From Demequina pelophila (lineage in GTDB: Bacteria; Actinomycetota; Actinomycetes; Actinomycetales; Demequinaceae): 64,000 nt of DNA. Position numbers and translations under genes: made by a program. Location of the stretch: assembly GCF_000971175.1 (NCBI RefSeq), contig NZ_BBLY01000001.1, forward strand, positions 62,001-126,000. The letters are read 5' to 3'. The notes beneath the pieces are model-generated. The model worked only from the letters and a program-made list of their open reading frames with translations, was not told the origin of the DNA and made no database searches. Each line of letters opens with the position of its first letter. Within the stretch, counting starts at the first letter, position 1. Positions 1 to 64,000 of the stretch are shown here, piece after piece.

Positions 1-17
1 CGGGGGAGAGGCGCGAG

Positions 18-938
18 ATGAGCATCACGATGAGGTGGCCGGCGGCCGCGGCGGTCGGCGCCCTGGCGCTTGCGGCCTGCACCGGCGCCGGGCCCGACGC
101 CCAGACGAGCGGAGCCCCGGACGAGGACGCTGCGGTGACGGCGGCCGCCTCGCCCGGGGACTCGCCCACGGCTTCGCCGACGGCTTCACCCGCGGCGGCG
201 CCCGCGCCGGGCGACCGGCCCATCCATGACGTCGCGCTGGGCGAGTACATCGCGGGGTTCAGCCCCGACCTTGCGGGCGTCGGCGGGCGGGACGGCGAGG
301 CGCTCGCCTGGACCCCCGACGACTCGCCCGAGGCGCGCTGGTTCCCCGTCACGGGATTCCATGAGGGGCCGGCCGCGGCCGTCGCGCCCGCGGACTGCGC
401 GCCGCTGGAGGCCGGACTGCGACTCCTCACCGACCAGGACCTGACCGCGAGGTCCGGCGACGCGGTCGCGTCGCTCGGGTACGCCCAGACGCCGGGCGGC
501 ACCGCGTGGGAGAGCCACGTGGGGGTCGAGCTGCGCGTCTTCGCCGATGCCTCGGGCGCGGCGCAGACGCTCGCGGTCGTGGCGGGCTCGAGCGACTGCA
601 CCGAGTTCGAGGTAAGCGAGGCGGATGTCAATCCGCCGATGGTGACCCGTTTCACCGGCCTGCGGGTCGAGTCCGTCGACCTCGACGGGATCGACGGCCC
701 GGTTGCGGAGGTGAGCGGCGGGGAGGTGGAAATGCTCGTCGACGGCGTGCCGCTCGAGGTCACGGACGAGGCGGGCGACGCACTCGAGGGGCCTACAGGG
801 GAGGAATACGACGGTCACCAGTACCTCTATGCGACCGGGCCCTACCTCATCACGGTGAGGACGGGCCTGCTCGAGAATGACGACGCCGCCGCGGCCGCGG
901 TGCTGTCCCAGCTCGTTGCCTACCTGGAGGCGGCCTGA
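18..938 (+). CDS. Putative exported lipoprotein with a two-cysteine domain
   Basis: The 306-residue protein starts with a short basic segment, a hydrophobic stretch and a lipobox (LAAC, Cys21), so it is probably lipid-anchored outside the membrane. A Ser/Pro/Ala-rich linker of about 45 residues follows. The globular part has two cysteines at about 127 and 194, in PADC and SSDC contexts, and ends with a [10 protein letters not shown] segment. The same plan recurs in the genes at 1650 and 3144, so the three are likely paralogous. The layout recalls the extracytoplasmic sensor domains of PknH-type kinases and LppH-type lipoproteins, but that is only a fold-level guess. The start is supported by an upstream GGGGGAG. 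Its 3' end overlaps the convergent toxin gene by 19 bp. Function unknown. Confidence 0.7.
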
Positions 939-1213
939 GACGGATCGCGCCGGGTATGCAGGACTCGGAGCACCACGATGTCCGGGCCCTCAAGCCGGTA
1001 GAAGACTCCGAAGGGGAAGCGCCGCACGCGGGCGCGACGCACCCCGGGCATGCCCTCGACCGGCGGAGCGCCGTTGGGAAACATCTTCATCCGCTCGATC
1101 GCGCCGTCGAGGCTCTCGAGGAAGCGGGCCGCCGTCGCGTCGTCGACCTCGCGGTAGCGGTCGCGGATGTCGGCCAGGTCACGCGCGGCGCGCGCGGTGA
1201 GCCGGACGCTCAC
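920..1213 (-). CDS. parE: ParE/RelE-family toxin
   Basis: A 97-residue protein of the ParE/RelE toxin superfamily. It opens with [16 protein letters not shown], has a central basic segment ([16 protein letters not shown]) and ends with a [11 protein letters not shown] strand, the usual order in ParE toxins. Known ParE members poison DNA gyrase and RelE members cleave mRNA; the sequence alone does not separate the two, although the helix-rich N-terminus fits ParE better. It begins with a GTG that overlaps the stop codon of the upstream ribbon-helix-helix antitoxin (GTGA), so the two are translationally coupled. The 3' end overlaps the convergent lipoprotein gene. Confidence 0.85.
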
Positions 1214-1455
1214 CGGTCGGAATGGAGATCGGCTCGCACCTGGTCCCAGTCCCGAAGCGACGCGTCCGGCTCATCGAGCGCGGCGGTGAGCAGTCGTCGT
1301 TCCTCGTCGCTCGGCACGTAGACCGCCTCGCCGAAGTGCGTGCGCAACGCTTCCTGAACCACCTCCGAACGTGTGCGGTGCTCGATCCTGCGGGCGCGCT
1401 CGACGATCTCGAAGAGCTCCTCCGGCAGGGTCACCGCGACCTTGCGCACCGCCAT
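1210..1455 (-). CDS. Ribbon-helix-helix antitoxin
   Basis: An 81-residue protein whose N-terminus (MAVRKVAVTLPEELFEIVER) is a classical ribbon-helix-helix DNA-binding strand-helix, followed by RTRSEVVQEALRTHF and an acidic C-terminal tail suited to masking a toxin. The ATG at 1455 is chosen because GGTGGGAG sits about 6 nt upstream on the minus strand; the frame stays open further upstream. It would neutralise the ParE-like toxin encoded immediately downstream and repress the operon by binding a palindrome; a candidate is at 1479-1495, 24 nt upstream of the start. Confidence 0.85.
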   Translation of the reverse strand: MAVRKVAVTLPEELFEIVERARRIEHRTRSEVVQEALRTHFGEAVYVPSDEERRLLTAALDEPDASLRDWDQVRADLHSDR

Positions 1456-1478
1456 CGCCACTCCCACCGTTCGCTCGG

Positions 1479-1495
1479 GTATGACTTCAGCATAC
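1479..1495 (-). promoter_or_regulatory. Candidate antitoxin operator/promoter
   Basis: An AT-rich island in GC-rich DNA with the inverted repeat GTATG-N7-CATAC, directly upstream of the antitoxin start. TATGCT and CATACC inside it resemble -10 elements read toward the operon. RHH antitoxins typically bind such short palindromes over their own promoter; binding here is inferred. Confidence 0.45.
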
Positions 1496-1620
1496 TCGCG
1501 GCCGTCGTCGTGCGGAAGGCGCCCGCCGGCGGCGCCGCCCGTCCTTCCAGCGTCATGTCGCACCGCCGCGCGGTGTCTCACAACCTCCGGGAGGGGTCGC
1601 CTGTTCTGAGCCTGTGGTGG

Positions 1621-1636
1621 CCGGGCGGCCGCCCGG
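1621..1636. other. Perfect 16-bp palindrome before lipoprotein gene
   Basis: CCGGGCGGCCGCCCGG is a perfect palindrome immediately before the GGGGGAGG ribosome-binding site of the gene at 1650. It may be an operator or a hairpin that limits access to the ribosome-binding site. In DNA this GC-rich, chance cannot be excluded. Confidence 0.35.
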
Positions 1637-1649
1637 GGGAGGCAGGATC

Positions 1650-2546
1650 ATGAACGGACGAGAGAAGGGCACGGGGGCGGGCGCGCGGCGCCGTGGCGTC
1701 CTGGTCGCGGCGATGGCGTGCGTGGCGCCGCTGGTGGCGGCGTGCGATTCGGGCACCGCCGGCGACGAGGCGGCCGCGGATTCCGCGCCGACGGCGGCTG
1801 CGGACTCGGCGTCGGCGTCGTCGCCGGAGCCCACGGAGGACGCCGCTGCGGGGGCGACCGGCACGGCTCCCGCCGATGATCCCGACCTCTGGGATCGCTT
1901 GGAGGCGTTCGACGATGTGGTGGAGATCGAGGGCTTCGCGGTGCCGTCGAGATTCCGGTCGCCGGTCGATCGCGCGGACGGGTGGTACGGCTCGTCGACA
2001 CCGGCCGTCGAGCCCGCCGACTGCGTCGGCTTCATGCGCGCCGAAGGCCTCGGCACGACCGCGGACCTGACCTCCGCCGCGGGCGACCTGATCAACCCCG
2101 TGTCGCCGTTCTTCCCTGGCGGCAAGCTTCCCGGCGAGGACGAGGCAGTGCCGAGCGTGAGCGTCTTCACGCGCGTCTTCGGCGACGAGGCGCTCGCCGG
2201 CGAGGTGACGCCGCTGCTCCTGGACGCCGATTGCACGACGTACACGACGATGGAGACATGGGACGATGGCACGTTCACGTCGCAGGTGGTGGTCGACGAG
2301 GTGACGGCGGTCGACCTGGAAGGGTTGTCGGAGCCCGCGGTGCGGATCGCCTACGGCGCCTCTTCCGCTTCCCTTCACGAGGAGGCCACCGGCGAGACCC
2401 AGGAATGGGCCGGCCCGCCCAGCGTCGCGTACGTGTACGTGGACGGGCCTTACGGGATCACGGTGGGCGTCGAGGGGGTCGACGGTGCGGAGGCCATCGC
2501 CGCGAGCGTGATCGGCCGGTTCCTCGACCACATGGCCGCCGAGTGA
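1650..2546 (+). CDS. Putative exported lipoprotein with a two-cysteine domain
   Basis: A 298-residue paralogue-like relative of the gene at 18. The N-terminus is basic (NGREK...RRRG), followed by a hydrophobic stretch and a lipobox ending at Cys32 (LVAAC). An Ala/Asp/Ser-rich linker leads to a globular region with cysteines at about 125 (PADC) and 195 (DADC), the same 67-70 residue spacing as in the first gene, and a closing VDGPYGITVGV segment. The start at 1650 has GGGGGAGG about 7 nt upstream; an in-frame extension to 1614 lacks a good signal. The stop lies just before the ECF sigma gene, so co-transcription is possible. No enzymatic motif seen. Confidence 0.7.
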   Translation: MNGREKGTGAGARRRGVLVAAMACVAPLVAACDSGTAGDEAAADSAPTAAADSASASSPEPTEDAAAGATGTAPADDPDLWDRLEAFDDVVEIEGFAVPSRFRSPVDRADGWYGSSTPAVEPADCVGFMRAEGLGTTADLTSAAGDLINPVSPFFPGGKLPGEDEAVPSVSVFTRVFGDEALAGEVTPLLLDADCTTYTTMETWDDGTFTSQVVVDEVTAVDLEGLSEPAVRIAYGASSASLHEEATGETQEWAGPPSVAYVYVDGPYGITVGVEGVDGAEAIAASVIGRFLDHMAAE

Positions 2547-2574
2547 CACCGGCGCGCACCCGAGCGATGATGGA

Positions 2575-3147
2575 GTGACGATGGCGGCGGCGGGAGGACG
2601 CACCATGGGGGCGTGGCACGGTGTGCTCGACACCCTGGTCCGCGAGCGCCGCAGCCGCCTGGTCGGCTACGCGTACCTGCTCTCGGGTGACCGGCCGACC
2701 GCCGAGGACCTGGTCCACGACGCGATCATCCGCGCGTTCACGCGCGCGCGACGGCTCGACCACGTCAACGAGGCCGAGGCCTACGTGCGCCGGGCGATCC
2801 TCACCCAATTCCTCAACGGTCGCAGTCGGCAGGCCGTGGCGCGCGCCAAGCAGCATCTGCTGATCGAGCGCGACGTCGCGCCGGCCGACGAGCACGCGGG
2901 CGAGCACGATGCGGTGGTTCTCGCGCTGCGCGAGCTTCCCGCCCGCCAGCGCGCGTGCGTGGTGCTTCGCCACGTCGAGGACCTGTCCACGTCGGAGACC
3001 GCCGAGCGGATGGGCGTCTCGGAGGGGGCGGTCAAGCGCTACCTGCACGATGCGCTGGAGCGCCTCCGGCAGACGCTGGGGGACCTGGGCGGCGAGCAAG
3101 CGCACGAGAGCGTCGCGGTCGAGGCACGACGAGGGGGTGCGCGATGA
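2575..3147 (+). CDS. ECF-type RNA polymerase sigma factor (SigE-like family)
   Basis: A protein of about 180-190 residues with the two sigma regions of an ECF factor. Region 2 is RLVGYAYLLSGDRPTAEDLV plus the following helix, and region 4 is LPARQRACVVLRHVEDLSTS followed by the helix-turn-helix ETAERMGVSEGAVKRYL. Sigma region 3 is absent. It should direct RNA polymerase to a small regulon. Three in-frame starts exist: GTG 2575, ATG 2581 and ATG 2605; the domain itself begins after the last. The stop overlaps the next start as ATGA, so sigma factor and downstream membrane protein are co-translated, as for sigma/anti-sigma pairs. Confidence 0.88.
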   Translation: MTMAAAGGRTMGAWHGVLDTLVRERRSRLVGYAYLLSGDRPTAEDLVHDAIIRAFTRARRLDHVNEAEAYVRRAILTQFLNGRSRQAVARAKQHLLIERDVAPADEHAGEHDAVVLALRELPARQRACVVLRHVEDLSTSETAERMGVSEGAVKRYLHDALERLRQTLGDLGGEQAHESVAVEARRGGAR

Positions 3148-3920
3148 CCGAGGACCTGCGCGGGCAGTTGCTCGCCTCGCTGGACAAGGAGGCGCGGCGC
3201 TTCGCTGCCGACCACCCCGGCGACGAGACGGGGCTCTACGAGCGCGCCATCGCGCCGGGCCGGCGTGCGCGGCGGATGCGCGAGGCGGCGGTCGGGATCG
3301 CCGCGACGGCCGTGCTCGCCGTCGGCGCGTACGCGCTGTTCGTCGACCGCGCGCCGATGGACCCGGCCCCGCCCGCACCGCCCGTCCCGGAAACCACCCT
3401 CGACCTGCGACTGCGCGAGTGGGAGCCGCCCGCGACGCTCGAGCCCGATCGCGCCGCGGAGGGCCTGGTCGAGACGTTCGGCCTCGAGGCCGGCGCCGTG
3501 CCCGGGTGCGACCTGCTCGACGCATATGCGCGGCTCGAGGCCGCTGCCGACCGGGGCGGGGCACCCGTGGCGCTCGGCGCCGTGGTGACGCCGGAGGGCG
3601 GCGCGAATGTGGCGGTCGCGCGCCGGTTCGCCTCGGAGGACGATGCGACGGCCTACCTGGGCGACGCGGCCACCACCGCGCGGGCGTGCGCGGACGAGGC
3701 GGCGGCCGCGGGGCTCGCGGTGACCGTCGGCGACGTGGGCCTGGCCACCGTCGCTGGTGAGGGGCTCCGGGTCGAGGTCACGGAGGTCGCGGAGCCCGAC
3801 GTCGCGTGGACCGCATGGATCCACGTCCGGGGCGACGAGGCGCTCGCGGTCACCGTGGAGCCCGGCGCCCGCGACCTGGCGGGCGCGACGATCGTCGCGT
3901 GGTTCGTCGCGGCCGGATAG
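3144..3920 (+). CDS. Single-pass membrane protein coupled to ECF sigma factor
   Basis: A 258-residue protein with a cytoplasmic N-terminal segment of about 47 residues, one transmembrane helix at roughly 48-67 and an external domain of about 190 residues. The external part has cysteines at about 122 (PGCD) and 182 (ARAC) and resembles the two lipoproteins upstream. Position, ATGA coupling and topology suggest a regulator of the sigma factor, for example an anti-sigma factor with an extracellular sensor. The short N-terminus has no zinc-binding HxxxCxxC motif, so it is not a ZAS-type anti-sigma factor; this role is inference. Confidence 0.65.
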   Translation: MTEDLRGQLLASLDKEARRFAADHPGDETGLYERAIAPGRRARRMREAAVGIAATAVLAVGAYALFVDRAPMDPAPPAPPVPETTLDLRLREWEPPATLEPDRAAEGLVETFGLEAGAVPGCDLLDAYARLEAAADRGGAPVALGAVVTPEGGANVAVARRFASEDDATAYLGDAATTARACADEAAAAGLAVTVGDVGLATVAGEGLRVEVTEVAEPDVAWTAWIHVRGDEALAVTVEPGARDLAGATIVAWFVAAG

Positions 3921-3959
3921 CGGCCCGCCCGGCCGCCGCCCGTCCTTGCCACGCTGTCC

Positions 3960-3965
3960 TACACT
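3960..3965 (+). promoter_or_regulatory. Candidate -10 box of the ileS T-box transcript
   Basis: TACACT, the same hexamer as before smc, would start the transcript near 3972, just upstream of the T-box specifier region. Confidence 0.5.
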
Positions 3966-3969
3966 GGAC

Positions 3970-4189
3970 GCACCAGCATCGACCCGGCCATCACCGGCGA
4001 GCTTGCGGAAGAACGGGCGCCACCCGGTGGCGGCGCCCCAGTAGACCCGCACGGGCAGCCCGTCACAGCGTTCACGAGAGGCGACCGCACCGGAAGGTGG
4101 GGGAGCAAGCGGGGTGGTACCGCGCATCGTCCCCAGGGACGGGGCGTCCTCGCAGTCGATGACGTCAGTGACCACCACGCGAGGACCGC
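3970..4189 (+). promoter_or_regulatory. T-box riboswitch controlling ileS translation
   Basis: The leader carries the diagnostic T-box stretch GGGGTGGTACCGCG at 4111-4124; its TGGT (4115-4118) can pair with the uncharged tRNA 3' ACCA. Upstream, the CGGCCATCACCGG context places a specifier codon ATC (isoleucine) at 3990-3992, fitting the ileS gene downstream. There is no long U-tract terminator. Instead GTCCTCGC (4146-4153) is complementary to GCGAGGAC (4179-4186), which contains the ileS ribosome-binding site. This matches the translation-type T-boxes with a short Stem I known upstream of ileS in Actinobacteria: uncharged tRNA-Ile would free the ribosome-binding site. Confidence 0.9.
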
Positions 4190-7100
4190 ATGAACGCCGC
4201 CCGTTACCCGCTGCACCGCTCCGCCGATCAGGACACCCATGCCGAGGTGCCGCCGTCGCCGCACTTCCCGTCGATCGAGACGGACGTGCTCGCGTACTGG
4301 GAGCACGACGGCACGTTCCAGGCGTCGATCGACAACCGCCCGGCCGAGAACCCGGCGGACGAGTTCGTCTTCTACGACGGCCCGCCCTTCGCGAACGGCC
4401 TGCCGCACTACGGCCACCTGCTCACCGGCTACGCCAAGGACGTGGTCCCGCGCTTCGAGACGATGCGCGGCAAGCGCGTCGAGCGTCGCTTCGGCTGGGA
4501 CACCCACGGCCTGCCCGCGGAGCTCGAGGCCGAGCGCGTGCTGGGCATCACCGACAAGGCCCAGATCGACGAGATGGGCATCGCGGCGTTCAACGAGGCG
4601 TGCCGCTCGTCCGTCCTGAAGTACACCGAGGAGTGGGAGCAGTACGTCACCCGCCAGGCCCGCTGGGTGGACTTCGAGAACGACTACAAGACGCTCGACG
4701 TCACCTTCATGGAGTCGGTGATCTGGGCGTTCAAGACTCTCTACGACAAGGGCCTCGCCTACGAGGGCCACCGCGTGCTCCCGTACTGCTGGCGCGACGA
4801 GACCCCGCTGTCCAACCACGAGCTGCGCATGGACGACGACGTGTACGCCATGCGCCAGGACCCGGCGCTCACCGTGCTGCTGCCGCTGGTCGACGCGCCC
4901 GGCGACCTCGCGGGCGCGTCCGTGCTGGTGTGGACCACCACGCCGTGGACCCTGCCGTCGAACCTCGCCGCCGCGGTGGGCCCGGAGATCGAGTACTCCG
5001 TGGTGCGCCCGGTCGAGGGCGCGTTCGCCGGTCGCACGCTGGTGCTGGCCTCCGCGCGCGTCGCCGAGTATGCGCGCGAGCTGGGCGAGGGCTGCGAGAC
5101 GGTCGCGACGGTGCCGGGCTCGGCGCTCGCGGGGCTGTCGTACCAGGCGCCCTTCGCGTACTTCGCGGGCACGGAGAACGCCCACCGCATCCTCGCGGGC
5201 GAGTTCGTCTCGACCGAGGACGGCACCGGAATCGTCCACCTGGCCCCCGGCTTCGGTGAGGACGATGCGGCCGTGTGCCAGGACGCCGGCATCCCCACCG
5301 TGGTGCCGGTCGACTCCAAGGGCCGCTTCACCAGCGAGGTCACTGACTACGCGGGCCAGCAGGTCTTCGACGCCAACCCCGTCATCATCAAGGACCTCAA
5401 GGAGCGCGGCACGGTCCTGCGCCACGAGACCTACGACCACAGCTACCCGCACTGCTGGCGCTGCCGCAACCCGCTCATCTACAAGGCCGTGTCCTCGTGG
5501 TTCGTGCGCGTGACCGAGTTCCGCGACCGCATGGTCGAGCTCAACGAGCAGATCCGCTGGGTGCCCGAGCACATCAAGCACGGGCAGTTCGGCAAGTGGC
5601 TCGAGGGCGCGCGCGACTGGTCCATCAGCCGCAACCGCTACTTCGGCACCCCGATCCCGGTGTGGGTGAGCGACGACCCGGCGCACCCGCGCATGGACGT
5701 TTACGGCTCGCTCGAGGAGCTCGAGCGCGACTTCGGGCGCCTGCCGCTCGACGAGCGCGGCGAGCCCAACCTCCACCGCCCCTACATCGACGACCTCACC
5801 CGGCCCAACCCCGACGACCCGACCGGCCGGTCGACCATGCGCCGCATCCCGGACGTGCTCGACGTGTGGTTCGACTCGGGCTCGATGCCGTTCGCGCAGG
5901 TGCACTACCCGTTCAACAACCGCGAGTGGTTCGACAGCCACTACCCGGGCGACTTCATCGTCGAGTACATCGGCCAGACCCGCGGCTGGTTCTACACCCT
6001 GCACGTCCTCGCGACGGCCCTGTTCGACAAGCCGAGCTTCAAGACCTGCGTGAGCCACGGCATCGTCCTCGGGTCCGACGGCCGCAAGATGTCCAAGTCC
6101 CTGCGCAACTACCCGGACGTCAACGAGGTGTTCCAGCGCGACGGCTCCGACGCGATGCGCTGGTTCCTCATGAGCTCGCCCATCCTGCGCGGCGGCAACC
6201 TGGTGGTCACCGAGGAGGGCATCCGCGAGGGCGTCCGCCAGGTGATGCTCCCACTGTGGTCCACCTACTACTTCTTCACCCTCTACGCGGGCGCCGCGAA
6301 CGGCGGCGCGGGCGTGCTGGGCGTCGAGGTGGACGATGCGCGGGTCGCGTCGCTGCCGGTCATGGACCGGTACGTGCTCGCCAAGACGGCCGAGCTGGTC
6401 TCCACCGTCACCGAGCAGATGGAGGCGTTCGACGTGCCCGGCGCGTCCGAGTCGCTGCGCCAGTACATGGACCTGCTCACCAACTGGTACGTGCGCACCC
6501 AGCGCGACCGGTTCTGGGACGAGGACCAGGACGCGTTCGACACGCTCTACACGGTGCTGGTCACCGTGTCGCGCCTGGCCGCGCCGCTGCTGCCGCTCAT
6601 GACCGAGGAGGTCTACCGCGGCCTCACCGGCGAGCGCTCCGTGCACCTCACCGACTACCCGGTCGCGCGCTCCGCGTGGGCCGACGCGTCGCTCGGGTCC
6701 GTCATGGACCAGGTGCGCGAGGTGGTGTCGAGCGCCCACGCGCTGCGCAAGAAGGAGCAGATCCGCGTGCGCCAGCCGCTCACGTCGCTCACGGTGGCGG
6801 TCGCGTCGCCGGCGCTGCTGGAGCCGTACGCCGCGCTCATCGCGTCCGAGCTGAATGTGCGCGAGGTGCGCCTGATCTCCATCGAGGAGTTCACCGCCGC
6901 CAACCCGGTCGAGCGTCGCCTCACGGTGAACGCGCGTGCGGCCGGCCCGCGCATCGGCAAGCAGGTGCAGGCCGCGATCAAGGGGTCCAAGACCGGCGAC
7001 TGGTCCGAGGGCGCGGACGGGGTCGTGTCCGGCGGCGTCGCGCTGGTCGAGGGCGAGTACGCGCTCGAGACCGTGATCGGGGCGGACGGCGGCGCGGCCG

Positions 7101-7384
7101 CGGTGCTGCCCGGCGCCGAGGGCGGCTTCGTGCTGCTCGACACCGCGATCACGCCGGAGCTCGAGGCGGAGGGCTTCGCCCGCGATCTCATCCGCGCGAT
7201 CCAGGACGAGCGCAAGAACGCCGGCCTCAACGTGTCCGACCGCATCGCGCTGCGCGTCACGGTGCCCGCCGAGCGGGTCGAGGCCGTCGAGGCGCACCGC
7301 GCGCTCATCGCGGGCGAGGTGCTCGCGACGTCGTTCGAGGTGACCGCCGGCGAGGCGCAGCAGATCGAGGTCGCGAAGGCCTGA
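4190..7384 (+). CDS. ileS: Isoleucyl-tRNA synthetase
   Basis: A 1064-residue class I aminoacyl-tRNA synthetase that charges tRNA-Ile. The HIGH-type motif is PHYGH at about 72-76 and the KMSKS loop lies at about 633-637 (GRKMSKS). The [11 protein letters not shown] segment belongs to the CP1 editing domain, and an anticodon-binding region follows with [12 protein letters not shown]. Its length and the PHYGH form place it in the longer, eukaryote-like IleS type found in Actinobacteria, many members of which tolerate mupirocin; that property is family knowledge only. The ATG at 4190 follows the GAGGA ribosome-binding site held in the T-box sequestrator. Monocistronic by context. Confidence 0.97.
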
Positions 7385-7398
7385 GCCGTCCCCCCGCC

Positions 7399-7518
7399 CG
7401 TCACCCCTCCACACACAAAATGCGCTGCTCCACACATGCGTCGGCGTGTCGTCGGCGTGTCGCGCAGATATCAGCGATTCTGCGCCGCTGTGAGCCGGTC
7501 GTGTGTGGAGGAGTGACG
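7399..7518. repeat. Intergenic inverted-repeat element A
   Basis: Arms 7399-7416 (CGTCACCCCTCCACACAC) and 7501-7518 are complementary at 17 of 18 positions and enclose 84 nt. The interior holds a smaller hairpin (GCGCAGA 7462-7468 with TCTGCGC 7479-7485) and two GGCGTGTCG words. It lies 14 bp after the ileS stop and may end that transcript, but the long spacer is unlike a simple terminator. A second element of similar plan is at 20778-20874. Confidence 0.6.
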
Positions 7519-7546
7519 GCGGGCGGGGGCGTGCAACGATGAGTTC

Positions 7547-8437
7547 ATGACGGTGCTCATCGATGTCGCGCAGTTGACCCACGAGCTCGCCGGGGAGCGG
7601 CCGCCGCGGCTGCTCGACGTGCGGTGGGTGCTCACCAAGCCCGACGGACGCGAGGACCACGCCGCGGGTCATATCCCGGGCGCCGTGTACGTGGACCTCG
7701 ACACCGACCTCGCCGCGCACGGCGAGCCCGAGGATGGCCGCCACCCGCTGCCCACCCGCGAGGCGTTCGAGGCGGCGGCGCGGCGGTGGGGACTCCAGGG
7801 CGGCGACGCGGTGGTGGTCTACGACCACGGCCCTGCGTTCGCCGCGGCCCGCGCCTGGTGGCTCCTGCGCCACGCGGGCGTCGACGTCCGGATCCTCGAC
7901 GGCGGGCTCGAGGCGTGGATCGCGGCCGGCGGGGCGGTCGAGGCCGGCGCCGTGACGCCCCCGCCGGGGGCCATCACGCTCGACTGGGACCGCATGCCCG
8001 TCGTCGACGCCGACGGCGCCGGGACGTGGCCGTCGCACGGCACCCTGCTCGACGCGCGCGTGGGGGAGCGGTACCGCGGCGAGGTGGAGCCCGTCGACCC
8101 CGCCGCCGGTCACATCCCGGGCGCCATCAACGCCCCGACCGCCGCCAACGTGCATCCCGACGGGACGTTCCTGCACTCGGACGACCTGGTGGTCCGGTTC
8201 GCGGCGATGGGCTGCTGGGCGGACAGCGGCGCCGTCGCGGGCCGCGCCGCGGAGTCGGGCTCGGACCCGAACGCCCCGAAGGTCGCCGTCTACTGCGGCT
8301 CCGGGGTGACCGCGGCCCATCAGATCGCGGCTCTCGAGATCGCCGGCATCCCGGCCGCGCTCTACCCGGGGTCGTGGTCGCAGTGGTCCAACCAGGCGCA
8401 TCGTCCCGTGGCGACGGGGGCCGAGCCCGGCGCCTGA
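7547..8437 (+). CDS. sseA: Sulfurtransferase (tandem rhodanese, 3-mercaptopyruvate type)
   Basis: A 296-residue protein with two rhodanese domains, about residues 10-125 and 155-290. The C-terminal domain carries the active-site loop CGSGVTA with the catalytic cysteine at about 250; this loop is typical of 3-mercaptopyruvate sulfurtransferases, while thiosulfate sulfurtransferases usually have CRKG-type loops. The inactive N-terminal domain keeps the HIPGAVYVDLDTDL segment. It would pass sulfur from mercaptopyruvate or thiosulfate to an acceptor in the cytoplasm. It stands alone and faces the PabC-like gene tail to tail. Confidence 0.9.
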   Translation: MTVLIDVAQLTHELAGERPPRLLDVRWVLTKPDGREDHAAGHIPGAVYVDLDTDLAAHGEPEDGRHPLPTREAFEAAARRWGLQGGDAVVVYDHGPAFAAARAWWLLRHAGVDVRILDGGLEAWIAAGGAVEAGAVTPPPGAITLDWDRMPVVDADGAGTWPSHGTLLDARVGERYRGEVEPVDPAAGHIPGAINAPTAANVHPDGTFLHSDDLVVRFAAMGCWADSGAVAGRAAESGSDPNAPKVAVYCGSGVTAAHQIAALEIAGIPAALYPGSWSQWSNQAHRPVATGAEPGA

Positions 8438-8492
8438 CGAGGACCCGCAGCGCGCCCGACGCGCCCAGCGCGCCCAACTCGCCCAGCGCGAC

Positions 8493-9392
8493 CTACGCCC
8501 GCGCGAGCATGTCGTCCACGACCGCGCCGGTGAGCTCCCGGTCGATCGCGAGCTCCCGCCCGTCCAGCGTGTGCAGCGGGCGCAGGAGGAAGGCCGAGTC
8601 GGCGAGCCAGATCGCGTCCGCCGACGCGAGCTCGTCGACCCGGATGGCCCGGTAGTCGCACGTGAAGCCGCGCGCCTCGAACGCCTCGAACGCCGCGCGC
8701 TGGGCGGTGCCGTGCAGCAGGCCTCCGTCGATCTCGGGCGTCGAGACCATCCCGCCGTAGCGGACCAGCACCGTCGAGCGCGGCGCCTCGAGCACGAAGC
8801 CGTCGGTCGTGGTGAACACCACCTCCTGGGCCCCGCGCGCGGCGGCGTGGCGCAGCGCCGCCATGTTGACCGCATACGACAGGGTCTTGGCGCCGATGGT
8901 GAGCCACGGCGCGCTCGCCCCGATGCCCAGGGGATAGCCGCGGGTGAGCGTGATCGCGGAGACGCCGTCCCGGCGCGCGGGCCGCGGGTCGGGGAACTCG
9001 TCCGCATAGACGAAGCCGAACGGGCTGCCCGCAGGACGGTCGGGCGAGGCCTCGGCGCCGCCGCGCGTGTAGACGATCTTCACGAGCACGGTGGGCGGCG
9101 GGGCGTCCAGCGGCGCGAGGAACTCCCGCACCGCGGTCGCCACGGCGTCGCGCAGGTCGCCCAGGTCGGGCGCGGGCAGGTCGAGCATGCTCGCCGACTG
9201 GGCGAGCCGCTCGAGGTGCGGCTCGAGGTCGTGGATGCGGCCGTGGTGGACGCCCACGGACTCGAAGACGCCGTCGCCGCGGGTGAGCCCCTGGTCGGTG
9301 GCGGTCGCGATGGGCGTGGACGGGTCGATGACGCGCGCGGGCGCGGACGGCACGCCGGCGGCGGGCGAGCCGCAGAGGACGAGGACGGGCAT
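8493..9392 (-). CDS. Aminotransferase class IV (aminodeoxychorismate lyase-like)
   Basis: A 299-residue fold-type IV PLP enzyme. The predicted Schiff-base lysine is at about 169 in IGAKTLSYAVNMAALRHA, followed by the cofactor-phosphate region TTDGFVLEAPRSTV. LTRGDGVFESVGVHHGRI near the N-terminus is the usual class IV opening. Size and motifs fit 4-amino-4-deoxychorismate lyase (PabC), which releases p-aminobenzoate for folate, and folC lies nearby; a branched-chain or D-amino-acid aminotransferase cannot be excluded. The ATG at 9392 has GGGAGGT 4 nt upstream, and TACGGT on the minus strand at 9407-9412 may be its -10 box. Confidence 0.82.
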   Translation of the reverse strand: MPVLVLCGSPAAGVPSAPARVIDPSTPIATATDQGLTRGDGVFESVGVHHGRIHDLEPHLERLAQSASMLDLPAPDLGDLRDAVATAVREFLAPLDAPPPTVLVKIVYTRGGAEASPDRPAGSPFGFVYADEFPDPRPARRDGVSAITLTRGYPLGIGASAPWLTIGAKTLSYAVNMAALRHAAARGAQEVVFTTTDGFVLEAPRSTVLVRYGGMVSTPEIDGGLLHGTAQRAAFEAFEARGFTCDYRAIRVDELASADAIWLADSAFLLRPLHTLDGRELAIDRELTGAVVDDMLARA

Positions 9393-9424
9393 GGCACCTC
9401 CCACCGGCCACCGTAGCCCCCGAG

Positions 9425-9434
9425 GGGACGATGC
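9425..9434 (-). repeat. Dispersed motif GCATCGTCCC, intergenic copy
   Basis: An exact copy, GCGCATCGTCCCC on the minus strand, about 40 bp upstream of the PabC-like gene. See the finding on the dispersed motif. Confidence 0.7.
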
Positions 9435-9441
9435 GCGACGG

Positions 9442-10743
9442 TCAGTTCGCGGGCGAGGCCGCCCCCGCGTCGGGGGTCGGGTCCGGTGCGGGGCCGGCCT
9501 CGGGCGCGGTCGTCGGGTCCTCCTCGGGCATCGGCTCCGGTGGGACCGTCGCCTCACTCGCGGAAGGGTCGGGGGAGTCCCCGCCCGCCTCCGCGTCGTC
9601 GGGACTCAGGGCCGTCCCGTCCGCACCCACCACGTCCCCGTCGACGCGCGTCCGGCGCAGCTCGACCTCGCCCGACGTCGCGATCACCGCGCCCGCGCCG
9701 CTCGTCGCTACGTTGCCCACCAGCGCGGAGGCGGAGATGCGCACGTCGTGCTGCCCGCCGCTCACGTGGAGGCCGCCGCCGGCGGCCGTCGCGGTGTTGT
9801 CCACCACCTGGCTGCCGGACACGTCGACCGCGGCCTCCTTCACCGCGATGGCGCCGCCGTGCGCGCACCAGTTCGACGTGAAGGTGGACCCGCTGATCGC
9901 GACGGGCTCCGCCGTGCCGACCGCCAGCACCGCCCCGCCGTGCCCGTCCGCGCTCGATCCGCAGGTGTGGCCCGTGACGAACGTGCGCTCGAGCGCGAGC
10001 GTGCCGCCCCGGACGGCCACCGCACCGCCGCCGCCCAGGTCCTCGAGCCCCAGGCCGCCCTCCAGGTCGCGCGGGCCGCCCTCCGCGTTGCCGTCGACCA
10101 GGGTGAGGCCCACGAGCTCGATGCGCGGGGTGGCGCGGGTGGTGCAGTCGTCCGCGAGGGTGCCCAGCCCCGCCTCGCACGCGTTCGCGTACAGCAGCGG
10201 CCGCTCGTGCGCCCCCGCGAGCGCCACCGTGCCGCCGCCGTCGATCCGGACGCGCTCGAGCGGCGCCCCGCCCTCCTCACAGCCCACGGTGTTGCACACG
10301 GTGAGGGTGGTGTCGAGCACGATGACGTGCAGCGCGGTCCCGCAGTCGAAGGAGATGTCCCCGCCCGCGCGCACGGCGGCCGCGACGGCCGCGGACGTGC
10401 ACGTCTCGGGCGACCCGCCGCCCACGATCACGCGGTCCTCCTCCACCGCCACGATGCCCTGAGCGTCCCCGGCCGATGCGCCGGTCGCCCCGCGCCTCAC
10501 GTCCGGCATGGGCTCGGGAGAGGGTGCCGCCGCCGCGGGTGCGGTGACCGCGGGCTGGACCTCGGGCGCGGCCTGGGGCCTCGCGGTGGGCGATGCGGTG
10601 GCGGCCTCGGGTGCCGATCCGCCGGTGGGGGCGGGCGACGCCCCGTACGCCCGGGGAGTCGCGGGAGGCGCGACGGTGCACGCGGTCAGTCCCAGAAGGG
10701 CGACCGCCGCGAACCCGAGGAGTGCCGGGGACGACTCACGCAT
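9442..10743 (-). CDS. Exported lipoprotein with a right-handed beta-helix
   Basis: A 433-residue protein with a lipoprotein signal (hydrophobic stretch ending LTAC, Cys22), a Pro/Ala-rich linker to about residue 85, and a repetitive body. The body has many short turns such as GGGGAVAVRGGTLALERTF, GHGGAVLAVG, AHGGAIAVKEAAVDVSG and GGGLHVSGG, the pattern of parallel beta-helix (PbH1) proteins. Several cysteines (ETC, DCG, VCN, GCEEGG, ACEAG, DDCTT, HTCG, NWCAH) could form disulfides outside the cell. A disordered acidic Pro tail ends the protein. Beta-helix proteins often bind or cleave polysaccharides, but no catalytic residues are recognisable. Confidence 0.72.
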   Translation of the reverse strand: MRESSPALLGFAAVALLGLTACTVAPPATPRAYGASPAPTGGSAPEAATASPTARPQAAPEVQPAVTAPAAAAPSPEPMPDVRRGATGASAGDAQGIVAVEEDRVIVGGGSPETCTSAAVAAAVRAGGDISFDCGTALHVIVLDTTLTVCNTVGCEEGGAPLERVRIDGGGTVALAGAHERPLLYANACEAGLGTLADDCTTRATPRIELVGLTLVDGNAEGGPRDLEGGLGLEDLGGGGAVAVRGGTLALERTFVTGHTCGSSADGHGGAVLAVGTAEPVAISGSTFTSNWCAHGGAIAVKEAAVDVSGSQVVDNTATAAGGGLHVSGGQHDVRISASALVGNVATSGAGAVIATSGEVELRRTRVDGDVVGADGTALSPDDAEAGGDSPDPSASEATVPPEPMPEEDPTTAPEAGPAPDPTPDAGAASPAN

Positions 10744-10749
10744 GGCAGG

Positions 10750-10755
10750 AGAATA
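10750..10755 (-). promoter_or_regulatory. Leaderless -10 box of the beta-helix lipoprotein
   Basis: TATTCT on the minus strand, 6 nt before the ATG at 10743, a spacing that implies a leaderless transcript as for several other genes here. Confidence 0.5.
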
Positions 10756-10830
10756 GGGGGCAAATCCGACATTCCCGACTCGGCGGCGTGTCGCACCGTG
10801 GGCGTGTCGCGACGCGCGACCCGAATCCGT

Positions 10831-10840
10831 GCATCGTCCC
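10831..10840 (+). repeat. Dispersed motif GCATCGTCCC, intergenic copy
   Basis: An exact copy within GTGCATCGTCCC, upstream of the FolC-like gene. It follows GTGTCGC words and GAATCCGTGC, the latter also present in inverted-repeat element B. Confidence 0.7.
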
Positions 10841-10925
10841 TGCTAGTGGCGAATGTGGCCACCATCACACCCCGGGAGGCGTCGTTTCGTCGGGTGGGCC
10901 GTCGGGGGTGGCTGAGAATGGTCGC

Positions 10926-11885
10926 GTGACGATGGACGTCTTCCCCGACCTCAGCCTGGCCGAGGCCGCGCGCGAGCTTGCCGCGCACCTCGAGGGCCGT
11001 CCGGGACCGCGTCGCGACGGCACCCTCATGCGGGTCTCGGACGCGCTGTCGCGGCTGGAGGATCCGCACCTCGACCTCGACATCATTCACATCGCCGGAC
11101 TCGACGGACGGGCGTCGACCGCCCGCATGACCGAGGCGATCCTGCGCCGCCACGGGCTGCGCACCGCGCTGCTGGCGCCCGCGCGTCGTGGCGCAGAAGC
11201 GCTCTTCGTGGACGGCGCCGAGCTCGGGCCGGCCGCCCTGGTCGCGGCCTGGCGCCGCGCCGCCCCCGCGCTCCATCATGTGGACGCGCGTGCCGGCGAG
11301 GCGGGCCGCGCGACGCACGAGGAGGCGCTGCTGGTGCTCGGCCTCGTGGCCGCGCGCGCGGCCGAGGTGGACGTGGTGGTCCTCGAGGCCGCCGGCACGG
11401 ACAGGGACGCGACGCACGCGGCCGATGCACGGGTCGCCGTCCTCGCGGACGTCGCCCCGGCGGGCGCCGGGACGGGTGCCTCGCGCGATGCCGCGGCCGG
11501 GACTCCGGCCACCCTCACGCCCGCCCAGGCGGCCCGCGCCGCGGCCGGGATCATCAAGCCGGGCGCCGCGGTGGTGTGCGGGCCGCAGCGCCCCGCGGCC
11601 GCGACCGTGATCGCGCAGGCGGTGGCCGCGCGCGGCGCCGTGCTCGCGGTCGACGGCCAGCGCCTGTCCGTCACCGATCGGCGCGAGGTCGAGCAGGGGC
11701 AGGTCGCCACGCTCACCACCGTCGCCCGCACGTACCGGGACGTCTTCGTCCCGGGCACGGGGGAGCGGGAGGCGCACCACGCGTTGCTCGCGCTCGCCGC
11801 GTGCGAGGCGTACGTGGGCGCCGGGATCCCGCGCGCGCTGCACCTGCCGTCCGTGGCGCACGGACTCGCCGCCGCTCCTGCATGA
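10926..11885 (+). CDS. FolC-like pseudoenzyme (degenerate Mur-ligase-type protein)
   Basis: A 319-residue protein clearly related to the FolC encoded next to it. Shared blocks include ASTARMTEAILRRHGLRTALL against TSTARMTESLVREHGLRTGLL, AAGIIKPGAAVV against KAGIIKDGAAVV, and YRDVFVPGTGEREAHHALLALAA against YEDVFVPMYGAYQAHNALLALAA. The ATP-binding loop is destroyed: GTNGKTS in FolC is GLDGRAS here, losing the essential lysine. The SPHL and GGVWDATN segments are also changed, and the C-terminal Mur-ligase domain is missing. The reading frame is intact with normal codon use, so it looks like a maintained non-catalytic relative rather than a recent pseudogene. Start GTG 10926 is chosen because GAGAAT at 10914-10919 sits 6 nt upstream as a leaderless -10; ATG 10932 is the alternative. 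Confidence 0.75.
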   Translation: MTMDVFPDLSLAEAARELAAHLEGRPGPRRDGTLMRVSDALSRLEDPHLDLDIIHIAGLDGRASTARMTEAILRRHGLRTALLAPARRGAEALFVDGAELGPAALVAAWRRAAPALHHVDARAGEAGRATHEEALLVLGLVAARAAEVDVVVLEAAGTDRDATHAADARVAVLADVAPAGAGTGASRDAAAGTPATLTPAQAARAAAGIIKPGAAVVCGPQRPAAATVIAQAVAARGAVLAVDGQRLSVTDRREVEQGQVATLTTVARTYRDVFVPGTGEREAHHALLALAACEAYVGAGIPRALHLPSVAHGLAAAPA

Positions 11886-11898
11886 AACACTGGGGCCC

Positions 11899-13296
11899 AT
11901 GACCGACCTTGACCTCGGTGGCCTGAGCCTCGAGGAGGCCGAGCGCGAGATCTACGCGCACATCGTCTCCCGCAACCCCGAGCACGACTTCGAACCCACC
12001 CTCGACCGCGTTCGCGCCGCCTGCGACCTGCTGGGCAGCCCGCAGGACGCCTACCGCGTGGTCCACGTCACCGGCACCAACGGCAAGACGTCCACCGCGC
12101 GCATGACCGAGTCGCTGGTGCGCGAGCACGGCCTGCGCACCGGGCTGCTCACCTCGCCGCACCTCACCACGGTGCGCGAGCGCATCCAGATCGACGGCGA
12201 GCCCATCTCCCGCGAGGACTTCGTGCGGCTGTGGCTCGACGTCGCGCCCATCCTGCACCTGGTGGACGCGCGCTCTGCGGAGTCCGGCGGGCCGCGCATG
12301 AGCTTCTTCGAGGTGCTCGTGGTGCTCGCGCTCGCCGCCTTCGCGGACGCCCCGGTGGACGTCGCGGTCGTCGAGGTGGGCATGGGCGGCGTCTGGGACG
12401 CCACCAACGTGGTGACCGCCGAGGTCGCCGTCGTCACCCCCGTGAGCCTCGACCACCAGGAGTGGCTGGGCGACTCGCTCGCGGACATCGCGGCGGAGAA
12501 GGCCGGCATCATCAAGGACGGCGCCGCCGTGGTGGTCGCCCACCAGAGCGAGTCCGTCGAGCCCGTCCTCGCGGTCGCGGCGCAGGAGCACTCCGCGCGC
12601 GCCTACTGGGAGGGCGAGGACCTCGAGGTGGTCGAGCGCACCCCCGGCGTGGGCGGCCAGCTGGTCACCCTGCGCACGCCCGCGGCCCGCTACGAGGACG
12701 TCTTCGTGCCCATGTACGGCGCGTACCAGGCGCACAACGCGCTGCTCGCGCTCGCGGCCACGGAGCTGCTGATGGCCGGCGGGGGAGAGCCCGCCGCGCT
12801 GTCCGGCGAGGTGGTCGAGGCGGGCTTCGCCGCCGCCACGTCCCCGGGCCGGCTCGAGGCGGTGCGCACGTCGCCGCTGATCCTGGTCGACGCCGCGCAC
12901 AACCCCCACGGCATCGAGGCCATGGTCGGCGCGCTCGACGAGTCGTTCACCTTCGAGACGCTCGTGGGCGTCGTCGGCATCCTGCGCGACAAGGACGCCG
13001 AGGGCATCCTCGCCGCGCTCGAGGGCGCGCTCGAGCACGTGGTGATCACCGCATCGGCCTCCCCCCGGGCCATCCCGGTCGACGAGCTCGCGCCGCTCGC
13101 GCACCAGATCTTCGGCGAGGACCGCGTCACGGTCGCGGACACGCTGCCCGACGCGATCGACCACGCCGTCCAGCGCGCGGAGCGCGACTCGGACATCGGC
13201 GCCGGCGTGCTCGTGGTCGGCTCGGTCACGCTGATCGCCGAGGCGCGCATCCTCACCGGCGCGGACCGCCGCAAGGGCACCGGACAGGCGCGATGA
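11899..13296 (+). CDS. folC: Bifunctional folylpolyglutamate/dihydrofolate synthase
   Basis: A 465-residue Mur-ligase-superfamily enzyme that adds glutamate to (dihydro)folates using ATP. The P-loop GTNGKTS is at about 59-65, followed by TSPHL. The catalytic EVGMGGVWDATN segment and SLDHQEWLG with EKAGIIKDG are all present, as is the C-terminal domain with DAAHNPHGIEAM. It begins 13 nt after the FolC-like gene. AACACT 7 nt before the ATG may be a weak leaderless -10. Its stop overlaps the DUF4233 gene start as ATGA. Confidence 0.96.
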   Translation: MTDLDLGGLSLEEAEREIYAHIVSRNPEHDFEPTLDRVRAACDLLGSPQDAYRVVHVTGTNGKTSTARMTESLVREHGLRTGLLTSPHLTTVRERIQIDGEPISREDFVRLWLDVAPILHLVDARSAESGGPRMSFFEVLVVLALAAFADAPVDVAVVEVGMGGVWDATNVVTAEVAVVTPVSLDHQEWLGDSLADIAAEKAGIIKDGAAVVVAHQSESVEPVLAVAAQEHSARAYWEGEDLEVVERTPGVGGQLVTLRTPAARYEDVFVPMYGAYQAHNALLALAATELLMAGGGEPAALSGEVVEAGFAAATSPGRLEAVRTSPLILVDAAHNPHGIEAMVGALDESFTFETLVGVVGILRDKDAEGILAALEGALEHVVITASASPRAIPVDELAPLAHQIFGEDRVTVADTLPDAIDHAVQRAERDSDIGAGVLVVGSVTLIAEARILTGADRRKGTGQAR

Positions 13297-13769
13297 GCGA
13301 CGCGACCGACGCGCCCGAGCCCGCGCGCCCGCAGCGCCCCGCGCGCCTCACCCTCACTCAGTCCGTGCTCGCGCTGCAGGCGCTCGGCGCGCTGTTCGCC
13401 GTCCTGGTCCTGTGGGGCCTGGGCCGCACGGACATGGTGGACGTCCCCGCCTGGCTCACGTGGGGCGGCGGGCTCGGACTCGTCGTGCTCCTCGCCTTCG
13501 CGGCGGGCCGTCAGGACCGCCGCTGGGGCACCTGGCTGGGCTGGGCGCTCCAGGCGCCCATGCTGGTCGCGGGCCTCATCGAGCCCACGATCGCGATCAT
13601 CGGCGCGATGTTCCTCGCGCTGTGGGTGACCGCGCTGCGCCTGGGCGGGCGCATCGATCGCGAGCGCGCGGAGCGCCTCGCGGCCGGGGACGATGCGACG
13701 GCCGGGGACGATGCAGCGGAGACCGCCGCGCCCGGCGCCCCGGGGGACGAGGCGGGGCGCGACCGATGA
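13293..13769 (+). CDS. DUF4233 membrane protein
   Basis: A 158-residue protein with a charged N-terminus, three to four hydrophobic segments between about 20 and 110 (for example LALQALGALFAVLVLWGLG and IEPTIAIIGAMFLALWVTAL) and a cytoplasmic acidic tail. DUF4233 proteins regularly follow folC in Actinobacteria, and the ATGA overlap with folC fits that. Function unknown. The tail contains AGDDATAGDDAA, an 18-bp tandem duplication (13683-13718) in which each copy contains the dispersed motif. Confidence 0.8.
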   Translation: MSDATDAPEPARPQRPARLTLTQSVLALQALGALFAVLVLWGLGRTDMVDVPAWLTWGGGLGLVVLLAFAAGRQDRRWGTWLGWALQAPMLVAGLIEPTIAIIGAMFLALWVTALRLGGRIDRERAERLAAGDDATAGDDAAETAAPGAPGDEAGRDR

Positions 13770-14212
13770 GCGGATTCCTGTGGCGCATGGGCGGCGCGCT
13801 CGCCGCCGGCCTCCTGGGCCTGTCCCTGGTGTTCTGGCAGCTCGAGCACGCCTCGCTGCTGCGCTTCGCGGGCGAGGGACGCCCGTCGCCCGCGGTGTAC
13901 GCGCTGCTGTTCGCGGGGCTGGTGCTGCTGGGCGGCGCGGTCCTGTACGGCTTCACCCGGTGGTCGGCCTACCTGCGCGAGCATCCCGAGACCCGGCAGC
14001 TGCCGCCCTGGTTCCTCATCGGGCTCATCGTGTTCTCGGGGGCGCTGTTCGTGGTCGGCTCGGCGATCCACGCCGGCTGGGTCCGCGAGCAGGACCCCAC
14101 CCCCGTCGAGATCTCGCAGGGCTTCGTCGCCTACGAGGTGTTCTTCGCCGCGCTCGCGCTGCTGCCGCTCGTGCTGCTCGCGGCCCGCTGGTCGCCGGGC
14201 TACCGGCACTGA
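13766..14212 (+). CDS. Small four-helix membrane protein, unknown
   Basis: A 148-residue protein with about four predicted transmembrane helices (roughly residues 7-26, 43-63, 81-102 and 118-139) joined by short charged loops. It starts with an ATG overlapping the DUF4233 stop (ATGA), so it is the last member of the folC operon. No family was recognised. It ends before a strong bidirectional terminator. Confidence 0.7.
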   Translation: MSGFLWRMGGALAAGLLGLSLVFWQLEHASLLRFAGEGRPSPAVYALLFAGLVLLGGAVLYGFTRWSAYLREHPETRQLPPWFLIGLIVFSGALFVVGSAIHAGWVREQDPTPVEISQGFVAYEVFFAALALLPLVLLAARWSPGYRH

Positions 14213-14262
14213 ATGCGGCTCCCGCGCGGGCGGCCACGCGGACGTCGCCCCGGATGCGACGA

Positions 14263-14296
14263 GGGGGCCGCGGCGGGATGTCCCGCCGCGGCCCCC
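14263..14296. terminator. Bidirectional terminator hairpin
   Basis: A perfect 16-bp stem (GGGGGCCGCGGCGGGA with its complement) and a 2-nt loop between the convergent folC operon and apt. There is no U-tract, which is common for actinobacterial terminators. Confidence 0.8.
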
Positions 14297-14309
14297 ACGC
14301 GCGTTCGGC

Positions 14310-14819
14310 TCAGATGGTGACGACCGACTGGATCTCGTAGCCCTCGAGCGCCGCGCGGCCGTCGAGCTCGCCCAGCTCCATGAGGAAGGCGAAGCGGACG
14401 CTCTTCGCGCCGCCGCGCTCGAGCATCTCCGCCACGGCGCGGGCGGTGCCGCCCGTCGCGAGCACGTCGTCGATCACCAGGACGTCGCGGCCCTCGATGG
14501 GGCCCGCCGCGACGGTGAGGTCCGTGGCGCCGTACTCCATCTTCACGCCCGCCTCGAGCAGGTCGGTGCCGGGCATCTTGCCCTTCTTGCGGACCATCGT
14601 CATGCCCACGCCCAGGGTCTGGGCGACCACCGGGGCGAAGATGAACCCGCGCGCGTCGATGCCGGCCACCACGTCCACGTTCGCCGCTCGCGGCGGCATG
14701 AGCGCGATGCAGGCCTCGCGGAAGCGCTCGGGGCTCGCGAGGATGGGTGCGATGTCGTAGAAGAGGACCCCCTCGATGGGGAAGTCGGGATACGTGTCGA
14801 AGTCGTCGATCGTGATCAC
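14310..14819 (-). CDS. apt: Adenine phosphoribosyltransferase
   Basis: A 169-residue type I phosphoribosyltransferase that salvages adenine with PRPP to AMP. The PRPP-binding signature DVLVIDDVLATGGTARA is at about 112-128. FPIEGVLFYDIAPIL near the N-terminus corresponds to the FP.KGI.F.DI.P motif of APRTs. The GTG at 14819 is preferred, with AGGATGG about 5 nt upstream; an extension to 14858 has no family support. It is transcribed alone, toward the terminator at 14263. Confidence 0.92.
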   Translation of the reverse strand: MITIDDFDTYPDFPIEGVLFYDIAPILASPERFREACIALMPPRAANVDVVAGIDARGFIFAPVVAQTLGVGMTMVRKKGKMPGTDLLEAGVKMEYGATDLTVAAGPIEGRDVLVIDDVLATGGTARAVAEMLERGGAKSVRFAFLMELGELDGRAALEGYEIQSVVTI

Positions 14820-14876
14820 GGGTCCATCCTGGCACGGGGCACCGACGCCGCGGCCCACCGCCGCGTGCCGGCCCGC

Positions 14877-14886
14877 GCATCGTCCC
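14877..14886 (+). repeat. Dispersed motif GCATCGTCCC, intergenic copy
   Basis: An exact copy within GCGCATCGTCCC between the divergent apt and ndk genes, about 46 bp before the ndk -10 box. Confidence 0.7.
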
Positions 14887-14931
14887 TCGATGATTGTGCA
14901 TTGCCCCTGGTGCCACGCCCGCGCGCACCGC

Positions 14932-14937
14932 TAGGCT
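14932..14937 (+). promoter_or_regulatory. Leaderless -10 box of ndk
   Basis: TAGGCT exactly 7 nt before the ATG. Identical hexamer and spacing occur before rimM and proS. Confidence 0.6.
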
Positions 14938-14944
14938 CCCGGCC

Positions 14945-15364
14945 ATGACGGAGCGGACGTTGATCCTGGTCAAGCCCGATGGCGTGCGGCGCGGACTGTC
15001 GGGGGAGGTGCTCCGGCGGGTCGAGGCGAAGGGCTACGCGCTCGTCGCGGTCGAGCTGCGCACCGCGACGCCCGAGCTGCTCGCCGAGCACTACGCCGAG
15101 CACCTGGGCAAGCCCTTCTACGACCCGCTCGTGGAGTTCATGCTGTCGGGGCCGGTGCTCGCCGCGGTCGCCGAGGGTGAGCGCGTCATCGAGGGCTTCC
15201 GCTCGCTGTCCGGGGCCACGGATCCCACCACGGCCGCCCCGGGCACCATCCGCGGCGACCTGGCCCGCGCCTGGGACGCCCCGGTGATCCACAACATCGT
15301 GCACGGCTCGGACTCGGTCGCGAGCGCGGAGCGCGAGATCGGCCTCTGGTTCCCGGGACTCTGA
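14945..15364 (+). CDS. ndk: Nucleoside diphosphate kinase
   Basis: A 139-residue enzyme that transfers the gamma-phosphate between nucleoside di- and triphosphates through a phosphohistidine. The catalytic His is at about 120 in NIVHGSDS, the family signature. TLILVKPDGVRRGL opens the protein, and the length is normal for Ndk. There is no ribosome-binding site; the -10 box lies 7 nt before the ATG, so the transcript is probably leaderless. A hairpin at 15373-15391 follows. Confidence 0.96.
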   Translation: MTERTLILVKPDGVRRGLSGEVLRRVEAKGYALVAVELRTATPELLAEHYAEHLGKPFYDPLVEFMLSGPVLAAVAEGERVIEGFRSLSGATDPTTAAPGTIRGDLARAWDAPVIHNIVHGSDSVASAEREIGLWFPGL

Positions 15365-15372
15365 GTCCGTCG

Positions 15373-15391
15373 GGCGCGGCGCCTCCGCGCC
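15373..15391 (+). terminator. Possible ndk terminator hairpin
   Basis: GGCGCGG and CCGCGCC form a 7-bp stem with a 5-nt loop 8 bp after the ndk stop. No U-tract; weak evidence. Confidence 0.4.
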
Positions 15392-15481
15392 ACCACCACG
15401 TCACTGCGGGGCCTGGCCCGGCGAACTGTGAGATTCCTGGTACCGCCGCCTGCGCTCCCCGGGGTGTGGGGGCGCTGGCCC

Positions 15482-15487
15482 TACACT
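15482..15487 (+). promoter_or_regulatory. Leaderless -10 box of smc
   Basis: TACACT 7 nt before the smc ATG, with no ribosome-binding site between. Confidence 0.55.
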
Positions 15488-15494
15488 CGGGCGC

Positions 15495-18400
15495 ATGCAT
15501 CTCAAGACGCTGACGCTGCGCGGCTTCAAGTCGTTCGCGTCGGCGACCACTCTTGAGCTCGAGCCCGGGATCACCTGCGTCGTGGGCCCCAACGGCTCCG
15601 GCAAGTCCAACGTGGTCGACGCGCTCGCCTGGGTGATGGGCGAGCAGGGCGCGAAGACCCTGCGTGGCGGGCAGATGGCGGACGTCATCTTCGCGGGCAC
15701 CGCTGGCCGCGCGCCGCTGGGCCGCGCCGAGGTCTCGCTCACGATCGACAACGCCGACGGCGCCCTGCCGATCGACTACACCGAGGTCACCATCAGCCGC
15801 ACGCTGTTCCGCGCGGGCGGCTCCGAGTACGCGATCAACGGCTCCTCGTGCCGCCTGCTCGACATCCAGGACCTGCTCAGCGACTCGGGGCTGGGCCGCG
15901 AGATGCACGTGATCGTGGGTCAGGGCCGCCTCGACGAGGTGCTGCGCGCGACCCCGGAGGATCGCCGCCACTTCATCGAGGAGGCCGCCGGCATCCTCAA
16001 GCACCGCCGCCGCAAGGACAAGGCGCTGCGCAAGCTCGACTCGATGCAGGCCAACCTCACCCGCGTCCAGGACCTGACGGTCGAGATCCGCCGCCAGCTG
16101 GGACCGCTGGGACGCCAGGCCGAGGTGGCCCGTCGCGCCCAGCGCATCCAGGTGGACGTGCGCGACGCGCGCTCGCGGCTGCTCGCCGACGACCTCGCGA
16201 CGCTCCAGGGGTCGATGACCAAGGACCGGGCGGACGAGACCGCGCTGCTCGAGCGCCGCGCCGCGGTCGAGCAGGCGCTCGAGGCCGCGCGCGTCGAGCT
16301 CGCGGAGCTCGAGCGCGTCGCCGCCGCCGCGACGCCCGCGCTCACCCAGGCCAACGACATCTACTACCGGCTCAGCGCGATCCGCGAGCGGCTGCGCAAC
16401 CTCTCGCAGCTCGCGGAGGAGCGGCTGCGGATGCTCGGCACGCACGTCGACGCCACGCCGCCCACGGACCTGGTGGACCTCGACGACCAGGTGGCCCGCG
16501 CCAAGTCCGCCCGTGCGGAGCTCGACGCCGAGGTCGCCGCCGCCGGGACCGCCCTCGAGCGGGCGATCGAGGCGCGCAAGGAGGCCGAGGAGGTCGCGCG
16601 CGCCTCGGACCGCCATCACGCGAACCTGCTGCGCTCCGTGGCCGACCGTCGCGAGGGCGTCGCGCGTCTCGCGGGCCAGGTGGCCGCGAAGCGCTCGCGC
16701 GTCGAGGCGGGCGAGGCCGAGATCGGCCGCCTCCAGGAGCAGCTCGCGGCCGCCCAGAAGCGCGCCCACGTGGCGACCACCGAGTTCCAGCACCTCGAGA
16801 CCTCCGTCGCGACCACCGAGCCGGGGGAGGAGGGCCTCGACGAGCAGGTCGAGTCCGCCTCCGCGCGCTGGGAGGACGCGAAGACGGCGCTCGCGGACCT
16901 CAAGGACGCCCTCAACGCCGCGATGCGCGAGCGTGACACGTGGGCGGCCAAGGGTGAGGCCCTCGAGCTGTCCCTGGTGCGCAAGGACGGCGCCGGCGCC
17001 CTGCTCGCGAGCGACAGCCGCGCCGTGCGCGGCACCGTCGCGTCGCTCATCGACGTGGGCGGGGACGCGGAGGACGCGATCGCCGCGGCGCTGGGACCCT
17101 TCGCGGATGCCCTCGCGGCGGACACGGTCGAGGACGCGGTCGACGCGATCCGCTGGCTGCGCGACGAGGACGCCGGGCGCGCCCGCATCCTCGTGAGCGA
17201 CTCGATGGCGCACGGGAGCAACCCCGCCGTGAGCCTCCCGGACGGCGCGGCCTGGGCCTCCGACCTGGTCGACGGGCCCGCGGGGCTCGTCGAGACCGTG
17301 CGTGCGCTCGTCGCGGGAGTGGCGGTGGTGGACGACCTGGCCTCCGCCCGCGCTCTCGTCAACGAGCACCGCGAGGTGGTCGCGGTGACCCGCCGCGGCG
17401 ACCTGCTGGGCGCCTGGCGCGCCTCGGGCGGCGCCGGCGACGCGCCGTCGGTGATCCACATGCAGGCGGCGCTGGACGATGCGCGGGAGCGCCGCGACGC
17501 CGCCGCCGCCACGGTCGAGCAGACCCAGGCGCGCATCGTCGCCGCCACCGAGGCGGAGCGGGTGGCGCGCGCCGAGCACGGCGCCGTGGTCGCGCGCCTC
17601 AGCGAGGCCGATGCGCGGATGGCCAAGGCCGCCGAGCAGCTGGGACAGCTGGGCGCCCAGGCGCGCGCGGCGACCAACGAGGGGGAGCGCCTCACCACGC
17701 AGCTCGAGCAGGCGCACGCCCGCCTCGAGGGCGATGAGGCCGAGCTCGAGGGCCTCGCGGACCGGCTCACGGCCGCCCAGTCCGAGCCCGAGCAGTTCGA
17801 GGAGGACACCCGCGAGGCCGCCGCCCGCCGCGACGCGGACGAGGCGGCCGCGAAGGCCGCCCGCGCCGCCGAGACCGACGCGCGCCTCGCCCTGCGCACC
17901 TCGGAGGAGCGCGCACGCGCGCTCGCCTCGCGCGCGGAGAGCCTCGAAAAGGCCGCGATCGCCGAGCGTGAGGCCCGGGCGCGCGCCAAGGCGGCCGCGC
18001 TGCGCCGCGAGCGCCAGGCCGTGGCCGCCCGCGAGGTCATCGCCGGCTGCACCGACGCGCTGCACCTGCTCGACGCCTCCGTCCAGCGGGCCGACGAGGC
18101 CCGCGCCCGCGTCGAGGCCGAGCGCTCCGAGCGTTCGGGCCGGCTGGGCGAGGTGCGCGCGCTGGTCGAGCGGCACGCCGCCGAGCACGCCCGCCTCACC
18201 GACGACGCCCACCGCGACGAGGTCGCGCGCGCCGAGCAGAACGTCCGACTCGAGCAGCTGCGCCAGCGCGCCGTCGACGAGCTGGGCGTGGACCCCGACC
18301 GGCTGGTCGAGGAGTACGGCCCCGACGTGCCCGTGCCGGTCCCGGACCCCGACGCGGACGAGGACGCCGAGCCCGCCACCGAGCCCTACGACCGCGAGGC

Positions 18401-19049
18401 CCAGGAGAAGCGCCTGCGCAAGGCCGAACGCGAGATGAACAAGCTGGGCAAGGTCAACCCGCTCGCGCTCGAGGAGTTCGCCGCGCTCGAGGAGCGCCAC
18501 AAGTTCCTCACCGACCAGCTCGCGGACATCAAGAAGTCCCGCGCGGACCTGCTCACCATCGTCGCGGAGATCGACGACCGCGTGGAGAAGGTGTTCGCGG
18601 AGGCCTTCGCGGACACGGCCGCCCAGTTCGAGCGCATCTTCCCGCGCCTGTTCCCGGGAGGCGAGGGGCGCATCGTCCTCACCGACCCCGACCGCATGCT
18701 CGAGACGGGCATCGAGGTCGAGGCGCGCCCCGCCGGCAAGAAGGTCAAGCGGCTGTCCCTGCTGTCCGGCGGCGAGCGCTCGCTCACCGCCGTCGCGCTG
18801 CTCGTGTCGATCTTCAAGGCCCGTCCCAGCCCGTTCTACGTCATGGACGAGGTCGAGGCCGCGCTCGACGACGTCAACCTGGGCCGCCTGCTCGAGATCT
18901 TCAAGGAGCTGCAGGAGGACTCGCAGCTCATCGTCATCACGCACCAGAAGCGCACCATGGAGATCGCCGACGCCCTGTACGGCGTGACGATGCGCGGCGA
19001 CGGCGTGACGACGGTCATCAGCCAGCGGCTGGGGGACGACGCGGCGTAG
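15495..19049 (+). CDS. smc: Chromosome segregation protein SMC
   Basis: A full-length 1184-residue SMC ATPase, the core of bacterial condensin, which loops and segregates the chromosome with ScpA and ScpB. The N-terminal Walker A is GPNGSGKS at about 31-38. Two long coiled-coil arms rich in Ala, Glu and Arg flank a hinge at roughly 490-650. The C-terminal half has the ABC signature LSGGERSLTAVALL at about 1088 and Walker B FYVMDEVEAALDD near 1115. An acidic loop (PDADEDAEPATEP) lies near residue 955. scpA and scpB are not in the window. ftsY lies downstream after two small reading frames, one of them uncertain, as in many bacteria. Confidence 0.97.
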   Translation: MHLKTLTLRGFKSFASATTLELEPGITCVVGPNGSGKSNVVDALAWVMGEQGAKTLRGGQMADVIFAGTAGRAPLGRAEVSLTIDNADGALPIDYTEVTISRTLFRAGGSEYAINGSSCRLLDIQDLLSDSGLGREMHVIVGQGRLDEVLRATPEDRRHFIEEAAGILKHRRRKDKALRKLDSMQANLTRVQDLTVEIRRQLGPLGRQAEVARRAQRIQVDVRDARSRLLADDLATLQGSMTKDRADETALLERRAAVEQALEAARVELAELERVAAAATPALTQANDIYYRLSAIRERLRNLSQLAEERLRMLGTHVDATPPTDLVDLDDQVARAKSARAELDAEVAAAGTALERAIEARKEAEEVARASDRHHANLLRSVADRREGVARLAGQVAAKRSRVEAGEAEIGRLQEQLAAAQKRAHVATTEFQHLETSVATTEPGEEGLDEQVESASARWEDAKTALADLKDALNAAMRERDTWAAKGEALELSLVRKDGAGALLASDSRAVRGTVASLIDVGGDAEDAIAAALGPFADALAADTVEDAVDAIRWLRDEDAGRARILVSDSMAHGSNPAVSLPDGAAWASDLVDGPAGLVETVRALVAGVAVVDDLASARALVNEHREVVAVTRRGDLLGAWRASGGAGDAPSVIHMQAALDDARERRDAAAATVEQTQARIVAATEAERVARAEHGAVVARLSEADARMAKAAEQLGQLGAQARAATNEGERLTTQLEQAHARLEGDEAELEGLADRLTAAQSEPEQFEEDTREAAARRDADEAAAKAARAAETDARLALRTSEERARALASRAESLEKAAIAEREARARAKAAALRRERQAVAAREVIAGCTDALHLLDASVQRADEARARVEAERSERSGRLGEVRALVERHAAEHARLTDDAHRDEVARAEQNVRLEQLRQRAVDELGVDPDRLVEEYGPDVPVPVPDPDADEDAEPATEPYDREAQEKRLRKAEREMNKLGKVNPLALEEFAALEERHKFLTDQLADIKKSRADLLTIVAEIDDRVEKVFAEAFADTAAQFERIFPRLFPGGEGRIVLTDPDRMLETGIEVEARPAGKKVKRLSLLSGGERSLTAVALLVSIFKARPSPFYVMDEVEAALDDVNLGRLLEIFKELQEDSQLIVITHQKRTMEIADALYGVTMRGDGVTTVISQRLGDDAA

Positions 19050-19137
19050 GGGCGCGCGCGGCCGGGTCGGCGCGCCGTCTCGCCGCGCCGTCTTCCCGAG
19101 CCCCACGGAAAGGGGACGGGGGTCCCTAGCCAGATGC

Positions 19138-19147
19138 GCATCGTCCC
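19138..19147 (+). repeat. Dispersed motif GCATCGTCCC, intergenic copy
   Basis: An exact copy within GCGCATCGTCCC, ending 3 bp before a candidate -10 box (TACCAT, 19151-19156) in the 293-bp gap after smc. Confidence 0.7.
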
Positions 19148-19150
19148 GCC

Positions 19151-19156
19151 TACCAT
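19151..19156 (+). promoter_or_regulatory. Candidate -10 box after smc
   Basis: TACCAT, 8 nt before an ATG at 19165 that opens a 44-codon frame. It could equally give a leader of about 180 nt for the small membrane protein at 19343. Confidence 0.4.
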
Positions 19157-19164
19157 GGGCACCG

Positions 19165-19299
19165 ATGCCGATGCGGGCGTCCGCCCTCACTCCGCTGAAC
19201 GCGGCAGGCATCCCCCCGAGGACCACGAACCGGGCCCGCGCGCGCCAGCGCGGGCGCGAATCGCCCGGTATGGACCCGTCTGCGCGGTGCGACGGATGA
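19165..19299 (+). CDS. Possible small leaderless ORF (44 aa)
   Basis: A 44-codon frame from ATG to TGA in the gap between smc and the small membrane protein. It is rich in Arg, Ala and Pro, with no recognised family and no transmembrane segment. The only support is a -10-like TACCAT 8 nt upstream. It could be a small protein, a regulatory leader peptide or chance. Confidence 0.25.
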   Translation: MPMRASALTPLNAAGIPPRTTNRARARQRGRESPGMDPSARCDG

Positions 19300-19342
19300 G
19301 GACGGCACCCGTCCCGTCCCCCGACACCACTGGAGAGCACCG

Positions 19343-19582
19343 ATGTTCCACTACATGGAAGGCACGCTGATCGTCGCCGTGCTGATGGCGATCATCATCA
19401 CCGTGGCCGCCTTCGCCGCCGAGGGTCGCGGCCGCCGCCTGATCCGCATCCTGCTGGGCGTCGAGGAGCGTCGCCCCATGCGCGAGCAGCTCTACGCCGA
19501 GGTCGAGCGCCCCGAGGCGTCGCTCGACGTGGTGCAGCGCATGTCGCGCATCGACCGCGAGCGCGAGCCCGTCCACTCCTGA
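19343..19582 (+). CDS. Small single-pass membrane protein, unknown
   Basis: A 79-residue protein with one N-terminal transmembrane helix (about 7-28, GTLIVAVLMAIIITVAAFAA) and a charged cytoplasmic tail rich in Arg and Glu. GGAGAG precedes the ATG by 7 nt. It lies 24 bp before ftsY, which might make it a partner in membrane targeting, but no family was recognised. Confidence 0.7.
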   Translation: MFHYMEGTLIVAVLMAIIITVAAFAAEGRGRRLIRILLGVEERRPMREQLYAEVERPEASLDVVQRMSRIDREREPVHS

Positions 19583-19606
19583 CCGGCGACCTGAGAGACT
19601 GTGCCC

Positions 19607-20770
19607 GTGGACGTCTCATGGATCCCTGGAGATAACGACCTTCTGGTCACCGCCATCGCGGCCCTCGTGGTCGTCGGCGGTGCCGTCGCCGGCCTTGTGG
19701 GCCGCGGGCGCAAGGCCCCGCCCCGGCAGGCCGAGCCCCCGACCCCGGTCGCGCCGACCGCTCCGGCCCCTCAGGCCGATGCGACGGTCGCCGAGCCCGA
19801 GGCCCCCGAGTCCGTGGTCGAGGAGGCCGAGCAGGCCGCCGCCACCCTCGAGGCCCCCGAGGCCCCGTCGAGCCGGTTCGCGCGCCTGCACGACCGCATC
19901 CGCTCCGGATTCGGGCAGTCGCTGCTCGCGATCTTCGGGCGGGGCGGGCTGTCGCAGGACGACTGGGACGAGCTCGAGGAGACCCTCCTCATGGCGGACG
20001 TGGGCGCCGCCGCGACCGACGAGCTGCTGGCGGACCTGCGCCGCCGCGTCAAGGCCGATCCCGAGGCCAGCCCCAAGGACCTGCTGCGCGCCGCGCTGCT
20101 CGAGGTCATCGACCCCGCGCTGGACCGCTCGCTCGCGCTGAGCGAGCCCGGCTCCGACGAGATCGACACGGCCGTGGTCGTGGGCGTCAACGGCGTGGGC
20201 AAGACCACCACCGTGGGCAAGCTCGCGCGCGTGCTGGTCGCGGAGGGGCGCACCGTGGTGCTCGGCGCCGCAGACACCTTCCGCGCCGCCGCCGCGGACC
20301 AGCTCGAGACCTGGGGCGAGCGCGTGGGCGTGCCCGTGGTCCGCTCGCACGTCGACGGCGCGGACCCCGCCTCCGTCGCGTTCGAGGCCGCCGACCGCGC
20401 CCGTGCCGAGGGCGCGGACGTGCTCCTGGTCGACACGGCCGGCCGCCTGCAGAACAAGCAGGGCCTCATGGACGAGCTGGGCAAGATCGTCCGCGTCGTG
20501 TCCAAGATCAGCGCGCCCAAGGAGGTGCTGCTGGTCCTCGACGCCACCACCGGCCAGAACGGCCTCACCCAGGCCAAGGTGTTCGGCCAGGTAGCCCCCA
20601 TCACGGGCATCGTCCTCACCAAGCTCGACGGCACCGCCAAGGGCGGCATCGTCATCGCGGTCCAGCGCGAGCTCGGCGTCCCGGTGAAGTTCGTGGGCCT
20701 GGGCGAGGGCGCGGACGACCTGGCCCCGTTCGACGCCGAGGGCTTCGTCGACTCGCTCCTGGGCGACTGA
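19607..20770 (+). CDS. ftsY: Signal recognition particle receptor FtsY
   Basis: A protein of about 387 residues that receives SRP-ribosome complexes at the membrane. A short hydrophobic N-terminus (LVTAIAALVVVGGAVAGLVG) is followed by an acidic, Pro/Ala-rich A domain and the NG GTPase domain. P-loop GVNGVGKTT is near 193-201, DTFRAAAADQLETW is the I-box region, LLVDTAGRLQN the G3 and TKLDGTAKGG the G4 motif. Starts GTG 19601 and GTG 19607 are both possible; 19607 is preferred because GAGACT ends 6 nt before it, like other leaderless starts here. The partner ffh is at 24441. Confidence 0.96.
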   Translation: MDVSWIPGDNDLLVTAIAALVVVGGAVAGLVGRGRKAPPRQAEPPTPVAPTAPAPQADATVAEPEAPESVVEEAEQAAATLEAPEAPSSRFARLHDRIRSGFGQSLLAIFGRGGLSQDDWDELEETLLMADVGAAATDELLADLRRRVKADPEASPKDLLRAALLEVIDPALDRSLALSEPGSDEIDTAVVVGVNGVGKTTTVGKLARVLVAEGRTVVLGAADTFRAAAADQLETWGERVGVPVVRSHVDGADPASVAFEAADRARAEGADVLLVDTAGRLQNKQGLMDELGKIVRVVSKISAPKEVLLVLDATTGQNGLTQAKVFGQVAPITGIVLTKLDGTAKGGIVIAVQRELGVPVKFVGLGEGADDLAPFDAEGFVDSLLGD

Positions 20771-20777
20771 CCTCCCC

Positions 20778-20874
20778 GGACACTCCGCACGGAAGGGGCG
20801 GCGACACGCCGGTCTGAGTCCTGCCACGGGGCACCGAGGACCGCGTGTCGCGCCTGAATCCGTGCGGAGTGTCC
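20778..20874. repeat. Intergenic inverted-repeat element B
   Basis: Perfect 15-bp arms GGACACTCCGCACGG (20778-20792) and CCGTGCGGAGTGTCC (20860-20874), with further partial pairing inward through GCGACACGC and GTGTCGCGC. It lies between ftsY and the amt promoter. Size, position after a stop codon and internal GTGTCGCGC resemble element A at 7399. Confidence 0.65.
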
Positions 20875-20921
20875 ACGGTTTGTCGGTCCCGCAACACAGT
20901 CTTTACGGCACACCGTCACAT

Positions 20922-20959
20922 GTAACCGCGCGGAAACACGCGGGTCGTTCAGGGGAAAC
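20922..20959 (+). promoter_or_regulatory. GlnR-type operator upstream of amt
   Basis: GTAAC-N6-GAAAC-N6-GTCGT-N6-GAAAC reads as two consecutive GlnR half-site pairs (consensus GTnAC-N6-GAAAC twice), with only the third element degenerate. It lies about 60-97 bp before the amt start. GlnR is the OmpR-like nitrogen regulator of Actinobacteria that switches on amt-glnK-glnD under nitrogen limitation, so genes and site agree. Confidence 0.8.
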
Positions 20960-21018
20960 AGCGCTACGACAGGCTCTTTTACGACTAGCCAGGGGGCTAG
21001 GCGAAAAGGAGAAGCAGA

Positions 21019-22260
21019 ATGGATAGCGGCAACATTGCCTGGCTCCTGACTTCTGCATCGCTCGTGCTGCTGATGACGCCGGGACTGGCGTTCTTCTACG
21101 GCGGCATGTCGCGAGGCAAGTCGGTGCTCAACATGATGATGATGAGCTTTGGCGCCCTCGCGGTCGTCACGGTGGGATGGGTGCTCGTCGGCAACGCCAT
21201 CTCGGTGGGCGAGTCCGTGGGCGGCCTGTTCGGCAACCCGAGCTCGGACTTCCTGATCGCGACGTCCTGGGCTGACTACGCCTCGGCCGGCGACGGCGAG
21301 GGTCTCATCGCGGTGGGCTTCGGCGCCACGTTCGCCATCATCACCGTCGCCCTGATCTCGGGCTCGATCGCGGACCGCGCGAAGTTCAGCGCCTGGCTCG
21401 TGTTCGCGTTCCTCTGGGGCATCCTGGTCTACGCGCCCGTCTCGCACTGGGTCTGGGGCGGCGGCATCCTGAGCGACGCCGGCCCGATCTTCAGCGAGGA
21501 CTGGTTCCCGCAGGACTTCGCGGGCGGCACCGTGGTCCACATCAACGCCGGTGTCGCGGGCCTGGTGCTCGCGCTCATCCTGGGCGTCCGCAAGGGCTTC
21601 GGCAAGGAGCCGATGCGCCCGCACAACCTTCCGTTCGTCATGCTGGGCGCCGCGCTGCTGTGGTTCGGCTGGTTCGGCTTCAACGCCGGTTCCGCCTTCG
21701 CCGCGGACGTCTACGCCTCGGCCGCGTGGGTCAACACCACCGCCGCCACCGCCGCCGCGATCCTCGGCTGGCTCGTCACCGAGCGCATCCGCGACGGCAA
21801 GGCCACCTCGCTGGGCGCCGCCTCGGGTGTGGTCGCCGGTCTGGTCGCCATCACCCCGGCCGCCGTCGCGGTCGACCCGTGGGGCGCGCTGCTCATCGGC
21901 CTCATCGCCGGTATCCTCTCGGCGCTCGCCGTGGGCCTCAAGTACAAGCTGGGCTACGACGACTCGCTCGACGTGGTGGGCGTCCACCTGGTCGCCGGTC
22001 TGTGGGGCACCGTGGCCATCGGCCTCTTCGGCACCACGACCTTCGGCTCCTGGGACGGCCTGTTCACCGGCGGCGGCGTGGGCGGCCTGACCGCTCAGGT
22101 GGTCGCGGCGCTGGTCACCATCGTGTACTCGGCGGTCGCTACGCTCATCATCGGACTCGCCATCAAGTTCACCATCGGATTCCGTGTGAGCGAAGAGGTC
22201 GAGGTTGCAGGCATCGACCTCGCCGAGCACGGCGAGACCGCCTACGAGGAGGCCAAGTAA
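21019..22260 (+). CDS. amt: Ammonium transporter
   Basis: A 413-residue Amt/MEP/Rh-family channel protein with about 11 membrane helices. Signature pieces include TPGLAFFYGGMSRGKSVLN at the extracellular recruitment side, PVSHWVWG, and the two pore histidines near 174 (VVHINAGVAG) and 323 (GVHLVAGLWG). The C-terminal cytoplasmic tail (EEVEVAGIDLAEHGETAY) is the segment that contacts P-II. The ATG has AAAAGGAG 7 nt upstream. It starts an operon with glnK, whose product plugs the channel when nitrogen is sufficient, behind a GlnR-type operator. Confidence 0.96.
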   Translation: MDSGNIAWLLTSASLVLLMTPGLAFFYGGMSRGKSVLNMMMMSFGALAVVTVGWVLVGNAISVGESVGGLFGNPSSDFLIATSWADYASAGDGEGLIAVGFGATFAIITVALISGSIADRAKFSAWLVFAFLWGILVYAPVSHWVWGGGILSDAGPIFSEDWFPQDFAGGTVVHINAGVAGLVLALILGVRKGFGKEPMRPHNLPFVMLGAALLWFGWFGFNAGSAFAADVYASAAWVNTTAATAAAILGWLVTERIRDGKATSLGAASGVVAGLVAITPAAVAVDPWGALLIGLIAGILSALAVGLKYKLGYDDSLDVVGVHLVAGLWGTVAIGLFGTTTFGSWDGLFTGGGVGGLTAQVVAALVTIVYSAVATLIIGLAIKFTIGFRVSEEVEVAGIDLAEHGETAYEEAK

Positions 22261-22602
<342 letters not shown>

Positions 22603-22619
22603 GGAGAACCGACCGATCC

Positions 22620-24410
22620 ATGGCCGACCGTTCCGTGCACGCACCGGACGGCGCCGACGCTGAGGTCCCGCACCCCCGTGGGGTGCGGGACCTCAAGCGC
22701 GTCCGGCGCGAGCAGGTCGAGGCGCTGGCCGCCTCCGACGTCTCGGGCCACGATCGCCGCGCGGCCATGACCGCGCTGGTGCTGGGACGGCTGGCCGAGC
22801 ACTGGGAGGACGCCGGGGGACCGGACGAGGGCATCGCCTTCGGCGCCGTCGGCTCCCTGGGCCGCGGGGACGCGGGCCCGCACTCGGACCTCGACCTGGT
22901 GATCATCCACGACGGCCGCACCCACACCAAGGACGACATCGCCGACCTCGCGCAGCGGCTGTGGTACCCCATCTGGGACGCGGGGCTCGAGCTCGACTAC
23001 TCGATGCGCTCGCTCACGGAGTGCCGCCAGGTGGCCTCCAAGGACCTCGCCGCCGCCGCGGGCCTGCTCGACCTGCGCCACGTCGCGGGGGACGATGCGG
23101 TGGTCACCCAGGCGCGCGCCTCCATCTACCAGGACTGGCGCGCCGCCGCGCGCAAGCGCCTGCCCGACCTGCTGGCCGCCTCGCGCGCCCGCGCCGAGCG
23201 CTTCGGCGAGCTCGCCTACCTCATCGAGCCGCACCTCAAGGAGGCCCGCGGAGGCCTGCGGGACCTCACCAGCCTCACGGCGCTGTCCGCCACGTGGCTC
23301 ACCGACCGCCCGCACGGCTCGGTCGACCAGGCGGGGGAGCTGCTGCTCGACGTGCGCGACGCGATGCAGCTCGAGGCCGGTCGCCCCGTCACCGTGCTGG
23401 GCCGTCACCTCGCGCCCGAGGTCGCCGCCCGGATGGGCCTCGACGACCCCGACGACCTGCTCGCCGCGCTCGCCGAGGCAGGCCGCACCGTCGCGTACTC
23501 CCTCGACTTCACCGAGCGCGGCGCCCGCCGCTCGCTCGAGCGCTCCGGGGTGGGCTCGCGCGCCTTCCTCGCGCGCCGCCGCGCGGCCGCGCCGCGCCAC
23601 ATCCCCGTCGCCCAGGGGCTCATCGACGTGGACGGCGAGCTCGCCCTCGCTCCGGGATACGCCGCGGGGGACGATGCGCTGCTTCCGCTGCGCGCCGCCG
23701 CCACCGCCGCGGCGACGGGCCTCACGTTCACCCCCACCCTGCTCGAGACGCTCACCACGTGTCCCGACCTGCCCGAGCCGTGGCCCCAGGAGGCCCGGCG
23801 GCATCTGCGCGACCTGCTGCGCGCGTCCACGCACCTGGTCCAGGTGTGGGAGGCCGTCGACCTCTGGGGCCTCGCGGCCCGCTGGATCCCGCAATGGGAC
23901 GCGGTGCGCAACCGTCCGCAGCGCAGCCCCATCCACCGCTACACCGTCGACCGCCACATGATCGAGGCCGTCGTCATCGCGGGCCGCCACCGGCGCGGGG
24001 TGCCCCGCGCCGACCTGCTGCTGCTCGCGGCCCTGGTCCACGACATCGGCAAGCGTCCCGGCGCCACCGATCACTCCGTCGACGGCGCGGCGCTCATCCC
24101 GGCCATCGCGGCGCGCATGGGCCTGTCCGGTCGCACGGCCCACGATCTCGAGCTGCTGGTGCGCGAGCACCTCACCCTCGCGGACCTCGCGACCACCCAG
24201 GACCCGGACGACCCGGCCACCGTCCGGGCGCTGCTCGACGCGGTCGAGCACCGGGCCGATCTGCTCGAGGTGCTGCGGGCCCTGACCGAGGCCGACGCCC
24301 GCGCCGCGGGGCCCAAGGCATGGACCGCGTGGCGCTCCCAGCTGGTCGACGGGCTCACCGCCCGGGCGCGCGCGGCGCTCGGCTCCGAGGGGAGCGGCCC
24401 GGGTCGGTAG
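22620..24410 (+). CDS. glnD: P-II nucleotidylyltransferase GlnD lacking ACT domains
   Basis: A 596-residue GlnD. The nucleotidyltransferase core shows GSLGRGD at about 78-84 and SDLD at 89-92. The central region ([12 protein letters not shown]) matches the GlnD/UTase middle domain, and the HD hydrolase domain has LVHDIGK with His474-Asp475. The chain ends soon after the HD domain (LTARARAAL), so the two glutamine-binding ACT domains found in typical GlnD proteins of 690-890 residues are missing, with ffh starting 30 bp later. It should still modify and demodify GlnK but may have lost glutamine sensing. ATG 22620 has AAGGAG 13 nt upstream; GTG 22683, after a hairpin, is an alternative start. 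Confidence 0.9.
22662..22694 (+). other. Perfect hairpin at the start of glnD
   Basis: GAGGTCCCGCACCCC and its exact complement form a 15-bp stem with a 3-nt loop 42 nt after the glnD ATG. It is strong enough to act as an attenuator between amt-glnK and glnD, or as a terminator if glnD really starts at GTG 22683. No U-tract follows. Confidence 0.6.
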
Positions 24411-24413
24411 AAT
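24408..24413 (+). promoter_or_regulatory. Candidate -10 box of ffh
   Basis: TAGAAT overlaps the glnD stop codon and lies 27 nt before the ffh GTG, leaving room for the AAGGGAAA ribosome-binding site. Confidence 0.55.
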
Positions 24414-24440
24414 GCCGGGGCACGCTGCGAAGGGAAACCC

Positions 24441-26030
24441 GTGTTCGCCAACCTCTCCGATCGCCTTACCGAGACGTTCCGCAATCTGCGGGGCAAGGGC
24501 CGCCTGTCCGAGTCGGACATCGACGGCACCATCCGGGAGATCCGTCGCGCGCTGCTCGATGCGGATGTCGCGGTCCCCGTCGTGCGCGCCTTCACCGGCG
24601 CGATCCGCGAGCGCGCGCTCGGCGCGGAGGTCTCCGGCGCGCTGAACCCCGGCCAGCAGGTCGTCAAGATCGTCAACGAGGAGCTCGTCGCGATCCTGGG
24701 CGGCGAGGCGCGTCAGATGCGCTTCTCCAAGACCGGCCCGACCGTCATCATGCTCGCGGGTCTCCAGGGTGCCGGTAAGACCACCCTCGCGGGCAAGCTC
24801 GCGCACCACCTCAAGGGCCAGGGCCACACCCCGCTGCTCGTCGCGGCGGACCTTCAGCGTCCCAACGCCGTCACCCAGCTACAGGTGGTCGGCGAGCGCG
24901 CCGGCGTCACCGTCTTCGCACCGGAGCCGGGCGTCACCCGCGAGGACGAGGTGCCCCGCGGCAACCCCGTCGAGGTGGCCCGCCAGGGCCTGCGCGAGGC
25001 CGAGCAGCGCCAGCACTCCGTCGTGATCGTCGACACCGCCGGCCGCCTGGGCATCGACCAGGAGCTCATGCGCCAGGCGGGCGACATCCGTGCGGCGGTG
25101 AACCCGGACGAGGTCCTGTTCGTCATCGACGCGATGATCGGTCAGGACGCCGTCGCGACCGCGACCGCGTTCCAGGAGGGCGTCGACTTCACGGGCGTGG
25201 TGCTCACCAAGCTCGACGGCGACGCGCGCGGCGGTGCCGCGCTGTCCGTCTCGCACGTGACCGGCCGTCCCATCATGTTCGCGTCGACGGGCGAGAAGCT
25301 CGACGACTTCGAGGTGTTCCACCCCGACCGCATGGCGTCGCGCATCCTCGACATGGGCGACATCCTCACCCTGATCGAGCAGGCCGAGAAGGCCTTCGAC
25401 CAGGCCGAGGCCGAGCGCATGGCGGAGAAGGTCAGCAAGGGCGAGGACTTCACCCTCACCGACTTCCTCGCGCAGATGCAGCAGCTCAAGAACATGGGCT
25501 CGATGAAGAAGATGCTCACCATGCTCCCGGGCATGGGGCAGATGCGCGAGCAGATCGAGAACTTCGACGAGCGCGAGCTGGTGCGCACCGAGGCGATCAT
25601 CCAGTCGATGACGCCCGCCGAGCGCGACAACCCCAAGATGCTCAACGGCTCGCGCCGTTCCCGCATCGCCAAGGGCTCGGGCACCTCCGTCGCCCAGATC
25701 AACTCGCTCGTCAAGCGCTTCGAGCAGGCGCAGCAGATGATGCGCGCGATGGCCCGCGGCGGCGGCATGCCGCAGATGCCCGGACAGGGCGGCGGCCCCG
25801 GCGCGTTCGGCGGCATGCCCGGCGGCAAGAAGTCCAAGGGCAAGCAGGCGCCCCAGCGCAAGGTCAAGGGCAAGTCCGGCAACCCCGCCAAGCGGGCCCA
25901 GCAGGAGGCTGCGCAGCGCAACCGCCCGGCCGCCGCATCGTCCCCCGGCTCGGCCTTCGGGATCGAGCCTCCCAAGGACTTCGACCCCAACCAGCTCGAC
26001 ACCGACCTGAGCAAGTACCTGGGACGCTGA
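24441..26030 (+). CDS. ffh: Signal recognition particle protein Ffh
   Basis: A 529-residue SRP54 GTPase that binds signal peptides of nascent proteins together with 4.5S RNA. The N domain is followed by P-loop GLQGAGKTT at about 107-115, DLQRPNAVTQL, VDTAGRLGID (G3) and TKLDGDARGG (G4). The methionine-rich M domain (for example MGSMKKMLTMLPGMGQM) runs from about 330 to 450 with the RNA-binding SRRSRIAKGSGTSV. A Gly/Met/Lys-rich tail follows. GTG 24441 with AAGGGAAA upstream is the start. It works with FtsY. Confidence 0.97.
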   Translation: MFANLSDRLTETFRNLRGKGRLSESDIDGTIREIRRALLDADVAVPVVRAFTGAIRERALGAEVSGALNPGQQVVKIVNEELVAILGGEARQMRFSKTGPTVIMLAGLQGAGKTTLAGKLAHHLKGQGHTPLLVAADLQRPNAVTQLQVVGERAGVTVFAPEPGVTREDEVPRGNPVEVARQGLREAEQRQHSVVIVDTAGRLGIDQELMRQAGDIRAAVNPDEVLFVIDAMIGQDAVATATAFQEGVDFTGVVLTKLDGDARGGAALSVSHVTGRPIMFASTGEKLDDFEVFHPDRMASRILDMGDILTLIEQAEKAFDQAEAERMAEKVSKGEDFTLTDFLAQMQQLKNMGSMKKMLTMLPGMGQMREQIENFDERELVRTEAIIQSMTPAERDNPKMLNGSRRSRIAKGSGTSVAQINSLVKRFEQAQQMMRAMARGGGMPQMPGQGGGPGAFGGMPGGKKSKGKQAPQRKVKGKSGNPAKRAQQEAAQRNRPAAASSPGSAFGIEPPKDFDPNQLDTDLSKYLGR

Positions 26031-26031
26031 C

Positions 26032-27105
26032 GTGGTGATGCACCTCGCCGGCCCGGTGGTCGTGGGGGACGACGAGGTGCGCGCGGAGGCGTGGGTGGTC
26101 GACGGCCGCCTCACGTTCGAGCGCCCCGACGGTCCCGTCGAGCGCACGCTCGAGGGCGTCGTCATCCCCGGCCTGGTGGACGTCCACTGCCACGTGGGCC
26201 TCGACTCCGGGGGAGAGGTCGAGCCCGAGCTCGCGCTCAAGCAGGCGATGGTCGACCGCGACGCCGGCACGCTGCTCATCCGCGACGCCGGCTCGCCCAC
26301 CTCGACGGCCTTCCTCCACGACGTGATCGAGGCGCCGCGGCTCATCCGCGCCGGACGCTTCATCGCGCGCCCCAAGCGCTACCTGCGCCACTACGCCCGC
26401 GAGATCGAGGTCGCCGACCTGCCCACGGCCATGGCCGAGGAGGCCCGCAAGGGCGACGGCTGGGTCAAGATCATCGCCGACTGGATCGACCGCGACGCCG
26501 GCGACCTCACCCCGCTGTGGCCCACCGACGTGCTCGCCGAGGGCGTCGCCGCCGCCCACGAGGCCGGCGCGCGCGTCACCGCGCACACCTTCGCCACGGA
26601 GGCGGCGGACGGCCTGCTCGACGCCGGCATCGACTGCATCGAGCACGGCACGGGCCTGCTGCCCGAGCACCTCGCCGAGTGCGCGCGCCGCGGCATCCCC
26701 GTGGTGCCCACCCTGCTGCAGCTCGAGAACTTCCCCGGGTTCGCGGCGCAGGGCGACGGGAAGTTCCCCGAGTACGCGGCGCGCATGCGGCGCATGCACG
26801 CGCGCCGCTTCGAGCACGTCCGGGCCATGCACGATGCGGGGGTCCCGCTGCTCGTGGGCACGGACGCGGGCGGGACGATCGGCCACGGCAACCTCCCGAC
26901 CGAGGCCGCGCTGCTGGTCGAGGCGGGCCTTCCCGCCGCCGAGGTGATCGCGATCGCGACCTGGCGGGCGCGCTCCTACCTGGGCGTTCCCGGGCTCGAG
27001 GAGGGCGCCTCGGCGGACCTCGTGGTCTACGCCGACGACCCGCGCGAGGACATCCGGGCGCTCGAGCGGCCCACGCACGTGGTGCTGCGCGGCGCGCTCG
27101 TCTGA
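26032..27105 (+). CDS. Metal-dependent amidohydrolase
   Basis: A 357-residue amidohydrolase-superfamily enzyme with the complete metal site: H52xH54 (VDVHCHVGL), Lys146 (WVKIIADW, possibly carboxylated), His185 (VTAHTF), His205 (IEHGTG) and Asp278 (GTDAGG). The order resembles imidazolonepropionase- or prolidase-like members. The C-terminal SADLVVYADDPRED strand is the usual small beta-domain. Substrate unknown; no catabolic neighbours. It starts within 8 nt of the ffh stop (GTG 26032, GTG 26035 or ATG 26038) and could be co-transcribed with it. Confidence 0.85.
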   Translation: MVMHLAGPVVVGDDEVRAEAWVVDGRLTFERPDGPVERTLEGVVIPGLVDVHCHVGLDSGGEVEPELALKQAMVDRDAGTLLIRDAGSPTSTAFLHDVIEAPRLIRAGRFIARPKRYLRHYAREIEVADLPTAMAEEARKGDGWVKIIADWIDRDAGDLTPLWPTDVLAEGVAAAHEAGARVTAHTFATEAADGLLDAGIDCIEHGTGLLPEHLAECARRGIPVVPTLLQLENFPGFAAQGDGKFPEYAARMRRMHARRFEHVRAMHDAGVPLLVGTDAGGTIGHGNLPTEAALLVEAGLPAAEVIAIATWRARSYLGVPGLEEGASADLVVYADDPREDIRALERPTHVVLRGALV

Positions 27106-27230
27106 ATTCTGCGCCCGGCCCGCCCCGGCCGGTGCGCATGGCGCCCGGTTCGTCCGGCGCGTCCGGTTTGCCAGGAGACTCCCAGGCTCGGCCCCGGCGG
27201 TTCCCAGCCGCGCGGACGAGTGTGGGAGGC

Positions 27231-27854
27231 ATGAAGCGATCGACGACCGTAGTAGTGGGCGGGCTCTCCGCCGTGATGATGTCCGCAGGCTGGATCGCCG
27301 GATCCGGCATGCTCACCAGCGGCGAGGAGACCTCCACGGTCGACGCGGCCGCGTCCGCCACGACCGACGCGACCACCGGCTCCGCCGCCGACGACCAGGC
27401 GACCTCCGCCGACGACTCGAGCGTCGCGCTCGCCGACGAGGAGTCCGCCGCATCGGCCGATGAATCGACCACGTCGGACGACGAGGCGGCGCTGGACAAC
27501 TCGACCACAGCGGACGCCACCACCGAGGCCGACGCATCCACGGACACCTCGGCCGATGCATCGTCCACGGGCGTGTCCGGCACGTTCGACGGCTCGGCCG
27601 TCTCCACGCGCTACGGCGCCTTCCAGGCGGAGATCACCGTCGAGGACGGCGTCATCGTCGCCATCGACTGGCTGCAGGACGGCGAGGCGGACCACCACTC
27701 GCAGCAGATCAACGACTACGCGATCCCGCAGCTCGAGAGCCTCATCCTCGAGGCGCAGTCGACGGACGTGGGGTCCATCTCCGGCGCCTCCTTCACCTCC
27801 GAGGGCGTCGAGGACGCCGTCTACAGCGCGATGGAGGAGGCGGGGCTGGTATGA
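27231..27854 (+). CDS. Exported FMN-binding-domain protein
   Basis: A 207-residue protein with a signal/anchor (residues 7-30), an acidic Ser/Thr/Ala linker of about 85 residues and a C-terminal FMN_bind domain from about 118. The flavinylation motif SGASFT lies at about 184-189; in this family ApbE links FMN to the Ser/Thr of S/TGA-S/T. GAFQAEITVEDGVIVAIDW is the domain's opening. It should hold covalent FMN on the outer face of the membrane and take electrons from the membrane flavoprotein encoded by the next gene, whose ATG overlaps its stop. GGGAGG directly precedes the start. Confidence 0.88.
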   Translation: MKRSTTVVVGGLSAVMMSAGWIAGSGMLTSGEETSTVDAAASATTDATTGSAADDQATSADDSSVALADEESAASADESTTSDDEAALDNSTTADATTEADASTDTSADASSTGVSGTFDGSAVSTRYGAFQAEITVEDGVIVAIDWLQDGEADHHSQQINDYAIPQLESLILEAQSTDVGSISGASFTSEGVEDAVYSAMEEAGLV

Positions 27855-29242
27855 GCGTCATCGAGGGGACCGGCGTCGTGCTCGACACCCGCGTCGAGGA
27901 CCGTCGCCGCCGCGCGGCCGCTCTCGAGCGCCGCCGCGAGACCGCCTTCGCGCTCGGCTGGCTCGCCGGCACCGGCACCATCGCCTTCATGCTCGCGTCC
28001 GGCACCGTGGACGTCACCACCGTGCCCGGCTTCCTCACGACGCTGGGGCGCCTCGCAGGCATCGTCGCCTCGACCACGATCCTGTGCCAGCTGATCCTCA
28101 TCGGCCGCATCCCGTGGGTCGAGCGGTACGTGGGTCACGACAAGGCGGCGCGCCTGCACGGCCAGTTGGGGCGCATGGGCTTCCTCTTCATCCTCGCCCA
28201 CCTGGTCTTCATCGTCACCGGCTACGCGCTGTCCACGCGCAGCGGCGTCCTCGACCAGGCCTGGTCGCTGGTGGTCGACTACGGCGGCCCCATGTTCCTC
28301 GCGTGGGCGGGATTCATCCTGCTCACCGCGGTCGTGGTGACCTCGCTCGCGCTGATGCGGTCGCGCTGGTCCTACGAGGACTGGCACGTGGTCCACCTGT
28401 TCGCTTACGTCGCGATCGGCTTCTCCGTGCCCCACCAGTTCACGGACGGCTCCACCTTCCGGGAGATGGGCTGGGGCTGGTGGTACTGGCTCGTGCTGTG
28501 GACCGTCGCGGTGGGCGGGCTGCTCGTCTTCCGCGTGATCCGCCCCCTGGTGCTCCTGCGCCGCCACGACCTTCGCGTCGCCGCGCTCGACCGCCTCGCC
28601 GACGGCTCGATCGTTGTGACGATGTCGGGCCGCGACCTCACCCGGCTGGGCCCCCGTCCCGGACAGTTCCTGCTCTTCCGCTTCCTGGACCGCGAGCGCT
28701 GGGCGCAGGCCCACCCGTACTCGCTGTCCCGCGCGCCGCTCGACGGCTGGCTGCGCATCACCGTCAAGCCCCTGGGCGACGGGTCCGCGGGCCTCGCGAA
28801 TCTCCGCGTGGGCACCCGCGTCATGGTCGAGGGCCCGCTGGGCACCATGACCGAGGACTCGCGCGCCGGCGACCACCTGGTCCTCGCCGGGGCCGGCGTG
28901 GGCATCACGCCCGTGCTCGCCCTGCTCGAGGGGGCCGCGTACCGGCCGGGGGAGTGCACCGTCATCGTGCGCGCCTCGTCCATCGCCGAGGCCCCTCACC
29001 TCGACGAGATCCGGGCCATCGCGACCGCGCGCGGCGCCCGCCTGTACGAGCTCATCGGCCATCGCGGCGCGAGCTGGGGCGCCGCGGGTGCGGAGGCCCC
29101 GCTACCCGTGCTCGTCCCGGAGATCGCCGGCGCCGACGTCTACGCGTGCGGCCCCGAGGCATGGGCCGATGCGCTGCTCGCCGAGGCGCGCGCCTGCGGC
29201 GTGAGCGAGGATCGCCTCCACCGCGAGGAGTTCGTGTGGTGA
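27851..29242 (+). CDS. Ferric-reductase-like membrane flavoprotein 1
   Basis: A 463-residue protein with six predicted membrane helices of the ferric reductase/NOX family. Candidate heme ligands are His103 and His117 (RLHGQLGRMGFLFILAHL) and His179/182 and His195 (WHVVHLFAY, VPHQF). A cytoplasmic FAD-binding barrel follows (HPYSLSRAP, 288-296), then an NAD(P)H domain with GAGVGITPVLALL and VYACGPEAW. It should carry electrons from NAD(P)H via FAD and heme across the membrane to the FMN protein encoded just upstream (ATGA overlap). Confidence 0.88.
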   Translation: MSVIEGTGVVLDTRVEDRRRRAAALERRRETAFALGWLAGTGTIAFMLASGTVDVTTVPGFLTTLGRLAGIVASTTILCQLILIGRIPWVERYVGHDKAARLHGQLGRMGFLFILAHLVFIVTGYALSTRSGVLDQAWSLVVDYGGPMFLAWAGFILLTAVVVTSLALMRSRWSYEDWHVVHLFAYVAIGFSVPHQFTDGSTFREMGWGWWYWLVLWTVAVGGLLVFRVIRPLVLLRRHDLRVAALDRLADGSIVVTMSGRDLTRLGPRPGQFLLFRFLDRERWAQAHPYSLSRAPLDGWLRITVKPLGDGSAGLANLRVGTRVMVEGPLGTMTEDSRAGDHLVLAGAGVGITPVLALLEGAAYRPGECTVIVRASSIAEAPHLDEIRAIATARGARLYELIGHRGASWGAAGAEAPLPVLVPEIAGADVYACGPEAWADALLAEARACGVSEDRLHREEFVW

Positions 29243-29247
29243 GCTGA

Positions 29248-29321
29248 GCCCCGGGCCTGGGCCCGGGGCCGGGGCCTGGGCCAGGACCTGGGCCCGGGCC
29301 CGGGCCTGGACCTGGGCCCCC
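29248..29321. repeat. GC-only degenerate repeat between reductase genes
   Basis: Four exact CCTGGGCC words (29256, 29275, 29287, 29311) with GGGCCC/CCCGGG palindromes between them, in the 205-bp gap between the two ferric-reductase-like genes. It could fold as a terminator or reflect slippage. The rest of the gap shows no gene. Confidence 0.6.
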
Positions 29322-29447
29322 ACCTCGCCCCGAGGGTTCCGTGCGGGTGGGACCCTCGGGCATGCTGGGCGCGGGGGAGCGGGGCCGCGGAACAGTCGGG
29401 CCGCCGACCGCGTTGCCCCTGCCACATGCCGAGTCCCCGGAGGCACC

Positions 29448-30794
29448 ATGGCCGTCACCGCCGCGCCGTACGCGCGCCGTGCCGCGCGCCGCGGCTGGTG
29501 GCGCGACGGTCTCGAGGCCGCCGTCTATCTGGTCGCCGCCGTCGGCATCGCGCTGTTCGTCGCGTCCGGCGGGCTGCTCGCGAACTCACCGCTCGACTGG
29601 GTCTACGCGGCGGGCCGGGCGGCGGGCATTGTCGCCGCCGTGCTGGTGCTCACCCAGGTCACGCTGGTTTCGCGCGCGCCGTGGGTCGAGCGGGCCCTGG
29701 GCCACGACCGCGCCGCCGCCACCCACACCCGACTGGGCAAGGTCGCGTTCATCGCGATGCTCGCCCACGTGGGCATCATCACCGCCGCCTCCGCGAGCTA
29801 TGACGAGCGCTCGATCTTCGCGCAGACCGCCGCCTTCTGGGACCTGGGCTGGTTCATGGTGGCCGCGCAGGCGGGCTTCGGGCTCGTCACGGTGGTGGTC
29901 GCCACGTCGCTGGCCGCGGTGCGCTCGCGATGGCGGTACGAGCGCTGGCACGCGATCCACCTGCTCATGTACGTCGCGATCGCGGCGGTGGTCCCGCACC
30001 AGTTTCTCGAGGGCTCGACCTTCCGCGACGGCGGGCTCGCGTGGTGGTTCTGGTTCCTGCTCTACGCGGGCGCGATCGGCTCCTTCGTGGCCTACCGCAT
30101 CGTCCGCCCCCTCGTGCGCTCCGCGCGCCACGGCCTGCGCGTCGCCCAGGTGACCGCCCACGATGACGGGTCGACGAGCATCGTCGTCGAGGGCGCCGAC
30201 CTGGACCGCCTCGGCGCCAGGCCGGGCCAGTTCATGCTGTGGCGCTTCCTCGACCGGCGGCGGTGGGCGCAGGCGCACCCCTATTCGTTGTCGCGCGCCC
30301 CGCGCCGCGACTCGCTGCGGCTCACCGTGAAGCCCTCGGGCGACCACTCGGCGTCCCTGCGCGACCTCCGGCCCGGCACCCGCGTGATCGCGGAGGGGCC
30401 GCTGGGGGTGTTCTCGAATGTCGCGCGGACCGCGGCTGGCTCGGTGCTGGTCGCGGCGGGAATCGGCATCACGCCCATCCGGGCGCTGCTCGAGGAGGCC
30501 GACGGGCCCTGTGACGTCATTGTGCGCGTCCGCTCGCGCGACGAGGCGCCGCTGCTCGACGAGGTCGAGGCGGTCGCGGCCGAGCGCGGGGCGCGCCTGC
30601 ATGTGGTCACGGGGCCCCGCGGCGCCGGTTGGGGTACGGCGGCGGGGGAGAGCCTCGCGGATCTGGTGCCGGACGTCGTGGCACGCGACGTGTTCGTCTG
30701 CGGCCCGGTGCCGTGGGCCGATGCGGTGGTCGCCGACGCGCGCGCCGCCGGGGTCCCGTCCGGGGCCGTGCATCGGGAGAGGTTCGGATGGTGA
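29448..30794 (+). CDS. Ferric-reductase-like membrane flavoprotein 2
   Basis: A 448-residue paralogue of the preceding protein: six membrane helices with candidate heme ligands His93, His107, His168/171 and His184 (VVPHQF), FAD motif HPYSLSRAP, and NAD(P)H motif AAGIGITPIRALL with VFVCGPVPW. GGAGG lies 4 nt before the ATG. It is followed 11 bp later by two FMN-binding genes, so the cluster seems to hold two sets: FMN protein plus reductase 1, and reductase 2 plus two FMN proteins. In-frame identity in matching segments suggests an old tandem duplication. Confidence 0.87.
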   Translation: MAVTAAPYARRAARRGWWRDGLEAAVYLVAAVGIALFVASGGLLANSPLDWVYAAGRAAGIVAAVLVLTQVTLVSRAPWVERALGHDRAAATHTRLGKVAFIAMLAHVGIITAASASYDERSIFAQTAAFWDLGWFMVAAQAGFGLVTVVVATSLAAVRSRWRYERWHAIHLLMYVAIAAVVPHQFLEGSTFRDGGLAWWFWFLLYAGAIGSFVAYRIVRPLVRSARHGLRVAQVTAHDDGSTSIVVEGADLDRLGARPGQFMLWRFLDRRRWAQAHPYSLSRAPRRDSLRLTVKPSGDHSASLRDLRPGTRVIAEGPLGVFSNVARTAAGSVLVAAGIGITPIRALLEEADGPCDVIVRVRSRDEAPLLDEVEAVAAERGARLHVVTGPRGAGWGTAAGESLADLVPDVVARDVFVCGPVPWADAVVADARAAGVPSGAVHRERFGW

Positions 30795-30805
30795 GAGGAG
30801 AGGGC

Positions 30806-31291
30806 ATGGCTGTGACACGAGCCGGAGGGGCGCTGGCGTTCGCGGGCGCCGCGGGGGTGCTGCTGAGCGCGTGCGGGGGTGACGCGGAATCCACGCAGGC
30901 GGGATTCGACGAGGCGCCGAGCGCGGTGGTGGACTCTGCCGACGATGCCGCCGTGGCGGACGCGACCGCGGAGGCGGGTGCCAGTGAGGCTGCGGGTTCG
31001 GCGGGCTCCTACGCGGACGGCGTCTATGACGGCCCGCGCGTGGTCAATGCCCGCGGCGGCTACCAGGCGCAGGTGACCATCGAGGGCGGGGTGATCACCT
31101 CCGTGGGCGCGATCGAGGCCGGGACGGACGCGCCCGAGTCGCTCGAGGTGAACGCGTTCGCCGTGCCCGAGCTGGTCGACCGCGTGCTCGCCGCGCAGAG
31201 CGCCGACGTCGACCACGTGTCCGGCTCCTCGTTCACCTCGCCCGCGTTCCTCGAGTCGGTCCAGGGCGCCCTCGACGACGCCGCGGCCTGA
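30806..31291 (+). CDS. FMN-binding-domain lipoprotein
   Basis: A 161-residue protein with a lipobox (LLSAC, Cys23), a short acidic linker and a FMN_bind domain from about residue 66. The flavinylation motif is SGSSFT at about 139-144, a variant in which the usual Ala is Ser. The last 80 residues closely match the next gene (for example VDRVLAAQSADVDHVSG against ADRVLAAQSANVDEVSG), so the two are tandem duplicates. GAGAGGAGAGGG precedes the ATG. Its TGA overlaps the next ATG (TGATG). Confidence 0.87.
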   Translation: MAVTRAGGALAFAGAAGVLLSACGGDAESTQAGFDEAPSAVVDSADDAAVADATAEAGASEAAGSAGSYADGVYDGPRVVNARGGYQAQVTIEGGVITSVGAIEAGTDAPESLEVNAFAVPELVDRVLAAQSADVDHVSGSSFTSPAFLESVQGALDDAAA

Positions 31292-32097
31292 TGCGCGCGT
31301 CCCGGGCCCTCCTGGTCGCCGGCGGCTGCGCGGCCATCGTCGGCGCGGGCTGGGTCGCCTCGCCCAAGGAGCTGCCGACGCTCGACCTCGTCGCCCCCGC
31401 AGGTGATCGGGACACTGAGGACCCCTCCTCTCCGGTCCGGGACACTGAGGACCGCGAATCCGCCGATGGTGACGTCAACGGGGACACTGAGGACCGCGAG
31501 TCCACCGAACCGGCGCCGTCGCCGTCCGTCTCGTGCACGCCCGACGACGATGGCGACTCGGACGACGATGGTGACTCGGACGACGACCGGGACAGTGAGG
31601 ACCGCGAATCCGACGACCATGACGATGATCGGGACAGTGAGGACCGCGAATCCGACGACCATGACGATGATCGGGACGCTGAGGACCGGGAAGCCGACGA
31701 CGACGACTGCGTCCTCGTGACTCCCGGGCCGAGCGTCACTGAGCCCGCCGCCGAAGCGCCGGCCAGCGCCACCACCGACCCCGCGCCCGCCACCACCGAC
31801 CCCGCGACCACCGACCCCACCACCACCACGCACGACGGCCCCGTCGTCACCAACCCACGCGGCAACTACCAGGCGCGGATCACGGTCGCGGACGGCCGCA
31901 TCGTCGCCGTCGACGCGATCGTCGCGGGCACGAGCGCCGGCGAGTCCGTCGAGATCAACGCCCAGGCCATCCCCGCACTGGCGGACCGCGTGCTGGCCGC
32001 GCAGTCCGCGAACGTGGACGAGGTGTCCGGCGCGAGCTTCACCTCGCCCGCCTTCCTCGAGTCCGTGCGGGGAGCGATGGCTGACGCCGGACTGTGA
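31291..32097 (+). CDS. FMN-binding-domain protein with acidic repeat linker
   Basis: A 268-residue protein with an N-terminal membrane anchor or signal (ALLVAGGCAAIVGAGWVA), a linker of about 145 residues and a C-terminal FMN_bind domain with motif SGASFT at about 246-251. The linker is made of Asp/Glu/Arg/Ser repeats (RDTEDRES, RDSEDRESDDHDDD) followed by Thr/Pro/Ala spacer. It would place a flavin far from the membrane on a negatively charged tether, possibly binding metal ions. The domain is almost the same as in the upstream gene. A 42-bp DNA repeat underlies part of the linker. Confidence 0.85.
   Translation: MRASRALLVAGGCAAIVGAGWVASPKELPTLDLVAPAGDRDTEDPSSPVRDTEDRESADGDVNGDTEDRESTEPAPSPSVSCTPDDDGDSDDDGDSDDDRDSEDRESDDHDDDRDSEDRESDDHDDDRDAEDREADDDDCVLVTPGPSVTEPAAEAPASATTDPAPATTDPATTDPTTTTHDGPVVTNPRGNYQARITVADGRIVAVDAIVAGTSAGESVEINAQAIPALADRVLAAQSANVDEVSGASFTSPAFLESVRGAMADAGL
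31588..31671 (+). repeat. Two 42-bp tandem repeats coding an acidic linker
   Basis: Two adjacent 42-bp units (31588-31629, 31630-31671) that read as identical, starting CGGGACAGTGAGGACC, plus a diverged third start at 31672. Earlier partial units start near 31408, 31438 and 31479. Each full unit codes for 14 residues, so copy number can change without frameshift. Confidence 0.85.
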
Positions 32098-32143
32098 GGA
32101 TCCGCCCAGCGACCTCCCAGGCGCGGCTGGAAGGATGCGACGC

Positions 32144-32932
32144 ATGACAGCCCACAACGCCGCGCCCCACAGGACCACCGTCCACGCGATGGCCATGCCC
32201 TTCACGGTCGAGCTCGACGGCGCGGACCCCGCCGACGCCGAGCCCGCGATCGCCTCCTTCCACGGAGTCCTCCGGTGGGCGGACGACGTGTTCTCGCTGT
32301 GGAAGGACGACTCGTCCCTCAGCCGCCACCTGGCCGGCGAGCTCGCCCTCGAGGAGTGCCCGCCCGAGCTGCGCGAGGTGCTCGAGGCCTGCGAGTGGTT
32401 CCGCGAGGCGACCGACGGGGGCTTCGACGCGCGCCGCCGGGACGGCGTGATCGACCCGACCGGCCTCGTCAAGGGCTGGGCCGTGGCCCGCGCCGCGCGG
32501 GCGCTCGACCGCGCAGGCGCCTCCGGCTGGATGGTCGGGGCCTCGGGCGACATCCTCTGCTCGCCCGGGACCACCCGGCGCATCGGCATCGCCGACCCCC
32601 ACGTCAAGGGCGACCCGGCCGGCACCCCCGTCCTCGACGTCGTCGAGCTCGGCGGCGCGTTCACCGCGCTCGCGACCTCCGGCGGCGCGCAGGTGGTCGA
32701 CCACATCTGGGACCCCGAGACCGGGGAGGTGGCGCGCCACTACCCGCAGGTCTCGGTCGCCGGCACGGACCTCACCGTGTGCGACGCCTGGGCGACGGCC
32801 ATCGCCGGAGGCGGCCCGCGCATCGTCCCCCGGGCCCTGGCCGCGGGACTCGAGGTGCTGCTCGTCACGGGACTGCGCCACGACGGCACGTACGATGCGC
32901 AGAGTTCGCCGGGATGGCCCTCGGTCGCCTAG
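32144..32932 (+). CDS. apbE: FAD:protein FMN transferase
   Basis: A 262-residue ApbE-family enzyme that transfers FMN from FAD to Ser/Thr of exported proteins. Characteristic segments are [34 protein letters not shown] and HIWDPETGE. It lacks an obvious signal peptide, so the site of action is uncertain; many ApbE proteins are lipoproteins but cytoplasmic forms exist. GGAAGG precedes ATG 32144; ATG 32135 is an in-frame alternative. Its position directly after three FMN_bind genes makes them the likely substrates. Confidence 0.9.
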
Positions 32933-32970
32933 GCCACTGCGCCGGGTCGCCCGCACCCGGCCCGTTCTGG

Positions 32971-32976
32971 CATACT
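32971..32976 (+). promoter_or_regulatory. Candidate -10 box of rpsP operon
   Basis: CATACT gives a leader of about 113 nt before rpsP. No clear -35 box was identified. Confidence 0.4.
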
Positions 32977-33095
32977 TGGTCGCTGGCGCAAGCGGCCCTC
33001 TACCCGCGCGCGCCGATTCGTCTGGCCAGCCGGCCCGCCTGATTCCCCGGGCGACGCCGCGCCGGCTCACACCGAATTCAGAAATGGAGACAGCC

Positions 33096-33554
33096 ATGGC
33101 TGTGAAGATTCGCCTCAAGCGCTTCGGCAAGAAGCGCGCCCCGTTCTACCGCGTCGTCGTGATGGACTCGCGCACCAAGCGTGACGGTCGCGCGATCGAG
33201 GAGATCGGCAAGTACCACCCGACCGAGGAGCCCTCGGTCATCGAGATCGACTCGGCGCGTGCGCAGTACTGGCTCTCGGTGGGCGCGCAGCCCTCGGAGC
33301 AGGTCACCGCGCTGCTCAAGCTGACCGGCGACTGGGACACCTTCAAGGGTGGCAAGGGCGAGAGCACCGTCAAGGTCGCCGAGGGCAAGGCCGACGCCGA
33401 GGCCGCCATCAAGGCGCAGGCCGACGCCGCCGAGAAGCTCAAGGCCGAGGCCGCCGCCGCCAAGGAGAAGGCCGCCGCCGAGGCTGCTGCTGAGGCCGCC
33501 GCCGCGGAGGCTCCCGCCGAGGACGCCGCCGAGGCCCCCGCCGAGGACGCGTAA
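33096..33554 (+). CDS. rpsP: 30S ribosomal protein S16
   Basis: A 152-residue bS16. Residues 1-85 are the conserved domain ([33 protein letters not shown]). A C-terminal extension of about 65 residues, almost only Ala, Glu, Lys and Asp, probably forms a helix; such tails are common in actinobacterial S16. ATG 33096 follows GGAG. First gene of the rpsP-khpA unit. Confidence 0.96.
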
Positions 33555-33557
33555 GCG

Positions 33558-33788
33558 ATGGTCCTGGAGGCGCTCGAGTTCCTGGTGCGCAGCATCGTCC
33601 GCAACCCGGACGATGTTCGCGTCACCGAGCGCACCGGCCGCCGTGGCACCACGCTCAACGTGGTGGTCCACCCCGACGACCTGCCTCGCGTGATCGGCCG
33701 TCGCGGCCGCACCGCGAGCGCGATCCGCACGGTCGTCGACGCGGTCGCCCGCGACGACGTCCGCGTCAACATCGTGGACGTCGCGTAG
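33558..33788 (+). CDS. khpA: KH-domain RNA-binding protein KhpA
   Basis: A 76-residue single KH domain with the RNA-binding loop VIGRRGRTA (GxxG). It begins 3 nt after rpsP, the standard place for this gene. KhpA works with KhpB/EloR in RNA binding and cell-elongation control in Gram-positives. A strong terminator follows. Confidence 0.93.
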   Translation: MVLEALEFLVRSIVRNPDDVRVTERTGRRGTTLNVVVHPDDLPRVIGRRGRTASAIRTVVDAVARDDVRVNIVDVA

Positions 33789-33804
33789 CCGACACCCGGA
33801 CGCA

Positions 33805-33836
33805 CGAAGGCCCCCTCCGCCTGGAGGGGGCCTTCG
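33805..33836. terminator. Intrinsic terminator after khpA
   Basis: CGAAGGCCCCCTCC and its perfect complement form a 14-bp stem with loop GCCT, followed by CCTTT. It separates rpsP-khpA from the convergent gene at 33876. Confidence 0.88.
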
Positions 33837-33855
33837 CCTTTCCCGGGATGGACCG

Positions 33856-33865
33856 GGGACGATGC
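33856..33865 (-). repeat. Dispersed motif GCATCGTCCC, intergenic copy
   Basis: An exact copy (GGGGACGATGCAGG on +) between the terminator and the 3' end of the minus-strand membrane-protein gene, so not in a promoter position for either neighbour. Confidence 0.7.
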
Positions 33866-33875
33866 AGGGGCCGGG

Positions 33876-34286
33876 TCAGGCGTGCGACTCCCGGAAGAAG
33901 CGGGCCGCCTTGGGCGTCGACAGCAGCAGGATGATGAGCACCGCGCCGCCGAACTGCCCCCACGCCTGCGCCGCCTCGATGTCGACCAGCTCGCGCAGCG
34001 CGTAGATCGCGGCGCCCGCCCGGATGCCCATGAGCAGGTAGACGGCGAAGCGCGCGCGCTGCGAGCCCGCGGCGAGGCCCTGGGCGACCGCGACGGTGAT
34101 GAGCCCGATGACGAGCATGGTGATCGCGATGATGCGCACCTGCGTGATATCCGCCTCGAACACGGGCTCGGGCTGGAACGTGCCCCACAGGAACAGGCCG
34201 CCGCCGATGAGGTCGGACAGCGCGGCGAGCCACGTGAGGATGACGACGAGGGTGACGCCGAAGGGGCGTCGGACGGCCTGAGACAT
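33876..34286 (-). CDS. Small membrane protein, unknown
   Basis: A 136-residue protein with three to four transmembrane helices (about 10-36, 48-72, 80-95 and 108-125). The ATG at 34286 has AGGAAAGGAACC upstream on the minus strand. No family recognised. It interrupts the rpsP-rimM run as a divergent single gene. Confidence 0.72.
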   Translation of the reverse strand: MSQAVRRPFGVTLVVILTWLAALSDLIGGGLFLWGTFQPEPVFEADITQVRIIAITMLVIGLITVAVAQGLAAGSQRARFAVYLLMGIRAGAAIYALRELVDIEAAQAWGQFGGAVLIILLLSTPKAARFFRESHA

Positions 34287-34366
34287 GAGGTTCCTTTCCT
34301 GGTACCTCCCACGCTAGTGGCGGCGCCACAGTCCGGCCCGAGCCCGTCGTCCCAGGCGTGTCGCCG

Positions 34367-34372
34367 TAGGCT
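34367..34372 (+). promoter_or_regulatory. Leaderless -10 box of rimM-trmD
   Basis: TAGGCT exactly 7 nt before the rimM ATG, identical to the ndk and proS arrangement. Confidence 0.6.
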
Positions 34373-34379
34373 GGGCGTC

Positions 34380-34916
34380 ATGAGAGTGACCGTCGCGCGC
34401 ATCGGCCGCGCCCATGGACTGCGCGGCGAGGTGAGCGTCGAGCTGCGCACCGACATCCCCGAGGACCGCCTGATTCCCGGAGAGGCCTACGAGACCGAGC
34501 CCGCCGAGGCCGGCCCGCTGACCATCGCGCGCGTGCGCGTGCAGTCCGGGCGCTGGTACGTGCAGTTCGAGGAGATCGGCGACCGCACCGCGGCGGAGAA
34601 CGCGCGCGGCATCGAGCTGGTGCTCGACGCGGACGAGTCCGACGAGGAGGACGCCTGGTTCGTCCAGGAGCTCGTGGGCCTCGAGGCCGTGCGCCCCGAC
34701 GGCACCGTGCTGGGCACCGTGGTGGACCTCATGTCGATGCCCGCGCAGGACCTGCTCGTGGTCAAGCAGCCCGGCGGTTCGCGCGCGATGATCCCGTTCG
34801 TCGAGGAGTTCGTGCCCGAGGTGGACCTCGAGGGCGGGCGCGTGGTGCTCACCCCGCCGTACGGGCTGCTCGCGGGCGAGGAGCCCGAGTCCACCGGCGA
34901 GACCGCGGGGGACTGA
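34380..34916 (+). CDS. rimM: Ribosome maturation factor RimM
   Basis: A 178-residue protein that assists 30S head assembly with S19. The N-terminal barrel begins [20 protein letters not shown]; the PRC-barrel-like C-terminal part has [29 protein letters not shown] and [14 protein letters not shown]. It ends 2 nt before trmD, with which it is normally co-transcribed. No ribosome-binding site, consistent with a leaderless message. Confidence 0.95.
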
Positions 34917-34918
34917 GC

Positions 34919-35626
34919 ATGCGCATCGACGTCATCACCATCTTTCCCGAGTTCTTCGGGGTGCTCGACGTGTCCCTGCTGGGCAAGGCCCGCCAGTCCG
35001 AGCTGGTCGAGACCCGCGTCCACGACCTGCGCGAGTGGGCCGCCTTCAAGTCCGACGGCACCCCGGACGTGCACCGCACCGTGGACGACGCCCCGTTCGG
35101 CGGCGGCGCCGGCATGGTGATGAAGCCCGACGTGTGGGGACGGGCCCTCGACGACGTGCTGCGTCCCGGCGGCACGCTCATCGTCCCCTCGCCCGCGGGA
35201 CGGCTGTTCACCCAGGCCGAGGCCGCGGACCTCGCGACCGTGCCGCAGCTCGTGTTCGCGTGCGGGCGCTACGAGGGCATCGACGCGCGCGTGGCCGAGC
35301 ACTACGCGCAGCAGGGCCACGACGTGCGCGAGCTGTCGCTGGGCGACTACGTGCTCAACGGGGGAGAGGTCGCGGCGCTCGCGATGACCGAGGCCGTCAC
35401 GCGGCTCATCCCCGGCTTCATGGGCAACGCCCACTCGATCGTCGAGGAGTCGCACTCCGACGGCCTGCTCGAGTACCCCTCCTACACGCGGCCGGCCACA
35501 TGGCGCGGCCACGACGTGCCGGACGTGCTGCTCAGCGGCCACCACGCGCGCATCGCCGAGTGGCGCCGCGACCAGCAGCTGTCCCGGACCCGGGATCGTC
35601 GTCCCGACCTGCTCCCGGAGGATTGA
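34919..35626 (+). CDS. trmD: tRNA (guanine37-N1)-methyltransferase
   Basis: A 235-residue SPOUT methyltransferase that makes m1G37 in tRNAs. It opens with [13 protein letters not shown]. The trefoil-knot SAM site is represented by [15 protein letters not shown] and [19 protein letters not shown], and [19 protein letters not shown] is the TrmD C-terminal linker. Normal length. The gene follows rimM with 2 nt spacing. Confidence 0.97.
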
Positions 35627-35658
35627 CGCGGACCTCGCCTCCGGGCGGTCGGGTATGG

Positions 35659-35664
35659 CAGAAT
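35659..35664 (+). promoter_or_regulatory. Candidate -10 box of rplS
   Basis: CAGAAT in the trmD-rplS gap; transcription would start near 35671 and give a leader of about 120 nt. Confidence 0.4.
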
Positions 35665-35670
35665 AGATCC

Positions 35671-35792
35671 TCGGTGCGCGCGGCGCCTGGACCTGCCACA
35701 GGGGGTCCGGCACGAGCCGCAGCGACACTGTCACACCGATGCCGCAAGGCAGAGCCGTGCGTGACCTGTGGCATGTGCGAGGAGAGACAGTC
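35671..35792 (+). promoter_or_regulatory. Possibly structured rplS leader
   Basis: TGCCACAGG (35694-35702) and CCTGTGGCA (35765-35773) are exact complements, and the second arm ends just before the GAGGAGAG ribosome-binding site. Such pairing could support L19 autoregulation, as leader RNAs do in Firmicutes; no actinobacterial family is claimed here. Confidence 0.4.
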
Positions 35793-36140
35793 ATGCAGAA
35801 GCTTGACAACATCGTCGCGGACCAGGTCCGCGACAACGTGCCGGCGTTCCGTGCCGGTGACACCGTCAAGGTCCACGTCAAGGTCATCGAGGGCAACCGC
35901 TCGCGTATCCAGGTGTTCCAGGGCGTCGTCATCGCGCGTCAGGGCCACGGCGTGAGCGAGACCTTCACGGTCCGCAAGATCTCGTTCGGCGTGGGCGTGG
36001 AGCGTGTGTTCCCGCTGCACGCGCCCACCATCGAGCAGATCGAGGTCGTCACTCGCGGTGACGTGCGTCGCGCGAAGCTGTACTACCTGCGCAACCTGCG
36101 CGGCAAGGCGGCGCGCATCCGCGAGAAGCGCGAGAACTGA
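35793..36140 (+). CDS. rplS: 50S ribosomal protein L19
   Basis: A 115-residue bL19 at the 30S-50S interface. Characteristic segments are [33 protein letters not shown] and the closing [23 protein letters not shown] 35793 follows GAGGAGAG. It has its own promoter-like sequence and leader after trmD. Confidence 0.97.
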
Positions 36141-36163
36141 TCATCGCGACCAGCAGCGACGAA

Positions 36164-36195
36164 CGACCGGCAGGCGGAGCTCCGTCTGCCGGTCG
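36164..36195 (+). terminator. Hairpin between rplS and lepB
   Basis: CGACCGGCAGGCGGA pairs with TCCGTCTGCCGGTCG (14 of 15 Watson-Crick, one G-U) with a 2-nt loop, 24 nt after rplS. It may end most rplS transcripts. If lepB starts further upstream it would instead lie in its coding region. Confidence 0.65.
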
Positions 36196-36229
36196 TCGCG
36201 CATGGGCGGCTCTCAAGGAGATCGTCCTC

Positions 36230-36859
36230 GTGGTGGTCAGCGCCCTCGCGCTGTCGCTGCTGGTCAAGACCTTCCTGTTCCAGTCCTTCTACATCCCGTC
36301 GCCGTCGATGGTGCCGACGCTCGAGGTGGGGGACCGGATCCTCGTCACCAAGTGGCGGCCCGACCCGCTGCCGCTGCGCCGCGGTGACGTGGTGGTCTTC
36401 AAGGACCCGAACCAGTGGCTTGGCGCCCCCGTCGAGGAGTCCAGCGACGTCCGGCGCATCGTCAAGGACGTGCTCACCTGGACCGGGCTGCTGCCCGAGG
36501 ACGCCGGCGAGCACCTCATCAAGCGCGTGATCGGGCTGCCCGGCGACACCGTCGAGTGCACGGACCCGGACGCCCAGGTGCGCGTCAACGGCGAGCCGCT
36601 CGACGAGCCGTACATCGCCGCCGGCTCGCGCCCCTGCGGCACCACCTTCACCATCGACGTGCCCGACGGCTACCTGTGGCTCATGGGCGACAACCGCGAC
36701 GACAGCGCGGACTCCCGCGCCCACATGGGCGACCCGGGCGGCGGCACCGTGCCGCGCGCCAACGTGGTCGGCTCGACCTTCGCCATCGTGTGGCCCTTCG
36801 ACCGCTTCGGCGGCGTGGGCAACCCCTTCGGCGACGACGCGCCGCACGAGAAGGACTGA
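36230..36859 (+). CDS. lepB: Type I signal peptidase
   Basis: A membrane protease that removes signal peptides. With the GTG at 36230 the protein has 209 residues; Ser26 in IPSPSMVP is the nucleophile and Lys98 in LIKRVIGLPGD the general base, and GDNRDDSADSR is the box E region. AAGGAG lies 10 nt before this GTG. However, the frame is open back to a CTG at 36137 overlapping the rplS stop, and residues such as RRAWAALKEIVLVV there would complete the basic flank and membrane helix, so the true start may be non-standard. Confidence 0.88.
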   Translation: MVVSALALSLLVKTFLFQSFYIPSPSMVPTLEVGDRILVTKWRPDPLPLRRGDVVVFKDPNQWLGAPVEESSDVRRIVKDVLTWTGLLPEDAGEHLIKRVIGLPGDTVECTDPDAQVRVNGEPLDEPYIAAGSRPCGTTFTIDVPDGYLWLMGDNRDDSADSRAHMGDPGGGTVPRANVVGSTFAIVWPFDRFGGVGNPFGDDAPHEKD

Positions 36860-36860
36860 C

Positions 36861-37544
36861 GTGACGGTCTCGCTCGAGCGCGAGACGGCCCTGTGGGACG
36901 CCGGCGCGCGCATCGTCGCCGGCATCGACGAGGTGGGCCGCGGCGCCCTCGCCGGCCCCGTGTCCGTGGGCGTGGTCGCCCTGGGACGATGCACGGCCTG
37001 GCCGGACGGGCTCACGGACTCCAAGCGGCTCACCCGGGCGCGCCGCGAGGCGCTGATCGAGCCGATCCGGGCCTTCGCCGCGGCCTCCGCGGTGGGGCAC
37101 GCGAGCGCCGACGAGATCGACGCGCACGGCATCGTCGCCGCGCTGCGGCTGGCCGGTCGCCGGGCGCTCGGATCGCTGGGCGTGGCGGTCGACGCCGTCC
37201 TGCTCGACGGCACCCACGACTGGCTCACGCCGCCCGCGCCGGACCTCTTCGCACAGGTCGACGCGTGGGGCGGGGCCGGCTCCGGGCCGGGCGATGACTG
37301 GGCCCCGCCGCCCGTGACCATGGTGGTCAAGGGCGACCTGACCTGCGCCTCGATCGCGGGCGGCTCCGTGCTCGCCAAGGTCGAGCGCGACGGGCTCATG
37401 GCCGCCGCGCACGACTCGCACCCCGACTACGGGTGGAGCGGCAACAAGGGCTACGGCGCGGCCGTCCACCTCGAGGCGCTGCGGCGGCTGGGACCCAGCC
37501 CGCTGCATCGGCGCTCGTGGAGACTCCCCGCCCGCGAGGGGTGA
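36861..37544 (+). CDS. rnhB: Ribonuclease HII
   Basis: A 227-residue enzyme that cuts RNA in RNA-DNA hybrids and misincorporated ribonucleotides. Catalytic residues lie in GIDEVGRGALAGPV (Asp23, Glu24), in VLLDG and in the KGD...SIAGGSVLAKVERD segment; YGWSGNKGYG is the C-terminal signature. The GTG start is 1 nt after lepB. A short insertion near residue 130 (VDAWGGAGSGPGDDW) is not typical. Confidence 0.94.
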   Translation: MTVSLERETALWDAGARIVAGIDEVGRGALAGPVSVGVVALGRCTAWPDGLTDSKRLTRARREALIEPIRAFAAASAVGHASADEIDAHGIVAALRLAGRRALGSLGVAVDAVLLDGTHDWLTPPAPDLFAQVDAWGGAGSGPGDDWAPPPVTMVVKGDLTCASIAGGSVLAKVERDGLMAAAHDSHPDYGWSGNKGYGAAVHLEALRRLGPSPLHRRSWRLPAREG

Positions 37545-37599
37545 TCTCCGCGCGCGCGTCGTCGGCGCGGCGTCGTTCCCGTCCCGGTCGGGCCGTTCG

Positions 37600-37605
37600 T
37601 AGAAT
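37600..37605 (+). promoter_or_regulatory. Leaderless -10 box of the DUF2469 gene
   Basis: TAGAAT 6 nt before the GTG at 37612. Confidence 0.55.
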
Positions 37606-37611
37606 GGCCGC

Positions 37612-37935
37612 GTGAGCCACGACGACCTTGAGAAGTACGAGACCGAGGCCGAGCTGGCGCTCTACCGCGAGTACCGCGACGTCGTGGGGCTGTTCCAGTA
37701 CGTGGTCGAGACCGAGCGCCGCTTCTACCTGTGCAACAAGGTCGACCTGCAGGTCAAGGCCTCCGGCGGCGACATCTACTTCGAGGTCACCATGGCCGAC
37801 GCCTGGGTGTGGGACGTGTACCGCTCGGCCCGCCTGGTGAAGTCCGTCCGGGTGGTGACGTTCAAGGACGTCAACGTCGAGGAGCTCGCCCGCGACGAGG
37901 CGCTGCCCGATCTGCGCCAGCTGCGCGGTCGCTGA
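37612..37935 (+). CDS. DUF2469 protein
   Basis: A 107-residue acidic cytoplasmic protein found across Actinobacteria next to rnhB. It opens with SHDDLEKYETEAELALYREY and carries FKDVNVEELARD near the end. No catalytic motif; function unknown. A GTG start with a -10 box 6 nt upstream implies a leaderless transcript. Confidence 0.9.
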   Translation: MSHDDLEKYETEAELALYREYRDVVGLFQYVVETERRFYLCNKVDLQVKASGGDIYFEVTMADAWVWDVYRSARLVKSVRVVTFKDVNVEELARDEALPDLRQLRGR

Positions 37936-38032
37936 GTCTCCGCGCGGCTCCTCTCGGCTCCGCGTCCTCTCCACTCCACTGCGCCCGCGCGCGCGTTCGG
38001 TCCTGCGCCCATGCCCCCATCGTTCTCATGTC

Positions 38033-38072
38033 CAAAGAAGTCTTTGCAAAGAATCATTTGCAACTGTAGCCT
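38033..38072 (+). promoter_or_regulatory. Promoter and operator of the ArsR-type regulator
   Basis: An AT-rich island with two palindromes: CAAAGA-AG-TCTTTG (38033-38046) and TTGCAAA-N6-TTTGCAA (38044-38063). A -35 box TTGCAA (38044-38049) and a -10 box TAGCCT (38067-38072) are 17 bp apart, and the ATG follows 6 nt after. The operator thus covers the promoter, as expected for autorepression. Confidence 0.7.
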
Positions 38073-38078
38073 GGCCGC

Positions 38079-38699
38079 ATGAACGATGGCCCCGCATCCG
38101 ACGCCGCTCAGGTCGACCCCGAGGACCGTCAGGTCGACCCCGAGGCGCTCAAGGCGCTCGCCCACCCGCTCCGGGTGGAGCTCTTCGACCGGCTCGCGAT
38201 GTACGGGCCGGCCACCGCATCGTCGCTGGCCAAGGGGCTGGGGGAGACCTCCGGCGCGACCAGCTATCACCTGCGCCAGCTCGCGCGGCACGGCTTCATC
38301 GAGGAGGACGCCGGGCGCGGGACCGCGCGGGAGCGGTGGTGGCGCATCGCCAAGGGCGGGCTGCAGCTGTCGGCCGAGCACCTCGAGGGCGACGCCGCCG
38401 CGCGTGAGGCCGGCGACCTGGTGACGCGGCAGTGGCTCGACCTGCGGGCCCGGCACGCCGACGCCTTCGTGCGCCGCGGGCTCGCCGAGCTGGGCACGCC
38501 CTGGGTCGAGGCGTCGATGCTGTCCACGGCGCCCGCCACCCTCACGGCCGAGGAGCTCGAGGAGGTCAACCGCGAGCTGCTGTCGACCCTGACGGCGCTC
38601 GTCGACCGCTACCGCGACCGCGAGGCCCCCGAGGGCGCGCGCCCGGTGATGTTCCAGGTCAACGGGTTCCCGCTCGTGGACGCCCCGGGGCAGGCATGA
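38079..38699 (+). CDS. ArsR-type winged-helix regulator
   Basis: A 206-residue regulator. The winged helix-turn-helix spans about 22-100: LKALAHPLRVELFDRLAMYG, ATASSLAKGLGETSGATSYHLRQLARHGFIEE. A C-terminal helical region of about 100 residues lacks the metal-binding cysteines of classical ArsR sensors, so a metabolite or drug is a likelier signal. It overlaps the MFS gene (ATGA) and likely represses both genes through the palindromes at 38033-38063. Confidence 0.88.
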   Translation: MNDGPASDAAQVDPEDRQVDPEALKALAHPLRVELFDRLAMYGPATASSLAKGLGETSGATSYHLRQLARHGFIEEDAGRGTARERWWRIAKGGLQLSAEHLEGDAAAREAGDLVTRQWLDLRARHADAFVRRGLAELGTPWVEASMLSTAPATLTAEELEEVNRELLSTLTALVDRYRDREAPEGARPVMFQVNGFPLVDAPGQA

Positions 38700-39979
38700 G
38701 CGCCGGGCCCGTGAAGGGCGGCGGCATCGGGCACGGCTTCGGGCGGCTGTGGGGTGCGGCGATCTCCTCGAACCTCGCGGATGGCATCGCGCGCCTGGCG
38801 GTCCCGCTGACCGCGGTGACGCTGACGACGGATCCGCTCGCGATCTCCCTGCTCGCGGCCCTGTCGTACGTGCCGTGGCTGGTCTTCGGCGTGCCCGCGG
38901 GCGTGATCGTCGATCGCGTGGACCGCCGCGTCGCGATGGCGATCGGCAACGCGGGGCGCATGGTGGCGGCCGTCGGGGTGGCGCTCGCGATCGCCACGGG
39001 TCACGTGTCGGTGCCGATCCTCGCCGCGGCCACGCTGCTGTTCGGGTTCGGCGAGACCGTGGTCGACAACGCGACCACCGCCGTCGTCCCCTCGCTCGTG
39101 GGCCGAGAGCGGCTCGACAAGGCCAACGGTCGCATCCAGGCGGCGCAGACGGGCATCGACATGTTCGTGGCCACCCCCGTCTCGGGGGTCCTGTTCGCGC
39201 TCGCGATGGTGCTGCCCATGATCGTCGGCGCGCTCGGCTACGTCGTGGCGGCGGTGCTCGCGCTGAGCCTGCCGGTCGCCGCGGCGCATGCGCGTCCGGC
39301 CGACGAGTCGGGCGTGCGCGCGCCGGCGGTGCCACTGCGCGACGCGATGCGGTTCCTGTGGCACCACGCGTACCTGCGGCCGATGGTCCTGCTCACCTCG
39401 CTGATCGGCGCCTTCATCGCATTCGCGCAGGCGGTCACCGTGCTCGTCTTCGTCGACCACTTCGGCGTGGGGCCCGGCGCGATCGGCCTGGTGACGGCCG
39501 GCATCGGGGTCGGCGGCGTGCTCGGCTCGCTGACCGCGCCGAGCGTCGTCGCGGCGCTCGGACGCGGCCGCACACTCCTGGGCGGCATGATGCTTGCCGG
39601 GCTGGGCCTCGCGGCCGTGGCGCTCGCGCCGAGCGCGTGGGTCGCGGTCGCCGTGTACGGCGCGGCGGCCTACGGGGTCGCGTGCTGGAACGTCGTGTGG
39701 GGTTCGATGTGCCAGGCGCTGATCCCCGGGGGCATCCTGGGCCGGGCGACCGGGGCGATGCGCACCGCGTCGTGGGGGCTCATGCCCGTCGCGACGCTCG
39801 TCGGCGGCTGGGTCGCGCGCGAGCACCTCATGTGGCCGTACGCGATCGGAGGGCTGGCGACCGCGGCGCTCGCGGTCGTGGGTGGCCGGCTGCTGCTGGC
39901 GGCCGATGCGCGGCTCGCCGAGTCGTCGCCCTCGCCGTCGACGGAGGTCGCCGAGGACGGGGTGGCCGTCCCCGCCTGA
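38696..39979 (+). CDS. Major facilitator superfamily exporter
   Basis: A 427-residue transporter with about 12 membrane helices. VFGVPAGVIVDRVDRRVAM is the loop 2-3 signature of drug-exporter MFS members, and NGRIQAAQTGIDMFVATPVSGVLF is a further marker of the EntS-like (MFS_3) group. It is co-translated with the ArsR-type regulator, so it probably exports whatever that protein senses. Substrate unknown. Confidence 0.88.
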   Translation: MSAGPVKGGGIGHGFGRLWGAAISSNLADGIARLAVPLTAVTLTTDPLAISLLAALSYVPWLVFGVPAGVIVDRVDRRVAMAIGNAGRMVAAVGVALAIATGHVSVPILAAATLLFGFGETVVDNATTAVVPSLVGRERLDKANGRIQAAQTGIDMFVATPVSGVLFALAMVLPMIVGALGYVVAAVLALSLPVAAAHARPADESGVRAPAVPLRDAMRFLWHHAYLRPMVLLTSLIGAFIAFAQAVTVLVFVDHFGVGPGAIGLVTAGIGVGGVLGSLTAPSVVAALGRGRTLLGGMMLAGLGLAAVALAPSAWVAVAVYGAAAYGVACWNVVWGSMCQALIPGGILGRATGAMRTASWGLMPVATLVGGWVAREHLMWPYAIGGLATAALAVVGGRLLLAADARLAESSPSPSTEVAEDGVAVPA

Positions 39980-40059
39980 GCCTCCCCGCCCGGTGCGGGC
40001 GATGTCCCCAGGCCCCGCCCGGGGCACGCCGTCCCCGGTGGGAGGCGACGGCGAGGCGT

Positions 40060-40069
40060 GCATCGTCCC
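40060..40069 (+). repeat. Dispersed motif GCATCGTCCC, intergenic copy
   Basis: An exact copy within GTGCATCGTCCCC, 20 bp before the yraN start. Confidence 0.7.
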
Positions 40070-40089
40070 CTGCGGCGCAGCCTGGGCGC

Positions 40090-40446
40090 ATGGCGGTCAA
40101 GGATGCGGTGGGGCGGTTCGGCGAGGAGTACGCGGCGCGCCGGCTGGTCGAGCAGGGCTGGACCCTGCTGGACCGGAACTGGCGGTGCGAACACGGCGAG
40201 ATCGATCTGGTGGGCCTCGACGGCGGCGCGCTCGTGGTCGTCGAGGTGAAGACGCGGCGGTCGGAAGCGTGCGGCGGGGCGCTCGAGGCGGTCACCCCGG
40301 CGAAGGTCGCGCGCCTGAGGCGGCTCGCCGGGGCGTGGCTCGAGGCGCAGCCGCGCGCGTTCCCGTCCGTGCGCATCGACGTGGCCGCCGTGACGCTGCC
40401 TCGGCGAGGGGATCCGAGCGTCGAGTTCGTCAGGGACGTCGGGTGA
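40090..40446 (+). CDS. yraN: UPF0102/YraN endonuclease-like protein
   Basis: A 118-residue protein with the restriction-endonuclease-like core of UPF0102: GEEYAARRLVEQGW, CEHGEIDLVGLDG and VVVEVKTRRSEACGG supply the E-D-ExK set. Cellular role not settled. It overlaps comM by 4 nt (GTGA), the usual yraN-comM-dprA order. Confidence 0.9.
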   Translation: MAVKDAVGRFGEEYAARRLVEQGWTLLDRNWRCEHGEIDLVGLDGGALVVVEVKTRRSEACGGALEAVTPAKVARLRRLAGAWLEAQPRAFPSVRIDVAAVTLPRRGDPSVEFVRDVG

Positions 40447-41951
40447 TCGGCCGCGCGCGGTCGGTGGTGCTCGCGGGGCTCACCGGGCACATGATCGAGG
40501 TCGAGGCGCACGTCGCGCAGGGGCTGCCGTCCTTCACCATCGTGGGTCTGCCCGACACCGCTCTGTCGGAGGCGCGGGACCGGGTGCGCGCGGCGATCGT
40601 GTCCTCGGGCGTCGAGTGGCCGCGGCGCCGCGTCACCGTCAACCTGTCGCCGGCGTCGCTGCCCAAGTCGGGCTCCGCGACGGATCTCGCGATCGCCGTC
40701 GCCGTGATGGCGGGCGCCGGGGGCGTCGACCCGGTGCTGGCGCAGCGCCCGGTGCTGCTGGGGGAGTTGGGTCTCGATGGACGCGTGCGGCCGGTGCGGG
40801 GTGTGCTGCCGTCCGTGGCGGCGGCCGTCGGCGCCGGCCACACCCGCCTGGTCGTGCCGCACGGCAACGCCGCGGAGGCGAGCCTGGTCGCGGGGGCATC
40901 GATCCGGGCCGACGCGACGCTCGCCGACGTGCTCACCGCCCTCGGGGCTCGTGACGCGGTCCCCACGGCCACCGCCCCGGTGCCCGCGCCGCCCGCGGCG
41001 CCACGGGGCGCGGCGGTCGCCGCGGACCTGACCGAGGTGCGCGGCCAGTCCGAGGCGCGCCTCGCGCTCGAGGTGGCCGCGGCGGGCGGACACCACCTGC
41101 TCATGCTCGGGCCTCCCGGCGCCGGCAAGACCATGCTGGCGGAGCGGCTCCCGGGGATCCTTCCGGATCTGACCGAGGCCGAGGCGGTGACGGCGACGGC
41201 CATCCACTCGCTCGCCGGCACCCTGGATGCCGCCGAGGGCCTGCTGCGCCGGCCGCCGTTCGAATCGCCCCACCACACCGCGTCGGCGGCCGCGATCGTG
41301 GGCGGCGGCACGCGGCTCGCCAGGCCGGGCGCGGTATCGCTCGCCCACGGCGGCGTGCTCTTCCTGGACGAGGCCCCGGAGTTTCCGGCGCGCGTGCTCG
41401 AGACCCTGCGCCAGCCGCTCGAGCGCGGCGAGATCGTCCTGCACCGCGCGCACGGCGTCACGCGCTATCCGGCGCGCTTCCAGCTGGTGCTCGCCGCGAA
41501 CCCGTGCCCGTGCGGCCGCTTCGTCGGGGACGGGGCGCGGTGCTCGTGCCGGCCCAATGAACGGCGGCGGTACCTGACACGCCTGTCGGGGCCGCTGCTC
41601 GACCGCATCGACCTGCAGGTGGGGCTCCTGCCGAGCGGGCGCGCCGACGCGCCGGGCGAGCCCTCCGCGACGGTCGCGGCGCGCGTCGCCGCCGCCCGCG
41701 CGCGGGCCCGGGCGCGGCTCGCGGAGCACGGCTGGAGCGCGAACGCCCAGGCCAGCGGCGTGTGGCTGCGCCGCACGACGGACCGGCGCGCGTGCGCCGC
41801 CCTGTGGGGCGCGATGGACCGCGGCGCCCTCACCGCGCGCGGAGCCGACCGGGCGCTGCGCGTCGCCTGGACCCTCGCGGACCTCGCGGGCGACGACGCG
41901 CCCACCGACGCCCACGTGGCCCAGGCGCTCGCGTTCCGGCAGGGGACGTGA
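40443..41951 (+). CDS. comM: ComM/YifB family AAA+ ATPase
   Basis: A 502-residue ATPase of the Mg-chelatase-like YifB family; ComM of Vibrio is a hexameric helicase that speeds branch migration during natural transformation. The N-terminal Lon-like domain (about 1-175) has GLPSFTIVGLPDTALSEARD. Walker A GPPGAGKT is at 223-230, Walker B VLFLDEAPEF near 308, and NPCPCGRFVGDGARCSC is the zinc-like cysteine patch. It begins at GTG 40443, overlapping yraN, and is followed by dprA. Confidence 0.94.
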   Translation: MIGRARSVVLAGLTGHMIEVEAHVAQGLPSFTIVGLPDTALSEARDRVRAAIVSSGVEWPRRRVTVNLSPASLPKSGSATDLAIAVAVMAGAGGVDPVLAQRPVLLGELGLDGRVRPVRGVLPSVAAAVGAGHTRLVVPHGNAAEASLVAGASIRADATLADVLTALGARDAVPTATAPVPAPPAAPRGAAVAADLTEVRGQSEARLALEVAAAGGHHLLMLGPPGAGKTMLAERLPGILPDLTEAEAVTATAIHSLAGTLDAAEGLLRRPPFESPHHTASAAAIVGGGTRLARPGAVSLAHGGVLFLDEAPEFPARVLETLRQPLERGEIVLHRAHGVTRYPARFQLVLAANPCPCGRFVGDGARCSCRPNERRRYLTRLSGPLLDRIDLQVGLLPSGRADAPGEPSATVAARVAAARARARARLAEHGWSANAQASGVWLRRTTDRRACAALWGAMDRGALTARGADRALRVAWTLADLAGDDAPTDAHVAQALAFRQGT

Positions 41952-41976
41952 GCGCGGTGCGCGGGGGAGGCGGCCG

Positions 41977-43176
41977 ATGAACAGGGCGGCGCTGGTGTGG
42001 AGCGCGATCGCCGAGCCGCTGGACCGGGAGGCGGCATGGCTGGCGACCTCGCTGGGCCACCAGGACGCGCTGGCCTGGGCGCGCGAGGCGCGCGCGGATC
42101 CGGTGTCTGCCACCATGGCGCTCGCGCTCGACAAGGACAGGGCCGATGCCCTGCTCCGCGCGTCGCAACGGTGGGCCGCCCGCCTGGACGACGCCGATCC
42201 CGACCGCATGCTCGAGGCCGCGGCGCGCGTGGGGGCGACGGCGCTCACGAGCGACGACGAGGGGTGGCCTCGCGCCCTCGCCGACTGGGATGCCAAGGCC
42301 CCGCACGCGCTGTGGGTGCGGGGGCGGACGGACCTCGACGCGCTGTGGTCGCGGTCCCTTGCGATTGTGGGCGCCCGCGCGGCCACCGCCTACGGCGAGC
42401 ACGTCGCGGCCGAGATCGCCGGGGCCGCGGTCGATTCCGGGCTCACCGTCCTCAGCGGGGGCGCGTACGGCATCGACGCGGCCGCGCACCGCGGGGCGCT
42501 GGCGTGCGGCGGGGCGACCGTCGCGGTGCTCGCCGGGGGAGTGGACCGGCTCTATCCCGCCGGAAACTCGTCGCTCCTCGCCGCGGTGATCGAGTCGGGC
42601 GCCGTCGTGAGCGAGCTGCCGCCCGGATACGCCCCGCATCGGTCGCGCTTCCTGTCCCGCAATCGCCTCATCGGCGCCGCGCGCGCGACCGTCGTCGTCG
42701 AGGCCGCCCCCGTGTCCGGCGCCCTCAACACGGCGCGCCACGCCGCCGAGTTGCACCGGCCGGTGGGCGCGGTGCCCGGTCCCATCACGGCAGCGTCCTC
42801 CCGGGGCTGCAACGAGCTGATCCGGGACTCCCTGGCGACCCTGCTGGCGGCTCCCGGCCAGGCGATCGCACTGGCGCTGCCGGTCGGAGAGGCGCTGGAG
42901 GCCGAGGCGGGAAGGGAGGCGGCACCGGCGGCGAAGGGCTCGGCGGGCATCGAATTCGGGAGCATGGCCGAGCGCGCCGCCTACGACGCGCTGGGCCCCA
43001 AGACGCGCGGCCTCGACGCGCTCGCGGCGACCGCGGGGCTGGCGCCGGCGGAGGCGCTCACCGCGCTCGGCGGACTGCTGGCGAGGGGCCTCGCGCGGCG
43101 CGACGGGGGCGGTTGGAGGCGGATCCCGCCTCGCCGCGCGGAGAATCTTTCGGATAACACCGGACAAACCAGGTGA
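41977..43176 (+). CDS. dprA: DNA-processing protein DprA
   Basis: A 399-residue DprA/Smf protein that binds single-stranded DNA and loads RecA. An N-terminal helical region precedes the Rossmann core: LAIVGARAATAYGEHVAAE, LSGGAYGIDAAAHRGAL, LAGGVDRLYPAGN, VSELPPG, FLSRNRLIGA and the closing GSLNTA-like SGALNTARHA. A C-terminal winged-helix-like segment follows residue 320. 25 bp after comM. Confidence 0.93.
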   Translation: MNRAALVWSAIAEPLDREAAWLATSLGHQDALAWAREARADPVSATMALALDKDRADALLRASQRWAARLDDADPDRMLEAAARVGATALTSDDEGWPRALADWDAKAPHALWVRGRTDLDALWSRSLAIVGARAATAYGEHVAAEIAGAAVDSGLTVLSGGAYGIDAAAHRGALACGGATVAVLAGGVDRLYPAGNSSLLAAVIESGAVVSELPPGYAPHRSRFLSRNRLIGAARATVVVEAAPVSGALNTARHAAELHRPVGAVPGPITAASSRGCNELIRDSLATLLAAPGQAIALALPVGEALEAEAGREAAPAAKGSAGIEFGSMAERAAYDALGPKTRGLDALAATAGLAPAEALTALGGLLARGLARRDGGGWRRIPPRRAENLSDNTGQTR

Positions 43177-43251
43177 AAGCGGTGCGGCGCATGTGACAAA
43201 TGTGACTCATGGGGTTGATCACGAACCCGACGTAATGCCAGGGTTTTCGGT

Positions 43252-44226
43252 ATGTCCCCCACATCGGCCGCCTCGGGCGAGCTGCTCACCTCCTTCGAGG
43301 GGTATCTGCGCCACCAGCGCGGCCTCTCGCAGCACACGGTGCGCGCCTACCTGGGTGACCTGCGGGCGCTCGCGGCGCACCTGGGAGTCGACAAGGGCGC
43401 CGCCTCGGGCCCGGACGCCACCACGGGCAGTGCAGCGCGCGCGGCACGGACGGACGCCGTCCTCGCGGCCGCGACCCTCGCGGACCTGCGCGGCTGGCTG
43501 GGATCCATGGCGGCGGCGGGACTGAGCCGCACGTCGCTCGCCCGCCGCGGAGCCTCGGTGCGCGCCTTCTACTCCTGGGCGGCGGACACCGGCCGGGTCG
43601 AGTCCGACCCCGCCGCACGGCTCGCGTCGGCCCGGGCTGCGACCACGCTCCCGACGGTGCTGTCCGCGGAGGACGCCGCGCGCCTGCTCGACGTGGCCCG
43701 CACGCGCGCCGACGACGGCGACCCGCTGCACCTGCGCGACTGGGCGGCTCTCGAACTCATCTACGCCTCGGGGCTGCGCGTGGGCGAGGTGGCGGCGCTG
43801 GACGTCACCCACCTCGACTTCGCGGACCGGCTCGTGCGCGTGCTGGGCAAGGGCGGCAAGGAGCGGATGGTGCCGTTCGGCGCGCCCGCGGCCCAGGCGC
43901 TCGACACATGGTTGGAGCGCGGCCGGCCCGCGCTCGTGGTGCCGACCACCGGCACCGCGCTGTTCCTGGGCGGACGCGGCCGGCGCGTCGACCCGCGCCA
44001 GCTTCGCGAGGCCGTCCACCGCGTGTGCCGGGCGGCCGAGGTCGAGGACGTCGCGCCGCACGCGCTGCGTCACTCGGCCGCGACCCATCTTCTTGCCGGT
44101 GGCTCCGACCTGCGGTCGGTGCAGGAAGTGCTCGGCCATGCGAGCCTCGCCACCACCCAGCGGTACACCCACGTGTCCGCGGAGCGCCTGCGCGCCGCGT
44201 ACCACCTCGCTCATCCACGCGCCTAG
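43252..44226 (+). CDS. xerC: Tyrosine recombinase XerC
   Basis: A 324-residue tyrosine recombinase that resolves chromosome dimers at dif with XerD. Catalytic residues: Arg176 (SGLRVGE), Lys200 (GKGGKE region), His270 and Arg273 (HALRHSAATHLL), His296 (LGHASL) and Tyr305. The core-binding domain has an Ala/Thr-rich insertion at about 47-70. The 75-bp gap after dprA is AT-rich with a TGTGACAAATGTGAC direct repeat and may hold its promoter. The position between dprA and the WhiG-type sigma gene fits XerC better than XerD. Confidence 0.9.
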   Translation: MSPTSAASGELLTSFEGYLRHQRGLSQHTVRAYLGDLRALAAHLGVDKGAASGPDATTGSAARAARTDAVLAAATLADLRGWLGSMAAAGLSRTSLARRGASVRAFYSWAADTGRVESDPAARLASARAATTLPTVLSAEDAARLLDVARTRADDGDPLHLRDWAALELIYASGLRVGEVAALDVTHLDFADRLVRVLGKGGKERMVPFGAPAAQALDTWLERGRPALVVPTTGTALFLGGRGRRVDPRQLREAVHRVCRAAEVEDVAPHALRHSAATHLLAGGSDLRSVQEVLGHASLATTQRYTHVSAERLRAAYHLAHPRA

Positions 44227-44239
44227 AGGGAGACGCACC

Positions 44240-45055
44240 ATGACCGAGATTACGACGATGACGTCCGCACCCGGTCCGGCGACGAGGCCGGTCCATACGC
44301 TGTCCCAGGTCGACATCTGGTGGCAGGAGATGGCGTTCACGGGCGCCGTCCGCACCCGCGCCCGCGAGGGTCTGATCACTCACTATGCACCCCTGGTGAC
44401 CCAGGTCGCGTCCCGCATGATCGTCAAGCTGCCCGACAGCGTCGAGCTCGGGGACCTCGTCTCGTACGGGATGTTCGGGCTCATCGACGCCGTCGAGAAG
44501 TTCGAGTCGGGCCGCGGCATCAAGTTCGAGACGTACGCCGCGACGCGCATCCGGGGAGCGATCATCGACGAGCTGCGCGCCGCCGACTGGGTGCCGCGCT
44601 CGGTGAGGTCCAAGGCACGCACGCTGGAGCAGGCCGCCTCACGACTCGAGCAGCGGCTCCAGCGGCCGGTCACGGACGACGACGTGGCCGAGGACATCGG
44701 CTGGGAGGCCGGCGAGGTCCGCACGGTCCGCGCGCAGGTGGCCCTGTCGCACATCGCGGCGCTCGACTCGCTCCCGGGCGAGCCGGAGACGCAGCCCATC
44801 CCCACGCTCGCCGCGCTCGGTGCGACGGGGGGCTCCTCGCGGCTCGAGGCGCGCGAGCGCACCATGCTGCTCGCGGAGGCCGTCCAGCAGGTGCGCGACC
44901 GCGAGCAGGAGGTGCTCCGCCTGTACTACTTCGAGAACCTCACGCTCGCTCAGATCGGCCAGATCCTGGGCGTGACCGAGTCGCGGGTGTCCCAGATCCA
45001 TTCGGCGGCGGTGAAGAAGCTGCGGGAGACGCTCGCGAGCACCGGCGCCTTCTGA
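44240..45055 (+). CDS. FliA/WhiG-type sigma factor
   Basis: A 271-residue group 3 sigma factor with regions 2, 3 and 4: LGDLVSYGMFGLIDAVEKF and KFETYAATRIRGAIIDELRA (region 2), SKARTLEQAASRLEQRLQRP (region 3), and REQEVLRLYYFENLTLAQIG plus LGVTESRVSQIHSAAVKKL (region 4). In Streptomyces the homologue WhiG in the same neighbourhood starts sporulation; in motile Actinobacteria it drives flagellar genes. The second role is likelier for a Micrococcales member, but no flagellar gene is in the window. ATG 44240 follows GAGGGAGA. Confidence 0.92.
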   Translation: MTEITTMTSAPGPATRPVHTLSQVDIWWQEMAFTGAVRTRAREGLITHYAPLVTQVASRMIVKLPDSVELGDLVSYGMFGLIDAVEKFESGRGIKFETYAATRIRGAIIDELRAADWVPRSVRSKARTLEQAASRLEQRLQRPVTDDDVAEDIGWEAGEVRTVRAQVALSHIAALDSLPGEPETQPIPTLAALGATGGSSRLEARERTMLLAEAVQQVRDREQEVLRLYYFENLTLAQIGQILGVTESRVSQIHSAAVKKLRETLASTGAF

Positions 45056-45059
45056 CGGC

Positions 45060-45623
45060 TCACTCCATCAGCACCACCGGGCCCAGGCCCGCGAGCAGGT
45101 CGAGCGGGTCGACGTAGGCCCCGTCGACTCGCACGCCCAGGTGGACGCACGCGGCGGGCGCGCAGTGGCTGCGTCCGCCGCCCACCGTGCCGATCTCCTC
45201 GCCCGCCGCGACGACGGTGCCCACCTCGACGCCCGGCTCGACCGGCTCGAGCGCGGTCCGCAGGCCGCCGCCGTGGTCGATCGCCACGACCTCGCGGTCG
45301 ACGATCCACCCGGCCACGACCACCACCCCGGATGCGGGGGCGACCACCGGCTCGCCCTCGTCCGCGGGGATGTCGATGCCGCGGTGGCCCGCGCCCCACG
45401 GGCTCGGCGGGGCCAGGTACAGGCGGGCCGCCCGTGGGGTCGAGGTGGGCCAGTGCAACGCGGTGGGTGTGCCCTCGGGGGACGATGCGTGGGCAGGGTC
45501 GAGCGCCCCCGCGGGCGCGGCGAGCGCCGCGCCCGTCAGCAGCGCGGCCCCGACGGCCGCCGCGACGGCGCCGCGGGAGCGGACCGGAGCAAGGCCGGCG
45601 AGAGGGCGAAGAGGGGAGCGCAC
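45060..45623 (-). CDS. Exported M23-like protein with altered zinc site
   Basis: A protein of about 187 residues with a signal peptide (hydrophobic AVAAAVGAALLTGAALAAPAGA) and a LytM/M23 domain. HRGIDIPADEGEPVVAPASG supplies the first HxxxD ligands, but the usual HxH ligand pair reads CVH in ACVHLGVR, so one zinc ligand is missing. That suggests a non-catalytic LytM factor that regulates cell-wall hydrolysis. GTG 45623 is the most plausible start though GGAGG is directly adjacent; the frame is open to 45773. It faces the sigma gene with a 4-bp gap. Confidence 0.78.
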   Translation of the reverse strand: MRSPLRPLAGLAPVRSRGAVAAAVGAALLTGAALAAPAGALDPAHASSPEGTPTALHWPTSTPRAARLYLAPPSPWGAGHRGIDIPADEGEPVVAPASGVVVVAGWIVDREVVAIDHGGGLRTALEPVEPGVEVGTVVAAGEEIGTVGGGRSHCAPAACVHLGVRVDGAYVDPLDLLAGLGPVVLME

Positions 45624-45678
45624 CCTCCGATCGTCGCGACCCCGGCTCAGGGCGGGCGGCGCGAGAGGGCTCGCCCGT

Positions 45679-45688
45679 GCATCGTCCC
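45679..45688 (+). repeat. Dispersed motif GCATCGTCCC, intergenic copy
   Basis: An exact copy within GTGCATCGTCCCC in the gap between the divergent M23-like gene and rpsB (non-coding if the M23 gene starts at 45623). Confidence 0.65.
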
Positions 45689-45749
45689 CGGGAACGGGGC
45701 CTGGGGACATCGGCCGCGACACGGGTCGTCGTCCCGCCCACCCCTCGGG

Positions 45750-45960
45750 TACCATTGACCCTGCATCCGGCATGCCCGGATGACATCGCGCATCATTCGC
45801 GCCCGTCAGGGCGCGCCGGGAGGGCGAGGTCCGAGCAATCGGTGCCCGACCGCGTTGATGCCAGGGATGCGAGCCGCCCGGCCCGCATCGTCAACCGAAA
45901 AGGCGCGTCAGCGCCGCCAAGAGAACACCACGCGCCGTGCGCGTGAGACAAGGAAGAACC
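45750..45960 (+). promoter_or_regulatory. rpsB promoter and long leader
   Basis: A -10-like TACCAT at 45750-45755 would give a leader of about 200 nt before rpsB. The rest of the 337-bp gap 45624-45960 shows no gene; a frame opening at 45780 runs into rpsB out of frame and is not supported. Leader structure for S2 autoregulation is possible but not shown. Confidence 0.4.
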
Positions 45961-46863
45961 ATGGCCGTCGTGACCATGCGTCAGCTGCTCGACTCGGGCG
46001 TCCACTTCGGACACCAGACCAGCCGCTGGAACCCCAAGATGAAGCGCTTCATCTTCACCGAGCGCAACGGCATCTACATCATCGACCTGCAGCAGTCGCT
46101 GTCGAAGATCGACGCCGCCTACGAGTTCGTGCGTGACACCGTCGCCCACGGCGGCACCGTGCTGTTCGTCGGCACCAAGCGCCAGGCGCAGGAGCAGATC
46201 GCCGAGCAGGCCAAGCGCGTGGGCATGCCCTACGTCAACGAGCGCTGGCTGGGCGGCATGCTCACCAACTTCCAGACCGTGAGCAAGCGCGTCGCGCGCC
46301 TCAAGGAGCTCGAGGAGATCGACTTCGACGACGTCGCCGGCTCGGGCCGCACCAAGAAGGAGCTGCTGGGCCTCCGCCGCGAGATGGAGAAGCTCGACAA
46401 GACCCTGGGCGGCATCCGCGACATGGCCAAGGTGCCCTCGGTCGTCTGGATCGTCGACACCAACAAGGAGCACCTCGCCGTCGACGAGGCCGCGAAGCTG
46501 CAGATCCCCGTCGTGGGCATCCTCGACTCGAACTGCGACCCCGACCAGGTCGCCTACGGCATCCCGGGCAACGACGACGCCATCCGCTCGGTGGGCCTGC
46601 TCACCCGCGTGATCGCCGACGCCGTGGCCGAGGGCATCCGCCTGCGCCACGCCGGCAAGTCGGGCGAGACCGCCGCCGCCGGCGAGGAGCCCCTCGCCGA
46701 GTGGGAGCAGGAGCTGCTCGACGGCGCGAAGGCCGACGCTCCGGCCGCCGACGCCACCGATGTCCCCGCCGCTGAGACCGCCGAGGCGCCCGCGGAGGCG
46801 CCCGTCGCTGAGACCACCCCGGCCGAGGCGCCCGCCGAGGCGACCGAGGCCGCTGAGAAGTAA
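45961..46863 (+). CDS. rpsB: 30S ribosomal protein S2
   Basis: A 300-residue uS2. [20 protein letters not shown] opens the protein; [22 protein letters not shown] and [13 protein letters not shown] are conserved. The last 60 residues form an Ala/Glu/Pro-rich acidic tail common in Actinobacteria. ATG 45961 follows AAGGAAGAACC. Co-transcribed with tsf 10 bp downstream. Confidence 0.97.
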
Positions 46864-46873
46864 GGGAACCCCT

Positions 46874-47713
46874 ATGGCGAACTACACCGCTGCCGACATC
46901 AAGGCGCTCCGCGAGCGCACGGGTGCGGGCATGCTCGACGTCAAGAAGGCGCTCGACGAGGCGAACGGCGACCTGGACAAGGCCGTCGACATCCTCCGCG
47001 TCAAGGGCCTCAAGGGCGTGACGAAGCGTGAGGGTCGCGCCGCGTCGGAGGGCCTCGTCCTCGCCTCCATCCAGGAGGTCGACGGCGGCCAGGCCGGCAC
47101 GCTCATCGAGCTCAACTCGGAGACCGACTTCGTCGCGAAGAACGAGAAGTTCGTCGCCCTCGCCGAGCAGGTGCTCGCGGCCGTCGTGGCCGCCGGCGCC
47201 GCGACCATCGAGGAGGCCCTCGCGGCCGACCTGGGTGGCAAGCCCGTCAGCGAGGTCGTCAACGAGAACGCGGGCGTGCTGGGCGAGAAGATCGTCCTGC
47301 GTCGCGTCGCGCGCGTCGAGGCCCCGGTCGTCACCGAGTACCTCCACAAGACCAACAAGGACCTGCCCGCGCAGGTGGGCGTGCTCGTGGGCACGGACGC
47401 CGCCGCCGGCGAGGTCTCGCGCGACGTGGCGATGCACATCGCCGCGTACTCGCCCACCTTCCTCACCCGTGAGGACGTCCCCGCGGAGACCGTCGCCAAC
47501 GAGCGTCGCGTCGCCGAGGAGACCGCGAAGGGCGAGGGCAAGCCCGAGGCCGCCCTGCCGAAGATCGTGGACGGCCGCATGAACGGCTTCTTCAAGGAGA
47601 ACGTCCTGGTCGACCAGGCATTCGCCAAGGACCCCAAGACCACGGTCGGCAAGGTCGTCGCGAACACGGGAGGCGCCCTGGTCGCGTTCGCCCGTTTCCG
47701 CGTGGGAGCATAA
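46874..47713 (+). CDS. tsf: Elongation factor Ts
   Basis: A 279-residue guanine nucleotide exchange factor for EF-Tu. Signature 1 is KALRERTGAGMLDVKKALDE and signature 2 ELNSETDFVAKNEKF, containing the TDFV motif that contacts EF-Tu. Full length. It follows rpsB with 10 bp spacing, the standard order. Confidence 0.97.
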   Translation: MANYTAADIKALRERTGAGMLDVKKALDEANGDLDKAVDILRVKGLKGVTKREGRAASEGLVLASIQEVDGGQAGTLIELNSETDFVAKNEKFVALAEQVLAAVVAAGAATIEEALAADLGGKPVSEVVNENAGVLGEKIVLRRVARVEAPVVTEYLHKTNKDLPAQVGVLVGTDAAAGEVSRDVAMHIAAYSPTFLTREDVPAETVANERRVAEETAKGEGKPEAALPKIVDGRMNGFFKENVLVDQAFAKDPKTTVGKVVANTGGALVAFARFRVGA

Positions 47714-47765
47714 GCACCACACCCCACATTCGAGCTAGGCGCGGCGCGCCGTCAGGAGGAACCCC

Positions 47766-48512
47766 GTGTCCGAGACCAGCAATCTGATCCCGGACGGGGA
47801 GCCCCAGGCGGCGCGCCGCGTTCTTCTCAAGCTCTCCGGCGAGATGTTCGGCGGAGGCAAGCTGGGCCTCGACCCGGAGATCGTCTCGCGCGTCGCGCGC
47901 GAGATCGCCGACGCGGTGCGTCAGGGCGTGCAGGTCTGCGTGGTCGTGGGCGGCGGCAACTTCTTCCGCGGCGCGCAGCTGTCCGAGTCCGGCATGGAGC
48001 GCGCCCGCGCCGACTACATGGGCATGCTCGGCACCGTCATGAACGCCCTCGCCCTCCAGGACTTCCTCGAGCAGGCCGGGCAGGCGACGCGCGTGCAGAC
48101 CGCCATCACCATGGGTCAGGTCGCCGAGTCGTACATCCCGCTGCGCGCCATCCGCCACATGGAGAAGGGCCGCGTCGTGGTCTTCGGCGCCGGCGCCGGC
48201 ATGCCGTACTTCTCCACCGACACCGTGTCCCTCCAGCGCGCGCTCGAGACGCGCTGCTCGGAGGTGCTCATGGGCAAGAACGGCGTCGACGCGATCTACA
48301 CCGCGGACCCCCGCACCAACCCCGACGCGGAGCGCCTCGAGCACGTCACGTACGGCGACGCGCTGCAGCGCCGCCTGGCCGTCATGGACTCCGCGGCGTT
48401 CTCGCTCGCGATGGACAACGAGGTGCCCATGCGCGTGTTCGGGCTCGACACCCCTGGAAATGTGACTCGCGCCCTCCTGGGTGAGACAATCGGAACCCTG
48501 GTGACGGCCTGA
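47766..48512 (+). CDS. pyrH: UMP kinase
   Basis: A 248-residue amino-acid-kinase-fold UMP kinase that makes UDP. Key segments: [49 protein letters not shown] and [19 protein letters not shown]. The GTG start has AGGAGGAA upstream. Order tsf-pyrH-frr is conserved. Confidence 0.97.
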
Positions 48513-48538
48513 CGCCGCACCACGTGAAGGAGACAAGC

Positions 48539-49096
48539 GTGACTGAGATGATCCTCCTCGAGGCCGAGGAGAACATGGACAACGCGGTGGCCGTCGCGAA
48601 GGACAACTTCGCCGCCATCCGCACCGGACAGGCGTCGTCGGCGATGTTCGCCAACATCGCCGTGGACTACTACGGGGCACCCACCCCGCTGCAGCAGCTG
48701 GCATCGATCCAGGTGGTCGAGGCGCGCTCGGTGGTGATCTCGCCCTACGACGTGAGCGCGAAGAAGGAGATCGAGACCGCGCTGCGCAACTCGGACCTGG
48801 GCGTCAACCCCACGGACGACGGCAAGGTGCTCCGCGTCAACCTCCCGCAGCTGACGGAGGAGCGCCGCCGCGACTACGTCAAGCTCGCGAAGACGAAGGC
48901 CGAGGAGTCCCGCGTCACCATCCGCAACATGCGCCGCAAGGCCAAGGACGCGATCGACGCCTCCGTGAAGGACGGCGAGGTCGGCGAGGACGAGGGCACG
49001 CGCGCGGAGAAGGAGCTCGACGCGCTCACCAAGAAGCACGTGGACGCGATCGACGCGCTCCTCGCCCACAAGGAGAGCGAGCTGCTCGCGGTCTGA
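48539..49096 (+). CDS. frr: Ribosome recycling factor
   Basis: A 185-residue RRF that splits post-termination ribosomes with EF-G. Conserved pieces are NFAAIRTGQASSAMF, GAPTPLQQLASI, NPTDDGKVLRVNLPQLTEER and the closing KEL...HVDAIDALLAHKE region. GTG 48539 follows AAGGAGACAAGC. 26 bp after pyrH. Confidence 0.97.
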   Translation: MTEMILLEAEENMDNAVAVAKDNFAAIRTGQASSAMFANIAVDYYGAPTPLQQLASIQVVEARSVVISPYDVSAKKEIETALRNSDLGVNPTDDGKVLRVNLPQLTEERRRDYVKLAKTKAEESRVTIRNMRRKAKDAIDASVKDGEVGEDEGTRAEKELDALTKKHVDAIDALLAHKESELLAV

Positions 49097-49127
49097 TGGG
49101 CACGCTGACCGCGCGACGGGGCGTCTC

Positions 49128-50291
49128 ATGAGGTGGGGGCGGCGTCGAGCCGCGGAGAACCACACCTCGACCGAGGCCCCCGTCGGCGGCTCGCCCTTCG
49201 CGCCCGTGAATCCGGCGCCCGCGCAGGCCGACCCGGCCGGCGCATCGTCCCCCGGGCCCGTCCCGGCCGGGCTGGAGCCGGGGGAGGACCCGGTCCTGCC
49301 CGGACCCGCCGACGCGCCGCAGCAGCGGCCCGCGACGGTCGCCCCCGTACCGGAGGCGGCCGAGCAGGTGGCCGCGGCCATCGCGGTCCGCGAGGACCAC
49401 GCGGCCGGGGAGGACGATGCGGCGGATCCCGTCGATCCGTCCGTCCCGCCCGCGGACACGGTCCCCGCACCCCGCCCGCCGCGCGCCGGGCGCAACCTGT
49501 GGCTCGCCTTCGGCGTGGGCCTGGTGCTGGGCGTCGGCTCCCTGGCCGCCGCCTGGTGGCACCCGCTCGCGCTCGCCGCGCTGGTCTACGGCTTCTGCAT
49601 CGCAGCGATCGTGGAGTGGCGCAGCGCGCTCGCGCGCATCGGGCTGCGCGTCCCGCTCGTGCCGGTCATCGCCGTCACGGTGGGCATGGCCATCGCGACG
49701 TGGTTCGCCCGCGCGGAGGGCCTCGTGGTGGCCGTCATCGTGGCGGCCGCCGGCATCGTCGCCTGGCGCATCGTCGACGAACGCGTCGAGAACACGCTCG
49801 CCGACTCGCTGGCGGGCATCTTCACGGTGGCCTGGATCCCGTTCCTGGGCTCCTTCGTCATGCTGCTCGAGATGGCCGAGGACGGTTGGCTGCGCGTCTT
49901 CATGGTGCTCGTCGCCGTGGTGCTCAACGACACGGGCGCGCTGTTCACCGGCATGCTCATGGGCCGGCGCAAGCTCGCGCCGCGCGTGAGCCCCAAGAAG
50001 ACGTGGGAGGGCGCGATCGGCGGCGCGGTGCTGGGCACCGCGGGCGCCGCGGCCCTCGCGTACGTGGCGTTCGACGGACGCTGGTGGATCGGCGCCGCGG
50101 TGGGCGCCGCCTGCGTGGTCGCCGCCGTGCTGGGCGACCTCGCCGAGTCCGCGCTCAAGCGCGACATCGCGATCAAGGACATGTCGAGCGCCATCCCCGG
50201 GCATGGCGGCATCCTCGACCGGCTCGACTCCATCCTGCCCGCGGCGGCCGCCGCCTACGTGGTGTTCGCCCTGTTGATGGGAACCTCATGA
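49128..50291 (+). CDS. cdsA: Phosphatidate cytidylyltransferase
   Basis: A 387-residue membrane enzyme that makes CDP-diacylglycerol. The first 120 residues are a disordered Pro/Ala-rich cytoplasmic extension; about eight membrane helices follow. The signature is visible as [20 protein letters not shown] followed by GILDRLDSI, with [18 protein letters not shown] before it. The stop overlaps rlmN (ATGA). Confidence 0.95.
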
Positions 50292-51406
50292 CCGCCACCG
50301 AGCACCCCCGCCTGCCCATGCTCGCCCCGCGCCGCGGCAAGCCGCCGCGCCACTTCGCGGACCTCGACGCCGTCGAGCGCAAGGACGCCCTCAAGCAGCT
50401 GGGCCAGCCCGGCTTCCGTGCCAAGCAGCTCGCGACGCACTACTACGACCACCTCACCGTCGATGCCGACGACATGACGGACCTGCCCGCCGCGGCGCGC
50501 GAGGACCTGGTCGCGGAGCTGTTCCCGCCGCTGCTGTCCCCGGTGACCCAGCTGGTCACGCCGGACGGCGAGACGGTGAAGACGCTCTTCACGCTGGTCG
50601 ACGGCGCCAAGCTCGAGTGCGTCCTCATGAAGTACCCCGACCGCGCGACCCTGTGCGTCACCAGCCAGGCCGGCTGCGGCATGGCCTGCCCGTTCTGCGC
50701 GACCGGCCAGATGGGCCTCACCCGCAACCTGTCCGCCGCGGAGATCGTCGAGCAGGTGCGCCTCGCGGCCCGCGCCGCCCGCGACGGCTCCCTGGGCGGC
50801 GACCCCGTCCGCCTGTCGAACGTGGTGTTCATGGGCATGGGCGAGCCGCTGGCCAACTACAACGCGGTGATGACCGCGGTGCGGGCGCTCACCAGCCCCG
50901 CGCCCGAAGGCTTCGGGCTCTCGGCCCGCCACGTCACCGTCTCCACCGTGGGCCTCGTGACCGGCATCGACCGGCTGGCGGGGGAGGGCATCCCGGTGAC
51001 GCTCGCGCTCAGCCTCCACGCGCCGGACGACGAGCTCCGCGACGAGATCGTCCCCATCAACGCCCGCTGGAAGGTCGACGAGGCGCTCGACGCCGCGCGG
51101 CGGTACTTCGACGCGACCGGCCGCCGCGTGAGCATCGAGTACGCGCTCATCCGCAATATCAACGACCACGCCCACCGCGCCGAGCTCCTCGCGAAGAAGC
51201 TCCGGGCGCGCGGCGACGGCTGGGTCCACGTCAACCCCATCCCGCTCAACCCGACCCCCGGCTCCAAGTGGACGGCCTCGGACCCCGCGGTGGAGCGCGA
51301 GTTCGTGCGCATCCTGCGGATGCACGGAATCCCCACCACCATCAGGGATACTCGGGGCAGCGACATCGATGGTGCCTGCGGCCAGCTTGCGATCAAGGAG
51401 AGATGA
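50288..51406 (+). CDS. rlmN: Dual-specificity RNA methyltransferase RlmN
   Basis: A 372-residue radical-SAM enzyme that methylates C2 of A2503 in 23S rRNA and A37 in some tRNAs. The iron-sulfur motif is C130-C134-C137 (CGMACPFC). The methyl-carrier pair is Cys123 and a C-terminal Cys near 364 (GACGQLA). [12 protein letters not shown] and [17 protein letters not shown] are further signatures. Complete. Confidence 0.97.
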
Positions 51407-51963
51407 TGACGGTCCTGTTCCCCAAGGTGAGCGCGGCGAAGCTGGGGTACCGGCCGGACCAGGTCGAGGCGTTCTTCGACCGCGCCCGTGCCGCGTACGA
51501 GCGCCCCACCGAGGGTGAGAGCCTCGCTGCGCTCGACGTGCGGCGCACCGCGTTCGACCTCAAGCACGGCGGCTACGAGACCGCCTCCGTCGACGCGGCG
51601 CTCGACCGCCTCGAGGTGGCCTTCGTGCAGCGCACCCGCGAGATGTACGTGCGCACCCACGGACAGGACGCCTGGATGCAGGACCTCGCCGAGCGCGCGC
51701 AGACCCTCTACCCGCGCCTGCGCCGCCCCGCCGGCGACCGCTTCGCCCACCCGGGCGGCCTGGGCAAGGGCTACTCGGTGGCCGACGTCGACGAGCTCCT
51801 GAGCCGCGTCACGTCCTTCTTCGACCGCGGCGCCCCGCTCACCGCGGAGGAGGTGCGCGCCACCACTTTCCGGCAGTCGCGCGGCTCCCGCGCCTACGAC
51901 GAGGGCACCGTCGACGCTTTCCTGGCGCGCCTCGTCGACATCCTGCTCGGCGTGGGCGAGTGA
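51403..51963 (+). CDS. DivIVA-domain-like protein
   Basis: A 186-residue protein with at least two copies of the short DivIVA-type motif, [20 protein letters not shown] near the N-terminus and [20 protein letters not shown] at about 125-145, each followed by EV-RATTF or DVRRTAF and a GGYE/SRAYDE turn. No long coiled coil follows, unlike true DivIVA/Wag31. It may bind a cell-pole or division partner. It overlaps both rlmN (start) and dxr (stop GTGA). Confidence 0.75.
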
Positions 51964-53108
51964 CCCGCACCGTCTCGCTGCTGGGTTCCACAGGGTCGAT
52001 CGGCACCCAGGCCCTCGACATCCTGGCGGCCCACCCGGACCGCTTCGACGTGATCGCGCTGGCCGCCGGCGGCGGCCGCCCGGGCGACGTCATCGCGCAG
52101 GCCCGCGCGCATCGTCCGCGGTTCGTCGCCCTCGCGCGCGAGGACGCCGTCGCGGAGGTCGCCGCGGCCCTGCCCGGCGTGGAGGTCGCGGGAGGGGCCG
52201 ATGCGGTGGTCGCCGCGGCGTCGATGGGCGCCGACGTGGTCCTCAACGGGGTCACCGGCTCCGTGGGCCTGCGGCCCACGCTCGCCGCGCTCGAGGCCGG
52301 CTCGACGCTCGCGCTGGCGAACAAGGAGTCGCTGGTCGCCGGCGGCGCGCTGGTGCGCGCCGCGCAGGTGCGGCCCGATCAGATCGTGCCCGTCGACTCC
52401 GAGCACTCGGCGCTCGCGCAGTGTCTGCGCGCCGGCGATGCAAGCGAGGTCGCTCGCTTGGTGGTGACGGCGTCGGGCGGAGCCTTCCGCGGCCGCAGCC
52501 GCGCGTCGCTCGAGAGCGTCACAGTGGCCGATGCGCTGGCCCACCCCAACTGGGACATGGGCCCGGTGGTGACCATCAACTCCGCGACCATGGTGAACAA
52601 GGCGCTCGAGGTGCTCGAGGCCCACCTGCTGTTCGACGTGCCGCTCGACCGCATCGAGGTGGTGGTCCACGCCCAGTCGATCGTGCACTCGATGGTCGAG
52701 TTCGTCGACGGCGCCACCATGGCGAAGGCGTCCCCGCCGGACATGCACCTGCCCATCGCGCTGGGCCTCAGCTGGCCCGAGCGCCTCCCCGACGTGGCAC
52801 CCCGCCTCGACTGGACCACGGCCCAGACCTGGACCTTCGAGCCGCTCGACGAGGTCGCCTTCCCGGCGGTGAGGCTCATGCGCGAGGCGGCCGCAGCATC
52901 GTCCCTTCACCCGGCCGTGCTCAACGCCGCGAACGAGGAGTGCGTCCAGGCGTTCGTGGACGGCGCGCTCCCGTTCCTTGGGATCGTCGACACGGTGCGG
53001 CGCGTTGTGGAGTCATACAGCGCCCCCGGTGAGGTCACTCTCGACGCCGTCGACGAGGCCGAACGGTGGGCGCGCGAGCGCGCGCTCGCGGCGATCGCGG
53101 GAGGATAG
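51960..53108 (+). CDS. dxr: 1-deoxy-D-xylulose 5-phosphate reductoisomerase
   Basis: A 382-residue NADPH enzyme that converts DXP to MEP in isoprenoid synthesis. NADPH-binding LLGSTGSIGTQALDIL opens the protein; catalytic and metal-binding parts include ANKESLVAGG, PVDSEHSALAQCL, TASGGAFRGR, NSATMVNKALEVLEAHLLF and HAQSIVHSMVEF. GTG 51960 overlaps the previous stop. ispG of the same pathway is two genes downstream. Confidence 0.97.
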   Translation: MTRTVSLLGSTGSIGTQALDILAAHPDRFDVIALAAGGGRPGDVIAQARAHRPRFVALAREDAVAEVAAALPGVEVAGGADAVVAAASMGADVVLNGVTGSVGLRPTLAALEAGSTLALANKESLVAGGALVRAAQVRPDQIVPVDSEHSALAQCLRAGDASEVARLVVTASGGAFRGRSRASLESVTVADALAHPNWDMGPVVTINSATMVNKALEVLEAHLLFDVPLDRIEVVVHAQSIVHSMVEFVDGATMAKASPPDMHLPIALGLSWPERLPDVAPRLDWTTAQTWTFEPLDEVAFPAVRLMREAAAASSLHPAVLNAANEECVQAFVDGALPFLGIVDTVRRVVESYSAPGEVTLDAVDEAERWARERALAAIAGG

Positions 53109-53113
53109 GAGAC

Positions 53114-54427
53114 ATGGCGGAAGTCATCGGCTGGGGCGTCCTGGTGCTGGGACTGCTCGTCTCGATCGCGCTGCACGAGCTGGGGCATATGATCCCGGCC
53201 AAGCGCTTCGGGGTGCGGGTCAGCGAGTACTTCGTGGGCTTCGGGCCCACGCTGTGGTCGCGGCGCGGACGGGAGACCGAGTACGGCGTCAAGGCCATCC
53301 CGCTGGGCGGCTACGTCCGACTCGTGGGCATGATCCCGCCCGAGGACCGCGTCAAGCCCGTGCGCAGCACCGGCCGGCTCGCGCGGCTCATCGCGGACAC
53401 CCGCGAGGCCTCCGTCGAGGAGATCCCCGAGGGCGAGGATCACCGGGCGTTCTACCACCTGACATGGTGGCGCAAGGTGATCGTCATGATGGGCGGGCCG
53501 CTGGTCAACCTGGTGCTCGCCGCGCTGATCTTCACCGGGGTGCTGTTCTTCGTCGGCACCCCCGGCAACCCGACCCTGACCGTCGCGCAGGTGACGGACT
53601 GCGTGCCCGCCGCCGGCGCCGCGGTCTGCACCGCCGGCGACCCGGCCTCGCCCGCCTCCCAGGCCGGGCTCGAGGCCGGCGACACCATCACCGCCGTCGA
53701 CGGCACCCCCGTCGCCGAATGGACCGAGCTCACCACGTACGTGGCCGACCGTCCCGGCACGCCCATCACGCTGACCGTCGACCGCGACGGGGCCACCGAG
53801 ACCCTCACGCTCACCCCGGCGCTGCGCGAGCGCGCGGTGTACGACGACGCGGGCGAGGTGGTCACGGACGCGTCCGGGGCGATCCTCACCGAGGAGGTCG
53901 GCTACATGGGCATCGCGCCCACGGCGGAGACCGTCCGTCAGGGCCTGGGCGCCGGCGTCGCCCTCACGGGCGAGTACCTCGCACGCACCGCCGAGGTGGT
54001 CGTCACCCTGCCCGAGCACGTCTACCACGTGGCCCGCGCCGCGGTGGGGCTCGAGGAGCGCTCGCAGGAGTCGATCATGGGCGTCGTGGGCGTGGGCCGC
54101 GTCACGGCCGAGATCTCCGCCGCGGACGTCGAGGGCTACGGGATCGGCGAGAAGGTCGCGGACATGCTCATGGTGCTGGGCGGCCTCAACCTCGCGCTGT
54201 TCGTGTTCAACATGATCCCGCTGGTGCCGCTCGACGGCGGCCACGTCGCCTCCGCGCTGTGGCAGGGGATCAAGAACGGCTGGGCCCGCGTGCGCGGCCT
54301 GCCGCGTCCCGCGCCCGTCGACGTCGCCCGCATGATGCCGCTCGCCTACGGCGTGTTCGGCCTGCTGCTCGTCATGGGCCTCATCCTCATCTACGCCGAC
54401 ATCGTCGCGCCCGTCAGCATCCTCTGA
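53114..54427 (+). CDS. rip1: Site-2 protease family membrane zinc protease
   Basis: A 437-residue M50 protease that cuts within membranes, for example anti-sigma factors. Active site H21ELGH25; second zinc ligand region [11 protein letters not shown] at about 371. A PDZ domain with two cysteines ([16 protein letters not shown]) sits in the external loop around 165-250. Order dxr-rip-ispG is typical of Actinobacteria. It is a candidate processor for the membrane regulator at 3144. Confidence 0.94.
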
Positions 54428-54461
54428 CCGGCGCCCAAGGACCCTGGGAGATACTGGACTC

Positions 54462-55613
54462 GTGACCGCCATCGGACTCGGAATGCCCGCCATGCCCGCG
54501 CCTGTGCTCGCCGAGCGCCGCCCCACCCGCAAGATCAGGGTGGGCAGCGTCGAGGTGGGCGGCGACGCGCCCATCAGCGTGCAGTCGATGACGACGACGA
54601 AGACGCACGACGTGAACTCGACGCTCCAGCAGATCGCGGAGCTCACCGCGGCCGGCTGCGACATCGTGCGCGTCGCGTGCCCCACGCAGGACGACGCGGA
54701 CGCGCTCGCCGCGATCGCGCGCAAGTCGCAGATCCCCGTCATCGCGGACATCCACTTCCAGCCCAAGTACGTCTTCGCCGCGATCGAGGCCGGCTGCGCC
54801 GCGGTGCGCGTCAACCCGGGCAACATCAAGCGCTTCGACGACCAGGTCAAGGAGATCGCGGCGGCGGCCAAGGACCACGGCACGTCCCTGCGCATTGGCG
54901 TCAACGCCGGCTCCCTCGACAAGCGGCTCCTGGAGAAGTACGGCAAGGCCACCCCGGAGGCGCTCGTCGAGTCCGCCGTGTGGGAGGCCAGCCTGTTCGA
55001 GGAGCACGGCTTCCACGACTTCAAGATCTCCGTCAAGCACAACGACCCCGTGGTCATGGTGCGGGCCTACGAGATGCTCTCCGAGCGCGGCGACTGGCCG
55101 CTCCACCTGGGCGTCACCGAGGCCGGCCCGGCGTTCCAGGGCACCATCAAGTCCGCCACCGCGTTCGGCGCGCTGCTGAGCCAGGGGATCGGCGACACCA
55201 TCCGCGTGTCCCTGTCCGCGCCTCCCGTCGAGGAGGTCAAGGTGGGCATCCAGATCCTCCAGGCGCTCAACCTGCGCCCGCGCAAGCTCGAGATCGTGTC
55301 CTGCCCGTCCTGTGGACGCGCGCAGGTGGACGTCTACGAGCTCGCGGAGAAGGTCACGGCCGGGCTCGAGGGCATGGAGGTGCCGTTGCGCGTCGCCGTG
55401 ATGGGCTGCGTGGTCAACGGGCCGGGTGAGGCCCGCGAGGCGGACCTGGGCGTGGCCTCCGGCAACGGCAAGGGACAGATCTTCGTCAAGGGCGAGGTCA
55501 TCAAGACCGTGCCCGAGCGGGACATCGTCGAGACCCTCATCGAGGAGGCGATGAAGATCGCCGAGACGATGGAGCCCGAGGAAGGCGCGGCCCCGGTCGT
55601 GACCACCCCCTGA
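54462..55613 (+). CDS. ispG: 4-hydroxy-3-methylbut-2-enyl diphosphate synthase
   Basis: A 383-residue [4Fe-4S] enzyme (GcpE) of the MEP pathway. [20 protein letters not shown] and [11 protein letters not shown] form the barrel start; the cluster ligands are in SCPSCGRAQ and [12 protein letters not shown]. The GTG start is preceded by GATACT 6 nt upstream, a possible leaderless -10. Confidence 0.97.
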
Positions 55614-55614
55614 C

Positions 55615-56535
55615 ATGACCGACTCGCTGCTGCGGCGCGGCCAGCACACGCTGGCGCCGCTGCAGCGGCGCGACCTGGCCGGCGCGCTCGCGCTGGCGGG
55701 GGAGGACCCCGTCGCGAACGTGGTGCCGCTCATGCACCTCGAGATCGCGCGCGCCTCGGGCCTCATGCCGTCGTCCATGTGGGCGGTGCGCAGGCGCGTG
55801 GGCCTGCGGCACGAGTTGGTCGCGCTCGCCTGGAACGGCGCCAACCTGTGCCTGGTCGCACCCGCGGACGATTCCGAGGAGTCCGAGTCGCTGCGCGCGG
55901 ACCTCGCGGCCTCCGCGGTCGCGCGCTTCACGCGGCCCGCGGCCATCGTGGGCCCCGCGCAGGTCACGCTCGACCTGTGGGGACGCGTCGAGCCGTGGTG
56001 GGGTCCCGCGCGGGAGGTCCGCGCCCGGCAGCTGTCCATGGCGATCTCCGGGGAGCCGGTCGAGACCGGCCCGGGGGACGATGCAGGCCTCGCCCTGGAG
56101 GGCGTGCGTCCGGCGGTCATGGGCGACTACCCGGTGCTCCTGCCCGCGTGCGTCCACATGTTCATCGGCGAGGTGGGCTACGACCCGCTGCGGCACGGCC
56201 GTGCCGCCTACGAGGAGCGGCTCAAGTTCCTGGTGCGGGCCGGACGCTCGTTCGTACAGTTGGGCACGATCGATGGGCGCCGCCAGGTGGCCTTCAAGGC
56301 CGAGGTGGGGGCCGTGGGCGGGGGAGCGGCGCAGCTTCAGGGCGTGTGGGTGCACCCGCGGCTGCGCGGGCGCGGGCTCGCCCGGGCCGGACTCGCCGAG
56401 GTGGTGCGCCAGGCGCGCGCCTCGATCGCGCCCACGGTGTCGCTGTACGTGAACGACTTCAACCCCGTGGCCATTCGGTCCTACGAGGCGGTGGGGTTCG
56501 AGCGCGTGGGGACCTTCGCGACCGTCATGTTCTAG
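55615..56535 (+). CDS. GNAT acetyltransferase with DUF4081 region
   Basis: A 306-residue protein. The N-terminal half, including LQRRDLAGALALAGEDPVAN, resembles the DUF4081 domain; the C-terminal half is a GNAT fold with the acetyl-CoA loop HPRLRGRGLARAGLAEVV and the closing VNDFNPVAIRSYEAVGFERV. This two-part family commonly follows ispG in Actinobacteria. Substrate unknown. One base pair after ispG. Confidence 0.88.
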   Translation: MTDSLLRRGQHTLAPLQRRDLAGALALAGEDPVANVVPLMHLEIARASGLMPSSMWAVRRRVGLRHELVALAWNGANLCLVAPADDSEESESLRADLAASAVARFTRPAAIVGPAQVTLDLWGRVEPWWGPAREVRARQLSMAISGEPVETGPGDDAGLALEGVRPAVMGDYPVLLPACVHMFIGEVGYDPLRHGRAAYEERLKFLVRAGRSFVQLGTIDGRRQVAFKAEVGAVGGGAAQLQGVWVHPRLRGRGLARAGLAEVVRQARASIAPTVSLYVNDFNPVAIRSYEAVGFERVGTFATVMF

Positions 56536-56654
56536 GGGGTCGCCGCCGCCGCGCGCCTGGGCGGGGCCGATGCGAGTCGAGCCATCCTCAGGGCTTTCAT
56601 GGGGTGTTCACCCTCCGTCCACCGTGTCGCCACCTTTCCGACACCTTGCGTCCG

Positions 56655-56660
56655 TAACCT
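56655..56660 (+). promoter_or_regulatory. Leaderless -10 box of gdpD
   Basis: TAACCT 7 nt before the ATG. Confidence 0.5.
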
Positions 56661-56667
56661 CCGTGCC

Positions 56668-57411
56668 ATGACCCACATCTGGGCGCACCGCGGTGCGCGC
56701 GTCGAGGCCCCCGAAAACACCCTGGCCGCCTTCGCCGCGGCGATCGACGCCGGTGCCGACGGCATCGAGCTCGACGTGCACCTCACGGCGGACGGGCGCC
56801 TGGTGGTCCACCACGACGAGACGGTGGTCCTGCCCACCGGGGAGCCGGCCCTCCTGCGCGACCTGCCGTACGAGGCGGTGCGCACCATCGACGTGGGCAC
56901 GCCCGGGGCGGGAGTCCACCGCATCCCCACGCTCGACCAGGTGTTCGCCCTGCTCGCGCCCACGGATCTCACCCTCAACGTGGAGATCAAGGACGGCCTG
57001 GTGCGCTACCCGGGCATCGAGGGCGCGGTCCTCGCGGCCGAGCGCGGCTCCGGGATGGCCGAGCGCATCGTCTACTCGTCCTTCAACCACCACACGCTCG
57101 TCGCGCTGCGCCGGCTGCGCCGCGGCGTCGACATCGCGCCGCTGTACACGGAGGCGCTCGTCGAGCCGTGGCTGTACGCGCGCCGCCTAGGAGCGCGCGC
57201 GGTGCACCCCTTCCACCCGACGCTCGCCTTCCCGGGCACCTTCGAGGGGTTCGAGGAGAGCGGCATCGAGCTGCGTCCGTGGACGGTCAACGACCCCGCG
57301 GCGTGGCGCTCGCTCACCCTCGCCGGCGTCGACGCGATCATGACCGACGACCCGCGCGCCGCGGTGAAGGTGCGCGACGAGGTCCGCGCCGCGCGGCACG
57401 CCCGCGCCTGA
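56668..57411 (+). CDS. glpQ: Glycerophosphodiester phosphodiesterase
   Basis: A 247-residue GDPD-family TIM barrel that hydrolyses glycerophosphodiesters to glycerol 3-phosphate and an alcohol. WAHRGARVEAPENTLAAF carries the catalytic HR and E-N-T; GIELDVHLTADG and VVHHDETV supply metal ligands, and the second catalytic His. No signal peptide, so cytoplasmic. Confidence 0.93.
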   Translation: MTHIWAHRGARVEAPENTLAAFAAAIDAGADGIELDVHLTADGRLVVHHDETVVLPTGEPALLRDLPYEAVRTIDVGTPGAGVHRIPTLDQVFALLAPTDLTLNVEIKDGLVRYPGIEGAVLAAERGSGMAERIVYSSFNHHTLVALRRLRRGVDIAPLYTEALVEPWLYARRLGARAVHPFHPTLAFPGTFEGFEESGIELRPWTVNDPAAWRSLTLAGVDAIMTDDPRAAVKVRDEVRAARHARA

Positions 57412-57490
57412 CCGCGCGCCCGATCACGAGCCGCCCCTGACGGCGGGCCCCCGGACGCCACCACGCGCCGGGTCCCGCCCGGCCCGCGTC

Positions 57491-57496
57491 TAGGCT
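57491..57496 (+). promoter_or_regulatory. Leaderless -10 box of proS
   Basis: TAGGCT exactly 7 nt before the ATG at 57504. Confidence 0.6.
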
Positions 57497-57503
57497 GGGC
57501 ACC

Positions 57504-59306
57504 ATGCTTCGCATGTCAACGCTCTTCCTGCGCACCCTGCGCGAGGACCCCGCCGACGCCGAGGTCGCGTCGCACAAGCTGCTCGTCCGTGCCGGCTACA
57601 TCCGCCGCGCCGCCCCCGGCATCTACACCTGGCTGCCGCTGGGACTTAAGGTGCTCGCCAAGGTGGAGCGCGTCGTCCGCGAGGAGATGGACGCCGCGGG
57701 CGGCCAGGAGGTCCACTTCCCGGCGCTGCTGCCCCGCGAGCCCTACGAGGCGACCGGCCGCTGGACCGAGTTCGGCCCCGGCATGTTCCGCCTCCAGGAT
57801 CGCAACGGCGGCGACTACCTGCTCGCCCCCACGCACGAGGAGATGTTCACCCTTCTGGTCAAGGACCTGTACAGCAGCTACAAGGACCTGCCGCTGACCA
57901 TCTACCAGATCCAGACCAAGTATCGCGACGAGGCCCGTCCCCGCGCCGGCCTGCTGCGCGGGCGCGAGTTCGTCATGAAGGACTCGTACTCGTTCGACGT
58001 CACCGACGAGGGCCTGGACGCGAGCTACCAGGCCCAGCGCGACGCCTACGTGCGCATCTTCGAGCGCCTGGGCCTCGAGTACGTCATCGTCTCCGCCATG
58101 GCGGGCGCGATGGGCGGCTCGAAGTCGGAGGAGTTCCTGTCGCCCACGCCCATCGGCGAGGACACCTACGTCCGCTCGCCCGGGGGCTATGCCGCGAACG
58201 TCGAGGCCGTCACCACCCCGGTGCCGGAGGCGATCGACTTCGCCGACGCGCCCGCGGCCCACGTCGAGGACACCCCCGACACGCCCACCATCGCGACGCT
58301 GGTCGACTTCGCCAACGCCCACCACCCGCGCGCCGACCGCGCCTGGACCGCGGCGGACACCCTCAAGAACGTGGTCCTCGCCGCGACCAACCCGGCGGGG
58401 GAGCGCGGCCTCCTGGTCGTGGGCCTCCCCGGCGACCGCGAGGTGGACCTCGCGCGCCTCGAGGCCGCCATGGCGCCGGCCACGGTCGAGCCTGCGACCG
58501 ACGAGGACCTCGCGACGCACCCCGAGCTGGTCAAGGGGTACATCGGCCCCGGCGTGCTGGGCCCGCAGGCCCGCCCCGCGGACGTCGCCTTCCTGTCCGA
58601 GGACGACGCGACGATCCCGTACCTGCTCGACCCGCGCATCGTCCCCGGGACCCGGTGGATCACCGGCGCGAACGCGCCCGGTCGGCACGTCTTCGACCTG
58701 GTCGCCGGCCGCGACTTCGTGGGCGACGGCACCATCGAGGCCGCCGAGGTGCGCGCCGGCGACCCCGCTCCCGACGGCTCGGGCCCGCTCGAACTCGCGC
58801 GCGGCGTGGAGATCGGCCACATCTTCCAGCTGGGCCGCAAGTACGCCGAGGCGCTCGACCTGCGCGTCCTCGACGTCAACGGCAAGCAGCAGGTGGTCAC
58901 CATGGGCTCGTACGGCATCGGCGTCACCCGCTGCCTCGCGCTGCTCGCGGAGAACCACCACGACGAGCTGGGCCTGCGCTGGCCCGTCCAGGTCGCGCCG
59001 TACCAGGTGCACGTGGTCGCCACCGGCAAGGACGCGGCCGTCTTCGAGGCCGCCGAGCGCCTGGCCACGGACCTCGAGGCCGCCGGCATCGAGGTCTGCT
59101 ACGACGACCGCCCCAAGGTCTCGCCCGGCGTGAAGTTCAAGGACGCCGAGCTGATCGGCGCGCCGTTCATCCTGGTCGCCGGCCGCGGCCTCGCGGACGG
59201 CCAGGTGGAGCTCAAGGTGCGTGCCAAGGGCACGTCCGAGCAGCTCCCGGTGGACGATGCTGCGGCCACCGTGGCCGCGCGCGTCCGGCAGTCGCTGGCC
59301 GGCTAG
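57504..59306 (+). CDS. proS: Prolyl-tRNA synthetase (bacterial type)
   Basis: A 600-residue class II synthetase. Motif 1 lies around [20 protein letters not shown], motif 2 in [20 protein letters not shown], and motif 3 in [12 protein letters not shown]. The INS editing domain, which clears mischarged Ala, occupies about 225-390, and the anticodon domain ends the chain. Translated from ATG 57504; ATG 57513 is an in-frame alternative. The leaderless -10 favours 57504. Confidence 0.97.
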
Positions 59307-59312
59307 GAGCCG

Positions 59313-59350
59313 GCGCGCCGCGCGAGGCTGGGAGCGGGCGCGCGGCGCGC
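59313..59350. terminator. Bidirectional terminator hairpin
   Basis: GCGCGCCGCGCG and its complement form a 12-bp stem around a 14-nt loop between the convergent proS and DUF4439 genes. No U-tract. Confidence 0.65.
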
Positions 59351-59352
59351 GG

Positions 59353-60246
59353 CTATGCGCCGGCAAGGCCGGGCAGGGCGGGCACCTCGGAGGTGCCGCC
59401 CGCCCGGTCGGCCGCGCGTCCCGCGGCCTCGACCGCGGCGGCGAGGAGCCAGTCGACGTCCTCGGAAGCCGCCTCGATCGCGAGGCGCGTGTACGCGTCG
59501 CCCAGGTCGCGCTCGAGCCCGGCCGCGTAGGCCGCGCGGGCCTCCGCGTCGGTCAGCGCGTCGGCGGGGACGTCGTAGAGCTGTGCGCGCAGGCCCGTCT
59601 CGCCGGCGGCCGCCGCAAGCGCGTCGCCGCGGTCGCGGTGGAGCGCCTGAGAGGCGAGCGCATCCTGGCGCTCGTCCTCCTCGGCGGCCGCGGCGATCGC
59701 CTCGTACGCGAAGGCCAGGGCGTAGTGGGCGCGCGCCAACTCGGCCAGGGTCGTGCCGGGCACGGCGGTGTCCGCGTTCGGGACCGGCTCCCCGCCCGGG
59801 CCGGTCAGACCCGCCGCGTCGAGCGCCAGGGCGTGCCCGAGCGCGATCGACCTCAGCAGCGCGGCGAGCGACGCGTCGTCCGTCTCCAGGGCGGCGTCCA
59901 GGGCCCCCTGGGTGGCGGCGAGCACCGCCTCCGCGAGGGCCGCGCTCGGCACCTCGGGCGTCGAGTCCGGGTACTCGACGTAGATCCCGCCCAGCGCCGC
60001 GAGCCGCTCGGGCGCGGTGGCGGACTCGAGCTCCGCGAGGGTCCCCGTGGCCGCCGCGGCGGCGTCGATCACGGCCTGCTCCCGCAGGGCCGCGGCGTCG
60101 CGGACCTGCACCTCGGGGGAGGGCGTGCGCAGCGGGATGGGCGGGGTCTCGAGGCGCAGCGAGCAGCCCGTCGCGCCGCCCGCGAGCAGCGCCGCGACGG
60201 CCATGAGGGCGGCGGGGCGGCGCAGGCGGGTCACGGCGGTCATCAT
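59353..60246 (-). CDS. DUF4439 (ferritin-like) lipoprotein
   Basis: A 297-residue protein with a lipoprotein signal ending near Cys28 (GGATGCS). The body is mostly Ala-rich helices; the last 140 residues (AHYALAFAYEAIAAAAEEDE, DALTDAEARAAYAAGLERDL) match the ferritin-like DUF4439 domain often found divergent from rimP in Actinobacteria. A di-iron site is not obvious. Double ATG at 60246/60243. Function unknown. Confidence 0.8.
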   Translation of the reverse strand: MMTAVTRLRRPAALMAVAALLAGGATGCSLRLETPPIPLRTPSPEVQVRDAAALREQAVIDAAAAATGTLAELESATAPERLAALGGIYVEYPDSTPEVPSAALAEAVLAATQGALDAALETDDASLAALLRSIALGHALALDAAGLTGPGGEPVPNADTAVPGTTLAELARAHYALAFAYEAIAAAAEEDERQDALASQALHRDRGDALAAAAGETGLRAQLYDVPADALTDAEARAAYAAGLERDLGDAYTRLAIEAASEDVDWLLAAAVEAAGRAADRAGGTSEVPALPGLAGA

Positions 60247-60267
60247 GACATGCCCCAGGTCGGGGCC

Positions 60268-60273
60268 TAGAAT
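60268..60273 (+). promoter_or_regulatory. Candidate -10 box of rimP-nusA-ylxR-infB
   Basis: TAGAAT gives a leader of about 48 nt with GGGAGG before rimP. Confidence 0.55.
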
Positions 60274-60327
60274 GACTCCGGACCAAATGAAGCAACGGAG
60301 CGCGCACGGCGCGCGGGAGGCGAACTC

Positions 60328-60786
60328 ATGGAGCTGTCGAGCCGCATCACGGAGATCGCCGCACCCGCGGCCCAGGAGGCCGGGCTCGTGCTCGAGGGAG
60401 TCGAGGTGAGCGCGGCAGGCAAGCGCTCGCGCGTCGTCGTCACCCTCGACCTGCCCGAGACCGAGGTGGGGTCCGCGGACCTCGACCGCGTCGCGGAGGC
60501 CTCGCGGGCCATCGGCGCCGCGCTCGACGAGGCGGACGTGCCGTCCACGCCGTACGTGCTCGAGGTGACCACGCCCGGCACCGACCGCCCGCTCACCGAG
60601 CGCCGCCACTTCCTGCGCGCCCGCACCCGCCTGGTCGAACTCACGCTCGCCGACGGCCCCCTCGAGGGCCGCCTCCTGGACGTGGTGGACGATGCGCTGG
60701 TGGTCGCGGTGGACGGGCAGGAGCGGCGGGTGCCGCTCGCCGACGTGGCCTCGGGCCGCATCCTGGTCGAGATGAAGAGGGACTGA
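60328..60786 (+). CDS. rimP: Ribosome maturation factor RimP
   Basis: A 152-residue factor for 30S assembly. The N-terminal domain has [40 protein letters not shown] is the family signature leading to the C-terminal SH3-like barrel ([18 protein letters not shown]). First gene of the nusA operon, 1 nt before nusA. Confidence 0.95.
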
Positions 60787-60787
60787 C

Positions 60788-61795
60788 ATGGACATCGACA
60801 TGGCCGCACTGCGCGGACTCGAGCGCGAGCGCGACATCAAGCTCGAGGTGCTCGTGGACGCGATCGAGCAGGCGCTGGTGAGCGCGTACCTCAAGTCGCC
60901 CGGCGCCCACAGCCACGCGCGCGCCCACGTGGACCGCGCGACGGGCAAGGTGTCGATCTTCGCCCGCGAGGAGGTCGAGCACGACGCGGAGATCGAGGAC
61001 CAGCCGGAGTTCGACGACACCCCCGAGAACTTCGGGCGCATCGCCACCGCGACGGCACGCCAGGTGATCGTCCAGCGCCTGCGTCAGGCGGGGGACGATG
61101 CGGTGCTGGGCGAGTACGCCGGCCGCGAGGGCCAGTTGGTGTCCGGCATCATCCAGCAGTCCTCGGACCCCAAGAACGTCCACGTCGACATCGGCGACGT
61201 CGAGGCGATCCTGCCCCCGCACGAGCAGGTCCCCACCGAGGTGTACGTGCACGGCGAGCGTCTCAAGGGCTACGTGCTCGACGTCTCGCGCGGCAACAAG
61301 GGCCCGTCGATCACGCTGTCGCGCACGCACCCCGGCCTGGTGCGCAAGCTGTTCGAGCTCGAGGTGCCCGAGATCGCCGACGGCACCGTCGAGATCATGA
61401 GCCTCGCCCGCGAGGCCGGCCACCGTACCAAGATCGCGGTGCGCGCCACCGTCCCCGGCGTGAACCCCAAGGGCGCGTGCATCGGCCCCATGGGTGCGCG
61501 CGTGCGCGCCGTCATGAGCGAGCTTCGCGGCGAGAAGATCGACATCATCGACTGGGACGAGGACCCCGCGACGTTCGTGGGCAACGCCCTGTCGCCGTCG
61601 CGCGTCGTCTCGGTGACCGTGGTCGACGAGGAGGCCCGCGCCGCCCGCGTCGTGGTGCCGGACTTCCACCTGTCCCTCGCGATCGGCAAGGAGGGGCAGA
61701 ACGCCCGCCTCGCCGCGCGCCTCACGGGGTGGCGCATCGACATCCGTTCGGACGAGTCTCCGGACATTCCGGGCCGCGCCGGTTCGGCACATTGA
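60788..61795 (+). CDS. nusA: Transcription termination/antitermination factor NusA
   Basis: A 335-residue NusA. The N-terminal RNAP-binding domain (to about 110) is followed by S1 ([20 protein letters not shown]), KH1 with [14 protein letters not shown] and KH2 with [19 protein letters not shown]. No C-terminal acidic repeats, as usual outside Gammaproteobacteria. Complete; stops before ylxR. Confidence 0.97.
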
Positions 61796-61809
61796 CCGGA
61801 GGCGCTAGA

Positions 61810-62133
61810 CTGGACCAGCCGAGAGACCCGTCTCGCGTCGATGCGGCGCGCAACCACGCTCCTCACGAGCCGGTGCGCACCTGCGTCGGGTGTCGGGAGC
61901 GGGCCCCTCGGTCGGTCCTTGTGCGAGTGGCGCACGTGGGCGGCCGTGCGGTCGTCGACGAGCGTCGAAGCCTCCCGGGCCGGGGTGCCTGGCTGCATCC
62001 CGACGCGGAGTGCCTCGCGCTGGCGGTGAAACGCCGGGCCCTGCAGCGCGCGTTGCGCGTCGCGGAGCTCGATGTGACCGGCCTCGCGGTCGGTGATCCG
62101 GGATCGTGCCCACCCACGAGTCAGACGGGATGA
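61810..62133 (+). CDS. ylxR: YlxR-family RNA-binding protein (DUF448)
   Basis: YlxR is recognised from RTCVGCRERAPRSVLVRV and RRSLPGRGAWLHPDAECLALA, followed by a basic helix (KRRALQRALR). It sits between nusA and infB, its regular place. The start is uncertain: CTG 61810 has a perfect GGAGG 7 nt upstream, TTG 61792 overlaps the nusA stop, and GTG 61872 is the only GTG near the domain but lacks a ribosome-binding site. With CTG the protein has 107 residues. Confidence 0.82.
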   Translation: MDQPRDPSRVDAARNHAPHEPVRTCVGCRERAPRSVLVRVAHVGGRAVVDERRSLPGRGAWLHPDAECLALAVKRRALQRALRVAELDVTGLAVGDPGSCPPTSQTG

Positions 62134-62225
62134 AAGCCCATGGCCATCCGATGAGTACCTCGCGATGAGTACCCACCCGTAACGACGGCTCGACCCTGCC
62201 TCGGTCGAGTCGAGACAGGAGAATT

Positions 62226-64000
62226 GTGGCAAAGCCCCGCGTTCACGAGATCGCGAAGGAGCTCGGAATTCCGAGCAAGCAGCTGATCGCCAAGCTCAAC
62301 GAGCTCGGCGAATACGTCAAGGGACCCGCCTCCACCCTGGAGGCCCCGGTCGTGCGCAAGGCGCGCGAGGCGTTCCCGGCCGACAAGGCCGGCGCCCCCG
62401 CCGCATCGTCCGGCGCCAAGCCCGCGGCGAAGCCCGCCGCCAAGCCGGGCGCGAAGCCCGGCCCCAAGCCCGGTCCCAAGGCCCCGGAGGCGTCCGCCCC
62501 CGAGCCCGCCGTCGAGGCCCCCGCGCCCGCGGCCCAGCCCGAGACCCCCGCGCGTCCCGCGGCCCGTCCCGGCGCCAAGCCCGGCGGCCGTGCCGAGGCG
62601 CCCGCGCGCCCCGCGGGCCAGCCCGGTCCGCGCACCCCGCAGGGTGGCCGCCCCGGCGCGACCCCCGGTGGCCGTCCCGGCGGCGCCGCTCAGCCCGGTC
62701 CGCGCGCCCCGCAGGGCGGCCGTCCCGGCGACCGTCGCGACCGTCCGGCCAAGCCTGCCGACGCGCAGGGCGCCCAGGGCGCCGCGGCGCCCGCGCAGGG
62801 CGAGGCCGGCAAGCCGCGTCCCAACGTGCCGCTGCCCAGCGACATGCCCCGCCCCCGGCCGCGTCCGGCGGGCAACAACCCCTTCTCCGACCGGTCGGCC
62901 GGCCCGCGTCCGCGGCCCCGTCCGGGCGGCAACAACCCGTTCCAGTCGCCGCGCCCCGGCCCGCGTCCGGGCGGCGGCGGCCGTCCCGGCGGTCCCGGTG
63001 CCGGTGGCGGCGCACGTCCCGGCGGCGCGCCCGCGGGCACCCCGGGTCGCGGCTTCGGCCCCCGTCCCGCCGGTGGTCCCGGCGGTGGCGCTCCCGGACG
63101 TCCGGGCGGCTTCGGCGGCCCTGGTGGCGCTCCCGGCGGTCGTCCGGCCCCCGGCGGCCGCGGCCGTGGCGGCGGCACCGCCGGTGCGTTCGGCCGTGCG
63201 GGCGGCAAGCCCGTCCGCGGCCGCAAGTCCAAGCGGGCGAAGCGGGCCGAGTACGAGCAGCAGCAGGCCCCGGCGATCGGCGGCGTGCAGATCCCTCGCG
63301 GTGACGGCAACACGCCGATCCGCCTGCGCCGCGGCGCGACGCTGACGGACTTCGCCGAGAAGATCGAGGTCAACCCCGCGTCGCTCGTCACCGTCCTGTT
63401 CCACCTGGGCGAGATGGCGACCGCGACGCAGTCGCTCGACGAGGACACCTTCGCGGCGCTGGGCGAGGAGCTGGGCTACAAGATCCAGATCGTGTCGCCC
63501 GAGGACGAGGACAAGGAGCTCCTCGAGGGCTTCGGCGTCGACCTCGAGGCCGAGGAGGCCGCGGAGTCGGACGAGGACCTCGAGCCCCGCGCGCCCATCG
63601 TCACCGTCATGGGTCACGTCGACCACGGAAAGACGCGCCTGCTGGACTCGATCCGCAAGGCGAACGTCATCGCGGGCGAGGCCGGCGGCATCACCCAGCA
63701 CATCGGTGCGTACCAGGTGCACGCCGAGCACGAGGGCGTCGACCGTGCCATCACGTTCATCGACACCCCGGGTCACGAGGCGTTCACCGCCATGCGTGCC
63801 CGTGGTGCCAAGGTCACGGACATCGCGATCCTCGTGGTCGCGGCGGACGACGGCGTGATGCCGCAGACCATCGAGGCGCTCAACCACGCCCAGGCGGCCA
63901 ACGTGCCGATCGTGGTCGCGGTGAACAAGGTGGACAAGGAGGGGGCCAACCCCGCCAAGATCCGCCAGCAGCTCACCGAGTACAACCTCGTGGCCGAGGA
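62226..64000 (+). CDS. infB: Translation initiation factor IF-2 (3' end beyond window)
   Basis: The first 591 codons of infB, running off the right edge. GTG 62226 starts [20 protein letters not shown], the IF2_N subdomain. A very long disordered segment (about 55-345) rich in Pro, Gly, Arg and Ala, with two GNNPF motifs typical of actinobacterial IF-2, leads to a second IF2_N-like part ([17 protein letters not shown]). The GTPase domain has G1 GHVDHGKT at 463-470, DTPGHEAF (G3) and NKVDKE (G4). Domain II onward is missing only because the window ends. Confidence 0.97.

Follow-up and report, generated by a model that had tools for sequence, protein, structure and literature searches.

A truncated FolC-like frame upstream of folC

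Among described proteins, a close counterpart of the frame studied here is the FolC of M. tuberculosis (2vor/2vos), with which it shares N-domain homology over most of its length (phmmer, E = 7.2e-27) and a similar predicted fold; unlike that enzyme, it has no P-loop, no substrate residues and no C-terminal ligase domain. In the accessible text of two papers (PMC1971073, PMC5061717), FolC2 denotes a COG1478, CofE-like protein of a different family, which has nothing in common with the gene described here beyond the notion of a second gene of the FolC type. Because that name is taken in print, we label the main gene FolC-A and the second FolC upstream of folC FolC-B. Literature on second FolC genes, on actinobacterial folC duplication and on folylpolyglutamate or Mur-ligase pseudoenzymes yielded no FolC pseudoenzyme in the accessible portions of the matches listed.

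In the window (the whole 64,000-nucleotide stretch of DNA that was analysed), the gene order is ileS, a rhodanese-type gene, a class IV aminotransferase gene (minus strand), a 433-amino-acid open reading frame (ORF; minus strand), the truncated frame, here called the relic, then folC and a gene for a DUF4233 protein. The 433-amino-acid ORF (9442-10743) has no Pfam match, lies head-to-head with the relic and, judged by eye, resembles right-handed beta-helix proteins.

From its GTG, which is homologous to the start codon of intact relatives, the relic encodes 319 amino acids and is open, as the preliminary description had it, up to a stop at 11883-11885, 13 nt before folC (Table 1). Our query P0002 comprises 317 residues of it, counted from the ATG at 10932. 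The same description placed a FolC-like protein directly before folC, and the alignment bears this out: the relic and the adjacent FolC are 39% identical over 317 alignment columns, nearly the whole length of the relic (E = 5e-39). Against the NCBIfam FolC model NF047860 the relic scored 127.6 bits (E = 6e-37; cut-off 700) and against TIGR01499 74.5 bits (cut-off 162.65), below the cut-off in both cases; the adjacent FolC scored 544.7 bits (likewise below 700) and 340.3 bits, respectively. A Pfam search of the relic gave no match. Its codon use, earlier called normal, is abnormal in base composition: GC1/GC2/GC3 are 0.85/0.58/0.92, against 0.725/0.475/0.956 (SD, 0.008/0.003/0.016) in the N-terminal parts of 12 intact copies, and alanine makes up 25% of the residues.

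Table 1. Features of the FolC-B relic and its surroundings (window coordinates)
Feature	Position	Strand	Basis or remark
Hexamer GAGAAT where intact folC-B genes are preceded by a CACAAT/CAGAAT block; surrounding conserved block eroded	10914..10919	+	Hexamer read by eye
FolC-B relic: truncated ORF descended from FolC; ligase motifs and C-terminal domain missing	10926..11885	+	Homology, alignment, tree
Degenerate P-loop GLDGRAS	11097..11117	+	Alignment; GTNGKTS in 28/28 intact FolC-B and 41/41 FolC-A
APARR replacing TSPHL	11175..11189	+	Alignment
Shifted-frame segment: 4-nt deletion, then 2-nt deletion; ends where the former MSFFE substrate-binding segment began	11289..11311	+	
Deletion junction: GLAAAPA-stop where relatives run on GFAGATSPGR and the ligase domain	11862..11885	+	Alignment
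13-nt spacer carrying the folC upstream block AACACT	11886..11898	+	11/13 identical to closest relative G009 (count by eye)
folC (FolC-A), intact bifunctional-type FolC	11899..13296	+	

Distribution and descent of FolC-B

We searched 44 genomes of the genus, that of the relic included, and examined 3.5- to 10-kb stretches around folC in 39 of the genomes other than that of the relic. A complete FolC-B of 468 to 504 amino acids lies upstream of folC in 28 of the 44, and all 28 keep GTNGKTS, TSPHL, MSFFE, GIGGxRDATN, SPGR and AHNPHG in the alignment. The preliminary description had proposed looking for orthologues next to folC; these are full-length and intact, and the truncated, motif-less form occurs in 1 of the 44 genomes (3 of them not judged), its sole carrier being the genome of the relic, where we found no second FolC-B copy. 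The three left unjudged (G035, G036 and G041) have one FolC each on contigs that end close by. The 50%-complete assembly G011 has both FolC genes in frameshifted pieces, the FolC-B P-loop being intact, and these were excluded from the alignments. FolC-B is absent from 11 of the 44 genomes, where the whole-genome search gave one FolC each, and in 10 of these the 6.7 to 7.5 kb before folC hold no convincing FolC-B remnant (best E = 1.5). In G040, the 8 kb examined hold one FolC only. A scan of genome contigs for close relatives gave two loci, each a complete FolC-type gene from another organism. The gap between folC-B and folC-A measures 1.1 to 1.7 kb in related genomes at the folC loci L044, L046, L061, L077, L041, L056, L059 and L067.

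An intact FolC-B also served as query against 198 genomes from 72 genera of the order, 13 of these genomes belonging to this genus. No genome outside the genus had two strong FolC matches among the matches listed (down to about E = 1e-101); two genomes of a sister genus have one FolC apiece, and a genome from a third genus gave no match. The relic also exposed a tandem FolC-A/FolC-B pair that, among the matches listed, is confined to its own genus.

In a tree of 70 sequences, the relic falls inside a 13-member FolC-B clade (UFBoot, 100) as sister to the FolC-B of G009 (UFBoot, 69). Its branch measures 1.451 substitutions per site, compared with 0.047 for the G009 FolC-B and 0.121 for the FolC-A of its own genome. 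With outgroups added, the 28 intact FolC-B sequences are monophyletic (100); where they join, near the base of the family, is not firmly resolved (86 or lower), and a Dollo count on that tree gives seven losses of FolC-B if one basal gain is assumed. Distribution and tree together indicate that folC-B, a tandem FolC paralogue, entered the lineage no later than the base of the genus. Orthology of the relic with FolC-B rests on clade membership, shared position and junctions: like FolC-B, it lies upstream of folC, begins at the homologous start codon and is followed by a 13-nt spacer, as in G009. It differs from FolC-B in having none of the six motifs and no C-terminal domain. A FolC duplication restricted to this genome was considered and rejected, since the relic groups with the older FolC-B clade.

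FolC-A and FolC-B (L039-L078; in the window, 11899-13296) are near-fixed for differing residues at nine sites, for example W166 in the former and R166 in the latter, within the GGxxDATN loop. At these sites the relic has three B-type residues, one A-type residue, three other residues and two gaps.

Loss of motifs and of the ligase domain

The broken motifs and missing C-terminal ligase domain reported in the preliminary description were confirmed by alignment. Besides the P-loop and TSPHL replacements (Table 1), MSFFE is gone, the GGVWDATN loop (GGxxDATN) reads A-GTDRDATH, and the EK of EKxGIIK is replaced by AA; the SPGR linker and the whole glutamate-ligase domain (PF02875, present in the adjacent FolC) are missing. 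By the marks of a FolC enzyme, namely, the P-loop GTNGK[TS], the PF02875 domain and the curated family score cut-offs, the relic falls short on all three. The C-terminal domain was probably lost by an internal in-frame deletion, because G009 has the homologous start GTGACGATGGA and the 13-nt spacer in common with the relic; the native stop appears to have been kept.

The relic contains no stops and a single frameshift, which is compensated. The original frame is restored 23 nt later, and reading the segment as shifted raises the number of matched bases by 6 to 8 in each of 12 comparisons, with a median reached in 0.3% and a minimum reached in 2.3% of 3,000 simulations. Two more candidate patches (coding-sequence nucleotides 261 to 277 and 540 to 590) showed no clear excess over shuffled controls. 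Of the usual signs of a pseudogene, the loss of motifs and of a domain relative to intact orthologues is present, and stops or uncompensated frameshifts are absent. As the frame is open and its frameshift compensated, we call the gene a decaying relic and not a proven pseudogene.

That the assembly or the sequencing has corrupted a truly intact folC-B is hardly credible: the case is an isolated one, and nothing further speaks for an error, but 151 of 304 aligned residues differ, spread along a gene free of stops, which is not the effect of a few indels. Furthermore, the genome has a completeness of 99.99% and a contamination of 0.03%, and the motifs of the adjacent FolC-A are normal.

Constraint on the relic branch

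On the branch of the relic, FolC-B dN was 0.37, equal to the FolC-A dS of 0.37 on the same branch and hence to the neutral expectation. We fixed dS to this FolC-A value and obtained an omega of 1.06, not different from 1 (lnL -5865.5, compared with -5865.8 at omega = 1; 0.3 apart). Other fixed values of dS gave omega values of 2.2 (dS = 0.18), 0.69 (dS = 0.55) and 0.51 (dS = 0.74), and omega = 1 was rejected at dS = 0.55 and at dS = 0.74. By segment, with dS at 0.37, omega was 0.76, 1.59 and 0.85, neither flanking value being clearly different from 1 and the middle one probably being inflated by indel-rich alignment. Fourfold differences to the 12 relatives ranged from 0.29 to 0.37 for FolC-A and from 0.39 to 0.51 for FolC-B. 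Synonymous sites are near saturation, and dN/dS therefore hinges on how dS is set.

Among residues invariant in both FolC-A and FolC-B, the relic keeps 38 of 69 (the classes being drawn from 41 FolC-A and 28 FolC-B; a slightly different site set gives 38/71); it keeps 28 of 46 residues invariant in FolC-B only, 67 of 130 invariant only in the 12 closest relatives and 22 of 59 at variable sites. Conserved sites are hardly spared, although variable sites are kept somewhat less. Moreover, bases invariant in the 12 relatives changed in the relic at 80/259, 85/278 and 43/111 sites of codon positions 1, 2 and 3 (31%, 31% and 39%), compared with 8/267, 13/291 and 17/128 (3%, 4.5% and 13%) in the intact FolC-B of G009 and 13/353, 8/389 and 4/137 (3.7%, 2.1% and 2.9%) in the FolC-A of the relic's own genome. 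The absence of stops, which we considered as proof of selection on the frame, was rejected as such, since zero stops are unremarkable under permutation (P = 0.16 to 0.33). As a caution, at 78% GC selection is only weakly indicated by a 319-codon open frame in which blocks can be recognised.

Traces of evolution as a coding sequence

When the foreground dS was left free, omega was 0.24 to 0.27, and this fit was better than that of a wholly neutral branch by 14.2 to 14.4 lnL and better than that of a constrained-then-neutral branch by 4.7 to 7.3 lnL. The free fit needs about four times the FolC-A dS, and background omega with dS > 8 is just 0.6 to 3.0 lnL worse and so fits almost equally, from which we take dS to be saturated. 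Fixing dS at 0.37 was 15.5 lnL worse than leaving it free; the synonymous sites of the relic therefore changed faster than those of FolC-A, which may reflect release from a constraint on codon usage. The dN/dS check thus has two outcomes, about 1 when calibrated on FolC-A, the value that the preliminary description had named as contrary to its proposal, and about 0.25 when dS is free.

The relic is identical to the clade majority at 153 of 304 residues, compared with 122 ± 4 when its changes were permuted within codon position, and its HMM score is 234.8, compared with 104.8 ± 14; the excess in identity holds without the indel-rich patches (126 compared with 103 ± 4). Changes at codon positions 1 and 2 are correlated at 0.30 (0.31 to 0.46 in three intact copies), those at positions 2 and 3 at 0.15 and those across codon borders at 0.06 to 0.07. 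In addition, T is kept at 62 of 86 second positions but at 7 of 24 first positions. Hydrophobic residues gave no support for special retention (41/75, compared with 46/102 for polar residues; P = 0.23). An AlphaFold2 model (pTM, 0.81; pLDDT, 77.6), built from three aligned FolC-type sequences, resembles FolC structures, with 2vor/2vos as the best PDB matches (TMq, 0.78 to 0.80); as that alignment consists of FolC relatives, the model is no proof of folding in the cell. On these signals, the relic was evolving as a coding sequence along some of its branch at least, while constraint on the enzyme was later, or by degrees, absent.

A retained pseudoenzyme, that is, a truncated N-domain still made for a non-catalytic job, for example as a partner of FolC-A or in folate or dihydropteroate binding, would account for the open frame with its codon-structured substitutions, the compensated frameshift, the retention of T at second positions, the low omega with dS free and the FolC-like model. 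We nonetheless hold this reading to be unlikely: no second genome of the genus has the form, every complete FolC-B keeps its motifs, residues invariant throughout are kept no more often than those invariant in close relatives only, omega is about 1 with the FolC-A dS and not clearly different from it in the two flanking segments, and the literature matches listed are, in their accessible portions, silent on FolC pseudoenzymes. Its fuller version, in which a folate-ligase duplicate shed its motifs and ligase domain within one species' lineage and yet persists as an open frame whose translated and folded N-domain would bind FolC-A or a precursor of folate and modulate the glutamylation of folates, is less probable still. 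A selected non-catalytic role is possible; nothing indicates what job it would be, and the form is in no other relative examined.

We consider it likely that the relic is a lineage-specific decaying remnant of a tandem FolC duplicate, most likely an ordinary loss of a redundant duplicate and not a new regulatory protein. Retention by selection, as proposed in the preliminary description, is not well supported by the calibrated dN/dS, the hardly spared conserved sites and the single genome with the motif-less form; of its three proposals, namely, a regulatory subunit of FolC, a decoy for it and a relic of tandem duplication, the last fits best, and a retained non-catalytic protein is a possible but poorer fit. 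folC-B would have become dispensable in this lineage, presumably because FolC-A has the same job. Under relaxed selection, substitutions and small indels would have removed the P-loop, substrate-binding and linker motifs, and one or more internal in-frame deletions, ending short of the folC-A upstream block, a putative promoter, would have taken out the C-terminal ligase domain, with decay still going on. If translated, the product would be an N-terminal Mur-ligase-type domain without ligase activity. The open frame may best be accounted for by the few stop-prone codons at 78% GC and by a late or partial release from constraint. Loss of the folate pathway as the cause was not supported, dihydropteroate synthase being present in 43 of the 44 genus genomes, this one included. 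What looked like an orphan pseudoenzyme can thus be read, with intact relatives around it, as the loss of a duplicate gene.

Upstream blocks of folC-B and folC-A

The conserved 50-base block upstream of folC-B is eroded in the relic, which has 16 of its 28 core bases, compared with 16.8 ± 1.9 in 500 random 50-mers of the window; the TG and the A.AAT of a putative -10 element can still be read by eye. A count anchored at the start codon gave 17 of 26 clade-invariant upstream bases changed, and we preferred the gapped count, which allows shifted spacing. The erosion is a further point against a retained pseudoenzyme, and expression of the relic is probably weak or absent. The folC-A upstream block is kept, with 10 of 11 clade-invariant bases unchanged. 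This conservation bears on another explanation, in which a useless protein keeps its frame open since a stop would harm the downstream folC through transcription termination. Such polarity would reconcile the open frame and the compensated frameshift with the loss of all motifs; given that folC-A has a conserved upstream block of its own and that gaps of at least 1 kb separate the two FolC genes in several relatives, we regard it as very improbable and favour decay of the duplicate.

A scan for sigma-70 promoters found none. In close relatives (L039-L077), the folC-B upstream block is strongly conserved, with GTGTC, AGCAC and CGTGCCGCACAATTG, the hexamer lying about 8 nt before the start, which points to leaderless transcription. 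The block upstream of folC-A is similar, likewise short-spaced, and mostly reads TGxxA[CG]ACT.
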